A stretch of 35,818 nt of DNA from a virus: positions 1 through 35,818 of the IMG/VR virus record IMGVR_UViG_3300042433_000051. One strand, written 5' to 3'. The translations under genes were made by a program, and so were the position numbers. Numbering within the stretch: position 1 is the first letter of the stretch; each line of letters starts with the position of its first letter. The notes under the pieces were generated by a model. The model did not search any database, was not told where the DNA came from, and saw only the letters and a program-made list of their open reading frames with translations. Shown in pieces: positions 1 through 35,818 of the stretch.

Positions 1-311
1 CAACAGGGGCAGGAGATCCAATCTTTGAGGACTTACAAAGGGATGGCTTAAATGTATCGGGGTTTAAGTTTAGTTCTACCTCAAAGCAACAACTAATGGA
101 AGGATTGGCTTCGGCTATACAACAAAGAAAAATAACCTTCCCACAAGGACACATTACCGAAGAACTAGAAATATTTGAATACCAATACACCGCTACCGGG
201 GTTCGCTATTCAGCACCGCAAGGCTTTCACGATGACTGCGTGATAGCGTTAGGATTGGCTTGGCAACACTATACCCGAAATACAGGACAGGGTAAGTATT
301 CTTTTGCTTGA
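1..311 (+). CDS. terL: Terminase large subunit, C-terminal fragment (5' truncated by window edge)
   Basis: This is the end of a terminase large subunit, the ATPase/nuclease motor that cuts and packages DNA. It corresponds to residues 282-383 of the complete copy at 34559-35710 and enters in the middle of codon 281. It keeps the late nuclease-domain motif FHDDC with its acidic pair. The first 127 bases are identical to the complete copy. The remainder differs mostly at synonymous positions, with five amino-acid changes (for example PQGH versus PEGH). That pattern is real allelic divergence and not read error. It is not a second gene: the window wraps around a circular or permuted genome. Confidence 0.95.
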   Translation, partial: TGAGDPIFEDLQRDGLNVSGFKFSSTSKQQLMEGLASAIQQRKITFPQGHITEELEIFEYQYTATGVRYSAPQGFHDDCVIALGLAWQHYTRNTGQGKYSFA

Positions 312-329
312 ACAAACAAAAGGTTTTTT

Positions 330-336
330 CTATTTA
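330..336 (+). promoter_or_regulatory. CTATTTA element, 5 nt before a start codon
   Basis: CTATTTA lies in the gap between terL and the tail chaperone, with exactly five bases between it and the ATG at 342. The same element and spacing are found at 7076 and 12725. The role is unknown. Confidence 0.4.
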
Positions 337-341
337 AGGGT

Positions 342-1079
342 ATGACTTGGAAAGACCTTAATGTATTTCAATGGCAGCAACTAAATGACCTTTTCCTAAA
401 AAGTAAAGATGTTACTGATTTAGATTTGGCAATAAGTGCTGCTTCTATTTGTACCGGCTTAACGGAACACGAAATAGATTCTTTGCCTGTAAGCGATTTA
501 AACCCGCTTTTAAAGGCTATTTCTTTTATCCACGAAGAACTCAAGCCACAACCAGAAAGGTTCATAAAACTCAAAGGAAAGCGTTATAAGTGTATCTACG
601 ATGTTCGCAAGATTCCTGCGGCTCGTTATATAGAAACTAAACACTTTGGCAAAGATGTAAACGCCAATCTTCATAGAATAGCGGCTTGTATGGTTATGCC
701 GATGAAGAAAACATTATTCGGTTGGAAAGTGGATAAGTACGATGCAAGTAAACACGAACAGTACTCACAGGACATTTTAGAAGCACCAATAACGCAAGTC
801 CTTGGAAGCGTGGTTTTTTTTTATCAAGTTTACAGAAATTGGATAAAGAGTTCGAAGGATTATTTGATTCGGGAGATGATGGAGAACAAACTAACGAGAT
901 ATCAAGCCGAGATGGTTCATCAAAGTTTATGCAGTATTATGGATGGATATACCAAACCGAATTGGTTGCTGCATTCGAAAGAATCACGCTTGAAGAGGCT
1001 TATGAGTTACCTACAATCCAATTCCTTAATGATCTCTCTTATCTTAAATCGAAAAGCGAATACGAAGCAGACCAACTAA
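342..1079 (+). CDS. Tail assembly chaperone, unshifted product
   Basis: The 245-residue zero-frame product has an N-terminal half (about residues 1-160) that looks like a phage tail assembly chaperone: helical, with the segment DLDLAISAASICTGL. Such proteins coat the tape measure during tail assembly. Only 30 bases separate it from terL. After a run of nine T at 814-822, the zero-frame sequence becomes basic and irregular. The -1 frame over the same DNA reads as a well-formed acidic protein. The natural short product therefore either carries this odd 85-residue tail or is minor. A T-run sequencing error that split one 254-residue gene cannot be excluded. Confidence 0.75.
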   Translation: MTWKDLNVFQWQQLNDLFLKSKDVTDLDLAISAASICTGLTEHEIDSLPVSDLNPLLKAISFIHEELKPQPERFIKLKGKRYKCIYDVRKIPAARYIETKHFGKDVNANLHRIAACMVMPMKKTLFGWKVDKYDASKHEQYSQDILEAPITQVLGSVVFFYQVYRNWIKSSKDYLIREMMENKLTRYQAEMVHQSLCSIMDGYTKPNWLLHSKESRLKRLMSYLQSNSLMISLILNRKANTKQTN

Positions 1080-1105
1080 AGAAAGCGTATGCCAAAAAGT
1101 ATTAG
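342..1105 (+). CDS. Tail assembly chaperone, -1 frameshift fusion product (G-GT-like)
   Basis: Slipping back one base on T-TTT-TTT (815-821) joins codons 1-160 of the zero frame to an open -1 frame ending at the TAG of 1103-1105. The result is a protein of about 254 residues. The joined sequence is natural: the -1 segment continues with FLSSLQKLDKEFEGLF and later LEEAYELPTIQFLNDL. This is the lambda gpG/gpGT arrangement, in which a minor frameshifted product binds the tape measure and tail tube protein. The fusion end overlaps the next gene's start (1089) by 17 bases. No clear downstream pseudoknot was seen. Confidence 0.65.
814..822 (+). promoter_or_regulatory. Slippery T9 run, candidate -1 ribosomal frameshift site
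   Basis: Nine consecutive T read GTT TTT TTT TAT in the zero frame, giving a T-TTT-TTT heptamer that lets both tRNAs re-pair after a -1 slip. The -1 frame is open across the site and through to 1105. Confidence 0.6.
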
Positions 1106-1829
1106 TCAAATACAGAATGAATATTTAGCGACAGGCGATTTAGATGTGCTTGGTTCACAAGGGCAAATCGTTGGTAGAGTTGGCAGAAGAGGCGGTCAAA
1201 TTAAAGCTATTGGTTTGCCTTCTGTCGAATTATTATTAATTGCTGCGGCTTCTAATTTCATTTTAAAGGTAAAAGAAAATCTTAATACATTAGGCATAGA
1301 TGATACCGGTGCTTTGAGTGATGGTATAGAAGCAGGAGAATTACAACAGGATGCAAACGGATATTCTATTACAGTAGGTTATCCGGCTAACTCAAAGGCT
1401 GCAAAATATTACGATTATGTAAATAAAGGGGTAAAAGGCTTTGATTCTGGTAAAAGCAAAAACAATACATCTCCTTATAGTTTTAAAAAAATATTAAATA
1501 AAAGAGGTGGAGTTTTGATTGGTAGATCAATGCTTAAAAACATTGCATCTTGGGTTGATAGAAATGGAATAAGAAGAAACGATGTATCTATAACGAAGCG
1601 ACAAGCAAAGAGGGAATCGCTATCTAAAATGGTAAGCGAGGCTTCTAAAAAGAAAAGCATTGCTTATGCAGTAGCGGTAAATATTAAGAAAAAAGGATTA
1701 AAGAAAACAGGGTATTTTGATAATGCAGTACAAGAATACTTTGGCAATGATTTCTCAACTGCAATTAGTAAAATGATAGGGCAAGATGTTAAAATATTAA
1801 TTCGACAAGATGGCAATAACAATCAATAG
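1089..1829 (+). CDS. Putative tail-completion / minor tail protein
   Basis: This 246-residue protein has no firmly recognised family. Its middle (GYSITVGYPANSKAAKYYDY, then a Lys/Gly-rich loop) and its end (KKTGYFDNAVQEYFG) resemble HK97 gp10-type tail-completion proteins, which cap the tail at the head-tail joint. That resemblance is impressionistic. The protein is basic in its second half (RRNDVSITKRQAKRESL). The ATG overlaps the end of the frameshifted chaperone by 17 bases, and its own end overlaps the next gene by 20 bases, so the three are probably translationally coupled. Confidence 0.45.
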   Translation: MPKSISQIQNEYLATGDLDVLGSQGQIVGRVGRRGGQIKAIGLPSVELLLIAAASNFILKVKENLNTLGIDDTGALSDGIEAGELQQDANGYSITVGYPANSKAAKYYDYVNKGVKGFDSGKSKNNTSPYSFKKILNKRGGVLIGRSMLKNIASWVDRNGIRRNDVSITKRQAKRESLSKMVSEASKKKSIAYAVAVNIKKKGLKKTGYFDNAVQEYFGNDFSTAISKMIGQDVKILIRQDGNNNQ

Positions 1830-3012
1830 TTCTCCAGATATTTATTCAAGCGTACACGCTCCATTGTGGTTCGTGTTAAGTTCTACGAATACAGGTCAAA
1901 CAAACTTCAAATATGTTTGCGATATTTATGTAGGTGGTAACTTGGTAACAAGATTAAAAAGTTTTCCTCAACCTACTTCAACAAAAGGTATTTTTAATGT
2001 TGCTCCAGTAATTAGAAATTATTGGGCATCTTATTTTAAACCCGATATCGTAACCCCTTCAGTTTTCTCTTATACAGGATCAGATATTTATGTAGATTAC
2101 GAGTTAAAGTTTGGCGAGGAATATAATGGAATTACTTATTTAGATTTAACCACTACAAGTAAGTTCGCTTATAACTATGTTCAAGATTATCTTTATACTC
2201 CGACAAGTCCTATGTATCTTACTCCATTAGAGTACGAAACACAATATCAAGGAAACTTTATTTCAAACAGAGATTATGCCAATATCAAATTCAACAAAGA
2301 AAGATTACAAACAGGATATTTATTCCTTTCCTTTTTATCGGATGCGGAGAACACTCCTAAAAATCACTCTGTTGATGTGTCTGTATGGAACGGAAGCACA
2401 ACAACAAATTACACAGGAGCGAATGTAAATTTTAGAGATTTCGCTTTATTAGATATTTCTCCAAGAGCAATTAATGATTATATCGCATCTTCAATTATTA
2501 CTACAAATACCGTTTACTACGATGTAAAAGTAAAGATTGCTGGTAATTTACGATGTACCGCAAGAGTATATTTAACTTGTACGCAAAACGATGTAGTTGC
2601 TTTACATTACTTAAATGCACTTGGTGGATATGATACAATGGATTTTACCGCAGTAAACCGACAAACGAGAAACATAGAAAAGAGTTCATTTGAAGGAATA
2701 GAATGGGAATATTCAAGTAACTATATGAACCGAGCAAACACTTATGGTGTAATGTATGGTGGTAGTAATCAATTTGCTACGAGACAAAAATTATCATATA
2801 AGTTAATCTCCGATTGGTTAAGTTATATAGATTATTTGGCTATCAAAGAACTCATTGCTTCTCCCGAAGTTTATTTAGAAAGAGGAAATTTCTTCTTGCC
2901 TGTTCAAATAGGAACAAATACTTGGGCAGAGAAAAAGCGTTACGCAGATAAGAATTATAATTTAGAACTTGATATTGAAATAGGAAATCCAATAAACTCA
3001 CAATTTAGATGA
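1810..3012 (+). CDS. Putative phage tail structural protein
   Basis: The protein has 400 residues, is rich in Tyr, Asn and Thr, and has predicted beta character, typical of virion proteins. It has no signal peptide or membrane segment. The N terminus (MAITINSSPDIYSSVHAPLW) and the phrase YVGGNLVTRLKSFPQP are of a kind met in Bacteroidetes siphophage tail modules, but I cannot assign a named domain. It starts inside the preceding gene and ends in a 4-base ATGA overlap with the next. Its place upstream of the tape measure suggests a tail tip or baseplate component. Function is inferred from context only. Confidence 0.55.
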   Translation: MAITINSSPDIYSSVHAPLWFVLSSTNTGQTNFKYVCDIYVGGNLVTRLKSFPQPTSTKGIFNVAPVIRNYWASYFKPDIVTPSVFSYTGSDIYVDYELKFGEEYNGITYLDLTTTSKFAYNYVQDYLYTPTSPMYLTPLEYETQYQGNFISNRDYANIKFNKERLQTGYLFLSFLSDAENTPKNHSVDVSVWNGSTTTNYTGANVNFRDFALLDISPRAINDYIASSIITTNTVYYDVKVKIAGNLRCTARVYLTCTQNDVVALHYLNALGGYDTMDFTAVNRQTRNIEKSSFEGIEWEYSSNYMNRANTYGVMYGGSNQFATRQKLSYKLISDWLSYIDYLAIKELIASPEVYLERGNFFLPVQIGTNTWAEKKRYADKNYNLELDIEIGNPINSQFR

Positions 3013-5186
3013 TAACTGAAATCTACATAGAAGATAACAGGTTAGATTTAAGCAAAGATTTATCATCAGAGTTTACTTACGCTATTGATGATATACAAGA
3101 TTTTTCTGCTCGTAATACTAACTATTCCAAAACTATAATTCTACCCGGAAATGCAATTAACAACAAATTGTTCGGTCACATATTCGAGTTTTCATCAAGT
3201 AACTTCTATGATTCAACCGCCGATAATGTGGGTTACAACTTCAACGCATCCAAAGCTGCGAATTGTGTTATCTATGTAGATAAGATACAAGTATTTAAAG
3301 GTATTATTCGCCTTTTAGAAATAACCATAGATAGAGGTTCAATAGAATATGAATGTGTTGTATTTGGAGAATTAGGTGGTTTTGTTACTGCTCTTAATAA
3401 TGATAAACTTGAAGATTTAGATTTTAGTGCGTATGATCATAATTGGACATATCAAAATATTTTAGCTTCTTGGGAACAAGCCTCTGGAACTACTGCATCG
3501 GGAATGGGATATTATTATCCTTTAATTGACTACGGACAAGTTCACACAAATAAAAAGCATTGGAGTTATAAAGCATTCCGACCTGCTCTTTTTGTTCGTG
3601 AGTATTTAGATAAAATCATAACAGGAACAGGATATACATACGAAGCACCTTTCTTTGATACTAACTTATTTAAAAGATTAGTAATACCTAATAACCAAAA
3701 GCAATTAAGTAATTATACAAAATTGCAATTTGATGGAGATATAGAACCAATAACAATAAATAGCGTTATATCTACTACTGCCGATGCTTCTTACCCTAAT
3801 CCAGATGTAATAATCGGTTATGAATTTGGAATGGGTGGTACTGAATTGTTATATTGGACAGGAAGTTCTATTTCCCCAACCTTGACTTTATTTATTGATG
3901 GAAGTTTAGAAATACCACAAGGCGGAACAGGTTCTTTGAGAGTAAACTTTTTCAAGAACGGAAGTATAGTTAATACACAAACTGTAATAGCCGGAGATCC
4001 TGCCGGTAGAATAGATTTTCAAAGAACAATAACTTATAACATAACATTAGCAACGAACGATTATTTCTCTGTTCAATTTGAGTTATTTAATTTATCTGGT
4101 GGTTCTACTTGTTATATTTATAGCGGTAGTAATTTGACATCAACTACTAATGTAGCGGTATCATCTCCTTTGGCTTATGGTAGTTTAATTTTTATGAATA
4201 GTGGAATACCGAGGGGATTCTACCAGAGAGATTTTGTTTCATCTATAATGAAGATGTTTAACCTTTATATCGTTGAGGATTCAACGAAGGAAAAGCATTT
4301 AAAGATTATTCCATTCATTGATTACTATACAACAACCGCTCATTTTTTACAAGTTAATGACTTGGAAGAAGAGTTATTAATAGATGATATAGGTTTATTA
4401 TTATTAGATGATTACTCGGCTTCGCATTTAGATTGGACTGCTAAAATAGACCGCAGCAAACCTTTCAAATTAAAACCGATGTCAGAACTCAACGGAAGAT
4501 TTTTTGAGTTTAAATACAAAAGTGATTCTGATTTCTATAATGAAGATTACGCTAAACATTACGCTCAAGGATACGGAGATCATATAGAAGATACAGGGTA
4601 TCAATTTGCGAATGATAAACAAACTTCCGAGGTCATATTTTCTTCAACTGTACTCGTTGGATATGCCGGAGATGATAAGATTTATCCCACTATCTTTAAA
4701 CTTTCTAATACAAGTGCTGCCACGCCTTCAGAAGATCCGATAGACCATAACATACGAATAATGCAAGTTCGTAAAATTACAGGAGTAAGTGCTTGGGATA
4801 TGAAAGGCGATACCGGGAACTTAATTACTAACCTAACTTATTATGGTTATGGTGGGCATTTAGATGATCCAGATGCACCTACGGCAGATATTAACTTCGG
4901 TGTACCAGAAGAACTTTATTTTACATTACCGGTTTCATATCCTTCTGCTAATTTATTTAATGGCTTCTGGAGTGATTATGTCGCAGAGATTACAGACAAG
5001 GATAGCAAACTTTTAATTTGTAATGTCTATTTAAAGATAACCGATATCTATGGTTTAGACTTCTCAAAACTAATCTATATCGATGGTGCTTTATGGAGAT
5101 TAAATAAAGTTATCGACTACAACCCTACGAACCCCGAAAGCACTAAATGTGAATTTTTACGAGTAATTGAATTAAGTTATACATAA
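3009..5186 (+). CDS. Putative tail tip / baseplate protein
   Basis: This is a large (725-residue) beta-rich protein. It opens with ITEIYIEDNRLDLSKDLSSE and an aromatic, Asn-rich body; a central Gly/Ser/Thr-rich section (about residues 255-390) could be a carbohydrate-binding-like beta domain. A C-terminal section with many Asp/Tyr pairs follows. No catalytic motif was recognised. It is coupled to both neighbours by ATGA (5') and TAATG (3') overlaps. Its size and its adjacency to the tape measure gene fit a baseplate hub or distal tail protein of a siphovirus. Exact identity is uncertain. Confidence 0.55.
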   Translation: MITEIYIEDNRLDLSKDLSSEFTYAIDDIQDFSARNTNYSKTIILPGNAINNKLFGHIFEFSSSNFYDSTADNVGYNFNASKAANCVIYVDKIQVFKGIIRLLEITIDRGSIEYECVVFGELGGFVTALNNDKLEDLDFSAYDHNWTYQNILASWEQASGTTASGMGYYYPLIDYGQVHTNKKHWSYKAFRPALFVREYLDKIITGTGYTYEAPFFDTNLFKRLVIPNNQKQLSNYTKLQFDGDIEPITINSVISTTADASYPNPDVIIGYEFGMGGTELLYWTGSSISPTLTLFIDGSLEIPQGGTGSLRVNFFKNGSIVNTQTVIAGDPAGRIDFQRTITYNITLATNDYFSVQFELFNLSGGSTCYIYSGSNLTSTTNVAVSSPLAYGSLIFMNSGIPRGFYQRDFVSSIMKMFNLYIVEDSTKEKHLKIIPFIDYYTTTAHFLQVNDLEEELLIDDIGLLLLDDYSASHLDWTAKIDRSKPFKLKPMSELNGRFFEFKYKSDSDFYNEDYAKHYAQGYGDHIEDTGYQFANDKQTSEVIFSSTVLVGYAGDDKIYPTIFKLSNTSAATPSEDPIDHNIRIMQVRKITGVSAWDMKGDTGNLITNLTYYGYGGHLDDPDAPTADINFGVPEELYFTLPVSYPSANLFNGFWSDYVAEITDKDSKLLICNVYLKITDIYGLDFSKLIYIDGALWRLNKVIDYNPTNPESTKCEFLRVIELSYT

Positions 5187-7072
5187 TGGCAAACGAAATA
5201 GTAGGTTTAAAAATACAAGTCGATAGTGGCGAAGCAACAAAATCGGTAGGTTCTTTAAAAGCACAATTAAGAGAAGCACAAGCCGATGTAACAAAGCTAT
5301 CTGAAAAGTTTGGAGCGACTTCTAAAGAAGCGGTTGAAGCGGCAAAAAGAGCCGCAGATTTAAGAGATCGTATAGGAGATGCGAGAGCCTTAACTGATGC
5401 CTTTAATCCAGATGCTAAATTTCGAGCCTTTACCGCAACTTTAAGTGGAGTTGCCGGTGGATTTGCTGCGGTACAGGGTGCTTTGGGATTAGTCGGGGTT
5501 GAAAGTGATAAAGTAGAAAAAACACTTTTAAAGGTTCAAAGTGCAATGGCTATTTCTCAAGGTTTGCAAACTTTGGGCGAAAGCATAGATTCCTTTAAAC
5601 AATTAAGTGCGGTAATACAAAGCACAACAATTTTCCAGAAGGCTTATAATATAGCAACGATAGCGGCTGCTGCAATTCAAAGGGCATTTGGTGTTGCAGT
5701 TACAGGAACTTCATTAGCATTTAGAGCCTTACGAGGTGCGATTCTTGCGACAGGAATAGGTGCTTTGGTTATTGGAATTGGTGTTTTAGTTGATAAGATT
5801 ATAGATTGGACAAATAGAACATCAGAAGCAGAAAAGGCTCAAAACAAACTTTCTGCATCTACTAAATTACTTAATCAAGATATTGACAATCAAATTTCTG
5901 TTCTTACTGCATTAGGTGGTAAAGAAGAAGAGATTTATAAATTAAGATTACAAAGAAACGAAAACGAATTAAATGTTCTTCGCAATAAGTTAAAAACCCA
6001 AGGGAAACTTAATGAAGAAGAAATGGCTCAATTTAGGAAACTAAAAACCGATAAAGAGGTTTTAGATATCCAAGAAGCCAATAGAATAAAAAAACAACAA
6101 GAAGAGGAAACCAAAAAAAGGCAAGAAGAAAATAAAAAAGTTGTTGAAGATAGAAAAGAGAGAAACCAAGAAATACAACAAGCTGATGCTGACTTATTCA
6201 AAAAGACACAACAATTAAGTGATGAAATCTTTTTATCTGAAATTGAAGATGAAAAGATGCGAGAAGAAATTCGTGTTGCTATACAATACGAAAGAGAAAA
6301 AGCAGAAATAGAAAGAAGTATTGCTACCGAAGAGACAAAAGAAGAGGCTTTAAAAATATTACGACAGAAATACGATAATGACAGAAAATTATTAGCAGAT
6401 CAAAGAAGTGCGGCAGAAGTAGATGCTTTAACAAATAAATTATTTGCGGAAGTACAAGCAGAACAAGAAGCAGCCGATTTAAAGATTAAAAATTCTTTTG
6501 ATGAATTAGATGCTATAACTAATAATTTACTTGCAGAGGTAGATGCTGAAGCGAAAGCGGCAGAAGCTAAAAAACAAATAGCAGAAGCAGAAAGTCAATT
6601 TAAAAAGCAGCAACTTATGGAAGTGGGTGCTGCGGTGCAAAACTTAACGACTATTGTAGGAAGAGATACAGTCGCAGGAAAAGCATTGGGAATTGCAACT
6701 GCTTTAATAAATACTTATCAAGGTGCATCGGAAGCTATAAAACAAAAATCTACTTTGCCATCTCCTTTTGATGTTATTGCAAAAGTTGCAAATGTAGGAG
6801 CAATAATTGCGACAGGATTAAGAACGGTAAAAGCAATTACTTCGGTACAAGTTCCCGGAGTTGGCGGCGGTGCTTCTCCTGCAACACCAAATGTTCAAGT
6901 AGCTGCACCGATTACTCCTGCACCTTCTCCGCAAGTAGCTTCAACTTTATTAAATGCACAAGCTATTCAGCAATTAGGTTCAGCAACAAATCGTGCCTAT
7001 GTGCTTGAAACTGATGTTACTAACTCACAAGAAAGAATCAGAAGAATTAACAGAGCGGCAAGATTAGGTTAA
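5186..7072 (+). CDS. Tail tape measure protein
   Basis: The protein sets tail length and is packed inside the tail tube. It has 628 residues. It begins with an amphipathic helical region full of Ala, Lys and Glu (residues 1-75). Hydrophobic segments follow at about 80-105 and 181-207 (ATGIGALVIGIGVLVDKI). A long charged coiled coil lies at about 215-480 (EEETKKRQEENKKVVEDRKE). A Pro/Ala/Val-rich linker lies near 565-590. This layout is diagnostic of short tape measures. If about 1.5 angstrom per residue holds, the tail would be near 95 nm. The start overlaps the previous stop by one base (TAATG). Confidence 0.93.
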   Translation: MANEIVGLKIQVDSGEATKSVGSLKAQLREAQADVTKLSEKFGATSKEAVEAAKRAADLRDRIGDARALTDAFNPDAKFRAFTATLSGVAGGFAAVQGALGLVGVESDKVEKTLLKVQSAMAISQGLQTLGESIDSFKQLSAVIQSTTIFQKAYNIATIAAAAIQRAFGVAVTGTSLAFRALRGAILATGIGALVIGIGVLVDKIIDWTNRTSEAEKAQNKLSASTKLLNQDIDNQISVLTALGGKEEEIYKLRLQRNENELNVLRNKLKTQGKLNEEEMAQFRKLKTDKEVLDIQEANRIKKQQEEETKKRQEENKKVVEDRKERNQEIQQADADLFKKTQQLSDEIFLSEIEDEKMREEIRVAIQYEREKAEIERSIATEETKEEALKILRQKYDNDRKLLADQRSAAEVDALTNKLFAEVQAEQEAADLKIKNSFDELDAITNNLLAEVDAEAKAAEAKKQIAEAESQFKKQQLMEVGAAVQNLTTIVGRDTVAGKALGIATALINTYQGASEAIKQKSTLPSPFDVIAKVANVGAIIATGLRTVKAITSVQVPGVGGGASPATPNVQVAAPITPAPSPQVASTLLNAQAIQQLGSATNRAYVLETDVTNSQERIRRINRAARLG

Positions 7073-7075
7073 AAT

Positions 7076-7082
7076 CTATTTA
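7076..7082 (+). promoter_or_regulatory. CTATTTA element, 5 nt before a start codon
   Basis: CTATTTA sits in the 15-base gap after the tape measure stop, five bases before the ATG at 7088. Confidence 0.4.
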
Positions 7083-7087
7083 TAGTT

Positions 7088-8950
7088 ATGGAAAAAGAAT
7101 TACCAATATACCGGTTGGATATAGTTGAAGATTTAGAATCTAATGTCGAAGTTGATTTTGTTGCTCTCGTAGATAGACCTGCGATTGAGAAATCATTTTT
7201 AGCTTTCCAAGATTCGTATTCCGATTATCCAGATTCCGTTAGTAACAACGCAAAGGCAGCTTTAAAATGGGCAGAAGAAAACGGATGGGGTTCTTGTGGT
7301 ACTCCTGTCGGTAAACAAAGAGCGAATCAATTAGCAAAAGGCGAAGCAATATCTTTTGAGACAATTAAAAGAATGTACTCTTTCCTTTCCAGACACAAAG
7401 AGAATGCTGAAAAATCAAAAGGTTACGGAGATGGTTGTGGGCAATTGATGTACGATGCGTGGGGTGGAGCGAGTGCTTTGAGTTGGGCAGAGGCTAAAAT
7501 AAACTCCATAGAAAAACAGAAGTTTGCCATTCAAGATGAAGAGGAAAGGATTATTTCCGGTGCTTTGATGTTAGCCGATACTCCTATTTACCGAAACGAT
7601 GCAAATGGCGAATATTATGTTGTATTTACTAAAGACACTATTAAAAAGATTGCTCAAAAATATTTTAAAAAAGGGTATCAAAACAATGTGAATTTGATGC
7701 ACGATTCTGGTCAAGTGATGGATGGAATCACAATGTTTGAAAGTTGGATAGTGGATGAAAACAGAGGCATTAAACCGATGAAAGGTTTTGAAGATGTAAA
7801 GGATGGTTCTTGGTTTGGTTCTTTTAAAGTTGAGAATGATGAAGTTTGGCAGATGATTAAGGATGGCAAAGTACAAGGATTTTCTGTTGAGGGAATATTT
7901 AATTACAAAACCAATCTTCCAGAGCCTACTAAAGAAGAAAAAATGATGCAAGACATTATTAATATTCTTGAGCAGGTTGATATGTTTTGGGAAGAAGAAG
8001 ATGTCGAAAGGGATGAAAGCGGAAGATTTGCACCAAAAGGCGGTGGTGGCGGGAAAGAAGATGAAGGTAAAATACCCCAAGTAAAAAAAAATGAAAACCC
8101 GGTAGATACAAAAGTCAATGTTGAAGTAGAAAGACCGGAGTGGTCAAGAAAAAATGATAAGTACGAATCTGCCGCAAAAGAAACAATAAATAAAATATTA
8201 GAAGATAATAATTGGAATTCCGGAACAGATAAATTTTATTCCGATAAATCTGGTAGAATTACTGAAGAGAGGTTAGATTTCCATAATAAACTTGCCGGAG
8301 ATTATATCGGTGGATCAAGAAGTAAAGATTATCAAGATACAGGAACGAGTTATTTTATGGGTGGGGCACCTGCAACGGGTAAGAGTTCTATTGAGAAAGG
8401 CGGTCTTGTTGAGTTCCCCAAAGGAATTTTAAAGGTAGATCCAGATGGCATTAAAGATGGATTCCCAGAATATAGGGAAATGCTTAATAGAAGAGAATTT
8501 TCGGCTGCTTCTCGCATACACGAAGAAAGTTCAAAAGTTTCAAAAGACATCGTAAAAACTGCCGCTAAAAACAAATGGGATATAGTGGTGGATGCGGTAG
8601 GCGATGGAACTTATCAGAGTGTCATAGATAAGGTTAAGCAACAAAGAGAATCCGGGAAAAGAGTTGTAGCTCATTATGTTACTACCGATACAGAAGTATC
8701 TGTAAAAAGAGCAGAAGAAAGAGCCAGAAAAACCGGTAGATATGTACCGGAAAAATACATCAGAGATATGCACCGAGAAATCTCGGTCTTGCTTCCAAAG
8801 TTCGCCAAAAATAATGTATTTGATGAATTGCATCTATACGATAACAATGGGAAAAAACCGAAGCTAATCTTCTCTCATACTAAAGGAAAATCAACTATTT
8901 ACGATAGAAAAGCCTACAATAAATTTTTAGCGAAAGCAAAAGAAAGTTAA
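7088..8950 (+). CDS. Prohead protease (XkdF-like) fused to zeta-toxin-like kinase
   Basis: This 620-residue protein has three parts. Residues 1-41 (VDFVALVDRPAIEKSFLAF) and about 143-285 match XkdF-type serine prohead proteases (Peptidase S78_2), with a likely catalytic His205 (LMHDSG) and Ser266 (GFSVEG). Between them, at about 48-140, is the small domain with GTPVGKQRANQLAKG and DGCGQLMYDAWGG often inserted in phage head proteins. After an RDESGRFAPKGGGGGK linker (about 307-323) comes a zeta-toxin-like P-loop domain. It has Walker A GGAPATGKS at 425-433 (Lys432), an Asp at 502 (VVDAVGD) and a C-terminal Arg/Lys-rich lid. Zeta kinases phosphorylate UDP-N-acetylsugars. The protease would mature the capsid; the kinase may be carried in the head or act on the host. 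No antitoxin is obvious. Confidence 0.85.
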   Translation: MEKELPIYRLDIVEDLESNVEVDFVALVDRPAIEKSFLAFQDSYSDYPDSVSNNAKAALKWAEENGWGSCGTPVGKQRANQLAKGEAISFETIKRMYSFLSRHKENAEKSKGYGDGCGQLMYDAWGGASALSWAEAKINSIEKQKFAIQDEEERIISGALMLADTPIYRNDANGEYYVVFTKDTIKKIAQKYFKKGYQNNVNLMHDSGQVMDGITMFESWIVDENRGIKPMKGFEDVKDGSWFGSFKVENDEVWQMIKDGKVQGFSVEGIFNYKTNLPEPTKEEKMMQDIINILEQVDMFWEEEDVERDESGRFAPKGGGGGKEDEGKIPQVKKNENPVDTKVNVEVERPEWSRKNDKYESAAKETINKILEDNNWNSGTDKFYSDKSGRITEERLDFHNKLAGDYIGGSRSKDYQDTGTSYFMGGAPATGKSSIEKGGLVEFPKGILKVDPDGIKDGFPEYREMLNRREFSAASRIHEESSKVSKDIVKTAAKNKWDIVVDAVGDGTYQSVIDKVKQQRESGKRVVAHYVTTDTEVSVKRAEERARKTGRYVPEKYIRDMHREISVLLPKFAKNNVFDELHLYDNNGKKPKLIFSHTKGKSTIYDRKAYNKFLAKAKES

Positions 8951-9120
8951 TTGCTTGGAATATAAGGGATGAAGCCTTTTTCTTTCATCTCTTGTAGTTC
9001 TTTGAGAAGTTTTTTCTCGTAATCATTGACAGGTTTTCTGCCATTGATTAATTCTTTGAGTTGCTGCTCTTTTTTGTCTGGAGCAGGGAAATGAGTGTCT
9101 ATTACTAATTCGTAATCCAT
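8947..9120 (-). CDS. Small hypothetical protein (57 aa), leftward cassette
   Basis: The frame runs from the ATG at 9120 to the TAA at 8947-8949. It encodes a highly charged helical protein (KKEQQLKELINGRKPVNDYE, ending GFIPYIPSN). Its stop codon overlaps the stop of the convergent protease-kinase gene, leaving no intergenic space. Composition and codon use look like real coding sequence. No family was recognised. Its position opposite the kinase end invites the thought of a partner or antitoxin, but nothing in the sequence demonstrates that. Confidence 0.7.
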   Translation of the reverse strand: MDYELVIDTHFPAPDKKEQQLKELINGRKPVNDYEKKLLKELQEMKEKGFIPYIPSN

Positions 9121-9142
9121 ATATGTAATTTAATAAATTTAT

Positions 9143-9316
9143 TTAATCGGACAAAATAATTTTGATCCATTCTTTGAATAATTCGTGAATGGATTTCCCA
9201 TACTTTAAATAGATTTTTTCTTTTTCTTGTATAGGAACCCGAAAGGAAATATAAGAAGAGGGGTTTTTCTTTTTCCTTCCGGAATTTGCTCTTTTCCCCC
9301 CCCAAGTTTTAGGCAT
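9143..9316 (-). CDS. Small basic protein with GGKRxxSGRKKK motif
   Basis: This 57-residue protein begins MPKTWGGKRANSGRKKK, a motif common at the N terminus of small phage DNA-associated proteins. A strand-helix segment follows (SYISFRVPIQEKEKIYLKYG) that resembles ribbon-helix-helix or antitoxin-like folds. I chose the ATG at 9316 because it overlaps the stop of the upstream gene in the usual ATGCCTAA coupling. An upstream ATG at 9406 would add 30 residues that lie wholly within the neighbouring gene. A DNA-binding role is plausible but unproven. Confidence 0.65.
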   Translation of the reverse strand: MPKTWGGKRANSGRKKKNPSSYISFRVPIQEKEKIYLKYGKSIHELFKEWIKIILSD

Positions 9317-9893
9317 ACCAACTTTCATAGATTCCTTTTTCTCCGGCGTTATATTCGCTAATCCAACCATGTTTTGATTTGATGTAGTATTTACTAACTT
9401 TTCCATTTTGATTTACCATAACTTGAATTGGTTTCCGCTCCGCAGGTTTTACAAAGGCATCTGGAACCGGAACCACAAAAGCACTCATTGAACTGTAACC
9501 GCTTGGTTGATTCTTTGCATATTTACTTGCGATTCTTTTTACTTCGATAGATTTTGGAAGCACCGCAGTAACTTGGTAGAAGTCAATATTAGTTTGTTCA
9601 TAACCCCAAGAATCGTAAAGAATTTGCCCAATCTTGAAAGAGTGGTTCATTTCTTCTTTGGCTTTTCTGATAGTTTCTTTTTTCTTTTCCTTCCAACTTT
9701 GAATCTCTAATTTCCGATTGATGAACTCATTTACATACTCTTCGATTCTTTCCAAAGAACGGAAGCGGTAATGAAATTCTGGTTTTGGAAACTTGGCTTT
9801 TGAGTTAAGTTTAGTGCAACAAGCAGTCAAAAGTTCCTCGTTAATAACGAGAGCGAAACCAAGGTTTTCGCATTTTTCAATCAAGTGTTTCAT
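9309..9893 (-). CDS. Conserved hypothetical protein with SWGYEQTNIDFYQV motif
   Basis: This 194-residue cytosolic protein has an N-terminal helical part and a Lys/Glu coiled stretch (about 60-85). A compact domain follows containing ILYDSWGYEQTNIDFYQV and then PKSIEVKRIASK. That motif is widespread in phage and plasmid proteins of unknown function. The C terminus (VSKYYIKSKHGWISEYN) is probably beta-rich. It is the largest gene of the leftward cassette and likely shares the promoter at 10330-10358. TTCACTCT lies in its 5' leader. No enzymatic residues were identified. Confidence 0.75.
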   Translation of the reverse strand: MKHLIEKCENLGFALVINEELLTACCTKLNSKAKFPKPEFHYRFRSLERIEEYVNEFINRKLEIQSWKEKKKETIRKAKEEMNHSFKIGQILYDSWGYEQTNIDFYQVTAVLPKSIEVKRIASKYAKNQPSGYSSMSAFVVPVPDAFVKPAERKPIQVMVNQNGKVSKYYIKSKHGWISEYNAGEKGIYESWYA

Positions 9894-9940
9894 AGTGTTT
9901 GTTTTTAATTACAGAGTGAAGATAGGGTTTATTTTGATAT

Positions 9941-10195
9941 TCACAAATTTTTTTCAAGGAAAAAACATAATAATTTTCTGTTTAATACCTCAAAGAAGTG
10001 TGCTTCGCTTTCAAAACAGTTAGTATGGCACTCAACTCCTTGATTACAAGCAAGTTCTGAATAATTCTCAAAATTTAAGAAATATCCATACTCGTTTGGT
10101 TTCCTTGTATATTCCGGAAACAGTCCTTGTAGGGCATAGGCATTATGACCAATAAAACCCAGATTAATGTACTTTTCGTTTTTTAGGTTTTCCAT
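9941..10195 (-). CDS. Hypothetical protein (84 aa), Cys-rich
   Basis: An 84-residue protein with several aromatic residues and four cysteines in the second half (CNQGVECHTNCFESEAHFF), which might bind metal. No family was recognised. It is the second gene after the leftward promoter, 12 bases downstream of the tiny membrane-protein gene. Its leader, like that of the 9893 gene, contains ACAAACACT near the ATG. Frame length and composition support a real gene. Confidence 0.6.
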   Translation of the reverse strand: MENLKNEKYINLGFIGHNAYALQGLFPEYTRKPNEYGYFLNFENYSELACNQGVECHTNCFESEAHFFEVLNRKLLCFFLEKNL

Positions 10196-10207
10196 AGTTT
10201 TTAAATT

Positions 10208-10306
10208 TTAGTGTTTGTAATATCTTTTGGCAAAATAGGCTCTATTTTCAAAGTGGAAAAACAGAGTGAAACCGAAGGCGATCAAGAGAACGAAAGGAAG
10301 TATCAT
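10208..10306 (-). CDS. Tiny membrane protein (32 aa)
   Basis: The ATG at 10306 opens a frame for a 32-residue protein. It has one hydrophobic segment at about residues 2-18 (ILPFVLLIAFGFTLFF) followed by a basic tail (YFAKRYYKH). It is the first gene after a good Bacteroidetes-type promoter. Similar tiny membrane proteins occur at 29750-29875 and 30282-30365. The role is unknown. Confidence 0.55.
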   Translation of the reverse strand: MILPFVLLIAFGFTLFFHFENRAYFAKRYYKH

Positions 10307-10329
10307 AGTTTGTCGTTTTGATTACAGAA

Positions 10330-10358
10330 CAAATATACAACCCTAATTTGAAAAACAA
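10330..10358 (-). promoter_or_regulatory. Bacteroidetes-type promoter for the leftward cassette
   Basis: On the minus strand TTG (10358-10356), an 18-base spacer and TATATTTG (10337-10330) match the Flavobacterium consensus TTG-N17-23-TAnnTTTG. Transcription would start near 10323, just ahead of the tiny membrane-protein gene. Confidence 0.75.
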
Positions 10359-10405
10359 AATTTTTTTCCAAGTTTTTTTTAATTTTTTTTGGCTAATTTT
10401 TTTAG

Positions 10406-10413
10406 TATATTTG
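10406..10413 (+). promoter_or_regulatory. Rightward -7 element of the scaffold/capsid transcript
   Basis: TATATTTG matches TAnnTTTG. It follows long T tracts (10361-10403). No TTG lies at the optimal distance; the nearest is 14 bases upstream. It points at the leader of the scaffold gene and is divergent from the promoter at 10330-10358. Confidence 0.55.
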
Positions 10414-10438
10414 CTCGGTTTTCATAGTTTTGTTTGAA

Positions 10439-10470
10439 GGGGGGTGTTTCCACACTCCCCTTTTTCTATT
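10439..10470 (+). terminator. Terminator-like hairpin in the capsid-operon leader
   Basis: GGGGGTGT pairs with ACACTCCCC (one G-T wobble) around a small loop, followed directly by TTTTT. It lies about 20 bases after the expected start of the transcript from the -7 element at 10406 and before the scaffold gene. It would therefore act as an attenuator or, if that promoter is silent, as an insulator. Confidence 0.6.
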
Positions 10471-10492
10471 TGGTCACATAGATAAGTGTTTA

Positions 10493-10499
10493 CTATTTA
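10493..10499 (+). promoter_or_regulatory. CTATTTA element upstream of the scaffold gene
   Basis: CTATTTA ends 14 bases before the chosen ATG at 10514. The last A of the motif is also the first base of an alternative ATG at 10499. Confidence 0.35.
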
Positions 10500-10513
10500 T
10501 GGGTAAATTCTTT

Positions 10514-11098
10514 ATGTCTCCACAAGAAGCATTATTAAAAATCAAGGCGATGTTCGCTGAAGCTACTATCGAGCCATCGGTAGATGCTCCCGAAGTCGCT
10601 GTTGCCAATTTCGCTGAATATGTTTTAGCGAGTGGCGTTAAAGTTATGGTTGATAAACTTGAGGTTGGCGGTAAGGTTACTCTTTTAGATGAAGCCGGAA
10701 ACGAAGTTCCTGCTCCTGCCGGAGAGCATACTCTTGCTGATGGATCTGTTATCGTTTTAGATGAAACAGGCACAATCCTTGAAATCAAAGTTCCAGAAGT
10801 TGAAGTAGAAGTTGAAGCACCTGAATCTGAAGTTGAATTAATGAAGAAGAAGGTTGCTGAAATGGAAGCACAACTTGAGGCTTTAAAAGGTTACAAGAAA
10901 GAAGCTGAAGTTAAAATGAGCGAGAATATTGCTCAAATGAACGATAAGTTCTCAAAAGCTATTTCTGAACTTACAGATGTAGTTATCGAACTTACTAAAA
11001 CTCCTTCAGTTGCTCCTACTCAACCTAAACAATTCACAAAGCATTTCGAATCTAAAAACGATAAAATCTCTCGTTTTCTTTCTAATTACGCAAAATAA
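10514..11098 (+). CDS. Capsid scaffold-like protein
   Basis: An acidic 194-residue protein just upstream of the major capsid gene. It contains the segment EHTLADGSVIVLDETGTI, a phrase I associate with scaffold or protease-scaffold proteins of Bacteroidetes phages. A coiled coil follows at about 115-160 (VELMKKKVAEMEAQLEAL), and the tail is basic (SKNDKISRFLSNYAK), as scaffold C termini that bind coat protein often are. I chose the ATG at 10514 (MSPQEALLKI). The ATG at 10499 would add MGKFF, and a start at 10430 would translate the hairpin. The likely substrate of the protease at 7088. Confidence 0.75.
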   Translation: MSPQEALLKIKAMFAEATIEPSVDAPEVAVANFAEYVLASGVKVMVDKLEVGGKVTLLDEAGNEVPAPAGEHTLADGSVIVLDETGTILEIKVPEVEVEVEAPESEVELMKKKVAEMEAQLEALKGYKKEAEVKMSENIAQMNDKFSKAISELTDVVIELTKTPSVAPTQPKQFTKHFESKNDKISRFLSNYAK

Positions 11099-11126
11099 AT
11101 TTTTAAAAACTTAAAATTTAATAACA

Positions 11127-12068
11127 ATGGCTTTTGATGTTTCAGCATTAGCAAATTATACCAAAGAGAATGAAGCTCTATTGGTAACTTCTTCCGTACT
11201 AGGAAGTAAAACCGCTTCTTTGATTAAATCTCAAGGAAATGTAATGGTAGGTGTAAAATCTGCCGAGACTATCAACATTATGGACACTGACGCTATCTTC
11301 CAAGCAGGTGGCTCTTGCGGTTTCAACGCAAGTGGTTCAACTACTTTCACGCAGCGTACTGTAACTGTTGGTAAGATTAAAGTAAACGAATCTCTTTGCC
11401 CTAAAGACCTTGAAGCAAAATATTTGCAGAAGGCTTTACCAGAGGGAAGCCGCTACGATTCAATCGCTTTCGCTTCTGACTATACAGACAAGAAAGCTGC
11501 TCGTATTGCTGCTCAACTTGAAACTGCTATCTGGCAAGGTTCAACAGGAAGTGCGAATGTAAACCTAAACAAATTCCAAGGTTTGGTTACTTTGGTTGGT
11601 ACTTCTGCGGTAGAAGCTAACAACGCTACTTATTACGGTGGTACTGCAACTGCAATCACTACTGCGAATGTAGTTGCTATCTTCGATGCTCTTTACAAAG
11701 CAATCCCTGCAACTGTTGTAGCAAAAGATGATATGACTATCTGGTGTGGTCAAGACGTATTCCGTACTTATACAATCGCATTGAAGAACGCTAATATGTT
11801 CAACTATGCTTTCGATGGTAAGGCTGATAGCGAGTTCTTCTTACCCGGTACTCCGATTAAAGTTGTAGCAACTCCCGGTTTGAACGGTGTAAATAAGATT
11901 TATGCTATCCGTTTGAGCAATATGTTCTTGGGAACTGACCTTCTTAATGAAGAAGAGCGTTTCGAACTTTTCTATGCTAAAGAGGCTGATCAAGTTCGTT
12001 TCGTAAGCGAGTTCAAGATGGGCGTGAATGTTGCCTTCTTGGATGAGATCGCTTCTTTCATTATCTAA
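11127..12068 (+). CDS. Major capsid protein (HK97-fold)
   Basis: The 313-residue protein is the expected shell protein. It lies 28 bases downstream of the scaffold gene and is followed by a strong hairpin. Its codons are the most regular in the window. It starts MAFDVSALANYTKENEALL and has a beta-rich middle and a segment KKAARIAAQLETAIW like the spine helix of HK97-type coats. The end is FVSEFKMGVNVAFLDEIASF. There is no N-terminal delta domain, consistent with a separate scaffold. The start is preceded by an A/T-rich leader typical of Bacteroidetes genes. Confidence 0.88.
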   Translation: MAFDVSALANYTKENEALLVTSSVLGSKTASLIKSQGNVMVGVKSAETINIMDTDAIFQAGGSCGFNASGSTTFTQRTVTVGKIKVNESLCPKDLEAKYLQKALPEGSRYDSIAFASDYTDKKAARIAAQLETAIWQGSTGSANVNLNKFQGLVTLVGTSAVEANNATYYGGTATAITTANVVAIFDALYKAIPATVVAKDDMTIWCGQDVFRTYTIALKNANMFNYAFDGKADSEFFLPGTPIKVVATPGLNGVNKIYAIRLSNMFLGTDLLNEEERFELFYAKEADQVRFVSEFKMGVNVAFLDEIASFII

Positions 12069-12077
12069 TTTTAAAAG

Positions 12078-12103
12078 GTGGGTAATCTTTCTGGGTTACC
12101 CAC
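12078..12103 (+). promoter_or_regulatory. Hairpin downstream of the major capsid gene
   Basis: GTGGGTAA (12078-12085) pairs perfectly with TTACCCAC (12096-12103) around a 10-base loop. No T run follows, so it is more likely an mRNA 3' stabiliser or partial terminator between the capsid and the next gene. Confidence 0.6.
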
Positions 12104-12127
12104 TCTTAACATATAAAACTCAATAAA

Positions 12128-12640
12128 ATGGCTTGTGCTTTAACACAAGGATACACTCTGGATTGCAGAGAAAGTTTAGGCGGTATCAAAGCGGTATGGC
12201 TGATTGCTCACGCTAATGTGAGTTCAGTTACAGAGGCTTCTGGTATTGTTTCAGCTATCACTAAAGCAGCCGGAAAGGTATTCTACAAATATGAGTTAGT
12301 TAAGAATACAGGTGCTTTGACTGAAACAATTACCGCTTCTGTTGAGAACGGAACTGTGTTTTATGCTCAAGAACTATCTATCGTTCTTAACAAACTTCAA
12401 GCAAATACAAGAAATGAAATCTTGTTACTTGCAAAAAATACATTAATGGCAGTTGTTCAAGATGCTAACGACAAATATTGGTTGTTAGGTCGTTATTCTG
12501 GTTTAGATGTAACCGGTGGAACTTCTGCAACAGGAACCGCACAAGGAGACCGTAATGGATATTCTCTGACTTTTACAGGTGGCGAGAAAGAACTCTCTCC
12601 CGAAGTAAATAGCGGAATTATCGCAGGTCTCGTATCATAA
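12128..12640 (+). CDS. Major virion structural protein, probably tail tube
   Basis: A 170-residue protein beginning MACALTQGYTLDCRESLGGI. This opening is familiar from highly expressed structural proteins of Bacteroidetes phages. The C-terminal part (GYSLTFTGGEKELSPEVNSG) resembles the end of tail-tube monomers, where a beta-hairpin packs between rings. The gene stands alone, flanked by the capsid hairpin and a good terminator, and its codons are as regular as those of the capsid gene. Both facts suit an abundant protein. A decoration protein is the main alternative. Confidence 0.6.
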   Translation: MACALTQGYTLDCRESLGGIKAVWLIAHANVSSVTEASGIVSAITKAAGKVFYKYELVKNTGALTETITASVENGTVFYAQELSIVLNKLQANTRNEILLLAKNTLMAVVQDANDKYWLLGRYSGLDVTGGTSATGTAQGDRNGYSLTFTGGEKELSPEVNSGIIAGLVS

Positions 12641-12656
12641 GGCTTTCGTGGTTCGT

Positions 12657-12672
12657 TATAGGTAGGTAGATT
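12657..12672. repeat. 16-bp inverted repeat partner of 22715-22730
   Basis: TATAGGTAGGTAGATT is the exact reverse complement of the 16 bases just upstream of the exonuclease gene at 22730. This copy sits between the tail-tube-like gene and its terminator. Confidence 0.5.
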
Positions 12673-12702
12673 AGCCATCCCTTCGGGGGTGGCTTTTTCT
12701 TT
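12673..12702 (+). terminator. Intrinsic terminator after the tail-tube-like gene
   Basis: AGCCATCCC, loop TTCG and GGGGTGGCT (one G-T wobble), followed by TTTTTCTTT. This is a stable tetraloop hairpin with a T run and the best intrinsic terminator in the window. Confidence 0.85.
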
Positions 12703-12724
12703 ATTGTAAAAATTCACGATTTAT

Positions 12725-12731
12725 CTATTTA
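12725..12731 (+). promoter_or_regulatory. CTATTTA element, 5 nt before a start codon
   Basis: CTATTTA lies five bases before the ATG at 12737. It follows a terminator, so a new transcript must start nearby. This makes the site the best evidence that the element could belong to a promoter. Confidence 0.45.
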
Positions 12732-12736
12732 GTAGT

Positions 12737-13114
12737 ATGATATATTTAACGAAGGGTGCAACAAGTCAAATTATCCTTACTTTAAAGGAGAAACAGACAC
12801 TTTCAGCACCGAATTATTTATTCGTTTTTACGCATAGGGGCAGTAATATAGAGGTTAAATTTGTTATCCTAAACGCTGCCGATACTTCTGCTTTTAAAGA
12901 TAGGTTTAATCAATTCTCAATCGTTACAAATACTTATTTCGGTACTCAAGATTCTGGAGAGTGGGAATATCAAATCTACGAACAAACTTCTACCACGAAT
13001 ACGAACCCTGCCAATGCTACCGGATTAGTAGAAACAGGGATAATGAGGCTTTCGGAATCTACTTCTTTTACATATACGAAACACCAACCAAATAACACAT
13101 TTATAGTACGATGA
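12737..13114 (+). CDS. Hypothetical virion-associated protein (125 aa)
   Basis: A 125-residue protein, beta-rich by composition (many Thr, Phe, Val and Ile). It starts MIYLTKGATSQIILTLKEKQ and contains SGEWEYQIYEQTSTTN, features of small beta-sandwich proteins found in phage structural operons. It is the first gene after the terminator at 12673 and overlaps the portal gene by 4 bases (ATGA). No named family was recognised. An accessory head or neck component is an inference from position. Confidence 0.6.
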   Translation: MIYLTKGATSQIILTLKEKQTLSAPNYLFVFTHRGSNIEVKFVILNAADTSAFKDRFNQFSIVTNTYFGTQDSGEWEYQIYEQTSTTNTNPANATGLVETGIMRLSESTSFTYTKHQPNNTFIVR

Positions 13115-15087
13115 TGGATAATTTAGTTATATTAACATTTGCGGAAGCAAAGCAACCCGAATACAAAGAAAAAAAGGGTGTAGGATATATCGAGTTTGGA
13201 GACAAAAACGATTACCCTAATTATTTATTAAGCCTTTACAATAAAAGTGCGAAACATAACGCTATTGTAAAAGGTAAGGTAAACTACATTACAGGAAATG
13301 GATGGGCAGCAAAAGAAGATGATGTAAAAGCCGAAGAGTTTATTAATAAGGCTAATCCTTATGAATCTTTGACTGATGTTAGTCGTAAAGTTTCTATTGA
13401 TATAGAGGTTTTCGGTGGTGCTTATTTAGAGATAGTTTGGAGTAAAATTGGTGGTCAAATTGCTTCTATTAGTCATATTGACTATACAAAAGTTCGTTCT
13501 AATAAAGACAATACTCAATATTGGATTAAAGATTGGAATGATAGAAAAGCCGAGGCAGAAGTTGTTTTAGGATATAATAAAGATTTAAGAGAGGGTAAGC
13601 AGATTCTTTACATTAAAGAATACAGACCGGGTTTAGATACTTACGCTTTACCGGGTTACATAGGTGCGTTAAATTATATTGAAAGTGATGTTGAGGTTTC
13701 CAAGCACGTCTTGGGTAATGCACAAACAGGGTTTTCTGCAAGTAAACTTATTACTTTACCTAACGGAGAACCAACACCGGATGAAAAGAGAAATATTGAA
13801 AGAAGATTTACCGAAAGATTTAGCGGTTCAGATGGTAAGAAATTTATTCTTTCTTTCGTTCAAGATATCGCAAAGAAACCTGCGGTTGATGATTTAGGGG
13901 CGAGTGATTTAACTAAAGAAGATTTCGGAAGAGTAGATACAATGATTCAGCAGAATATATTTGCAGGACATCAGATAACTACACCTTCTTTATTTGGTAT
14001 TTTGGTTGAAGGTTCTTTGGGTACTCGTTCCGAGATTAGAGATGGTTACGAGGTTTTCAAGAATACTTATGTAAACGATAAGCAACAATATTTAGAGGGT
14101 ATTTTTAATTCCTTGGCTGAAATTAACGGAGTAACTACTGAACTTTATATTAAGCCGGTAGAACCGATAAACTTTGAATTTAGCGAAAGCGTTATTTCTC
14201 AATTTGCTCCGAAAGAGTGGATTCTTGAAAAGATTGGTGTTGATATGACCAAATACCAAACACCTGTTGAACCTACTCAACAAGGGTTAATCAATGAGCA
14301 TTTAAAGGGGATGAAAGGTAGAGAATGGCAGAATTTCCAACGGATCATTCGTGAATACAATAAAGGAAAGATTAGTCGGAATCAAGCCATTCAAATGTTA
14401 AAGAGTGGTTACGGATTAGATGATGAAGCAATTAACACTTGGTTAGGAGATGAAACCTACGAGCAAAGATTTGATGATATTGATTCCACGATAGAGTTAT
14501 TTAGTCAATTTGGCGAAGCGGAAGAAGGTTTTAATGTAGTGGCTCGTAAAAAGGTGTTTGTAGGCGATTTAGAGGCTCAAGAATTAGCTTTTAGAGATGA
14601 GGTGTTAGATGATACTATCGACAAGAAAATCCTTGATACAATCGCTAAAAACAAGCGTATTCCACCTTTTGATATTGCCAAGGCTTTAGATATCGAAGAG
14701 GATGAAGTAAGAAGCAGGATCAATAAAATGGTGGCTTTGGAGATTCTTGAGTACGATGTAGATACTCAAATCAGTAAGTTATTAAAGCCTTTAAATGAGA
14801 TTTTAGATAAGCCTTTAAAGACAAGTTTTTTGGTTCGTTATGAGTATTCTTGGGATTATTTAAGAACTACCTCAAAGGATAGGAATATGAATACTTCCAG
14901 ACCTTTTTGCCAAAGATTAATGAGTTTGAAAAAACTTTATACAAGAGGCGAAATCGAACAAATTAGTGCAAGGTTAGGATATGATGTGTTTGCTCGTGCC
15001 GGTGGTTGGTGGACTTTACCCGATACGAACATTCACTCTCCTAAATGCAGACACACTTGGAACGCAGTTGTAGTTGTTAAAAAATAA
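13111..15087 (+). CDS. Portal protein with winged-helix-like insert and C-terminal MuF-like domain
   Basis: The 658-residue protein forms the DNA entry ring at one capsid vertex. Residues 1-400 look like a portal: KHNAIVKGKVNYITGNGW, DIEVFGGAYLEIVW, and LFGILVEGSLGTRSEIRDGY near the wing/stem. Residues about 503-550 (LDTIAKNKRIPPFDIAKALD, then EEDEVRSRINKMVALEILE) look like a small winged helix-turn-helix. The last 88 residues, with SRPFCQRLMSLKKLYTRGEI and SPKCRHTWNAV (Cys646), match the MuF-type minor head module. Three normally separate functions are thus in one chain. The start uses the ATGA overlap with the previous gene. Confidence 0.85.
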   Translation: MMDNLVILTFAEAKQPEYKEKKGVGYIEFGDKNDYPNYLLSLYNKSAKHNAIVKGKVNYITGNGWAAKEDDVKAEEFINKANPYESLTDVSRKVSIDIEVFGGAYLEIVWSKIGGQIASISHIDYTKVRSNKDNTQYWIKDWNDRKAEAEVVLGYNKDLREGKQILYIKEYRPGLDTYALPGYIGALNYIESDVEVSKHVLGNAQTGFSASKLITLPNGEPTPDEKRNIERRFTERFSGSDGKKFILSFVQDIAKKPAVDDLGASDLTKEDFGRVDTMIQQNIFAGHQITTPSLFGILVEGSLGTRSEIRDGYEVFKNTYVNDKQQYLEGIFNSLAEINGVTTELYIKPVEPINFEFSESVISQFAPKEWILEKIGVDMTKYQTPVEPTQQGLINEHLKGMKGREWQNFQRIIREYNKGKISRNQAIQMLKSGYGLDDEAINTWLGDETYEQRFDDIDSTIELFSQFGEAEEGFNVVARKKVFVGDLEAQELAFRDEVLDDTIDKKILDTIAKNKRIPPFDIAKALDIEEDEVRSRINKMVALEILEYDVDTQISKLLKPLNEILDKPLKTSFLVRYEYSWDYLRTTSKDRNMNTSRPFCQRLMSLKKLYTRGEIEQISARLGYDVFARAGGWWTLPDTNIHSPKCRHTWNAVVVVKK

Positions 15088-15090
15088 GAA

Positions 15091-15681
15091 ATGAGCAGGA
15101 ACATACTTTTTATTTCAGTAGATACTATTAAAGACAGAACAGGACTTCACAATAATGTGGATGAAAAGTTAGTGAATCCAGAAATCTTAACCGCACAAGA
15201 TATGTATATCCTTCCTGCTTTGGGAACGGCTTTATACGAAAGGTTGCAAGATGGGATTGCTAATAACAATCTGACACAAATTGAAACGAGCCTTTTAGAT
15301 ACTTACATAACACCGACACTCGTTTATTATGTAATGAGTGAACTTCCTATGGGATTGAGTTATCAATTCTATAATAAGGGAATGGTTCGTAAATCTGGAG
15401 AAGGGCAAGAGAATCCTTCGGCTGCGGAGATTATTGATGTAGCGGATAGATATAGAGCAAGAGCCGAGTTCTACAAACAAAGATTAGTTAAGTATTTAAT
15501 TGATAGAAGCGGATATAATACTTTTCCAGAATATAACAATCCGGGTTCTACTTACGATACGATGGTTCCCGAAAGACAAGCCTATACTACTTCGATTTGG
15601 TTGGATGATTCCGATTGTTGTAGAGGCAAGAGTTTTGAAGAAAAATATCAAGGTAATATAAATCGTTGTTGTGGCGAATAA
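15091..15681 (+). CDS. Head-tail connector-like protein
   Basis: A 196-residue, mostly helical protein 3 bases downstream of the portal gene. The segment EILTAQDMYILPALGTALYE and the following helices resemble Bacteroidetes-phage adaptor proteins that dock under the portal. The C terminus carries several cysteines (DDSDCCRGKSFEEKY and RCCGE), which could bind metal or form crosslinks and is unusual for an adaptor. Assignment rests on position and general resemblance. Confidence 0.6.
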   Translation: MSRNILFISVDTIKDRTGLHNNVDEKLVNPEILTAQDMYILPALGTALYERLQDGIANNNLTQIETSLLDTYITPTLVYYVMSELPMGLSYQFYNKGMVRKSGEGQENPSAAEIIDVADRYRARAEFYKQRLVKYLIDRSGYNTFPEYNNPGSTYDTMVPERQAYTTSIWLDDSDCCRGKSFEEKYQGNINRCCGE

Positions 15682-15737
15682 AACCTATTCTCTTAAAAAT
15701 CAAAAAAAGCTGCGGCTTTACTTACAAAAACAAGAAA

Positions 15738-16190
15738 ATGGCACTAACGCTCAATCAGATAGTAGCACAGATAACAAGCCTCGGAAATGCTCACAAGCAG
15801 ATAAAAAGCGTTTACTTCGGTGACTTGTCGGATTACCTATCAAGGGGAACGGAGAATATTTATCCTTCGTTGTTCTTTGATTTAACAGGTGGTAATGTAG
15901 GCGAAAGGAATGTTACTTTAAATTTTTCTTTATATTTCTTTGATAGGATGCTACCAGAGGACACTAACGAGACCGAGGTTTTGAGTGACCAATTAGAAAT
16001 CTGCCAAGATATTATTGCTCAATTAAGGTACAATAACTTTGATTTTGATGAAGGTTTAAGTGCTACTTTGACTTTCTTTACTGAAGATACTCCCGATTTG
16101 TTGGCAGGAGTGAGAGCGGATATTACTATCGAACTACCTTATATCGCAGACAGATGCCAAGTTCCATCGACATACACTTTTCCTGCATAA
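15738..16190 (+). CDS. Head closure / tail terminator-like protein
   Basis: A 150-residue protein starting MALTLNQIVAQITSLGNAHK with KSVYFGDLSDYLSRG next, a pattern common to a Bacteroidetes-phage family at the head-tail junction. I chose the ATG at 15738, which has an A-rich leader. The open frame back to 15666 would overlap the preceding gene and add low-quality sequence. The alternating hydrophobic pattern in the second half suggests a beta sheet (DITIELPYIADRCQ). Function is inferred from place between connector and fibre genes. Confidence 0.6.
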   Translation: MALTLNQIVAQITSLGNAHKQIKSVYFGDLSDYLSRGTENIYPSLFFDLTGGNVGERNVTLNFSLYFFDRMLPEDTNETEVLSDQLEICQDIIAQLRYNNFDFDEGLSATLTFFTEDTPDLLAGVRADITIELPYIADRCQVPSTYTFPA

Positions 16191-16192
16191 TT

Positions 16193-16199
16193 CTATTTA
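16193..16199 (+). promoter_or_regulatory. CTATTTA element upstream of the tail fibre gene
   Basis: CTATTTA directly follows the previous stop codon (TAATTCTATTTA) and ends 14 bases before the fibre ATG at 16214. Confidence 0.35.
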
Positions 16200-16213
16200 T
16201 TTAAAAGCGAAAA

Positions 16214-19200
16214 ATGGCTAATAAGAAAATATCAGAACTCCAGAGTAGAACCCCTGCGTTAAGTGATTTAATGTTAGTGGGAGATCCTTCTTCGGGTTAT
16301 TCCTATAAAGCGACTGTAACCGCATTAGCGACAATCATTGAAACGGATATTGCCGATGGGTTTGTTACTTTATCTACTACGCAAACAATTAGCGGAGCAA
16401 AGACCTTTTCTAATATTATTACCGCTACAAGCGTAGCAAATACTCCTACCGACCCCGATAAATTCTTGACTTTAAACGCAAGTAACCAACTTACATATAG
16501 AACCGGAACACAAGTTTTAAGTGACATTGGTGGAGTAGGCGGTAGCGGAACTACTAATTATTTATCTAAATTTTCGGGTTCAACTACGTTAGGTAATTCT
16601 CAAATTTTTGATAACGGAACAAACGTAGGAATCAATACAAGCACTCCTGATGCTACTTCATTAGTTGAAGTTAAAAAAACGGATGGTTACGGAGTATATG
16701 TAAACTATACAACCAACACTGGAAGTTATCCTACCGCTGCCGGAATATATTTAATAAACAATACATTAACCGGTGGCTATGCTATGATTATTGAAGAAAA
16801 AACTCCGGTATTTAATGGCGGTCAATATCCACTTTTAATTACACATAGTTTAAGTAGCGGTACGGCTGCATCGGGTATGGCAACCGGAATACATTTTGGT
16901 TTACCGAATGATGCTGGTGTAATACAAAGAACTCAATTATCTATTGACACAACCGATGCTGCTGCTTCAACATATTCAACAAGATATCGTTTTAATTTAA
17001 GATATAATAATGCTCAAGTTGTACCGGTTTATATGACCGGTATAGGTTTAGGTGTATTTAATTCAGCACCTTCTTATCCTTTAGACGTAACCGGAGAAAC
17101 AAGAATTTCTACTATAAATAATGCCACTACCGACACCGATAAATTTTTAGTTAGTGATAGCGGAGTTATTAAATATCGTACCGGAGCGGAAGTTCTTTCG
17201 GATATTGGCGGTCAAGGTGCTTTAACTTTAACTACTACCGGAACGAGTGGTGCAGCGACTTTAGTAGGAAATACTTTAAACATTCCTCAATATACCGACC
17301 AATATGTAGGTACTGTTACTTCGGTGGCTATGACTGTACCTACCGGATTGACTGTATCTGGAACTCCTATTACTTCAAGCGGTACGTTAGCGGTTAGTTT
17401 ACAAAGCGGATATTCTATTCCTACTACGGCAAGTCAAGCTAATTGGGATTCGGCTTATAATGATAAAATTAATAGTGCAGCCGTAACCGGAACTACTACT
17501 AAAACTTTGACTTTAACGCAACAAGATGGTGGAACTGTAACCGCCTCTTGGAGTGATTTGGATTCGGGTACAATTACCGGAAGCGGTACTACCAACTATA
17601 TCCCCAAGTTTACAAGTTCAAGTGCAATAGGAAATAGTCAGTTATTTGAAAATGGTTCTAAATTTACTTATGACAATAGTTTAGGGCAAATTGAGTTTGT
17701 AAATACAACAGCTGCAAATACTTTATCAAGCTATACAACTGGAGCAGCATCATATAATGATTTTATTACAAGAGCAGCAACGCATCAATGGCTTATTGGT
17801 GGTAGTGAGCAAATGCGTCTTACCTCTACTGGCTTGGGAATAGGCACATCTTCCCCAGCATATAAATTAGATGTTTCGGGAACAAGTAATATAACGAGTA
17901 GTGCATATTTTGGTGGGTTAGTTCAAATGGCAAATAACAAGGAGTTTCAAATAAAAGATGCAAGTGGAAATCCAGCGAACGTATTATTTATGTTCACCGA
18001 TAACAATGTTTATTTATCATCTCCAGTTAGTGGCTCAAGTTTAATATTTAGAGGTGTTGGTTATACAGAACGTATGCGTTTAGATGCCTCTGGTAATTTA
18101 GGACTAGGAGTAACCCCTTCTGCATGGAGTTTAGGAAAAGCTATTGAAGTTGGCGCATTAGGAAATTCAATTTGGGGAGCAGGTGGTGGAGATATAGCAT
18201 TATTTTCAAATGCATATTATAATAGTAATTTTATTTATGCATCAAGTAATTATGCAACTGGGTATCGTCAACAAGATGGAGTTCACAAATGGTTAATATC
18301 TTCTTCAGGCACAGCAGGTAACGCTATATCCTTTACCCAAGCTATGACCTTGGATGCTTCGGGAAGACTTGGCATAGGTACTTCTACTCCTGCAGAAAAA
18401 TTAGATGTATATGATAATAGTGCATCAAATGTTTCAATAAAAGTTGGGAACACAAGCGGTGCTTTACAATTATTGCAAGGCAATGGTGCTGCTTATTTAT
18501 ATACCGCTACAAATCAGCCACTCATCTTTAGCAATAACAATAGCGAGAAGATGCGATTAGATGCCTCTGGTAACTTGGGCATTGGCACATCTTCCCCGAC
18601 ATCCAAATTACAAAGCAATAACGCTTCTACCTATAATAGCTCTACACCATCAGGTGCAATTGTAGCTTCTAATTTATCAAATGGAAATGCAATTATTGAT
18701 ATTGGAGTTGATGCAACATATTTAGGATATATTCAGTCAAGGAATTTAACAAATACAACATCTTATAATTTATTATTGAATCCGTTAGCTGGCAATGTAG
18801 GTATAGGTACGACTTCCCCAAGCAATAAATTAACAGTCAATGGAACTAATATAGGTATTGATATACAAAATTCAGGAACAACATATTTTAGAACAGAATT
18901 AGATGGGGGAAATACTACATATTTAAGTACAATAGGTGCTTATGATATGATATTAAGAACTAACTCTACCGAAAGAATGAGAATAACAAGTGGGGGGAAT
19001 TTACTTGTTGGAACAACTACTGATATTGGAGATAAAATGTATGTTAATGGAAGTATAAGAATACCTTCTGCAACATTTTTTAGATATGATGGAGATGTTG
19101 GTCTAATAGGTTCTGGTTCATCAGTATCAGGTGGAACAGTTTCACAATTAGGAATAAGAGCTGCAAGTGATATTCTTTTTGCAACTAATGGAGCAAATGA

Positions 19201-20608
19201 GCGAATGAGAATAACAAGTGGGGGCAACGTAGGTATAGGCACTTCTTCCCCGACACAAGCACTTGATGTATTAGGTATTATTAATATAGGAAGAAATCAA
19301 AATGCTTTCGTAACAAATTTTAATATCAATTCAGGAAGTACCCCTATTTCAGCATTTCAAATTAATACAGACCAACCAAATTTAATAGCAGCATTAGTTA
19401 GTAGAAATAGTTATGCCTTAACATTTGGAACTTCTGACACCGAGCGAATGAGAATAACAAGTGGGGGAGAGGTTCTTGTAGGTAGTACATCATCGGGATT
19501 AAGTTCTTCTGGTAGGGGTGTTATTGAAATAAATGGAACATCTGAATCAATACTTGGATTAAAAGTTAATAATGTAGTAAAGACATATTTATATCAATCA
19601 GGTGATAATGTAGAATTTAATAATACCGCAAATGGCTATTTAGCATTAAAAACTAATGCCTCCGAGCGAATGAGAATAACAAATGGGGGAGAATTACTAA
19701 TAAACACCACAACAGATGCAGGGGATTACAAACTGCAAGTGAATGGGAATGTATATGCAGCGGGAACTCTTGGTATAAATACATCAGGACAAACAAGAAC
19801 AATATCTACTTATTATGGTGCTAACTCTGATGGACAAAATATTTTTATTGGTGGTGGGGGAACAAGTAGTGTAGGAGCATCAGGAGAAACTTATAAAGGT
19901 GCTTACAATACAAGTGTAGGAGTGAATGCACTTTACTCCAACACTACAGGGTATTATAATTCTGCAATGGGAATGTATGCACTTTATTCCAACACTACAG
20001 GGTATTATAATTCTGCAATGGGAATGCAAGCACTTTTCTACAACACTACAGGGTATTATAACTCTGCAATGGGAATGCAAGCACTTTACTCCAACACCAC
20101 AGGGCATAGTAACGCTGCAATGGGAGTGAATGCACTTTACTACAACACCACAGGGCATAGTAACGCTGCTATGGGATTAGATGCACTTTTCTACAACACC
20201 ACAGGGTATCAAAATACAGGTCTTGGTGTTAGTGCTGGATATTCCCCAACAGACAACATATCAAACAAACGTATTACCACAGATTACGACATGATTTTAA
20301 TAGGTTATGGTGCCACTAAAAATTCAGCATCACAACTAAATAATTCCATAGCCATAGGAATAGGAACACTTGTTACTGCTTCTAATACAGCCATGTGGGG
20401 TAATTCTTCCATGACAAATCATATTTTTCAGGCTGGTAATTTAGAAGTAACTGCTGGCTCAATCAAAACCGCAGCACCTTCTGGTGGAACGGCAAAGCCT
20501 TGGAAATTAGGAGAGGCAGGAGTAACATTAGGTGGTTCAAATACAAGCGGAGTTCGTGTGGAAATCGATGGCACAGTATATTATTTAGTAACAGGATATT
20601 TACCATAA
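16214..20608 (+). CDS. Tail fibre / receptor-binding protein, repeat-rich
   Basis: This is the longest gene (1464 residues) and probably binds the host receptor. Residues 1-30 (MANKKISELQSRTPALSDLM) are a virion-attachment segment. The body alternates between spacer domains and repeated units of the type ERMRITSGGNVGIGTSSP or MRLDASGNLG, typical of Bacteroidetes phage fibres and choline-free beta-helical shafts. Residues 1239-1340 are six 17-residue repeats of the ALYSNTTGYYNSAMGM type resembling YadA-like trimeric heads. The end (KPWKLGEAGVTLGGSNT...) is short, with no S74 chaperone domain. Base usage shifts near 17640 from GC-richer codons to AT-rich ones, suggesting mosaic acquisition. Confidence 0.88.
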   Translation: MANKKISELQSRTPALSDLMLVGDPSSGYSYKATVTALATIIETDIADGFVTLSTTQTISGAKTFSNIITATSVANTPTDPDKFLTLNASNQLTYRTGTQVLSDIGGVGGSGTTNYLSKFSGSTTLGNSQIFDNGTNVGINTSTPDATSLVEVKKTDGYGVYVNYTTNTGSYPTAAGIYLINNTLTGGYAMIIEEKTPVFNGGQYPLLITHSLSSGTAASGMATGIHFGLPNDAGVIQRTQLSIDTTDAAASTYSTRYRFNLRYNNAQVVPVYMTGIGLGVFNSAPSYPLDVTGETRISTINNATTDTDKFLVSDSGVIKYRTGAEVLSDIGGQGALTLTTTGTSGAATLVGNTLNIPQYTDQYVGTVTSVAMTVPTGLTVSGTPITSSGTLAVSLQSGYSIPTTASQANWDSAYNDKINSAAVTGTTTKTLTLTQQDGGTVTASWSDLDSGTITGSGTTNYIPKFTSSSAIGNSQLFENGSKFTYDNSLGQIEFVNTTAANTLSSYTTGAASYNDFITRAATHQWLIGGSEQMRLTSTGLGIGTSSPAYKLDVSGTSNITSSAYFGGLVQMANNKEFQIKDASGNPANVLFMFTDNNVYLSSPVSGSSLIFRGVGYTERMRLDASGNLGLGVTPSAWSLGKAIEVGALGNSIWGAGGGDIALFSNAYYNSNFIYASSNYATGYRQQDGVHKWLISSSGTAGNAISFTQAMTLDASGRLGIGTSTPAEKLDVYDNSASNVSIKVGNTSGALQLLQGNGAAYLYTATNQPLIFSNNNSEKMRLDASGNLGIGTSSPTSKLQSNNASTYNSSTPSGAIVASNLSNGNAIIDIGVDATYLGYIQSRNLTNTTSYNLLLNPLAGNVGIGTTSPSNKLTVNGTNIGIDIQNSGTTYFRTELDGGNTTYLSTIGAYDMILRTNSTERMRITSGGNLLVGTTTDIGDKMYVNGSIRIPSATFFRYDGDVGLIGSGSSVSGGTVSQLGIRAASDILFATNGANERMRITSGGNVGIGTSSPTQALDVLGIINIGRNQNAFVTNFNINSGSTPISAFQINTDQPNLIAALVSRNSYALTFGTSDTERMRITSGGEVLVGSTSSGLSSSGRGVIEINGTSESILGLKVNNVVKTYLYQSGDNVEFNNTANGYLALKTNASERMRITNGGELLINTTTDAGDYKLQVNGNVYAAGTLGINTSGQTRTISTYYGANSDGQNIFIGGGGTSSVGASGETYKGAYNTSVGVNALYSNTTGYYNSAMGMYALYSNTTGYYNSAMGMQALFYNTTGYYNSAMGMQALYSNTTGHSNAAMGVNALYYNTTGHSNAAMGLDALFYNTTGYQNTGLGVSAGYSPTDNISNKRITTDYDMILIGYGATKNSASQLNNSIAIGIGTLVTASNTAMWGNSSMTNHIFQAGNLEVTAGSIKTAAPSGGTAKPWKLGEAGVTLGGSNTSGVRVEIDGTVYYLVTGYLP
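18066..19692 (+). repeat. Interspersed repeats encoding MRITSGG / MRLDASG units
   Basis: The fibre gene carries near-identical blocks. GAATGAGAATAACAAGTGGG recurs near 18975, 19203 and 19446, with a variant near 19670, about 220-245 bases apart. MRLDASGNLG blocks occur near 18072 and 18547, with a relative near 18345. Such DNA-level repeats favour recombination and domain swapping. Confidence 0.8.
19928..20233 (+). repeat. Six tandem 51-bp repeats in the fibre gene
   Basis: Each 51-base unit begins GCACTTT and encodes 17 residues of the form AL-Y/F-x-NTTG-x-x-N-x-A-M-G-x-x. Units start at 19928, 19979, 20030, 20081, 20132 and 20183. The sixth has degenerated. The length is a multiple of three, so copy-number change would keep the frame. 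Confidence 0.9.
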
Positions 20609-20627
20609 AAATTTAAATTAAAATAAA

Positions 20628-20957
20628 ATGACAAATTACACTTGGACAATTAGTTCATTAGAGACCGCCCCAAAAGAAGGGCAATTAATCGATGTTGTTA
20701 AAATCGTACATTGGCGTTACAAAGGTGTAGATGGAGATTATTCCGCAGAGGTTTATTCTTCTTATGCTTGTGGAGAGCCTTCTTCTACTGATTTTACCGC
20801 TTATCCAGACCTAACAGAAGCCGATGTTATTGCTTGGCTTGAGGCAGGTCTTGATGTAGATTCTTTAAAAGCAAACATCGATTCACAAATCGCAGACCAA
20901 AAAAACCCGAAAATTGTTACACTTCCTTTACCTTGGAGTGAAAATAACGAAGCATAA
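20628..20957 (+). CDS. DUF7936-like phage protein
   Basis: A 109-residue protein with the segments TWTISSLETAPKEGQLIDVV, VKIVHWRYKGVDGDYS, VIAWLEAGLDVDSLKANIDS and LPLPWSEN. They match a family widespread in phages (DUF7936 by memory), usually next to tail fibre genes. The exact role is unknown; a fibre-associated or assembly role is inferred from position. It lies 19 bases after the fibre gene with an A/T-rich leader. Confidence 0.7.
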   Translation: MTNYTWTISSLETAPKEGQLIDVVKIVHWRYKGVDGDYSAEVYSSYACGEPSSTDFTAYPDLTEADVIAWLEAGLDVDSLKANIDSQIADQKNPKIVTLPLPWSENNEA

Positions 20958-20958
20958 T

Positions 20959-20965
20959 CTATTTA
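20959..20965 (+). promoter_or_regulatory. CTATTTA element after a stop codon
   Basis: CTATTTA follows the stop of the preceding gene (TAATCTATTTA) and ends 13 bases before the ATG at 20979. Confidence 0.35.
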
Positions 20966-20978
20966 AAATAAAACCTAT

Positions 20979-21389
20979 ATGAATTTAAAATTGCACGAAG
21001 TTCTATCTCTCTATTACGAACTTAACGGAGTAACCAAACAAGGGCAAGAAACGGAAGTTCTTACTCAAGGAATGCTCAAACAGAAAATGTCTTTAAAGAC
21101 AAAGGTTTACCTTCAGCGACTAAACAAAATCGTAAGCGAAGAGGTAAAACTTTACGAAGAGGCTAAACAAGAACTTTGGAAAAAGTGGGGCGATGAAAAG
21201 GATGGAATGATAGAAATTCCTGCCGAAAAGGTCGCCGACTTTAACAAAGAACTTCAAGATTTGCTAACCGCAGAAAAGGAGATTAATGTTTCTGAACTAT
21301 GGGGAGCGGATTTAAAGGTAGAGCATTTAGAAAGTATTGAAACTGATGAATTTTACCCTGCATTATTTACGCTCATAGATAACAAATGA
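20979..21389 (+). CDS. Conserved phage hypothetical protein (136 aa)
   Basis: A helical, charged cytosolic protein. It starts MNLKLHEVLSLYYELNGVTK and contains TQGMLKQKMSLKTKVYLQRL and LYEEAKQELWKKWGDEKDG. This sequence type is common in siphophages just before lysis genes, but no function is known to me. It overlaps the next gene by four bases (ATGA), tying its expression to the lysis module. Confidence 0.7.
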   Translation: MNLKLHEVLSLYYELNGVTKQGQETEVLTQGMLKQKMSLKTKVYLQRLNKIVSEEVKLYEEAKQELWKKWGDEKDGMIEIPAEKVADFNKELQDLLTAEKEINVSELWGADLKVEHLESIETDEFYPALFTLIDNK

Positions 21390-21604
21390 CCGATTTAGTT
21401 TTATTTCTCGTAGGACAAGCAATAGCCATTTTAATAGGCTTAATAAGTATTTATGTAAAGGTATCTCTTAAACTCAAAGAATTAGAGATTCGTGTATCGG
21501 TAGTAGAAAAGCAAGATGACCAGATATCAAGAAAGTTGGATACTATCGCTAATCAACTAAATGCTTTATCCATTCAATTACAAAATAAACAAGACAGAGA
21601 ATGA
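21386..21604 (+). CDS. Membrane-anchored coiled-coil protein of the lysis module
   Basis: A 72-residue protein with one N-terminal membrane segment (residues 3-26, LVLFLVGQAIAILIGLISIY) followed by a helical coiled coil (residues 32-68). The layout resembles XhlA/haemolysin-like or Rz-like accessory lysis proteins. It is coupled by ATGA overlaps to genes on both sides. It might be an antiholin or accessory to the holin; this is inference. Confidence 0.65.
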   Translation: MTDLVLFLVGQAIAILIGLISIYVKVSLKLKELEIRVSVVEKQDDQISRKLDTIANQLNALSIQLQNKQDRE

Positions 21605-21804
21605 AGTTCGGGTTAAAGGAGTATTTCAAACCTACTCCAAAGCGAATCAGAATGTTTGGAGATTCTCTTGCTGCTGCCGGTACATTCGGTGCAAGTATTG
21701 TTATTTTGAATGGCGAACCCAAAGTAGGTACTATTATTATGGTTATTGCGGTTCTCGGAAAGTTTATATCAAACTTCTTTTCCGATGAAATATCTTCTAA
21801 TTAG
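21601..21804 (+). CDS. Holin-like protein
   Basis: A 67-residue protein with a basic N terminus (KFGLKEYFKPTPKRIRM) and two hydrophobic segments at about 20-37 (DSLAAAGTFGASIVILNG) and 41-60 (VGTIIMVIAVLGKFISNFF), ending in an acidic tail. Two membrane spans, small size and location next to an endolysin gene fit a class II holin, which forms the timed lesion in the inner membrane. It starts in the ATGA of the previous gene and its end overlaps the next gene by 20 bases. Confidence 0.75.
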   Translation: MKFGLKEYFKPTPKRIRMFGDSLAAAGTFGASIVILNGEPKVGTIIMVIAVLGKFISNFFSDEISSN

Positions 21805-22264
21805 TATTTTTCTTTTAAGTTGTAATCCTGTTAAACAGGTTTTACGAGATAAAGAAAAATTGGATAAGGTCGCTGAATATGTCATTAATTCTGGGTATTG
21901 TGCCAACGATACTATTATCCAATCCAAAAGCGACACTTTAATAACTTACGATACTATTTACGAAAAGAATGATATTATTCGGAACATTCTCAAGACCGAC
22001 ACTTTAAGGCTTTCCTTTACTAAAACATTAGTAAAAACCATTAGAATAACAGACACTATCCAAAAGGTAGTTATTGATAATGCTCGTATAAAGCTATTAG
22101 AGGCGAAATTAGCCATCCAAACCGAAAAGGTAGAAGAATATAAGGCAAAGGCTAAAATCCACTTAAATTGGCTCTTATTGCTTCTAATTGCAATCTGTGT
22201 TCGTTTACTCTACAAACCTATAAAGAAATTTATTTTATGGCATTTCTCACCGATGCTCAAATAA
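21785..22264 (+). CDS. Unimolecular spanin-like lipoprotein
   Basis: This 159-residue protein has a lipoprotein signal peptide ending in the lipobox LLSC (Cys13) and a C-terminal membrane segment at about 128-144 (NWLLLLLIAICVRLLY) followed by a basic tail. The middle is a Thr/Asp/Ile-rich periplasmic region (SDTLITYDTIYE) plus a helix (about 98-125). Outer-membrane lipid anchor plus inner-membrane anchor in one chain is the T1 gp11-type u-spanin design, which fuses the two membranes at lysis. I chose the ATG at 21785 because the signal peptide begins there; the ATG at 21746 would mask it. It lies between holin and endolysin. Confidence 0.7.
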   Translation: MKYLLISIFLLSCNPVKQVLRDKEKLDKVAEYVINSGYCANDTIIQSKSDTLITYDTIYEKNDIIRNILKTDTLRLSFTKTLVKTIRITDTIQKVVIDNARIKLLEAKLAIQTEKVEEYKAKAKIHLNWLLLLLIAICVRLLYKPIKKFILWHFSPMLK

Positions 22265-22707
22265 TTAAAGCCTTCGGGCAACCCGGCAACCCCGACAACT
22301 TTACGATAATTCAACTTCCGTACCCGATGCGGATAGCTTGGGATTTAAAATCTCAAGTACATAAAATGCAATGCCACGAACTTGCGGAGCATCGTTTCCT
22401 TTCGGTATTTAATGACCTTTTAAAGCATTACGGACTTGCTGAACTTCAAAGGTTAGGCATAGATATTTTTGGTGGTTGTGTGAATGTTAGGACAATGCGA
22501 GGCTCTAAAACAAAATGGAGCAGACATTCTTGGGGGATAGCCATAGACCTTGATCCTGCAAGAAACGGATTAAAAGCAAATTGGGCAAATAGTCAATTTT
22601 CAAAACCAGAATACGAACCAATGCTCGAAATCTTTGAGAAATACGGATTTGAGAACTACGGAAAAATAAAGAATTATGATGCGATGCACTTTGAGTTGGT
22701 AAAATAA
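22237..22707 (+). CDS. Endolysin, M15-type peptidase
   Basis: A 156-residue protein with the zinc peptidase motifs of the VanY/M15 family: SRHSWGIAIDLD (His97, Asp104) and DAMHFEL (His151). These enzymes cleave peptidoglycan cross-links or stem peptides. The protein lacks a signal peptide, so it depends on the holin. The ATG at 22237 is chosen because the family N terminus (TDAQIIKAFGQPG) begins there and it overlaps the spanin end by 28 bases. The frame extends upstream to 22168 without support. Confidence 0.88.
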   Translation: MAFLTDAQIIKAFGQPGNPDNFTIIQLPYPMRIAWDLKSQVHKMQCHELAEHRFLSVFNDLLKHYGLAELQRLGIDIFGGCVNVRTMRGSKTKWSRHSWGIAIDLDPARNGLKANWANSQFSKPEYEPMLEIFEKYGFENYGKIKNYDAMHFELVK

Positions 22708-22714
22708 CGAAACC

Positions 22715-22730
22715 AATCTACCTACCTATA
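22715..22730. repeat. 16-bp inverted repeat partner of 12657-12672
   Basis: AATCTACCTACCTATA ends on the first base of the exonuclease ATG. Its exact reverse complement lies at 12657-12672. Confidence 0.5.
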
Positions 22731-23452
22731 TGCGAAAACGATTATACTTCGACATCGAAGTTTCTCCCAATATCGGAATGTTTTGGGAAGCCGGTTACAA
22801 GCTGAACATAGGAACAGAAAACATAGTCAAAGAACGAGCAATCATTTGTATTTGCTACAAATGGGAAGGCGAAAAGAAGGTTCACTTTTTAAGATGGGAT
22901 AAAAACCAATGCGACAAAAAACTCCTACAAGAGTTTATTAAAGTCGCTAACGATGCTCACGAACTTGTAGGGCATAACTCCGATATGTTCGACCTACCTT
23001 GGATTCGTACAAGATGTCTTTTCCACAATATTGATATGTTCCCGACATATACAACTATTGATACTTTTAAAATCTCAAAGAATAAGTTTAAATTCAATTC
23101 CAATAAACTTGATTACATAGCCAAGTTTCTAGGGGTAGGTGCAAAGATTAAAACGGATTATTCTCTTTGGAAGGATATCCTTTTAAAGAATTGCGAAACC
23201 GCTATGAAGAAAATGATTCGCTATTGTATGCAAGATGTGTTGATTCTTGAGAAGGTGCATCAGAAGTTAAAGGCTCACGATACGATTAAAACGCATTTTG
23301 GAGTGGTTAAAGACGATGATAGAGGTTCTTGTCCAGAATGTGGTAGCCATAAAATAAACCGACAGAGGATAAGGATAATGGCTTCTGGTTTAAAGAAGGC
23401 TCAATACAAATGTACCGATTGCGGAAGATATCACGATAAAACAATAAAATGA
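22730..23452 (+). CDS. DEDDy 3'-5' exonuclease with C-terminal zinc ribbon
   Basis: A 240-residue RNase H-fold nuclease. Exo I is YFDIEVSPN (Asp8, Glu10), Exo II is VGHNSDMFDLPW (Asp88 likely) and Exo III is YCMQD (Tyr165, Asp169). Together they make the DEDDy class seen in polymerase proofreading domains and YprB-like nucleases. The C terminus has a zinc ribbon, CPEC (201-204) with CTDC (228-231). No polymerase domain is attached, and no DNA polymerase was found in the window. It may process replication or recombination ends. ATGA overlap with the next gene. Confidence 0.82.
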   Translation: MRKRLYFDIEVSPNIGMFWEAGYKLNIGTENIVKERAIICICYKWEGEKKVHFLRWDKNQCDKKLLQEFIKVANDAHELVGHNSDMFDLPWIRTRCLFHNIDMFPTYTTIDTFKISKNKFKFNSNKLDYIAKFLGVGAKIKTDYSLWKDILLKNCETAMKKMIRYCMQDVLILEKVHQKLKAHDTIKTHFGVVKDDDRGSCPECGSHKINRQRIRIMASGLKKAQYKCTDCGRYHDKTIK

Positions 23453-23724
23453 GTAAACTACTTGACCAACTTATTTCGGAGTTTCAAAGCCGAGAAGAAC
23501 GAGGACTTCGTAAGTACGGAACTTCGATGGATAGGACAGACCTATCTTTTGATGAATGGTTACAACATTTTAAAGAGGAATTACTAGATGGTTTAGTATA
23601 TTTACAAAAAATTCAAAACTTATATGACACACAAAGATTTCCCGATTATCAAGAAGCAGATTCAAGAATTAGTGAAAGTATTAACACCGGTGGAGAGGCT
23701 TCAGTTACTCGAACCCCTTTGTGA
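23449..23724 (+). CDS. MazG-like NTP pyrophosphohydrolase-like small protein
   Basis: The protein has 91 residues. Residues 1-55 contain RGLRKYGTSMDRTDLSFDEW and FKEELLDGLVYLQK, with the acidic set Glu43-Glu44-x2-Asp47 reminiscent of all-alpha NTP pyrophosphatases. These proteins are common in phages and may cleanse nucleotide pools. The last 30 residues (from about TQRFPDYQEAD) overlap the next gene in another frame for 101 bases and look like a read-through tail. The functional protein probably ends its fold near residue 57, or a frameshift is present. Confidence 0.6.
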   Translation: MSKLLDQLISEFQSREERGLRKYGTSMDRTDLSFDEWLQHFKEELLDGLVYLQKIQNLYDTQRFPDYQEADSRISESINTGGEASVTRTPL

Positions 23725-23818
23725 TAAATACCGAAAGCAATCAAGAGCGGAAGTGGAAAAAGATATTATTGAGTTTTCTCGTAGGAAAGGAATACCAAGA
23801 ATTAAAACAGATTACTAA
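23624..23818 (+). CDS. Hypothetical protein (64 aa)
   Basis: A 64-residue helical basic protein (KKQIQELVKVLTPVERLQLL, then YRKQSRAEVEKDIIEFSRRK). Its first 101 bases overlap the preceding gene in the +1 frame. Of the two readings in the overlap, this one has the more protein-like composition. The frame is open upstream of its ATG past the A6 run at 23606-23611, so a fused product by frameshift is conceivable. It ends in a TAATG overlap with the next gene. Function unknown. Confidence 0.55.
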   Translation: MTHKDFPIIKKQIQELVKVLTPVERLQLLEPLCDKYRKQSRAEVEKDIIEFSRRKGIPRIKTDY

Positions 23819-24051
23819 TGGAAGAAACAGTTGATTTACCATTAAGTTTAACACCACACGAAGATATTGCTGCGTGTACCAATGCTATCAATGCGTTGAG
23901 TGAATTTGATTATGGTATGATGGATGAAGAAGAAAAGGATATTTATAGGCAAATAAAATTGATGGCTCTTTATACTATTCATATTGGAATAAAGGAAATC
24001 TATACCGCTAATTTTTATGGAGAAGAAGATACATCAAGTAATACATCGTAA
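23818..24051 (+). CDS. Hypothetical acidic protein (77 aa)
   Basis: A 77-residue acidic helical protein (LPLSLTPHEDIAACTNAINA, then EFDYGMMDEEEKDIYRQIKL). No family was recognised. It starts in TAATG of the previous gene, and its last 35 bases overlap the next gene, which fits a translationally coupled run at the end of the late transcript. Confidence 0.55.
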   Translation: MEETVDLPLSLTPHEDIAACTNAINALSEFDYGMMDEEEKDIYRQIKLMALYTIHIGIKEIYTANFYGEEDTSSNTS

Positions 24052-24268
24052 GCTAGGAAAGGAACAGGCTTATGGTATTGCTTACACCGATGAGAATAAA
24101 ATGGAAATTGATGAGCGGTTAAGAGGCTATCGCTATCTTCTTTATTTGCTACACGAACACTTTCACTTAAAACATCCCGATTGGTCAGAAACAAAAGTTA
24201 GGTACGAATCTTCTAAAACTGCTCGGTTCTTGTGGCAGATGGGTTTTCGATTGGTAGAATTAAAATAA
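24017..24268 (+). CDS. Minimal HExxH metalloprotease-like protein
   Basis: An 83-residue protein with LLYLLHEHFHLKHPDWSETK. His46-Glu47-x2-His50 is a zinc-binding HExxH helix, and Glu58 is a possible third ligand, as in small SprT/ImmA-like phage proteins. The fold is very short, so activity is uncertain. It is the last rightward gene; its TAA (24266-24268) abuts the stop of the convergent leftward operon with no space for a terminator. Confidence 0.65.
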   Translation: MEKKIHQVIHRKLGKEQAYGIAYTDENKMEIDERLRGYRYLLYLLHEHFHLKHPDWSETKVRYESSKTARFLWQMGFRLVELK

Positions 24269-24556
24269 TTATTTATAGGTTTCGTTGTAGTATTCCCTAC
24301 CAATTCTATCATCATCTTCACAAGCTATATCAAAGGCAGCTATTATCTGCTCCTTCTCCATTTGTTTTGCTTGTTTAATTTCAGATATTGGTAACTTTTT
24401 AAAATAACCTTTATCACATAATTCATTCCATAACCATTCTACTGCTGTAACATCCTTATAATTACTATCTGGGCAACAAGTTAAGTAATACTCTCCTTTA
24501 CTATTTAGGCCTAACGGTTGGCTACTTAACCTTCCGCACCCTGTACATCTTTTCAT
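24269..24556 (-). CDS. Small zinc-finger plus TAVEWL-motif protein
   Basis: A 95-residue protein starting MKRCTGCGRL. The first 30 residues carry Cys pairs (CTGC and CC) likely to bind zinc. The rest has TAVEWLWNELCDKGYF and AKQMEKEQIIAAFD, a motif pair common in Bacteroidetes phage small proteins. I chose the ATG at 24556, one base after the preceding gene's stop; the earlier ATG at 24574 lies inside that gene. It shares the second motif pair with the upstream gene, indicating a local duplication. Function unknown. Confidence 0.7.
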   Translation of the reverse strand: MKRCTGCGRLSSQPLGLNSKGEYYLTCCPDSNYKDVTAVEWLWNELCDKGYFKKLPISEIKQAKQMEKEQIIAAFDIACEDDDRIGREYYNETYK

Positions 24557-24557
24557 A

Positions 24558-24755
24558 TTATTTGTTTTTATCAATAATCATATTTGTAAGCCTACTATCA
24601 CCAACTCCATGAACATAACCTAACTTATAATATGATTCTTTCTGCTCCTTCTCCATTTGTTTAGCTTGTTCAAATAAATGTGGTGGTAAATAAAACCTTC
24701 CATCTGACCATTTATTTAATTGTTCTTCCAACCATTCAACTGCTGTTTGTGCCAT
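24558..24755 (-). CDS. TAVEWL-motif small protein (65 aa)
   Basis: A 65-residue protein with TAVEWLEEQLNKWSDGRF and QAKQMEKEQKESYY. It is a paralog of the C-terminal part of the downstream gene at 24269-24556. It lacks the cysteine part. Gaps of one base on either side show a tightly packed leftward operon. Function unknown. Confidence 0.65.
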   Translation of the reverse strand: MAQTAVEWLEEQLNKWSDGRFYLPPHLFEQAKQMEKEQKESYYKLGYVHGVGDSRLTNMIIDKNK

Positions 24756-24756
24756 A

Positions 24757-24948
24757 TTATAGTTTTTCTATTTCTTGTTTTACTTCTTCCCAATAATCAT
24801 AATTCCAACTACCATTTTTTTCAAGTGCTTCCATTATTTCATCTATTGCTATTAATGCAAATTGTTTGGCTTTGTCAATGTTTTTAATTGTGCAATCATT
24901 AAGACACATTTTTCTAACTAATTCTTCTGCTTTATCTCTTGGTTTCAT
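24757..24948 (-). CDS. KAEELVxKM / YWEEVKQEI family small protein (63 aa)
   Basis: A 63-residue helical protein (PRDKAEELVRKMCLNDCTIK, then AKQFALIAIDEIMEALEK and YWEEVKQEIEKL). This sequence type recurs in Bacteroidetes phages and prophages. The gene at 26532-26711 looks like a diverged relative. Function is not known to me. Confidence 0.65.
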   Translation of the reverse strand: MKPRDKAEELVRKMCLNDCTIKNIDKAKQFALIAIDEIMEALEKNGSWNYDYWEEVKQEIEKL

Positions 24949-24957
24949 ATTATTTGT

Positions 24958-25164
24958 TTAAAATGAGTTTCTTGATACGATAGTTTTTTTAAAATAGATA
25001 TCCTTCCAATTATCTTTTCCTACAAATAAATTGTAATAACTTTCGGGGTTCAAATAAACCGCTCTATTCTTTTTCGTGCAAGATTTACATTGATTCCTTC
25101 GATAACCTTCGGTTAAGTTAAATTCTGTTTCTGGTTTATCTTTTTTGCAATCTTTACAAATCAT
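24958..25164 (-). CDS. Small zinc-ribbon protein
   Basis: A 68-residue protein beginning MICKDCKKDKPETEF with a second pair in QCKSCTKK. The two CxxC pairs predict a zinc ribbon like the N terminus of small phage HNH-type proteins. No HNH residues follow; the C-terminal half is basic and aromatic (YYNLFVGKDNWKDIYF). It starts in an ATGA overlap with the nuclease gene upstream, so the two may act together. Confidence 0.6.
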   Translation of the reverse strand: MICKDCKKDKPETEFNLTEGYRRNQCKSCTKKNRAVYLNPESYYNLFVGKDNWKDIYFKKTIVSRNSF

Positions 25165-25676
25165 TTTTCAAAATGTTTTAAATTTCCTTGTGGGATCTCA
25201 AACATATCCGCTTCATTTATAAAATAACTCCCATCACTTCGGTATCGTTTTGTTCCTTTTTTGTAAAATTCTCCTTTAAAAAATAAATCTTTTTTAAATA
25301 TCCATCCACAAATTTCAATAATATTTTCTACTGAATTATAATTTAAAAATATTAAAACTTGTGTTTCATATTTACCTTGTGATGCTACAAAATTATTCAC
25401 ATAGTAATCCCTCATAAATCCTTTGCGTTCCATTGTTTTGACATCGATGGTAACATCATTATAAACTAAATCTATTCCGTTATCAAATCCAGATTCTAAT
25501 TCCGGTAATTTTCCGAAAAGATATTTATAAAGCATTACTTGCCCTAATATGCCAACAAATTGGTTTCTTTTGCTACCATCAAATTCTCCACGATTTGCAA
25601 TATTATTATTATTTACAAACTCTAAAGAATATTGATAGGATTCATCATCTATTTTTATTCTTGGTAATTGTCTCAT
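25161..25676 (-). CDS. PD-(D/E)XK nuclease-like protein
   Basis: A 171-residue protein with a restriction-endonuclease-like core. A helix with GILGQVMLYKYL is followed by GFDNGIDLVYNDVTIDVKTM, giving Asp69, Asp78 and Lys80 as the likely catalytic D...DxK set. Such enzymes resolve junctions, degrade host DNA or trim ends. The C-terminal part ends in an aromatic, Lys-rich region. It is coupled to both neighbours by ATGA overlaps and belongs to the early DNA-metabolism operon. A role in host DNA breakdown or recombination is inferred. Confidence 0.7.
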   Translation of the reverse strand: MRQLPRIKIDDESYQYSLEFVNNNNIANRGEFDGSKRNQFVGILGQVMLYKYLFGKLPELESGFDNGIDLVYNDVTIDVKTMERKGFMRDYYVNNFVASQGKYETQVLIFLNYNSVENIIEICGWIFKKDLFFKGEFYKKGTKRYRSDGSYFINEADMFEIPQGNLKHFEK

Positions 25677-25999
25677 TTTTTTAATATTGAATATATTACT
25701 AACATAAGTTCAGCAAGTGGTTTCTTTTGATCTTCTTTTACATTTTGTCTATCTGCCCACTCGGTAAAATCTTTTCCTAATTGTTTACACTCTTCAAAGG
25801 CTCCAATATATTTATAGGTAAACACAATCCAATTACAACACATTCGCACTCCTTTGTGCTTTATGTAGCAATTAATAAAATTACGAGGGTTTTTTTCGTA
25901 TTCTCTTGCATAAGTCAAACTTAACTCAACAAAAGAATTATTAACTATCTCATTAAATAATTGCTGCCGTTCTTTTATAGAAAGTTCATCCCAACTCAT
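25673..25999 (-). CDS. Hypothetical protein (108 aa)
   Basis: A 108-residue helical protein (MSWDELSIKERQQLFNEIVN, with HKGVRMCCNWIVFTYKYIG). No motif points to a function. It sits between a replication-type gene and the nuclease gene with 4-base overlaps at both ends, so it is likely part of the same pathway. Confidence 0.55.
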   Translation of the reverse strand: MSWDELSIKERQQLFNEIVNNSFVELSLTYAREYEKNPRNFINCYIKHKGVRMCCNWIVFTYKYIGAFEECKQLGKDFTEWADRQNVKEDQKKPLAELMLVIYSILKK

Positions 26000-26535
26000 T
26001 TCTCACTTTTTATAAAATAAATATAACTAAAGCCTTTTCTTTTTTGTTCTTGAAAGTAATCATTAAGAATCATTTGCTTGGCTTCATCTACTTTGTCCTT
26101 GTAGTATTTTAGATAAGCATTCATTTGTATTTTACCATCTACCATTAACCTATCGTAAATATGCGGGTGCATTTGTCTGGTAGATACACCATTCAAATAA
26201 GCAGTATAACCTTTGTTTACTTCCTTATTCCAATCCTCTTGCTTTTCGGGATAGCGTTGGTCATAAATAGTAATGTCTGGCGTTAGTATTGGCGTTTCGT
26301 AGTAGGAGCGTTGTTGTCCTTTTCTATTCGTGTAAGTCCTTACCCAATCTAAAAGTGTTTCTGGATCGGCTGAATATACCTTACCAAAATCTCCTGTAAT
26401 ACCTTGCTCAAATATATTTACAAGTTCGTTCAATGATATTTCTGGGTAACGCTTTTTAACAACCTTCATAACAAGTTCTTCCGATTCATCGGATACTTTT
26501 TTGAATTGCCTTAAATATTCAAATGCTACATTCAT
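25996..26535 (-). CDS. Putative replication-associated protein
   Basis: A 179-residue protein with the conserved-looking block SLNELVNIFEQGITGDFGKV, then YSADPETLLDWVRTYTN. I remember this from Bacteroidetes phages in the same neighbourhood as replication initiation genes. The C-terminal half is helical and basic. It might assist helicase loading or primosome assembly, but no ATPase motif is present. It overlaps the 59-residue gene upstream by ATGA. Confidence 0.5.
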   Translation of the reverse strand: MNVAFEYLRQFKKVSDESEELVMKVVKKRYPEISLNELVNIFEQGITGDFGKVYSADPETLLDWVRTYTNRKGQQRSYYETPILTPDITIYDQRYPEKQEDWNKEVNKGYTAYLNGVSTRQMHPHIYDRLMVDGKIQMNAYLKYYKDKVDEAKQMILNDYFQEQKRKGFSYIYFIKSEK

Positions 26536-26711
26536 ATATTATCAATTTCAATTTTTACTTTTTCCCAATGTTTAATTCTTATTTTATCTTTTAATATATA
26601 TAATTTATTTTCTACATATAAATAAGAAAATCTTTTTGCATCTTCATAATTAAAATAATATTTATTCTTGGCATAATCAAATAAAAATTTTGCATCTTCT
26701 TTTGGTGTCAT
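26532..26711 (-). CDS. Small protein (59 aa), relative of the 24757 gene
   Basis: The frame runs from the ATG at 26711 to the TGA at 26532-26534 and is flanked by ATGA overlaps at both ends, which strongly supports a real gene. The product (MTPKEDAKFLFDYAKNKYYF, ending HWEKVKIEIDNI) has the same plan as the 63-residue protein at 24757-24948 (KAEELVRKM ... YWEEVKQEI). It is very AT-rich, more so than its neighbours. Function unknown. Confidence 0.7.
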   Translation of the reverse strand: MTPKEDAKFLFDYAKNKYYFNYEDAKRFSYLYVENKLYILKDKIRIKHWEKVKIEIDNI

Positions 26712-27328
26712 AGTTCAGATAGTTTTTTATTCCCTAATATAGAAAGTTTTTGTTTTATAGATTCGGTTGTAGGTTCAATTTTTGTTCGTGCTATCCATCC
26801 GCTTACTGCGTGTCTCCAAGATTTCATTTTATTTTTACCTACAAACCACCCAACACTTTCGTAATAATCAAAGAATCTTTTTGCTTGATATGAAGCGGTT
26901 TTATCATCCCACTTGTTTAACATTTCTTCTTTAATATCTTCAATCGTAGGCTTATTAAATCCTTTTCCTTGTACTTCTTTTGTTTGGTATTCCACATCAT
27001 ACTTTGATAACAAATCTATTACTTTTCTATGAATAGGACTTGATGGGTTTAACTCTGTTCCGTATTGAAATTTTACAAAGTCAATGCAAAGTATTTTCCC
27101 ATCTTGTAAACGCTCAAACTGATTTCCGTTATCAATATTTAAAAGCATTTCTTCATCTACTTTACTTCCGATAACATAAGTCGCTAATGTAAAATTAGGC
27201 TTCCAGATACCGGCTAAATCGCATTTATCTCTTACATACTTAACTAAACATTTTTCGGTTGGAGTGCAAGACATAAACCATTCTTTCTCCCAGATATCAG
27301 TATCAACGAATCTTTTCGGCATTTTCAT
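26708..27328 (-). CDS. Replication initiation / primosome-like protein
   Basis: A 206-residue protein. The N terminus (KRFVDTDIWEKEWFMSCTPT) resembles the winged-helix part of phage replisome organisers. The C-terminal part (KRFFDYYESVGWFVGKNKMK, then SWRHAVSGWIART) matches the DnaD/DnaT-like end that contacts helicase or ssDNA. It lies directly after the DnaA-domain-like gene, with a 26-base overlap. The two probably define the origin and load the host helicase. A start at the second Met (27322) is equally possible. Confidence 0.65.
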   Translation of the reverse strand: MKMPKRFVDTDIWEKEWFMSCTPTEKCLVKYVRDKCDLAGIWKPNFTLATYVIGSKVDEEMLLNIDNGNQFERLQDGKILCIDFVKFQYGTELNPSSPIHRKVIDLLSKYDVEYQTKEVQGKGFNKPTIEDIKEEMLNKWDDKTASYQAKRFFDYYESVGWFVGKNKMKSWRHAVSGWIARTKIEPTTESIKQKLSILGNKKLSEL

Positions 27329-27758
27329 AGTATTTTAAATTGCTTATAAAATCTAAATCACTTTCATATCTCACAAAGGGTGTTTCGTGTAATATTAACC
27401 TTTTAACTTCGGTATTGATTCCGATTAATTCAGCATATTCTTTTACTTTTTGATAATAAGGATAAAAATAAAAGTCCTTTGTTTTAATATAATATTCGAT
27501 AGTTTTTCGTTGGCAAGATAAAGGGGAATGATCAGAATACCCAACCATTGAGGCAACTTCTTTTATTCTTAACGGAAAGTGCATAAAGATAAAATAAGAG
27601 AGTGCTTGTCTTATAGAGGCTAAACTTACATCTTTACCTTTTCTATTTACTGACCTATTTGGAAAACCAGATTTCTTTTTCTTTAAATCTTTCATTGTGA
27701 TTCCATATTCCTCACAAATCATTTCAATTAGTTTGTTTGCTTGTTCGTGTCTATTCAT
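27303..27758 (-). CDS. DnaA domain IV-like origin-binding protein
   Basis: A 151-residue protein. Residues about 45-95 contain SIRQALSYFIFMHFPLRIKE and VASMVGYSDHSPLSCQRKTI. The DH pair (Asp76-His77) within a helix-turn-helix is the hallmark of the DnaA C-terminal DNA-binding domain. No AAA+ domain is present, so it likely binds the phage origin or sequesters host DnaA boxes. It precedes the primosome-like gene in the operon. Confidence 0.72.
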   Translation of the reverse strand: MNRHEQANKLIEMICEEYGITMKDLKKKKSGFPNRSVNRKGKDVSLASIRQALSYFIFMHFPLRIKEVASMVGYSDHSPLSCQRKTIEYYIKTKDFYFYPYYQKVKEYAELIGINTEVKRLILHETPFVRYESDLDFISNLKYYENAEKIR

Positions 27759-27761
27759 AAA

Positions 27762-28136
27762 TCATTTATAGGTTTCTATAACTACTTCGAGTTCATCTCT
27801 TGACCATTTCTTTGTGCGTTGTTCGGCTTCCTCTTCCAATCTCAAAACAAATTCTTCGCCATACCTTTTAACAAGTCCTTGTCTGTATTTAATTAAGTTA
27901 CCAGAAAGATACATATTGCAGCGAATACATTGTCCATTAGTGTTAAAATAAGCTACTTCGTGTGGCAAAGCAAATCTTAAAGCAGAGTGCTGACCTTGTG
28001 AAAAGTAGTGTCCTGCTTGTTGTACTTCGCCACCGCAACTGATACAACCTAACTCTTTATCTCGTTCTCTAATATGAGCATTGAATTTGTCTTGAGCCTT
28101 CTTTAAAAGTTTCGGAAGTGGGGTTAGTTTAGCCAT
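27762..28136 (-). CDS. ninG: NinG/Rap-like recombination nuclease
   Basis: A 124-residue protein resembling lambda NinG (Rap). It has KAQDKFNAHIRERDKELGCI, the pair CISCGG, QAGHYFSQGQHSALRF and QCIRCNMYLSGNLIKYRQG. The cysteines and the GHY histidine form the zinc-binding nuclease-like core. Family members act on branched recombination intermediates. It overlaps the SSB-like gene's stop by one base, consistent with a recombination module. Confidence 0.85.
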   Translation of the reverse strand: MAKLTPLPKLLKKAQDKFNAHIRERDKELGCISCGGEVQQAGHYFSQGQHSALRFALPHEVAYFNTNGQCIRCNMYLSGNLIKYRQGLVKRYGEEFVLRLEEEAEQRTKKWSRDELEVVIETYK

Positions 28137-28417
28137 TAGAACGGAAGGTCATTGGGTGGAGTGTTATCGTGTGTAAACTTTGGATCTGGGCGATGTCTAA
28201 ATTCAGATTGCTCTGGTTTCCAATCATCAATAGTAATCGAAACATCTTTACCGTATTGATCGGGTTCCGATTTAATATTGATGTTTACTTTGATAAATCG
28301 GCTACCTTTATACTCTTGGATATGTTCTTTGATTTTGTCCAAGTTGATTGAGGCTTGTAACCAAGTGTCTGATTTTTTCTTACCACTACCGCAGTAGATT
28401 TTTTGTTGTTTTTCCAT
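28136..28417 (-). CDS. SSB-like single-stranded DNA-binding protein
   Basis: A 93-residue protein. Its end, THDNTPPNDLPF, mimics the acidic DDIPF-type tail of bacterial SSB that recruits partner proteins. The core (FIKVNINIKSEPDQYGKDVS followed by ITIDDWKP) has strand-rich OB-like character. It lies between recombination genes. I call it SSB-like because of the tail and context; the OB fold is not proven. Confidence 0.65.
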   Translation of the reverse strand: MEKQQKIYCGSGKKKSDTWLQASINLDKIKEHIQEYKGSRFIKVNINIKSEPDQYGKDVSITIDDWKPEQSEFRHRPDPKFTHDNTPPNDLPF

Positions 28418-28422
28418 TGTGT

Positions 28423-28632
28423 TTAGATTGATTCGTAAATTAATTCTTTTTTGTCTGGTAATCCTTCTTGTTCTAAATGTTTGGCGAATTTAATTACTGT
28501 TTGATAAACTTCATCTTCATTTGCCAAATCGAACAAAAAAACTTTAATAAGGCTTTCATAATCCTCTTTTAATTCATAGACAGAATAATACTTTCGGTCA
28601 AGCGTGACTTCTCTGTAAACTTTTAGTTTCAT
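28423..28632 (-). CDS. Hypothetical protein (69 aa)
   Basis: A 69-residue acidic protein (MKLKVYREVTLDRKYYSVYE, then VYQTVIKFAKHLEQEGLPDK). No recognised family. It lies 5 bases upstream of the SSB-like gene in the leftward operon and 19 bases after the tRNA-like element. Confidence 0.55.
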   Translation of the reverse strand: MKLKVYREVTLDRKYYSVYELKEDYESLIKVFLFDLANEDEVYQTVIKFAKHLEQEGLPDKKELIYESI

Positions 28633-28651
28633 AATTTTAAATTTTGATTCG

Positions 28652-28720
28652 GAGCCGGTGGAAGATTCGAACTCCCATCTCCTTACAAAGTAAAGGTGTT
28701 ACCAATTACACCAACCGGCT
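28652..28720 (-). tRNA. Degenerate tRNA-like element (isotype ambiguous)
   Basis: On the minus strand a perfect 7-bp acceptor stem (AGCCGGT/ACCGGCT), a D arm (GTGT...ACAC with loop AATTGGTA) and a T arm (GGGAG-TTCGAAT-CTTCC) form a clear tRNA scaffold. The anticodon arm plus variable loop is about 3 bases too short. The loop reads TTTGTAA (UGU, Thr) with a mismatched stem, or CCTT...AAGG closing an 8-base loop (UUG, Gln). CCA is not encoded. It may be a decayed tRNA, an mRNA-processing signal or a tRNA mimic. Confidence 0.65.
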
Positions 28721-28726
28721 AACCCA

Positions 28727-28867
28727 TTAACCTTGCAACTGCTTTCTAAATTGCAAAGCCTTACGGAGCGAAGTAAAGTTTTTACTTACTCGGATTCCGT
28801 TGGATTGAACTCGCACTCTGTACGAATTGCCTTCTCGTTGAATGTTGGAAGGGTTTTTTGCTTTCAT
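28727..28867 (-). CDS. Stand-alone AP2/integrase-arm-like DNA-binding protein (46 aa)
   Basis: A 46-residue frame from the ATG at 28867 to the TAA at 28727. The product (NIQREGNSYRVRVQSNGIRV, then SKNFTSLRKALQFRKQLQG) has the three-strand-plus-helix pattern of AP2 and integrase arm-type DNA-binding domains. Here it is not attached to a nuclease or recombinase. It ends 6 bases before the tRNA-like element and is probably cotranscribed with it. It is an interesting remnant or a true mini-regulator. Confidence 0.65.
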   Translation of the reverse strand: MKAKNPSNIQREGNSYRVRVQSNGIRVSKNFTSLRKALQFRKQLQG

Positions 28868-28878
28868 ATAACAGGGGT

Positions 28879-29109
28879 TTAGTAAAAAATGCTCTTAATA
28901 TCGAAATCAGTTTCTATTGCCTTATCTACGATCTGTTCATCAACCCAATCAGAACCTTCAATCCATAAAATATTCCAATCGTATTCATCAGCCTCAAAAG
29001 GTTCAATCCTACCAACATACAAAGTAAATTCAACTTTGGCTTTAATATCCTCGTACATTTCTGTTTCGGGATTAAATACTGTTAGTGTGATAACTTCGGT
29101 GCGTGTCAT
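28879..29109 (-). CDS. Hypothetical acidic protein (76 aa)
   Basis: A 76-residue acidic protein (MTRTEVITLTVFNPETEMYE, then ADEYDWNILWIEGSDWVDEQ). Beta strands followed by acidic helices are likely. No family was recognised. Such acidic small proteins can be DNA mimics, but that is speculation. It overlaps the upstream gene by ATGA. Confidence 0.6.
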   Translation of the reverse strand: MTRTEVITLTVFNPETEMYEDIKAKVEFTLYVGRIEPFEADEYDWNILWIEGSDWVDEQIVDKAIETDFDIKSIFY

Positions 29110-29759
29110 TTTATTGAGTTTTTAAGATGTCTATTAATATCCTTTTGACTTGGATTAGGGATAGCATCAATCCCAACTTGATTTGCCAATAAATCTTTTT
29201 TAGCTTTTTCATAATCCTCATTGGTTAAAATTCCTGTTATACGAATATACAACTTATCCCTAACCTTGCCTTCATAAGAAGAAGTATCAAGTAAATTTAA
29301 TAAAAAATCTCTTCCATCATCCCCAACTTCATCTTTTATAAAATCCATTTCTTCGGCAGGAGTAGCTTCAAAACCTGCGGCTTTCATCAACCAAGCGAGG
29401 ATATTCCGATAGGCTTTTCCTACTGCTCTTGTTTGAGCCATTGATGCGATAGCATATTCATCGAATCTTCTCTTTGAGTTTTCTTTATTAGAACAAACTG
29501 CGTAGCCTCTGGAAAGTACAACCGAATCAGTAAGGCGAATAACCTCAACCATTGCTTCGTACTTTAATTCAGTATCAGTAGAAAGATTCTTCACTTCTCT
29601 AACCACAGGGATCAGTCCTAATTGGCTTCCGGCAAATTGCCAAGCCTCAACTAAAGGATAATTTTTACCTTGAATGTTGGCGGTAAGTTTTCGTTCTGTA
29701 ACGAATGTCTGGAGCGTAGAAGCAACTTGTAAGGCTTCGTTTGGTTTAGTTAGTTCCAT
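29106..29759 (-). CDS. Putative ssDNA-annealing/recombination protein
   Basis: A 217-residue protein with LVEAWQFAGSQLGLIPVVRE, YEAMVEVIRLTDSVVLSRGY and the strongly conserved-looking DEYAIASMAQTRAVGKAYRN, followed by GFEATPAEEMD. This last block defines a widespread phage family near SSB and NinG genes, plausibly an Erf/Rad52-type annealing protein. It is probably the main recombination protein here. Biochemical role is inferred from context. Confidence 0.65.
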   Translation of the reverse strand: MELTKPNEALQVASTLQTFVTERKLTANIQGKNYPLVEAWQFAGSQLGLIPVVREVKNLSTDTELKYEAMVEVIRLTDSVVLSRGYAVCSNKENSKRRFDEYAIASMAQTRAVGKAYRNILAWLMKAAGFEATPAEEMDFIKDEVGDDGRDFLLNLLDTSSYEGKVRDKLYIRITGILTNEDYEKAKKDLLANQVGIDAIPNPSQKDINRHLKNSIK

Positions 29760-29875
29760 TGTTTTATTTTTTTATAGAGTGAATGTAATTCAAATAAGAT
29801 GCAAACCGAGATATAGATTGTATAAGCTAATGTACCGAAAATTAAATAGTGTATTATTTTTTCTTTGAGGTTCAT
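29750..29875 (-). CDS. Small membrane protein (41 aa)
   Basis: A 41-residue frame from the ATG at 29875 that overlaps the start of the recombination gene by 10 bases. It encodes a single membrane span (about 10-29, LIFGTLAYTIYISVCILFE) between basic ends. The overlap with the next start supports expression. Function unknown; one of several tiny membrane proteins in this phage. Confidence 0.6.
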   Translation of the reverse strand: MNLKEKIIHYLIFGTLAYTIYISVCILFELHSLYKKIKQWN

Positions 29876-29896
29876 AGCGGTATATTTTAAAAGTTA

Positions 29897-29937
29897 GGGG
29901 GGCATTTTTGACCAAAACCCAGATTACTATCCCCCCC
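29897..29937. other. G6/C7 long-loop hairpin in a non-coding gap
   Basis: GGGGGG (29897-29902) can pair with the C7 run (29931-29937) across a 28-base loop; TTTTT follows on the plus strand. It lies in the non-coding stretch between leftward genes. It may be a structural RNA element or a plus-strand terminator. Confidence 0.45.
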
Positions 29938-29953
29938 TTTTTCGTTGCAGATT

Positions 29954-29977
29954 AAAGTCCTTAACGAGACGGACTTT
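29954..29977. other. Perfect 7-bp hairpin AAAGTCC/GGACTTT
   Basis: AAAGTCC (29954-29960) and GGACTTT (29971-29977) pair around a 10-base loop. It overlaps the end of the 29-codon frame and, with the G/C hairpin, makes an unusually structured leader for the downstream leftward genes. Confidence 0.5.
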
Positions 29978-30050
29978 TAAGTAATGAGTAGATATAATTA
30001 ATCCACTCGTTAAAATCTTTACAGGGGTTGGTGGGATAAACTGTTTTCAT
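29961..30050 (-). CDS. Possible micro-protein (29 aa)
   Basis: ATG at 30050, stop at 29961. The product has DFNEWINYIYSLLK, a tidy amphipathic helix. It overlaps the end of the 83-residue gene in another frame. It is weakly supported and could be chance. Confidence 0.35.
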   Translation of the reverse strand: MKTVYPTNPCKDFNEWINYIYSLLKSPSR

Positions 30051-30270
30051 TGTTAAAAACTTCTTTTTTAATTTGGTCAATAGAGCATTGCATTCCTGCA
30101 TAAAAAAATGAAGAAGCAATAGTTTCAGAATCGGCTAACGGAGAGAAGTAAACATCAAGGACTATCAATCCATTTGGTGCAACGCAATTGAAAGAAGCCT
30201 TGAATTTAAACTTTTCGGTAGCCATTAAAAAGGCAGCGTTTTCGGCAGAGACAGAGATTTGAATTTTCAT
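30019..30270 (-). CDS. Hypothetical protein (83 aa)
   Basis: An 83-residue protein, probably alpha/beta (MKIQISVSAENAAFLMATEK, then APNGLIVLDVYFSPLADSET). No recognised family. Its 5' leader carries TTCACTCT followed by an A-rich stretch, as also upstream of the genes at 9893 and 29759. Early operon member. Confidence 0.6.
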   Translation of the reverse strand: MKIQISVSAENAAFLMATEKFKFKASFNCVAPNGLIVLDVYFSPLADSETIASSFFYAGMQCSIDQIKKEVFNNENSLSHQPL

Positions 30271-30281
30271 TTGTTTTGTTT

Positions 30282-30365
30282 TTAGAGTGAATTAATGTCT
30301 TGTAAAAGTCCTACAAGATACATTACTAAAATCAGTACGATTGCGAGTTTTGCTTGTGGTTTCAT
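30282..30365 (-). CDS. Tiny membrane protein (27 aa)
   Basis: A 27-residue frame from the ATG at 30365 with one hydrophobic segment (LAIVLILVMYLVGLL). It lies exactly between two larger genes with no other use of the space. Support is position and composition only. Confidence 0.45.
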   Translation of the reverse strand: MKPQAKLAIVLILVMYLVGLLQDINSL

Positions 30366-30370
30366 TTTTT

Positions 30371-30580
30371 TTAATTATTAGAAATAATTTTAAAATCTGT
30401 ATATTTCATATATTGTTTCAATGTTCCATAACTATTACGACCACCAAACATATCATACCAACTTTTTTCATCTGCACGAACTACAATTAATACCTGTTTA
30501 AAATTTCTACTGTTAGTAAACTCAACTACATCACCCGGTTTTAAATCTGGAGCAACTTGAGATTTTGTTAATTGTTTCAT
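30371..30580 (-). CDS. Small SH3/KOW-like protein, first gene of the early operon
   Basis: A 69-residue protein starting MKQLTKSQVAPDLKPGDVVE; strands with KPGDVVEFTNSRNFKQVLIV suggest a small SH3-like barrel. I chose the ATG at 30580 because it follows the promoter at 30604-30634. The longer frame to 30634 would begin inside that promoter. As the first early gene it may be a takeover protein; this is inference. Confidence 0.65.
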   Translation of the reverse strand: MKQLTKSQVAPDLKPGDVVEFTNSRNFKQVLIVVRADEKSWYDMFGGRNSYGTLKQYMKYTDFKIISNN

Positions 30581-30603
30581 TGTTTTTGTTTTAATTGATA
30601 GAG

Positions 30604-30634
30604 CTAAATTATACACTTCTTTGATACATACCAA
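30604..30634 (-). promoter_or_regulatory. Main leftward early promoter
   Basis: On the minus strand TTG (30634-30632), a 20-base spacer and TAATTTAG (30611-30604; 7 of 8 to TAnnTTTG). Placement just upstream of the first leftward gene suggests it drives the 24269-30580 operon. Confidence 0.7.
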
Positions 30635-30735
30635 ATATTTCTTCCACTTTTTTTTAAGTTTTTTTCTTAATATGCTAACTTACTATAAATCAATTAGTTA
30701 GGATGGGTATTATTTTAGCCTAAAATGTCCATTTG

Positions 30736-30761
30736 ATAGGTATTGCATAGGTATGCCATAC
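30736..30761. promoter_or_regulatory. Operator-like repeats overlapping the sigma-like gene start
   Basis: ATAGGTAT occurs at 30736-30743 and 30747-30754, 11 bases apart (one helical turn). The second runs into the palindrome GTATG-C-CATAC (30751-30761), which contains the ATG at 30753. This looks like a repressor or autoregulation site in the divergent control region. Confidence 0.5.
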
Positions 30762-31352
30762 TCTATAAGAAGAAGAATAAGAATAATAATAAGAATAAGT
30801 ATAATTAAAAGAAGAAGAAAAAGAAATATATTAGTAAACGAAAAACATTATTTTCTGCATCGGGAAAACATCATATCGGAACTTTATAAGTCAAAAGATA
30901 TCAATGAGGCAATATCCAAAATGCAGCCTATTGAATTGCAAGATGATCTTCGCCAAGAGGTCTTTCTTGTGCTTTGTGAAATGGATGAAGAGAAATTAGT
31001 CGGAATGTATGAACAAGGATATTTAAGGTATTTTATTGTTCGGACTATCTTAAATATGGCTAAATCAGACCGAAGCAATTTCTACCGAAAGTTCAGACAA
31101 TTGTACCAAGAGATTCCTGTTACCTACGAATCATCAAAAGAAGAGTATGATGAAACATTAGTTACAAAACTTGAGCAAGGAATGGAAATTCTGCATTGGT
31201 ATGAAGCGGAACTTTTAAAACTATATTCGCAAAATAAAAATCTTTTAGCAATATCAAGAGAAACAAAGATTCCTTATCGTTCACTACTAAAAACAATTCG
31301 TAAAGCAAAGACACTTTTAAAATATAAAATAAGAAACAATGAACTTGATTGA
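30753..31352 (+). CDS. Sigma factor-like transcription regulator
   Basis: A 199-residue protein. About residues 55-115 (LQDDLRQEVFLVLCEMDEEK, then YLRYFIVRTILNMAKSDRSN) resemble sigma-70 region 2. The C-terminal part (NLLAISRETKIPYRSLLKTI) is a helix-turn-helix like region 4. The first 26 residues are low-complexity Arg/Ile encoded by an AGAAGAAGAATAAG-type purine tract and may not be translated. No better ATG exists before residue 57, so the start is uncertain. It begins the rightward transcription unit and could redirect host RNA polymerase to phage promoters. Confidence 0.65.
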   Translation: MPYSIRRRIRIIIRISIIKRRRKRNILVNEKHYFLHRENIISELYKSKDINEAISKMQPIELQDDLRQEVFLVLCEMDEEKLVGMYEQGYLRYFIVRTILNMAKSDRSNFYRKFRQLYQEIPVTYESSKEEYDETLVTKLEQGMEILHWYEAELLKLYSQNKNLLAISRETKIPYRSLLKTIRKAKTLLKYKIRNNELD

Positions 31353-31596
31353 AATTATTTTAGCGGCTAACTTTTTTTCGTTTTACTTTATTACTCAAAA
31401 TCGATTTCCATTTAAATGGCATTTAGATTTTAAACCTTTTAATTGCACTCTATGTTTAACCGCTTGGGTTGCTCTTTTGCTTTTCTTCCTTCCGCAAATT
31501 GTAACTGATGCGGTTGTATGTATGTTTGGAGCCGGAGTTATATCGCCATTTTTTAAAAACTTTTTAAATAATTTGTATGAACCAAAAAGATCTTGA
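31339..31596 (+). CDS. Membrane protein with CTLCLTAW motif
   Basis: An 85-residue protein with hydrophobic segments at about 4-20 and 39-75 separated by a loop holding the CxxC of NCTLCLTAWVALLLFF. A membrane-embedded redox or metal site is possible. It overlaps the sigma-like gene by 14 bases and the next gene by 20 bases. Function unknown. Confidence 0.6.
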   Translation: MNLIEIILAANFFSFYFITQNRFPFKWHLDFKPFNCTLCLTAWVALLLFFLPQIVTDAVVCMFGAGVISPFFKNFLNNLYEPKRS

Positions 31597-31900
31597 TTAT
31601 TGCAAACAACACATTATTAATTTTGAATCTGTTAAACTTGGATTCACTCGTAACATTCCTTTTGATGTTCTCGGAGAATACGAAAGAATGTATCGTGAGT
31701 ATTTAGATGCACAATTCTCTTTAACCTATTGGTGTGGGGAATGTGTATTTGATATGTTAAAAAGATTAATTGTACTTTATGAAAATGCACAACCGATAGT
31801 TCAAAATAATATTGAAGTTGCACAACAGAAAGTGCAAACAGAGGTTATCCAAAACACAATCGAAGAAGTAAAGAAAAAAAGAGGCAGACCTAAAAAATGA
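31577..31900 (+). CDS. Hypothetical protein with AT-hook-like tail
   Basis: A 107-residue protein. The helical N-terminal part (MNQKDLDYCKQHIINFESVK, with YWCGECVFDMLKRLIVLYEN) is followed by a flexible Gln/Val stretch and the end KKKRGRPKK, an AT-hook-type minor-groove binder. AT-hook tails are frequent in Bacteroidetes phage proteins. A DNA-binding role is likely; its target is unknown. ATGA overlap with the glycosyltransferase gene. Confidence 0.6.
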   Translation: MNQKDLDYCKQHIINFESVKLGFTRNIPFDVLGEYERMYREYLDAQFSLTYWCGECVFDMLKRLIVLYENAQPIVQNNIEVAQQKVQTEVIQNTIEEVKKKRGRPKK

Positions 31901-32904
31901 GAATACTTGTTTTAACAACACAAGGAAGCGGAGTTGGCTATCACCGATTAATGCTACCGATTTACTATTTAGAGAAAACTTATGCTTTCTTTACAGATAC
32001 TTTAACGGATGAAGTATTAGAAGAAAACTTCGATATTCTTTTGTTTAATCGTTTTATTGCAGGAACTAATCTGGAAACTCTTTTAGAGAAAAGGAAGAAG
32101 TATGGCTTTAAAATGATTTGCGATATTGATGATTATTGGATATTAGATAGGTCGCATATTTTAGAGAGTGTTTACCCAACACAAGAAATCATTAATCACA
32201 TTAGAGAAGCAGATTTAGTTACTTGCACTAACGAAAAGCTATGGAATGAAATTAGACCTATAAACTCGAATGTTGCTATTTTACCAAACGCTCTTCCGTA
32301 TGGTAATGACCAATTCACAGATGTAAGAGAATACACCGACAAAGTCAAGTTTGTTTATACAGGCTCAATAACTCACGAAGAAGATATAAAGTTAGTTCAG
32401 TTTCCTTTTAAGAAAGTCGCTTCCGATTCTTCTTTGAGAAGTAAGATTCATTTCCAACTTTGTGGCTTTGATGATTCTGGAGAGGGTTCGGCTGCAATTT
32501 GGCATCGGATGATATCAAACTTTACTTGTGGTTTAAAGTTAGGAGACACGAGAAGATTCCTTCCTGTTACCGAGTATATGAACTTTTACAATGATGCTGA
32601 TTGTTCTATCGTTCCTTTAAGAGCAACGAAGTTTAATTCAATGAAATCTAATCTAAAACTTTTAGAGGCGGCTTCAAAGAAAATTCCTGTTATCGGTAGT
32701 AATGTTGAGCCTTATTTAAACTCGCCAATGATACAAGTTAATCAGCAAGGGGATTGGTATAGGGAGATTAAAAAAGTTACCGAAGATGCTATTTATAGAC
32801 AGGAAAAGGGTTTGGAACTATTCGAATGGGCAGTTGCAAACTTTAGTTTATTTAAAGTAAACGAGAAAAGAAAACAATTATATCAATCAATGAATGGTAG
32901 TTGA
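31897..32904 (+). CDS. Glycosyltransferase, GT4-like (GT-B fold)
   Basis: A 335-residue protein. It starts MRILVLTTQGSGVGYHRLML and has a donor-site segment SNLKLLEAASKKIPVIGSNV in which the Glu of the GT4-type EX7E region can be seen. The region near 150 (KFVYTGSITHEEDI) is the second Rossmann start. No membrane anchor is present. It presumably transfers a sugar from a nucleotide-sugar to an unknown acceptor. It heads a three-enzyme glycan cassette next to the terminase genes. Confidence 0.75.
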   Translation: MRILVLTTQGSGVGYHRLMLPIYYLEKTYAFFTDTLTDEVLEENFDILLFNRFIAGTNLETLLEKRKKYGFKMICDIDDYWILDRSHILESVYPTQEIINHIREADLVTCTNEKLWNEIRPINSNVAILPNALPYGNDQFTDVREYTDKVKFVYTGSITHEEDIKLVQFPFKKVASDSSLRSKIHFQLCGFDDSGEGSAAIWHRMISNFTCGLKLGDTRRFLPVTEYMNFYNDADCSIVPLRATKFNSMKSNLKLLEAASKKIPVIGSNVEPYLNSPMIQVNQQGDWYREIKKVTEDAIYRQEKGLELFEWAVANFSLFKVNEKRKQLYQSMNGS

Positions 32905-32907
32905 GTT

Positions 32908-33027
32908 ATGGCTAAATCAGGAACTATTGGAAAGATATCTTTCGGAAAGAGAAGAAAAGGAAAGGCTAATAAAGGAATTAATAAACATAATCGAAAGGAA
33001 CGAAATTATCGTGGGCAGGGTAAATGA
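32908..33027 (+). CDS. Small Lys/Arg/Gly-rich protein (39 aa)
   Basis: A 39-residue protein (MAKSGTIGKISFGKRRKGKA, ending NYRGQGK), very basic. A similar small protein is familiar from Bacteroidetes phages. It probably binds nucleic acid or is carried in the capsid. It starts 3 bases after the glycosyltransferase stop. Confidence 0.6.
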   Translation: MAKSGTIGKISFGKRRKGKANKGINKHNRKERNYRGQGK

Positions 33028-33054
33028 TATTAAATTCTTAAAGGTTAGTAACTA

Positions 33055-33531
33055 ATGTTTATTCATCCTACCGCAATAATCTATCCCGGAGTAATTATCG
33101 AACCCGGTGCTTACATTGGGGAGTATTGTATTATTGGTTCGCCCCCCGAATGGAAAGGATATGAGCATATTGAAGGGTTAGTCCTAATAATGAGCGGAGC
33201 AAGATTAACAGGATTGGTTACTGTTGATTCTGGTACGGACAAAAGAACTGTAATCGGTAGGGATTGTTATTTGATGAAGCACTCGCATATAGGTCACGAT
33301 GCAATACTTGCCGAGAATGTAACAATAAGTTGCGGAGCAAAAGTAGGCGGTCATTCAGTAATCGAAAGAAATTGTAACATAGGACTAAACGCAGTTATAC
33401 ATCAGAAGTTAAGAATACCCGAAGGGTGTATGATTGGTGCTTCGGCTTTTGTAGGAAAGAAATCTATTCTAAAACCTTTTCATAAATACGCAGGAGTACC
33501 TGTAAAAGAAATCGATATCAATGCTCGTTAA
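33055..33531 (+). CDS. Left-handed beta-helix acyl/acetyltransferase (LpxA-like)
   Basis: A 158-residue protein made of hexapeptide repeats: IHPTAIIYPGVIIEPGAYIG, IGRDCYLMKHSHIGHDAILA and VTISCGAKVGGHSVIERNCN. His residues near HSHIGHDA fit the catalytic His of LpxA/hexapeptide transferases. It is shorter than LpxA (about 260) and lacks the C-terminal helical domain, so a sugar O- or N-acetyltransferase is more likely than lipid A synthesis. Its end overlaps the next glycosyltransferase by 11 bases. Confidence 0.8.
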   Translation: MFIHPTAIIYPGVIIEPGAYIGEYCIIGSPPEWKGYEHIEGLVLIMSGARLTGLVTVDSGTDKRTVIGRDCYLMKHSHIGHDAILAENVTISCGAKVGGHSVIERNCNIGLNAVIHQKLRIPEGCMIGASAFVGKKSILKPFHKYAGVPVKEIDINAR

Positions 33532-34159
33532 TATTATCTTTTTAGATTACGAAAGACACGACTTCACTCAACAAGTAAAGAACCATAATTTCTCAAATGC
33601 AGGGTATGACTTTTCTTTTACTCAAGTAGAAATGAAAGGAATATCCAGAGCCTTAAATTATGGAATCTCAAGAAGCAAAGCCTTTGATGCCATAGTAACA
33701 ATGGCTAATGATATTTTGATGCCCGATAATTGGCTTTTAAGAATGGTAGAAGCGGCTTTAAATATTCCTAATACAGGAATGTGCGGAATACATTGCGTAG
33801 AAGGAATCAATCCCCTACAAACAATTAACGGAATACAAATACACCCACAAGATGCTTCATTCGGAAATGTCTTAATACCGATGGCAGCAATAGAAAAGAT
33901 AGGATATTTTAATGAGGCTTATGATCCCTATGGAATGCAAGATTCCGACTATGCCTATCGTTTAAAAATGACAGGTCATTTAAACTACTACTTGCACGAT
34001 TTAAGGTCTGAACATATAGGACACGATGTAGGACAAGACACCCCTTATAGAAAGATGAAAGATGAAGGATTAAGTAAGTGTGATTACTTATGGGCAAGAG
34101 AAACACAAAAATACCAAGACAGTAACGATTATACTATATTTTTAAGCGAATACCCTTAA
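33521..34159 (+). CDS. Glycosyltransferase, GT2-like (GT-A fold)
   Basis: A 212-residue protein. It has the GT-A pattern: SRALNYGISRSKAFDAIVTM, then ANDILMPDNW around residues 60-71 (an ND pair where the DXD motif is expected), and a late YGMQDSDYAYRLKMTGH that matches the GT2 ED/DxD acceptor region. No membrane segments. It works with the GT4-like enzyme and acetyltransferase as a cassette. It is short, so donor specificity cannot be read. Confidence 0.72.
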   Translation: MLVNIIFLDYERHDFTQQVKNHNFSNAGYDFSFTQVEMKGISRALNYGISRSKAFDAIVTMANDILMPDNWLLRMVEAALNIPNTGMCGIHCVEGINPLQTINGIQIHPQDASFGNVLIPMAAIEKIGYFNEAYDPYGMQDSDYAYRLKMTGHLNYYLHDLRSEHIGHDVGQDTPYRKMKDEGLSKCDYLWARETQKYQDSNDYTIFLSEYP

Positions 34160-34196
34160 TGGGTTACCTTTTAAGAAATAGCACACTAATAGCACA

Positions 34197-34562
34197 ATGG
34201 CAGCGAAAGACATTATAAAACATCAATTTAAGAAGGGAGAAGTAGCAAATCCAAATGGCAGACCTCGTAAATACATAAGCCAATTAAAAGAACAAGGCTA
34301 TAAAATATCAGAGGTAAACGATGCTATACAGGCTTTATTATCAATGGATATCGAAGAACTCAAACAAGTATTAGAGAATCCTAAAGCGACTATTTTGGAA
34401 TTGACTATCGCTACCGCTATGCTGCAATCTTTAAAGAAGGGATCTCTATATTCTATGGAAACCTTATTAACGAGGGTTTACGGAAAACCAAAAGAGATTC
34501 AAGAAGTTAGCCAAGATTCAAAGATCGAGGTTGTTTTCGTTAATGGGAAAACCATTTTATGA
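34197..34562 (+). CDS. terS: Terminase small subunit
   Basis: A 121-residue protein. The N terminus (HQFKKGEVANPNGRPRKYIS) is a DNA-binding segment of the GRP type, and the rest (TILELTIATAMLQSLKKGSL, then LLTRVYGKPKEIQEV) matches phage small terminases that recognise the packaging site. It ends in an ATGA overlap with terL. The packaging signal should lie near here. Confidence 0.85.
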   Translation: MAAKDIIKHQFKKGEVANPNGRPRKYISQLKEQGYKISEVNDAIQALLSMDIEELKQVLENPKATILELTIATAMLQSLKKGSLYSMETLLTRVYGKPKEIQEVSQDSKIEVVFVNGKTIL

Positions 34563-35710
34563 AAATTGAACTACCTAACCCTCATATTAACCAACAAAGG
34601 ATTCTTGATTCAAACGCAAGATTTCGTGTTGTTATGGCAGGGCGAAGGTTTGGGAAGTCGGAACTATCTCAAATAGAAATAATACTCAATGCTTTACAAG
34701 GGAAACAGGTTTTCTATGTTACCCCTACTTATAATCTGGCTCGTGTCTTTTTTGACCAATTAGCCAAAGCAGTTCCCTTTGAATCTAATAAATCCGAACT
34801 ATCGATTAAGTTCCCAAATGGGGGAGCGGTTTACTTCTTTACAGGGGAACGATTAGACAATCTCCGAGGAAGGAAGTTCCACTTCGGGGTTATAGATGAA
34901 GCCTCGTTTATTCCAGACCTTGAAAACGGATGGCTTAATTCAATCCGACCTACCTTAACCGACTACAAAGGAAGAGCCTTGTTTATTTCAACACCCAAAG
35001 GAAAGAACTTCTTTTATTCTTTATTCTTGAAATCTGGAGAACCCGATTGGGAATCTTTTAAGTTTACCACTTACGATAACCCATACATCGATAAAACGGA
35101 AATAGATGATGCAAGGCTTCAACTCCCCGAAGTTGTCTTTGAGCAAGAATATATGGCTAATCCTGCTGAAAACGCCTCTAATCCTTTCGGAAGTAGTTAT
35201 ATCAAGCAATGCACATTTGAGGTCAGCCACGAGGCTCCTATTGTGTTTGGGATTGATTTGGCGAAGTCGGTGGATTTCACAGTAATCATAGGCTTGGATA
35301 AAAATGGCTCGGTTAGTTACTTTGAGAGGTTTCAAAAGGATTGGAGACAGACAAAGCAAGTAATAAATAATTTACCTAAAATCCCGATGTTAATAGATTC
35401 AACAGGGGCAGGAGATCCAATCTTTGAGGACTTACAAAGGGATGGCTTAAATGTATCGGGGTTTAAGTTTAGTTCTACCTCAAAGCAACAACTAATGGAA
35501 GGATTGGCTTCGGCTATACAACAAAGGAAGATAACCTTTCCCGAAGGTCATATCGTAAACGAATTAGAAATATTTGAATATCAATACACCGCAACCGGAG
35601 TTCGGTATTCCGCTCCGCAAGGCTTTCACGATGACTGCGTAATGGCTCTTGCTTTAGCTTGGCAACACTACACAAGAAACACAGGACAAGGGAAGTATTC
35701 ATTCGCTTGA
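34559..35710 (+). CDS. terL: Terminase large subunit (complete copy)
   Basis: This 383-residue ATPase-nuclease is shorter than usual (420-550). Walker A is AGRRFGKS (27-34), Walker B is GVIDEAS (Asp113, Glu114), and coupling motif LFISTPKG follows. The nuclease domain carries FGIDLAKSVDF (Asp233), MLIDSTGAGDP (Asp280) and FHDDC (358-359). Its last 311 bases are duplicated, diverged, at the start of the window. It overlaps terS by 4 bases, so the pair is translationally coupled. Confidence 0.97.
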   Translation: MKIELPNPHINQQRILDSNARFRVVMAGRRFGKSELSQIEIILNALQGKQVFYVTPTYNLARVFFDQLAKAVPFESNKSELSIKFPNGGAVYFFTGERLDNLRGRKFHFGVIDEASFIPDLENGWLNSIRPTLTDYKGRALFISTPKGKNFFYSLFLKSGEPDWESFKFTTYDNPYIDKTEIDDARLQLPEVVFEQEYMANPAENASNPFGSSYIKQCTFEVSHEAPIVFGIDLAKSVDFTVIIGLDKNGSVSYFERFQKDWRQTKQVINNLPKIPMLIDSTGAGDPIFEDLQRDGLNVSGFKFSSTSKQQLMEGLASAIQQRKITFPEGHIVNELEIFEYQYTATGVRYSAPQGFHDDCVMALALAWQHYTRNTGQGKYSFA

Positions 35711-35728
35711 ACAAACGAAAGGGTTTTT

Positions 35729-35735
35729 CTATTTA
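35729..35735 (+). promoter_or_regulatory. CTATTTA element, right copy
   Basis: Second haplotype of the element at 330-336, conserved although the flanking sequence has diverged, again 5 bases before an ATG (35741). Confidence 0.4.
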
Positions 35736-35740
35736 AGGGT

Positions 35741-35818
35741 ATGAATTGGAAAGACCTTAACGTATTTCAATGGCAGCAACTCAATGACCTTTTCCTAAAA
35801 AGTAAAGATGTTACTGAT
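35741..35818 (+). CDS. Tail assembly chaperone, N-terminal fragment (cut by window edge)
   Basis: The first 26 codons of the second haplotype of the gene at 342, starting MNWKDLNVF where the other copy has MTWKDLNVF. It runs off the window end, so the T9 slippery site of this haplotype cannot be seen. Confidence 0.9.
   Translation, partial: MNWKDLNVFQWQQLNDLFLKSKDVTD

Follow-up and report, generated by a model that had tools for sequence, protein, structure and literature searches.

Programmed frameshifting of the G/GT type is among the best-conserved recoding events of tailed phages. In phage lambda (gpG/gpGT) and in HK97 (gp13/gp14) a single start serves two proteins with a common N-terminal domain, and a slippery site gives access to a -1 reading frame without a start of its own, which adds the T extension. 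The site lies close to the end of the shorter protein: lambda, which slips at GGGAAAG, reaches its zero-frame stop 5 codons later; HK97 about 5 codons later, assuming that GGGAAAA is its site; and the contractile-tailed phage P2 (gpE/E+E', Pfam family TAC_7) 6 codons after a -1 shift on the T-rich heptamer TTTTTTG. The closest precedent for a long overlap is the gp17.5/gp17.5* pair of SPP1, a phage of a Gram-positive host. According to the published account (PMC6316719), a -1 slip is predicted there on UUUUUUC, and 112 of the 173 residues of gp17.5 are shared with gp17.5*, lengths which imply 61 zero-frame codons beyond the slip.

The locus described here lies in a virus record of 35,818 bases with a gene set of Bacteroidota-phage type, the whole of which is referred to below as the window. 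It resembles the lambda and HK97 pairs in having one start, a slippery site, a -1 frame without its own start, a shared N-terminal domain, a T-like extension and a place in the tail module, although the comparison with G/GT genes is one of architecture only. It differs from lambda in that the slippery sequence is a run of nine Ts (T9), with no demonstrated sequence homology between the two genes, and in that the zero frame continues for 85 codons after the slip. An early end of the zero frame is usual in G/GT genes, if not strictly defining, and is absent both here and among the relatives, where 47-85 further codons are found. The overlap, which the first-pass annotation had singled out as unusually long, is indeed so against lambda, P2 and HK97, but the 61 codons predicted for SPP1 (PMC6316719) mean that it is not unprecedented. 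What sets the locus apart is that lambda, P2 and HK97 switch frame just before the zero frame runs out, whereas here the switch falls in mid-domain and both outcomes are under selection. The T9 run is taken, with a probability of about 0.87, to be a lambda G/GT-like recoding site with a G-like and a GT-like product. That both proteins are made, in what proportion, by slippage of which machine, and that they act as tail chaperones, is inferred.

A T9 run conserved across the family

The zero-frame open reading frame occupies positions 342-1079 (+ strand) and encodes 245 amino acids. Its first 160 residues (342-821, +) form the putative N-terminal chaperone domain common to both products, which is 44-99% identical across 80 loci. 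The T9 run at 814-822 (+) is read GTT TTT TTT TAT in the zero frame, and its heptamer T TTT TTT (815-821) stands in the register that a -1 tandem slip requires. Entered at this point, the -1 frame is open to a stop codon at 1103-1105, and the fusion would have 254 residues. That both frames are open past 814-822 had been proposed in the first-pass annotation and is borne out, its coordinates being correct. The +1 frame meets a stop 7 codons after the run in the window and is closed by about 16 codons in the loci tabulated. The 35.8-kb window has no other T9 run; T8 occurs in it four times and A9 once.

A search of viral contigs yielded the 80 loci mentioned above, and profile searches more than 200 others; after deduplication, 179 distinct sequences span the whole site. 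Every one of the 179 has T9 or T10 in the same codon register. T10 is the state of a single clade, in which a substitution turned the following codon from TAT into TTA, and the relation between the frames is the same. The codons of the run are invariably GTT, ATT or CTT followed by TTT TTT. In the remainder of these genes, by contrast, only 63-66% of phenylalanine codons are TTT and only 33% of V/I/L codons end in T. The product of these codon choices over 65 divergent representatives gives P < 1e-50, a value overstated by treating the representatives as independent.

The run also occurs in cultured phages. A fold search of predicted viral proteins retrieved, besides many environmental phage proteins, gene 38 of Nonlabens phage P12024S (E 1.6e-7), and alignment of profiles (hhalign) matched the N-terminal domain with it over residues 32-165, reaching the FFY at the slip (E 9e-9, probability 96%). 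PHROG 32199, the family of P12024S gene 38, likewise matches the window protein (E 0.0012), which supports homology of the N-terminal domains. In the isolates P12024S and P12024L the homologous gene directly follows the terminase gene, as in the window, and contains T9 in the same register. In these isolates the zero-frame ending extends only 25 residues past the slip, as against 85 in the window, and the -1 tail has 81 residues; that of P12024S is too diverged for significant alignment with the T tail of the window (hhalign probability 1.5%) or with the family T profile. In both isolates the -1 tail is annotated as a separate gene starting from an internal ATG, and both genes are listed as hypothetical; genes 38/39 of P12024S (L347:23136-23830) and 40/41 of P12024L (L349:1247-1941) look like one frameshifted gene each. 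More widely, hundreds of environmental phages can be expected to have this locus called by annotation pipelines as only half of the gene or as two. These cultured relatives were recovered through the fold search only: sequence searches of isolate phages with the window DNA, the fused protein and a homologue encoded in a single frame gave no match.

Homopolymers are prone to error, and a T run might in principle be a hypermutable switch, or a fault of sequencing or assembly, in a gene that truly has a single frame with T8 or T10. Such an origin is extremely improbable. T9 recurs in scores of contigs assembled independently, as well as in the genomes of two isolates; T10 is clade-specific, derived by substitution, and leaves the relation of the frames unaltered; the identical run length in near-identical strains argues against a mutational switch; and selection, as set out below, acts on the zero-frame ending too. 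The T9 site is real, beyond chance, and no assembly error.

Two endings from one stretch of DNA

The -1 frame is closed at 4-29 codons upstream of the slip and so can be entered only there. Right from the slip point its sequence is conserved (LSS.Q.LD). The first part of the tail (821-865, +; translation LSSLQKLDKEFEGLF), which would supply an alternative second half of the helix at the junction, has D8, F11, G13 and L14 invariant in alignment A2. It is followed by a variable linker rich in D, G and S (866-925, +), whose columns in A2 are poorly conserved, and by a T-like helical module that ends with the stop codon (926-1105, +; FMQYYGWIYQTELVA...LNDLSYLKSK...). In this module F36, G41, W42, A50, L69, N70, Y74 and K76 are invariant in A2, and viral contigs contain over 500 candidate stretches coding for the module.

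It could be supposed that the -1 frame is instead an independent gene translated from a start within the zero frame, which is how gene 39 of P12024S is annotated; candidate internal starts do exist, a TTG at 839 in the window and an ATG in P12024S. This is nevertheless improbable, for conservation of the -1 frame begins upstream of the candidate starts, many relatives have I, V or L where 'FMQYYGW' has its ATG, and there are homologues that carry the fused protein outright. Eight contigs (L314-L317 and L323-L326, with L317 and L323 representing a single virus) lack the T run; in them the N-terminal domain and the T tail are encoded as one uninterrupted protein of 236-239 residues, in the same gene neighbourhood. 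Such natural fusions indicate that the N-terminal domain and the -1 tail belong together.

The zero-frame ending is absent from these eight contigs, which encode only the long fused chaperone. Their lineage is nested within the family in a midpoint-rooted tree, and T9 is present in the distant relative P12024S; the simpler reading is therefore that the lineage arose by loss of the T run and with it of the two-product arrangement, although the rooting is uncertain. Since the lineage lives without a frameshift, the arrangement is not indispensable everywhere. The first-pass annotation had held that homologues consisting of a single gene with no run of T would speak against the site. Homologues of this kind exist, in this one lineage, but they corroborate the fusion protein and do not refute the site.

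Comparison of homologues in both frames, which had been recommended at the outset, showed the zero frame to stay open after the T run in all 179 sequences. It runs for 47-85 codons beyond the slip, the longest value being that of the window, and the shortest tails (L126, L133 and L134) stop at the end of what may be termed the zero-frame core, about 47 codons in length (822-962, + in the window). Divergence was analysed by codon position among close relatives of 70-80% nucleotide identity. The N-terminal domain gave differences of 0.20/0.11/0.53 at positions 1/2/3, the normal pattern for a single frame, and the first 50 or so codons after the slip gave 0.16/0.20/0.24. Variation at 4-fold sites in the same relatives was 0.116 for the -1 frame and 0.274 for the zero frame, against 0.634 in the N-terminal domain. 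The divergent set of 65 representatives, all below 90% identity, gave for the first 45 or so post-slip codons 0.154 in the -1 frame (bootstrap interval 0.115-0.193) and 0.28 in the zero frame (0.222-0.332), neither interval overlapping that of the N-terminal domain (0.531; 0.470-0.576). The first 45-50 codons after the slip are thus under purifying selection in both frames and, as the two endings share one stretch of DNA, about 140 bases are selected in both simultaneously. Among the open-access papers searched, none was found to describe dual selection in an overlap of this sort.

Beyond these 45-50 codons constraint is mainly on the -1 frame. In the last 33 or so zero-frame codons position 2, the third position of the -1 frame, is the most divergent (0.40), and across the extension of the zero-frame tail (963-1079, +; stop codon 1077-1079) -1 4-fold sites vary at 0.36-0.49. 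Amino-acid constraint in the extension is weak, yet even there the clade to which the window belongs keeps its zero frame free of stops. Given the -1 protein and the phage's own codon usage, the chance of an open zero frame among the close relatives is P ~0.0006 or less. Tree simulations with constraint on the -1 frame alone, each started from one observed sequence, left all tips open to codon 83 in none of 60 runs at each of three rates. The close clade was chosen by tail length; of the sequences L001-L055 that cover the region, a shorter tail is found only in L054, a single contig broken by an apparent premature stop at codon 41, which was excluded. Where a leucine codon of the -1 frame precedes an A, its last base in this clade is C or T (92 cases) and in no case A or G before the conserved zero-frame stop is reached; there the -1 leucine codon ends in A in 43 of 43 sequences. 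Distant relatives, past their own earlier zero-frame stops, have A or G at those leucine codons in 24 of 32 cases.

Predicted structures place the branch point within a helix. In the AlphaFold2 model of the zero-frame protein (alignment of 65 rows, mean pLDDT 83) the slip lies inside helix 150-170, which is followed by helices 172-181 and 186-201 (pLDDT blocks 82-92); residues 161-200 are mostly at pLDDT 82-92, and the end of the chain from about residue 205 is of low confidence (52-66). The zero-frame core accordingly comprises the second half of the junction helix and two further helices. In the model of a single-frame homologue a helix (147-167) spans the junction as well, leading to a disordered linker (168-197, pLDDT below 50) and then to a C-terminal helical module of moderate confidence. 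In these models the switch of frame rewrites the second half of one helix, after which the two endings are unrelated. Searches of solved structures, by sequence and by fold, gave no match.

These results bear on whether the zero-frame ending might be a passive by-product of an open frame, the -1 product alone being of consequence. Loss of that ending in the single-frame lineage would agree with this, and for the last 35-40 zero-frame codons, with their low model confidence and weak amino-acid constraint, a passive origin holds. As an account of the whole ending it is improbable: the first 45 or so codons are strongly constrained, with conservation extending to individual V, I, S, Y, L and G residues in the 65 divergent members, and they are confidently folded in the model. 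The earlier opinion that the -1 continuation is the more protein-like of the two is likewise right for the last 35-40 zero-frame codons, which look passive, and wrong for the first 45-50, where the zero frame is equally conserved and predicted to fold (pLDDT mostly 82-92).

On the preferred reading of a G/GT-like pair, most decoding would remain in the zero frame and yield the 245-residue G-like protein, consisting of the N-terminal domain and its helical C-terminal ending. A minority of events would slip -1 at the nine Ts, or read an mRNA with one extra U, to give the GT-like protein of 254 residues, whose junction helix would have a different second half, leading into a flexible linker and the T-like module. 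If the parallel with lambda holds, the tape measure protein would be coated by the common form, while recruitment of the tail tube protein would fall to the T module. The locus offers a natural dual-coding system with well over a hundred homologues, one lineage without the arrangement and a cultured relative that can be studied in the laboratory.

Slippage by the ribosome or by RNA polymerase

The first-pass annotation had proposed a lambda G/GT-type programmed frameshift. The likeness to G/GT stands, on the strength of the conserved slippery run, the -1 tail conserved from the slip onwards, the single-frame fusions and the cultured relative with the same site; the translational nature of the event does not follow, because nine Ts of conserved length also fit slippage by RNA polymerase. 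In that case transcripts of the run would vary between U8, U9 and U10, and the U10 mRNA would encode the fused protein. Either machine would yield the same proteins, by different mechanisms under different regulation. A survey of 108 bacterial genomes found A and T runs to be selected against from length nine in many of them, and concluded that a run of 9A or 9T whose length is constant in all homologues is very likely a site of transcriptional slippage (PMC1088944). The present run, with at least nine Ts and its length conserved among homologues, fits that published rule (PMC1088944); it resembles the genes in which such slippage is known (Thermus dnaX, Shigella mxiE and IS elements) in having a length-conserved nine-base homopolymer and two products, and differs in being known from DNA alone. 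Every homologue has nine Ts or more, when a -1 slip by the ribosome needs only seven.

Two further observations favour the polymerase, since they mean that the two usual helpers of -1 frameshifting are missing. No stable RNA structure was detected downstream of the run in ten folded stretches from nine viruses (z -1.1 to +1.1), and ribosomes of Bacteroidia, according to a published study (PMC9976891), do not use Shine-Dalgarno pairing. Against this, the outer two Ts can be explained by constraint on the protein, the one in front being the middle base of a V, I or L codon and the one behind belonging to an L or F codon of the -1 frame. The G/GT genes of lambda, P2 and SPP1 are, moreover, attributed to frameshifting by the ribosome, in two cases on T6 heptamers (reviewed in PMC5009743), and lambda needs only a low level of slippage. 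As the outer Ts may be constrained by the protein, the choice of slipping machine is judged near even, with the ribosome slightly favoured and polymerase slippage a serious contender that falls a little short of an even chance. The fuller proposition, of a tail chaperone pair in which about 140 bases encode two selected endings branching within one helix, in a ratio set by the host RNA polymerase on T9, can be advanced only tentatively. The system allows a test of whether polymerase slippage sets the G:GT ratio in phages of Bacteroidota, a group in which ribosomes disregard Shine-Dalgarno signals.

Gene neighbourhood, families and host

The ATG of the next gene (1089-1829, +), which encodes an HK97-gp10-like tail component (PF04883, E 0.0012, just under the cut-off), sits inside the end of the -1 frame. 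The tape measure gene of the same tail module (5186-7072, +; phrog_1538 E 2e-6, phrog_9483 E 6e-6) lies 4.1 kb downstream. The gene for the terminase large subunit (34559-35710, +; phrog_2 E 7e-52) is directly upstream of the chaperone gene if the genome is circularised, and the terminase end recurs at 3-311. The chaperone gene is thus placed between the terminase and gp10-like genes and not, as is usual for G/GT genes though not strictly defining, between those for the major tail protein and the tape measure protein; in lambda, by contrast, G/GT adjoins the tape measure gene.

TAC_7 (PF10109 Phage_TAC_7), the family of P2 gpE, is the sole tail-chaperone family to match the N-terminal domain, and does so weakly. 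The window protein scores 14.2 bits against a gathering score of 25, so that it falls outside the family as defined, and 17 of 65 members give a weak match (best E 4.5e-4, below the cut-off). Flavobacterium phage 6H, a weak match in the fold search, has no matching frameshift layout in the stretch read. Prokaryote genomes searched with the N-terminal domain gave no match, and the T tail found one, in a contig of a Chitinophagaceae metagenome-assembled genome. This contig and the Flavobacteriia host of P12024S provide an indirect link to a Bacteroidota host.

The contig ends (1-419 and 35400-35818) are mutual repeats of 419 bases with 90.2% identity, and their mismatches lie mostly at third codon positions (8/3/30 at positions 1/2/3). 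The two ends are probably from related strains joined in assembly, and bases 1-419 may come from a different strain than the rest of the window.

An open reading frame at 7088-8950 encodes an XkdF-type S78 prohead protease (PF14550) fused to a Zeta-toxin-like kinase domain (PF06414, E 1e-27). The A9 run at 8083-8091 lies between the two domains, with stops in both other frames no more than 4 codons away, so that slippage there would release the protease part alone; this is possibly a second slippage-controlled gene. Elsewhere in the window there is a tRNA gene at 28652-28720 on the - strand (Rfam), and two T8 runs with AA between them (10373-10390) stand just upstream of an open reading frame at 10430.

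What the first reader, a model, noticed from the sequence alone, without database searches (positions are those of the whole stretch)
7088..8950. Prohead protease fused to a zeta-toxin-like kinase
One open frame carries an XkdF-type prohead protease (His205, Ser266), a flexible Gly-rich RDESGRF linker and a zeta-toxin-like P-loop kinase (Walker A at 425-433, Lys432). Toxins fused to MuF head proteins are known; a zeta kinase on the maturation protease would be a different way to load a toxin into the capsid. The protease could release the kinase by cutting the linker. Inference: a delivered cell-wall-sugar kinase used against the host or competitors. No epsilon-like antitoxin was recognised.
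Basis: partly seen in the sequence, partly recalled or inferred. Interest (0 to 1): 0.8.

Follow-up and report, generated by a model that had tools for sequence, protein, structure and literature searches.

The report
Prohead protease carrying swappable toxin domains
In a group of small phages, probably infecting Bacteroidetes, the enzyme that matures the virus head sometimes carries one of several interchangeable toxin-like domains, the two main ones each paired with its own small neighbour genes, which suggests a second way for phages to load toxins into their heads.

Summary
The fusion is real: window 7088-8950 is one 620-aa frame with an XkdF-type prohead protease core (144-270), a Gly-rich linker predicted disordered and a zeta-fold kinase (371-620). 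It is no assembly error: contigs of two other datasets carry it (97%, 99.7% identical). In 77 of 81 loci the protease stands alone.

The larger finding is a polymorphic cargo site. In a sister clade the same protease and linker carry a zeta kinase, a Tas1-like RelA/SpoT synthetase (RSH), a third unknown tail, or nothing. Two contigs 98% identical over 7.2 kb differ by a clean RSH-for-zeta swap starting just after the linker. Neighbour genes follow the cargo: a convergent 57-aa gene with zeta (16 of 16 XkdF loci; 0 of 191 others); a 72-aa gene and an alarmone-hydrolase-like gene with RSH (20 of 21; 0 of 186 others). The RSH set mirrors the published MuF toxin set Apk2/IapK/Aph1, but on a protease; MuF and integrase models matched 0 of 15 records of 33-36 kb.

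I read it as a MuF-like polymorphic toxin/immunity system riding on the maturation protease. Head loading, toxicity, immunity and the kinase's substrate are inferred, not shown.

The parts
7088..8950 (+). XkdF prohead protease - linker - zeta-fold kinase, one 620-aa frame
7214..7516 (+). about 100-aa N-terminal domain (residues 43-143), absent from the L093 clade
   Evidence: phrog_2859; pLDDT mostly 74-93
7517..7897 (+). XkdF protease core (144-270) with His205 and Ser266
   Evidence: proteolysis itself not testable here
7964..8119 (+). Gly-rich linker (residues 293-344), predicted disordered
8198..8947 (+). zeta-fold kinase (371-620), Walker A at 425-433
   Evidence: dN/dS 0.05-0.25 over nine pairs
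8947..9120 (-). convergent 57-aa gene, candidate zeta immunity; its stop overlaps the kinase stop
   Evidence: present in 16 of 16 XkdF-zeta loci and 0 of 191 other XkdF loci
9143..9406 (-). 87-aa basic protein of unknown function (overlaps the next frame; start uncertain)
   Evidence: related sequence in L002, L003 and L084
9309..9893 (-). 194-aa protein present in both zeta and RSH cassettes
   Evidence: phrog_37844
9941..10195 (-). 84-aa protein of unknown function in the cassette
10330..10359 (-). Bacteroidetes-type promoter-like site upstream of the minus-strand block
   Evidence: only exact match in the window, but 2.1 expected by chance; consensus recalled
10430..11098 (+). scaffold-like gene that directly follows the protease in cargo-free relatives (start perhaps 10499)
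   Evidence: name inferred from position and composition
11127..12068 (+). probable major capsid protein
   Evidence: phrog_11320 and a weak phrog_1623 'virion structural protein' match

Best explanation
The window holds the zeta-kinase allele of a polymorphic toxin/immunity system whose carrier is the XkdF-type prohead maturation protease. Shown by sequence: a constant protease and Gly-rich linker joined to one of at least three C-terminal domains (zeta-fold kinase, Tas1-like RSH synthetase, an unknown domain of about 110 aa), with the zeta and RSH cargo exchanged as a cassette together with neighbour genes that follow the cargo. Inferred: (1) the fusion is made late and the protease part takes it into the prohead; (2) the effector stays in, or is cut free in, the maturing head; (3) it enters the next cell with the DNA and acts there on a small molecule; (4) the cell making the phage is protected by the paired genes: the 57-aa protein for zeta, the 72-aa protein plus the alarmone hydrolase for RSH. 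The kinase's substrate is not settled.
For: Cassette inserted exactly between protease and scaffold-like gene of relatives. Same protease and linker with RSH, zeta, a third tail or nothing. L184 against L178: 98.3% over 4652 bp and 97.9% over 2573 bp on either side of an RSH-for-zeta swap. Neighbour genes follow the cargo: 16/16 and 20/21 against 0/191 and 0/186. The RSH cassette's neighbours correspond to IapK and Aph1 of MuF-Apk2. Relatives of this zeta domain sit on MuF (8 of 20 scanned proteins) and portal (2 of 20), other head proteins (PSS2). Purifying selection on cargo and 57-aa gene. No MuF model match in 15 records.
Against: No evidence here that the fusion is in virions or that either cargo is toxic. 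L090 and L091 have the kinase as a separate overlapping gene, so fusion is not obligatory. 170 of 207 XkdF loci have neither cargo. The third tail type has no such neighbour set in the one locus read, L237. The 57-aa protein resembles no known antitoxin. Some prohead proteases are lost from mature heads (recalled). Nine of 20 scanned zeta proteins have no recognised head domain. The protease core was not modelled confidently.
Confidence: 0.6

Rival explanations
1. The cassette is a toxin/immunity moron that acts inside the producing cell (lysis aid, growth arrest, exclusion of other phages); the join to the protease only borrows late expression and the effector is not packaged.
For: Unfused but adjacent kinase gene in L090 and L091; cargo dispensable; minus-strand genes of their own in the cassette.
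Against: In-frame fusion with a conserved linker in 14 zeta and 21 RSH loci; related domains sit on MuF and portal proteins, which share the head interior rather than expression time alone.
Confidence: 0.25
2. The kinase is a phage helper enzyme (for example a nucleotide, NAD or polynucleotide kinase) and no toxin; the 57-aa gene is an unrelated neighbour.
For: Fold equally close to AvrRxo1 kinase and, lower (Z 13.5), to polynucleotide kinases; substrate unknown.
Against: It is exchanged at one site with an RSH domain of the Tas1 type, and the 57-aa gene goes with it in 16 of 16 XkdF loci.
Confidence: 0.12
3. Assembly or annotation artefact joining two genes.
For: 77 of 81 related loci have the protease alone.
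Against: The same join in two other datasets and in 12 divergent fused loci; intact frames; dN/dS well below 1.
Confidence: 0.01

Closest known systems
MuF polymorphic toxins of temperate phages, incl. Apk2/IapK/Aph1 and Bxa (PMC5576092, PMC12226406, PMC11699363: passages read)
   Same: Head-gene carrier, variable C-terminal toxin, cargo-specific immunity genes next to it; the RSH cassette here has the same toxin, small protein and hydrolase set.
   Different: Carrier is the maturation protease, not MuF; MuF and integrase models matched none of 15 records, whereas PMC5576092 reports MuF toxins exclusively in temperate phages.
MuF-zeta fusions and polyvalent proteins (PMC5512222, passages read)
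   Same: A zeta-toxin-like kinase fused to a phage head protein (MuF); PSS2 is an example.
   Different: The passage names MuF and conjugative-element proteins, not a prohead protease; here cargo is exchanged with RSH and has a paired 57-aa gene.
Zeta/PezT toxins (epsilon-zeta, PezAT)
   Same: Fold (Z 17.8-18.7), Walker A, Pfam family.
   Different: No epsilon or PezA-like partner found; 57-aa two-helix candidate instead; substrate unknown; fused to a protease.
Tas1-type (p)ppApp synthetase
   Same: The alternative cargo matches Tas1 at E 3e-29.
   Different: Carried by a phage protease rather than a type VI secretion or MuF protein.
XkdF prohead proteases (Peptidase_S78_2)
   Same: Core family match, conserved His and Ser, position before scaffold-like and capsid genes.
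   Different: Carries a 320-aa C-terminal linker and kinase that 77 of 81 related loci lack.

Membership tests
Polymorphic toxin systems | Constant N-terminal trafficking part with variable C-terminal toxin domains | tested here: met
   Three tail types on one protease and linker; that the protease traffics the cargo is inferred
Polymorphic toxin systems | Exchange of C-terminal cassettes by recombination | tested here: met
   L184/L178 swap; 20 label changes on the protease tree
Polymorphic toxin systems | Immunity gene next to and specific for each toxin | tested here: inconclusive
   Strict co-occurrence for zeta and RSH; protection not tested; no paired gene seen for the third tail in L237
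Polymorphic toxin systems | Toxicity neutralised by the immunity protein | not testable with these tools
   needs a growth assay
MuF toxins | N-terminal MuF domain | tested here: not met
   Pfam finds none in the protein; PF04233 matches 0 of 15 records
MuF toxins | Temperate phage | tested here: inconclusive
   PF00589 and PF00239 match 0 of 15 records, but records may be incomplete
Zeta toxins | Zeta fold and Walker A | tested here: met
Zeta toxins | Epsilon-type antitoxin partner | tested here: inconclusive
   57-aa profile found no epsilon chain among solved structures; a 57-aa candidate exists
Zeta toxins | UDP-N-acetylglucosamine kinase activity | not testable with these tools
   fold tied with AvrRxo1 kinase
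XkdF prohead proteases | Family match, conserved His/Ser, position before scaffold and capsid genes | tested here: met
XkdF prohead proteases | Cleavage of head proteins | not testable with these tools
   needs biochemistry

The most novel reading that the evidence does not exclude
The maturation protease is a dedicated, modular toxin-loading platform in lytic phages that lack MuF: it takes alternative toxins into the prohead, frees them by cutting the linker during maturation, and the virions inject them while convergent genes protect the producing cell. Phages would then have at least three interchangeable head vehicles (MuF, portal, protease) for one pool of toxin/immunity cassettes.
Probability: 0.45. 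Interest if true: 0.85.

Novelty: new variant of a known kind. Interest (0 to 1): 0.74.

Why it matters
MuF toxins are described as head-borne polymorphic toxins of temperate phages. A second carrier, the maturation protease, in phages without a detectable MuF protein or integrase would show that the logic is general (a toxin can ride on a protein that enters the prohead) and not tied to lysogeny. It also offers matched natural alleles (empty, zeta, RSH) on closely similar genomes, which makes the question of what head-borne toxins do for a phage directly testable, and a new candidate antagonist of a zeta-type kinase.

Tried and rejected
Assembly error: rejected by independent contigs. Chance P-loop: rejected by Pfam and fold matches. 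Epsilon-like antitoxin: the 57-aa profile found only repeat and designed-repeat chains with no single stretch passing, taken as an artefact; Pfam gave nothing above a cut-off. The 72-aa profile found no IapK structure. PADLOC gave nothing for the fusion and four cassette proteins. The one genome-contig scan gave a single related locus, a Bacteroidetes MAG contig, L168; with the 40% identical Nonlabens phage proteases it is the only host hint. The protease core did not fold confidently. A sigma-70 scan found fewer sites than shuffles. The third tail type (L237/L386, L387, L383-L385) was not identified. Seven paper searches, in open-access PMC text only and of which only the top 10-20 rows each were listed, listed no title or abstract start on a prohead protease fused to zeta or RSH; of papers I read passages found by term only, never a whole text.

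Full report
Observation. The open frame at 7088-8950 encodes 620 aa. Pfam places Peptidase_S78_2 (XkdF) at 144-270 and Zeta_toxin at 418-589, both over the curated cut-off. H205 and S266 are invariant in 13 aligned proteins; the Walker A lysine K432 is conserved in four aligned zeta domains, two of them nearly identical. A model from 26 sequences gives residues 351-620 block means of pLDDT 64-95, the linker 293-344 under 50, and the protease core 143-281 mostly under 50 too. VIA-align, a second look at Foldseek's matches, puts 376-620 with AvrRxo1 kinase (Z 19.5), zeta (18.7) and PezT (17.8), the first two tied, with polynucleotide kinases at 13.5. The fold is zeta-type; the substrate is not decided by it.

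Not an artefact. A viral-contig scan kept the best 80 of 380 relatives. Of 81 loci measured (these and the window's own), 77 have a protease that stops at 294-297 aa, one (L016) is cut by the contig end, and three carry the zeta tail: the window, L002 (97% over the whole protein) and L003 (residues 294-620). In 76 of 79 measured loci the protease stop lies 16-89 bp before the first aligned base of the scaffold-like gene; the others are L002, L003 and L007. Against L012 the window has about 2450 bases (7969-10417) in place of about 19 at this junction, with 91% identity before and 97% after. L007 has GIY-YIG-like frames (named by eye) at the same point.

The cassette. The extra DNA holds the linker and kinase in frame with the protease, then minus-strand frames of 57, 87, 194 and 84 aa. 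The 57-aa gene's stop overlaps the kinase stop. The only exact Bacteroidetes-type promoter match in the window lies upstream of this block on the minus strand (10330-10359); 2.1 matches were expected by chance, so only its position is suggestive.

Other zeta carriers. A scan with a four-sequence zeta alignment kept 80 of 88 loci. Twenty chosen proteins were scanned by Pfam: 8 carry MuF, 2 a portal domain, 1 XkdF (L093), 9 none of these. Cyanophage PSS2 'minor head protein' is MuF plus zeta. The MuF-zeta fusion is in print (PMC5512222, section 25, passage); that passage names no protease carrier.

A polymorphic site. L093's protease lacks the ~100-aa N-terminal domain and ends in a GGPGSGR-type linker. 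A scan with its first 195 residues kept 80 of at least 598 relatives. Of 79 of these (one with an open 5' end dropped), 11 carry zeta, 21 a different tail of about 246 aa after the same linker, 1 a third tail, 46 nothing. The second tail matches Tas1 at E 3e-29; that Tas1 is a type VI (p)ppApp synthetase is recalled. Pfam RelA_SpoT is below its cut-off in three of four such proteins scanned and absent in L182. The last scan, with the linker region, kept 80 of 120 loci; of 77 analysed, 29 have RSH, 20 zeta, 5 the third type, 23 none; many are contigs already seen. The distance from protease stop to capsid gene has medians of 682 bp (151 loci without cargo), 1978 (13 with zeta) and 2229 (17 with RSH).

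Swap. L184 (RSH) and L178 (zeta) align at 98.3% over 4652 bp up to base +651 of the gene, just past the linker, and again at 97.9% over 2573 bp; between lie about 1354 and 1010 bp that do not align. L236, with no cargo, is 92-93% identical to both up to base +525. On the protease tree (quick search, 516 columns, 17 of 65 inner branches starred) the cargo label needs 20 changes (shuffled mean 29.4); zeta alone needs 10 for 11 rows, about as shuffled labels do (217 of 500 as low); a clade of 10 (SH-aLRT 99) with short branches holds 2 zeta, 5 RSH and 3 empty rows. L184/L178 does not depend on the tree.

Cargo-specific neighbours. After merging ten duplicates recognised by contig name, 207 loci have the XkdF core: 16 with zeta (14 fused, 2 as a separate overlapping gene, L090 and L091), 21 with RSH, 170 with neither. 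These came from several queries, some with zeta, so the fractions are no census. The 57-aa gene is in 16 of 16 zeta loci and 0 of the other 191. A plus-strand 72-aa gene and a minus-strand gene of 174-180 aa are in 20 of 21 RSH loci (the exception, L172, ends inside the frame) and 0 of the other 186. The 174-180-aa protein matches alarmone hydrolases (best E 9e-6). A ~194-aa gene is in both cassettes. L003 and L084 add zeta plus 57-aa with the protease off the contig. An RSH scan of 32 loci, 31 of them examined, agrees. 74 other zeta loci have no 57-aa relative in the DNA held. dN/dS is 0.05-0.25 for zeta (9 chosen pairs), 0.04-0.25 for RSH (7) and 0.07-0.21 for the 57-aa gene (4 of 5 pairs; one saturated).

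Meaning. In the MuF toxin Apk2 a (p)ppApp synthetase domain is followed by IapK, which occludes the active site, and Aph1, which hydrolyses the product (PMC12226406, passages; Bacteroidales examples in PMC11699363, passages). L330 and L331 carry an RSH on a 541-aa non-XkdF protein with a 72-aa homologue nearby; in L330 the next frame is a 143-aa hydrolase-like protein by eye, which the BLAST query for the hydrolase did not match. I suspect that carrier is MuF, unscanned. So the RSH cassette resembles the known toxin-inhibitor-hydrolase set on a new carrier, and by the same logic the 57-aa protein is the best candidate immunity for the zeta domain. Its model is two helices (mean pLDDT 74) before a conserved C-terminal PYIPSN tail.

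Lifestyle. PF00589, PF00239 and PF04233 matched 0 of 15 records of 33-36 kb, window included; controls rang in 14, 10 and 4 of 14 genomes. Records may be incomplete, so 'lytic and without MuF' is likely, not shown. PMC5576092 (abstract passage) reports MuF toxins exclusively in temperate phages.

How it most likely works. Shown: one frame; constant carrier; swapped cargo; paired genes; disordered linker. From established knowledge of prohead proteases (recalled): they act inside the prohead. Inferred: the cargo rides in with the protease, is kept or cut free, is injected with DNA and disturbs a small-molecule pool of the next cell, while the paired genes protect the producer. Against this: separate kinase genes in L090/L091, cargo absent from most loci, no paired genes seen with the third tail in L237, and possible loss of protease fragments from mature heads (recalled).

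Verdict. New variant of a known kind; interest 0.74.

Noticed in passing
window 7214-7516; L285, L289, L294: A ~100-aa domain (phrog_2859) sits N-terminal of the protease core in the window and L090 clades, is absent in the L093 clade, lies C-terminal in L285, L289 and L294, and matches head proteins of archaeal, Vibrio and Roseobacter viruses.
   Followed up: partly
L095:3057-5711, L100:2784-5723: Portal proteins with a C-terminal zeta domain.
   Followed up: no
L098, L105, L106, L133: MuF proteins with two zeta stretches (L098, L105, L106), and one with zeta plus a weak ADP-ribosyltransferase match (L133).
   Followed up: no
L237/L386, L387, L383-L385: A third, unidentified tail of about 110 aa follows the same kind of linker on the protease in five contigs; in L237 the scaffold-like gene follows after 40 bp.
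   Followed up: partly
L007:4886-5494: GIY-YIG-like minus-strand frames inserted at the same protease/scaffold junction, named by eye.
   Followed up: no
window 10436-10463: Terminator-like hairpin between cassette and scaffold-like gene; the DNA from 10418 on is shared with cargo-free relatives.
   Followed up: no
window 13111-15087: The portal protein has a C-terminal helix-turn-helix match, HTH_24 at 501-545.
   Followed up: no
L152: A 1094-aa zeta-bearing protein without a detected XkdF core has a relative of the 194-aa cassette gene on the same stretch.
   Followed up: no
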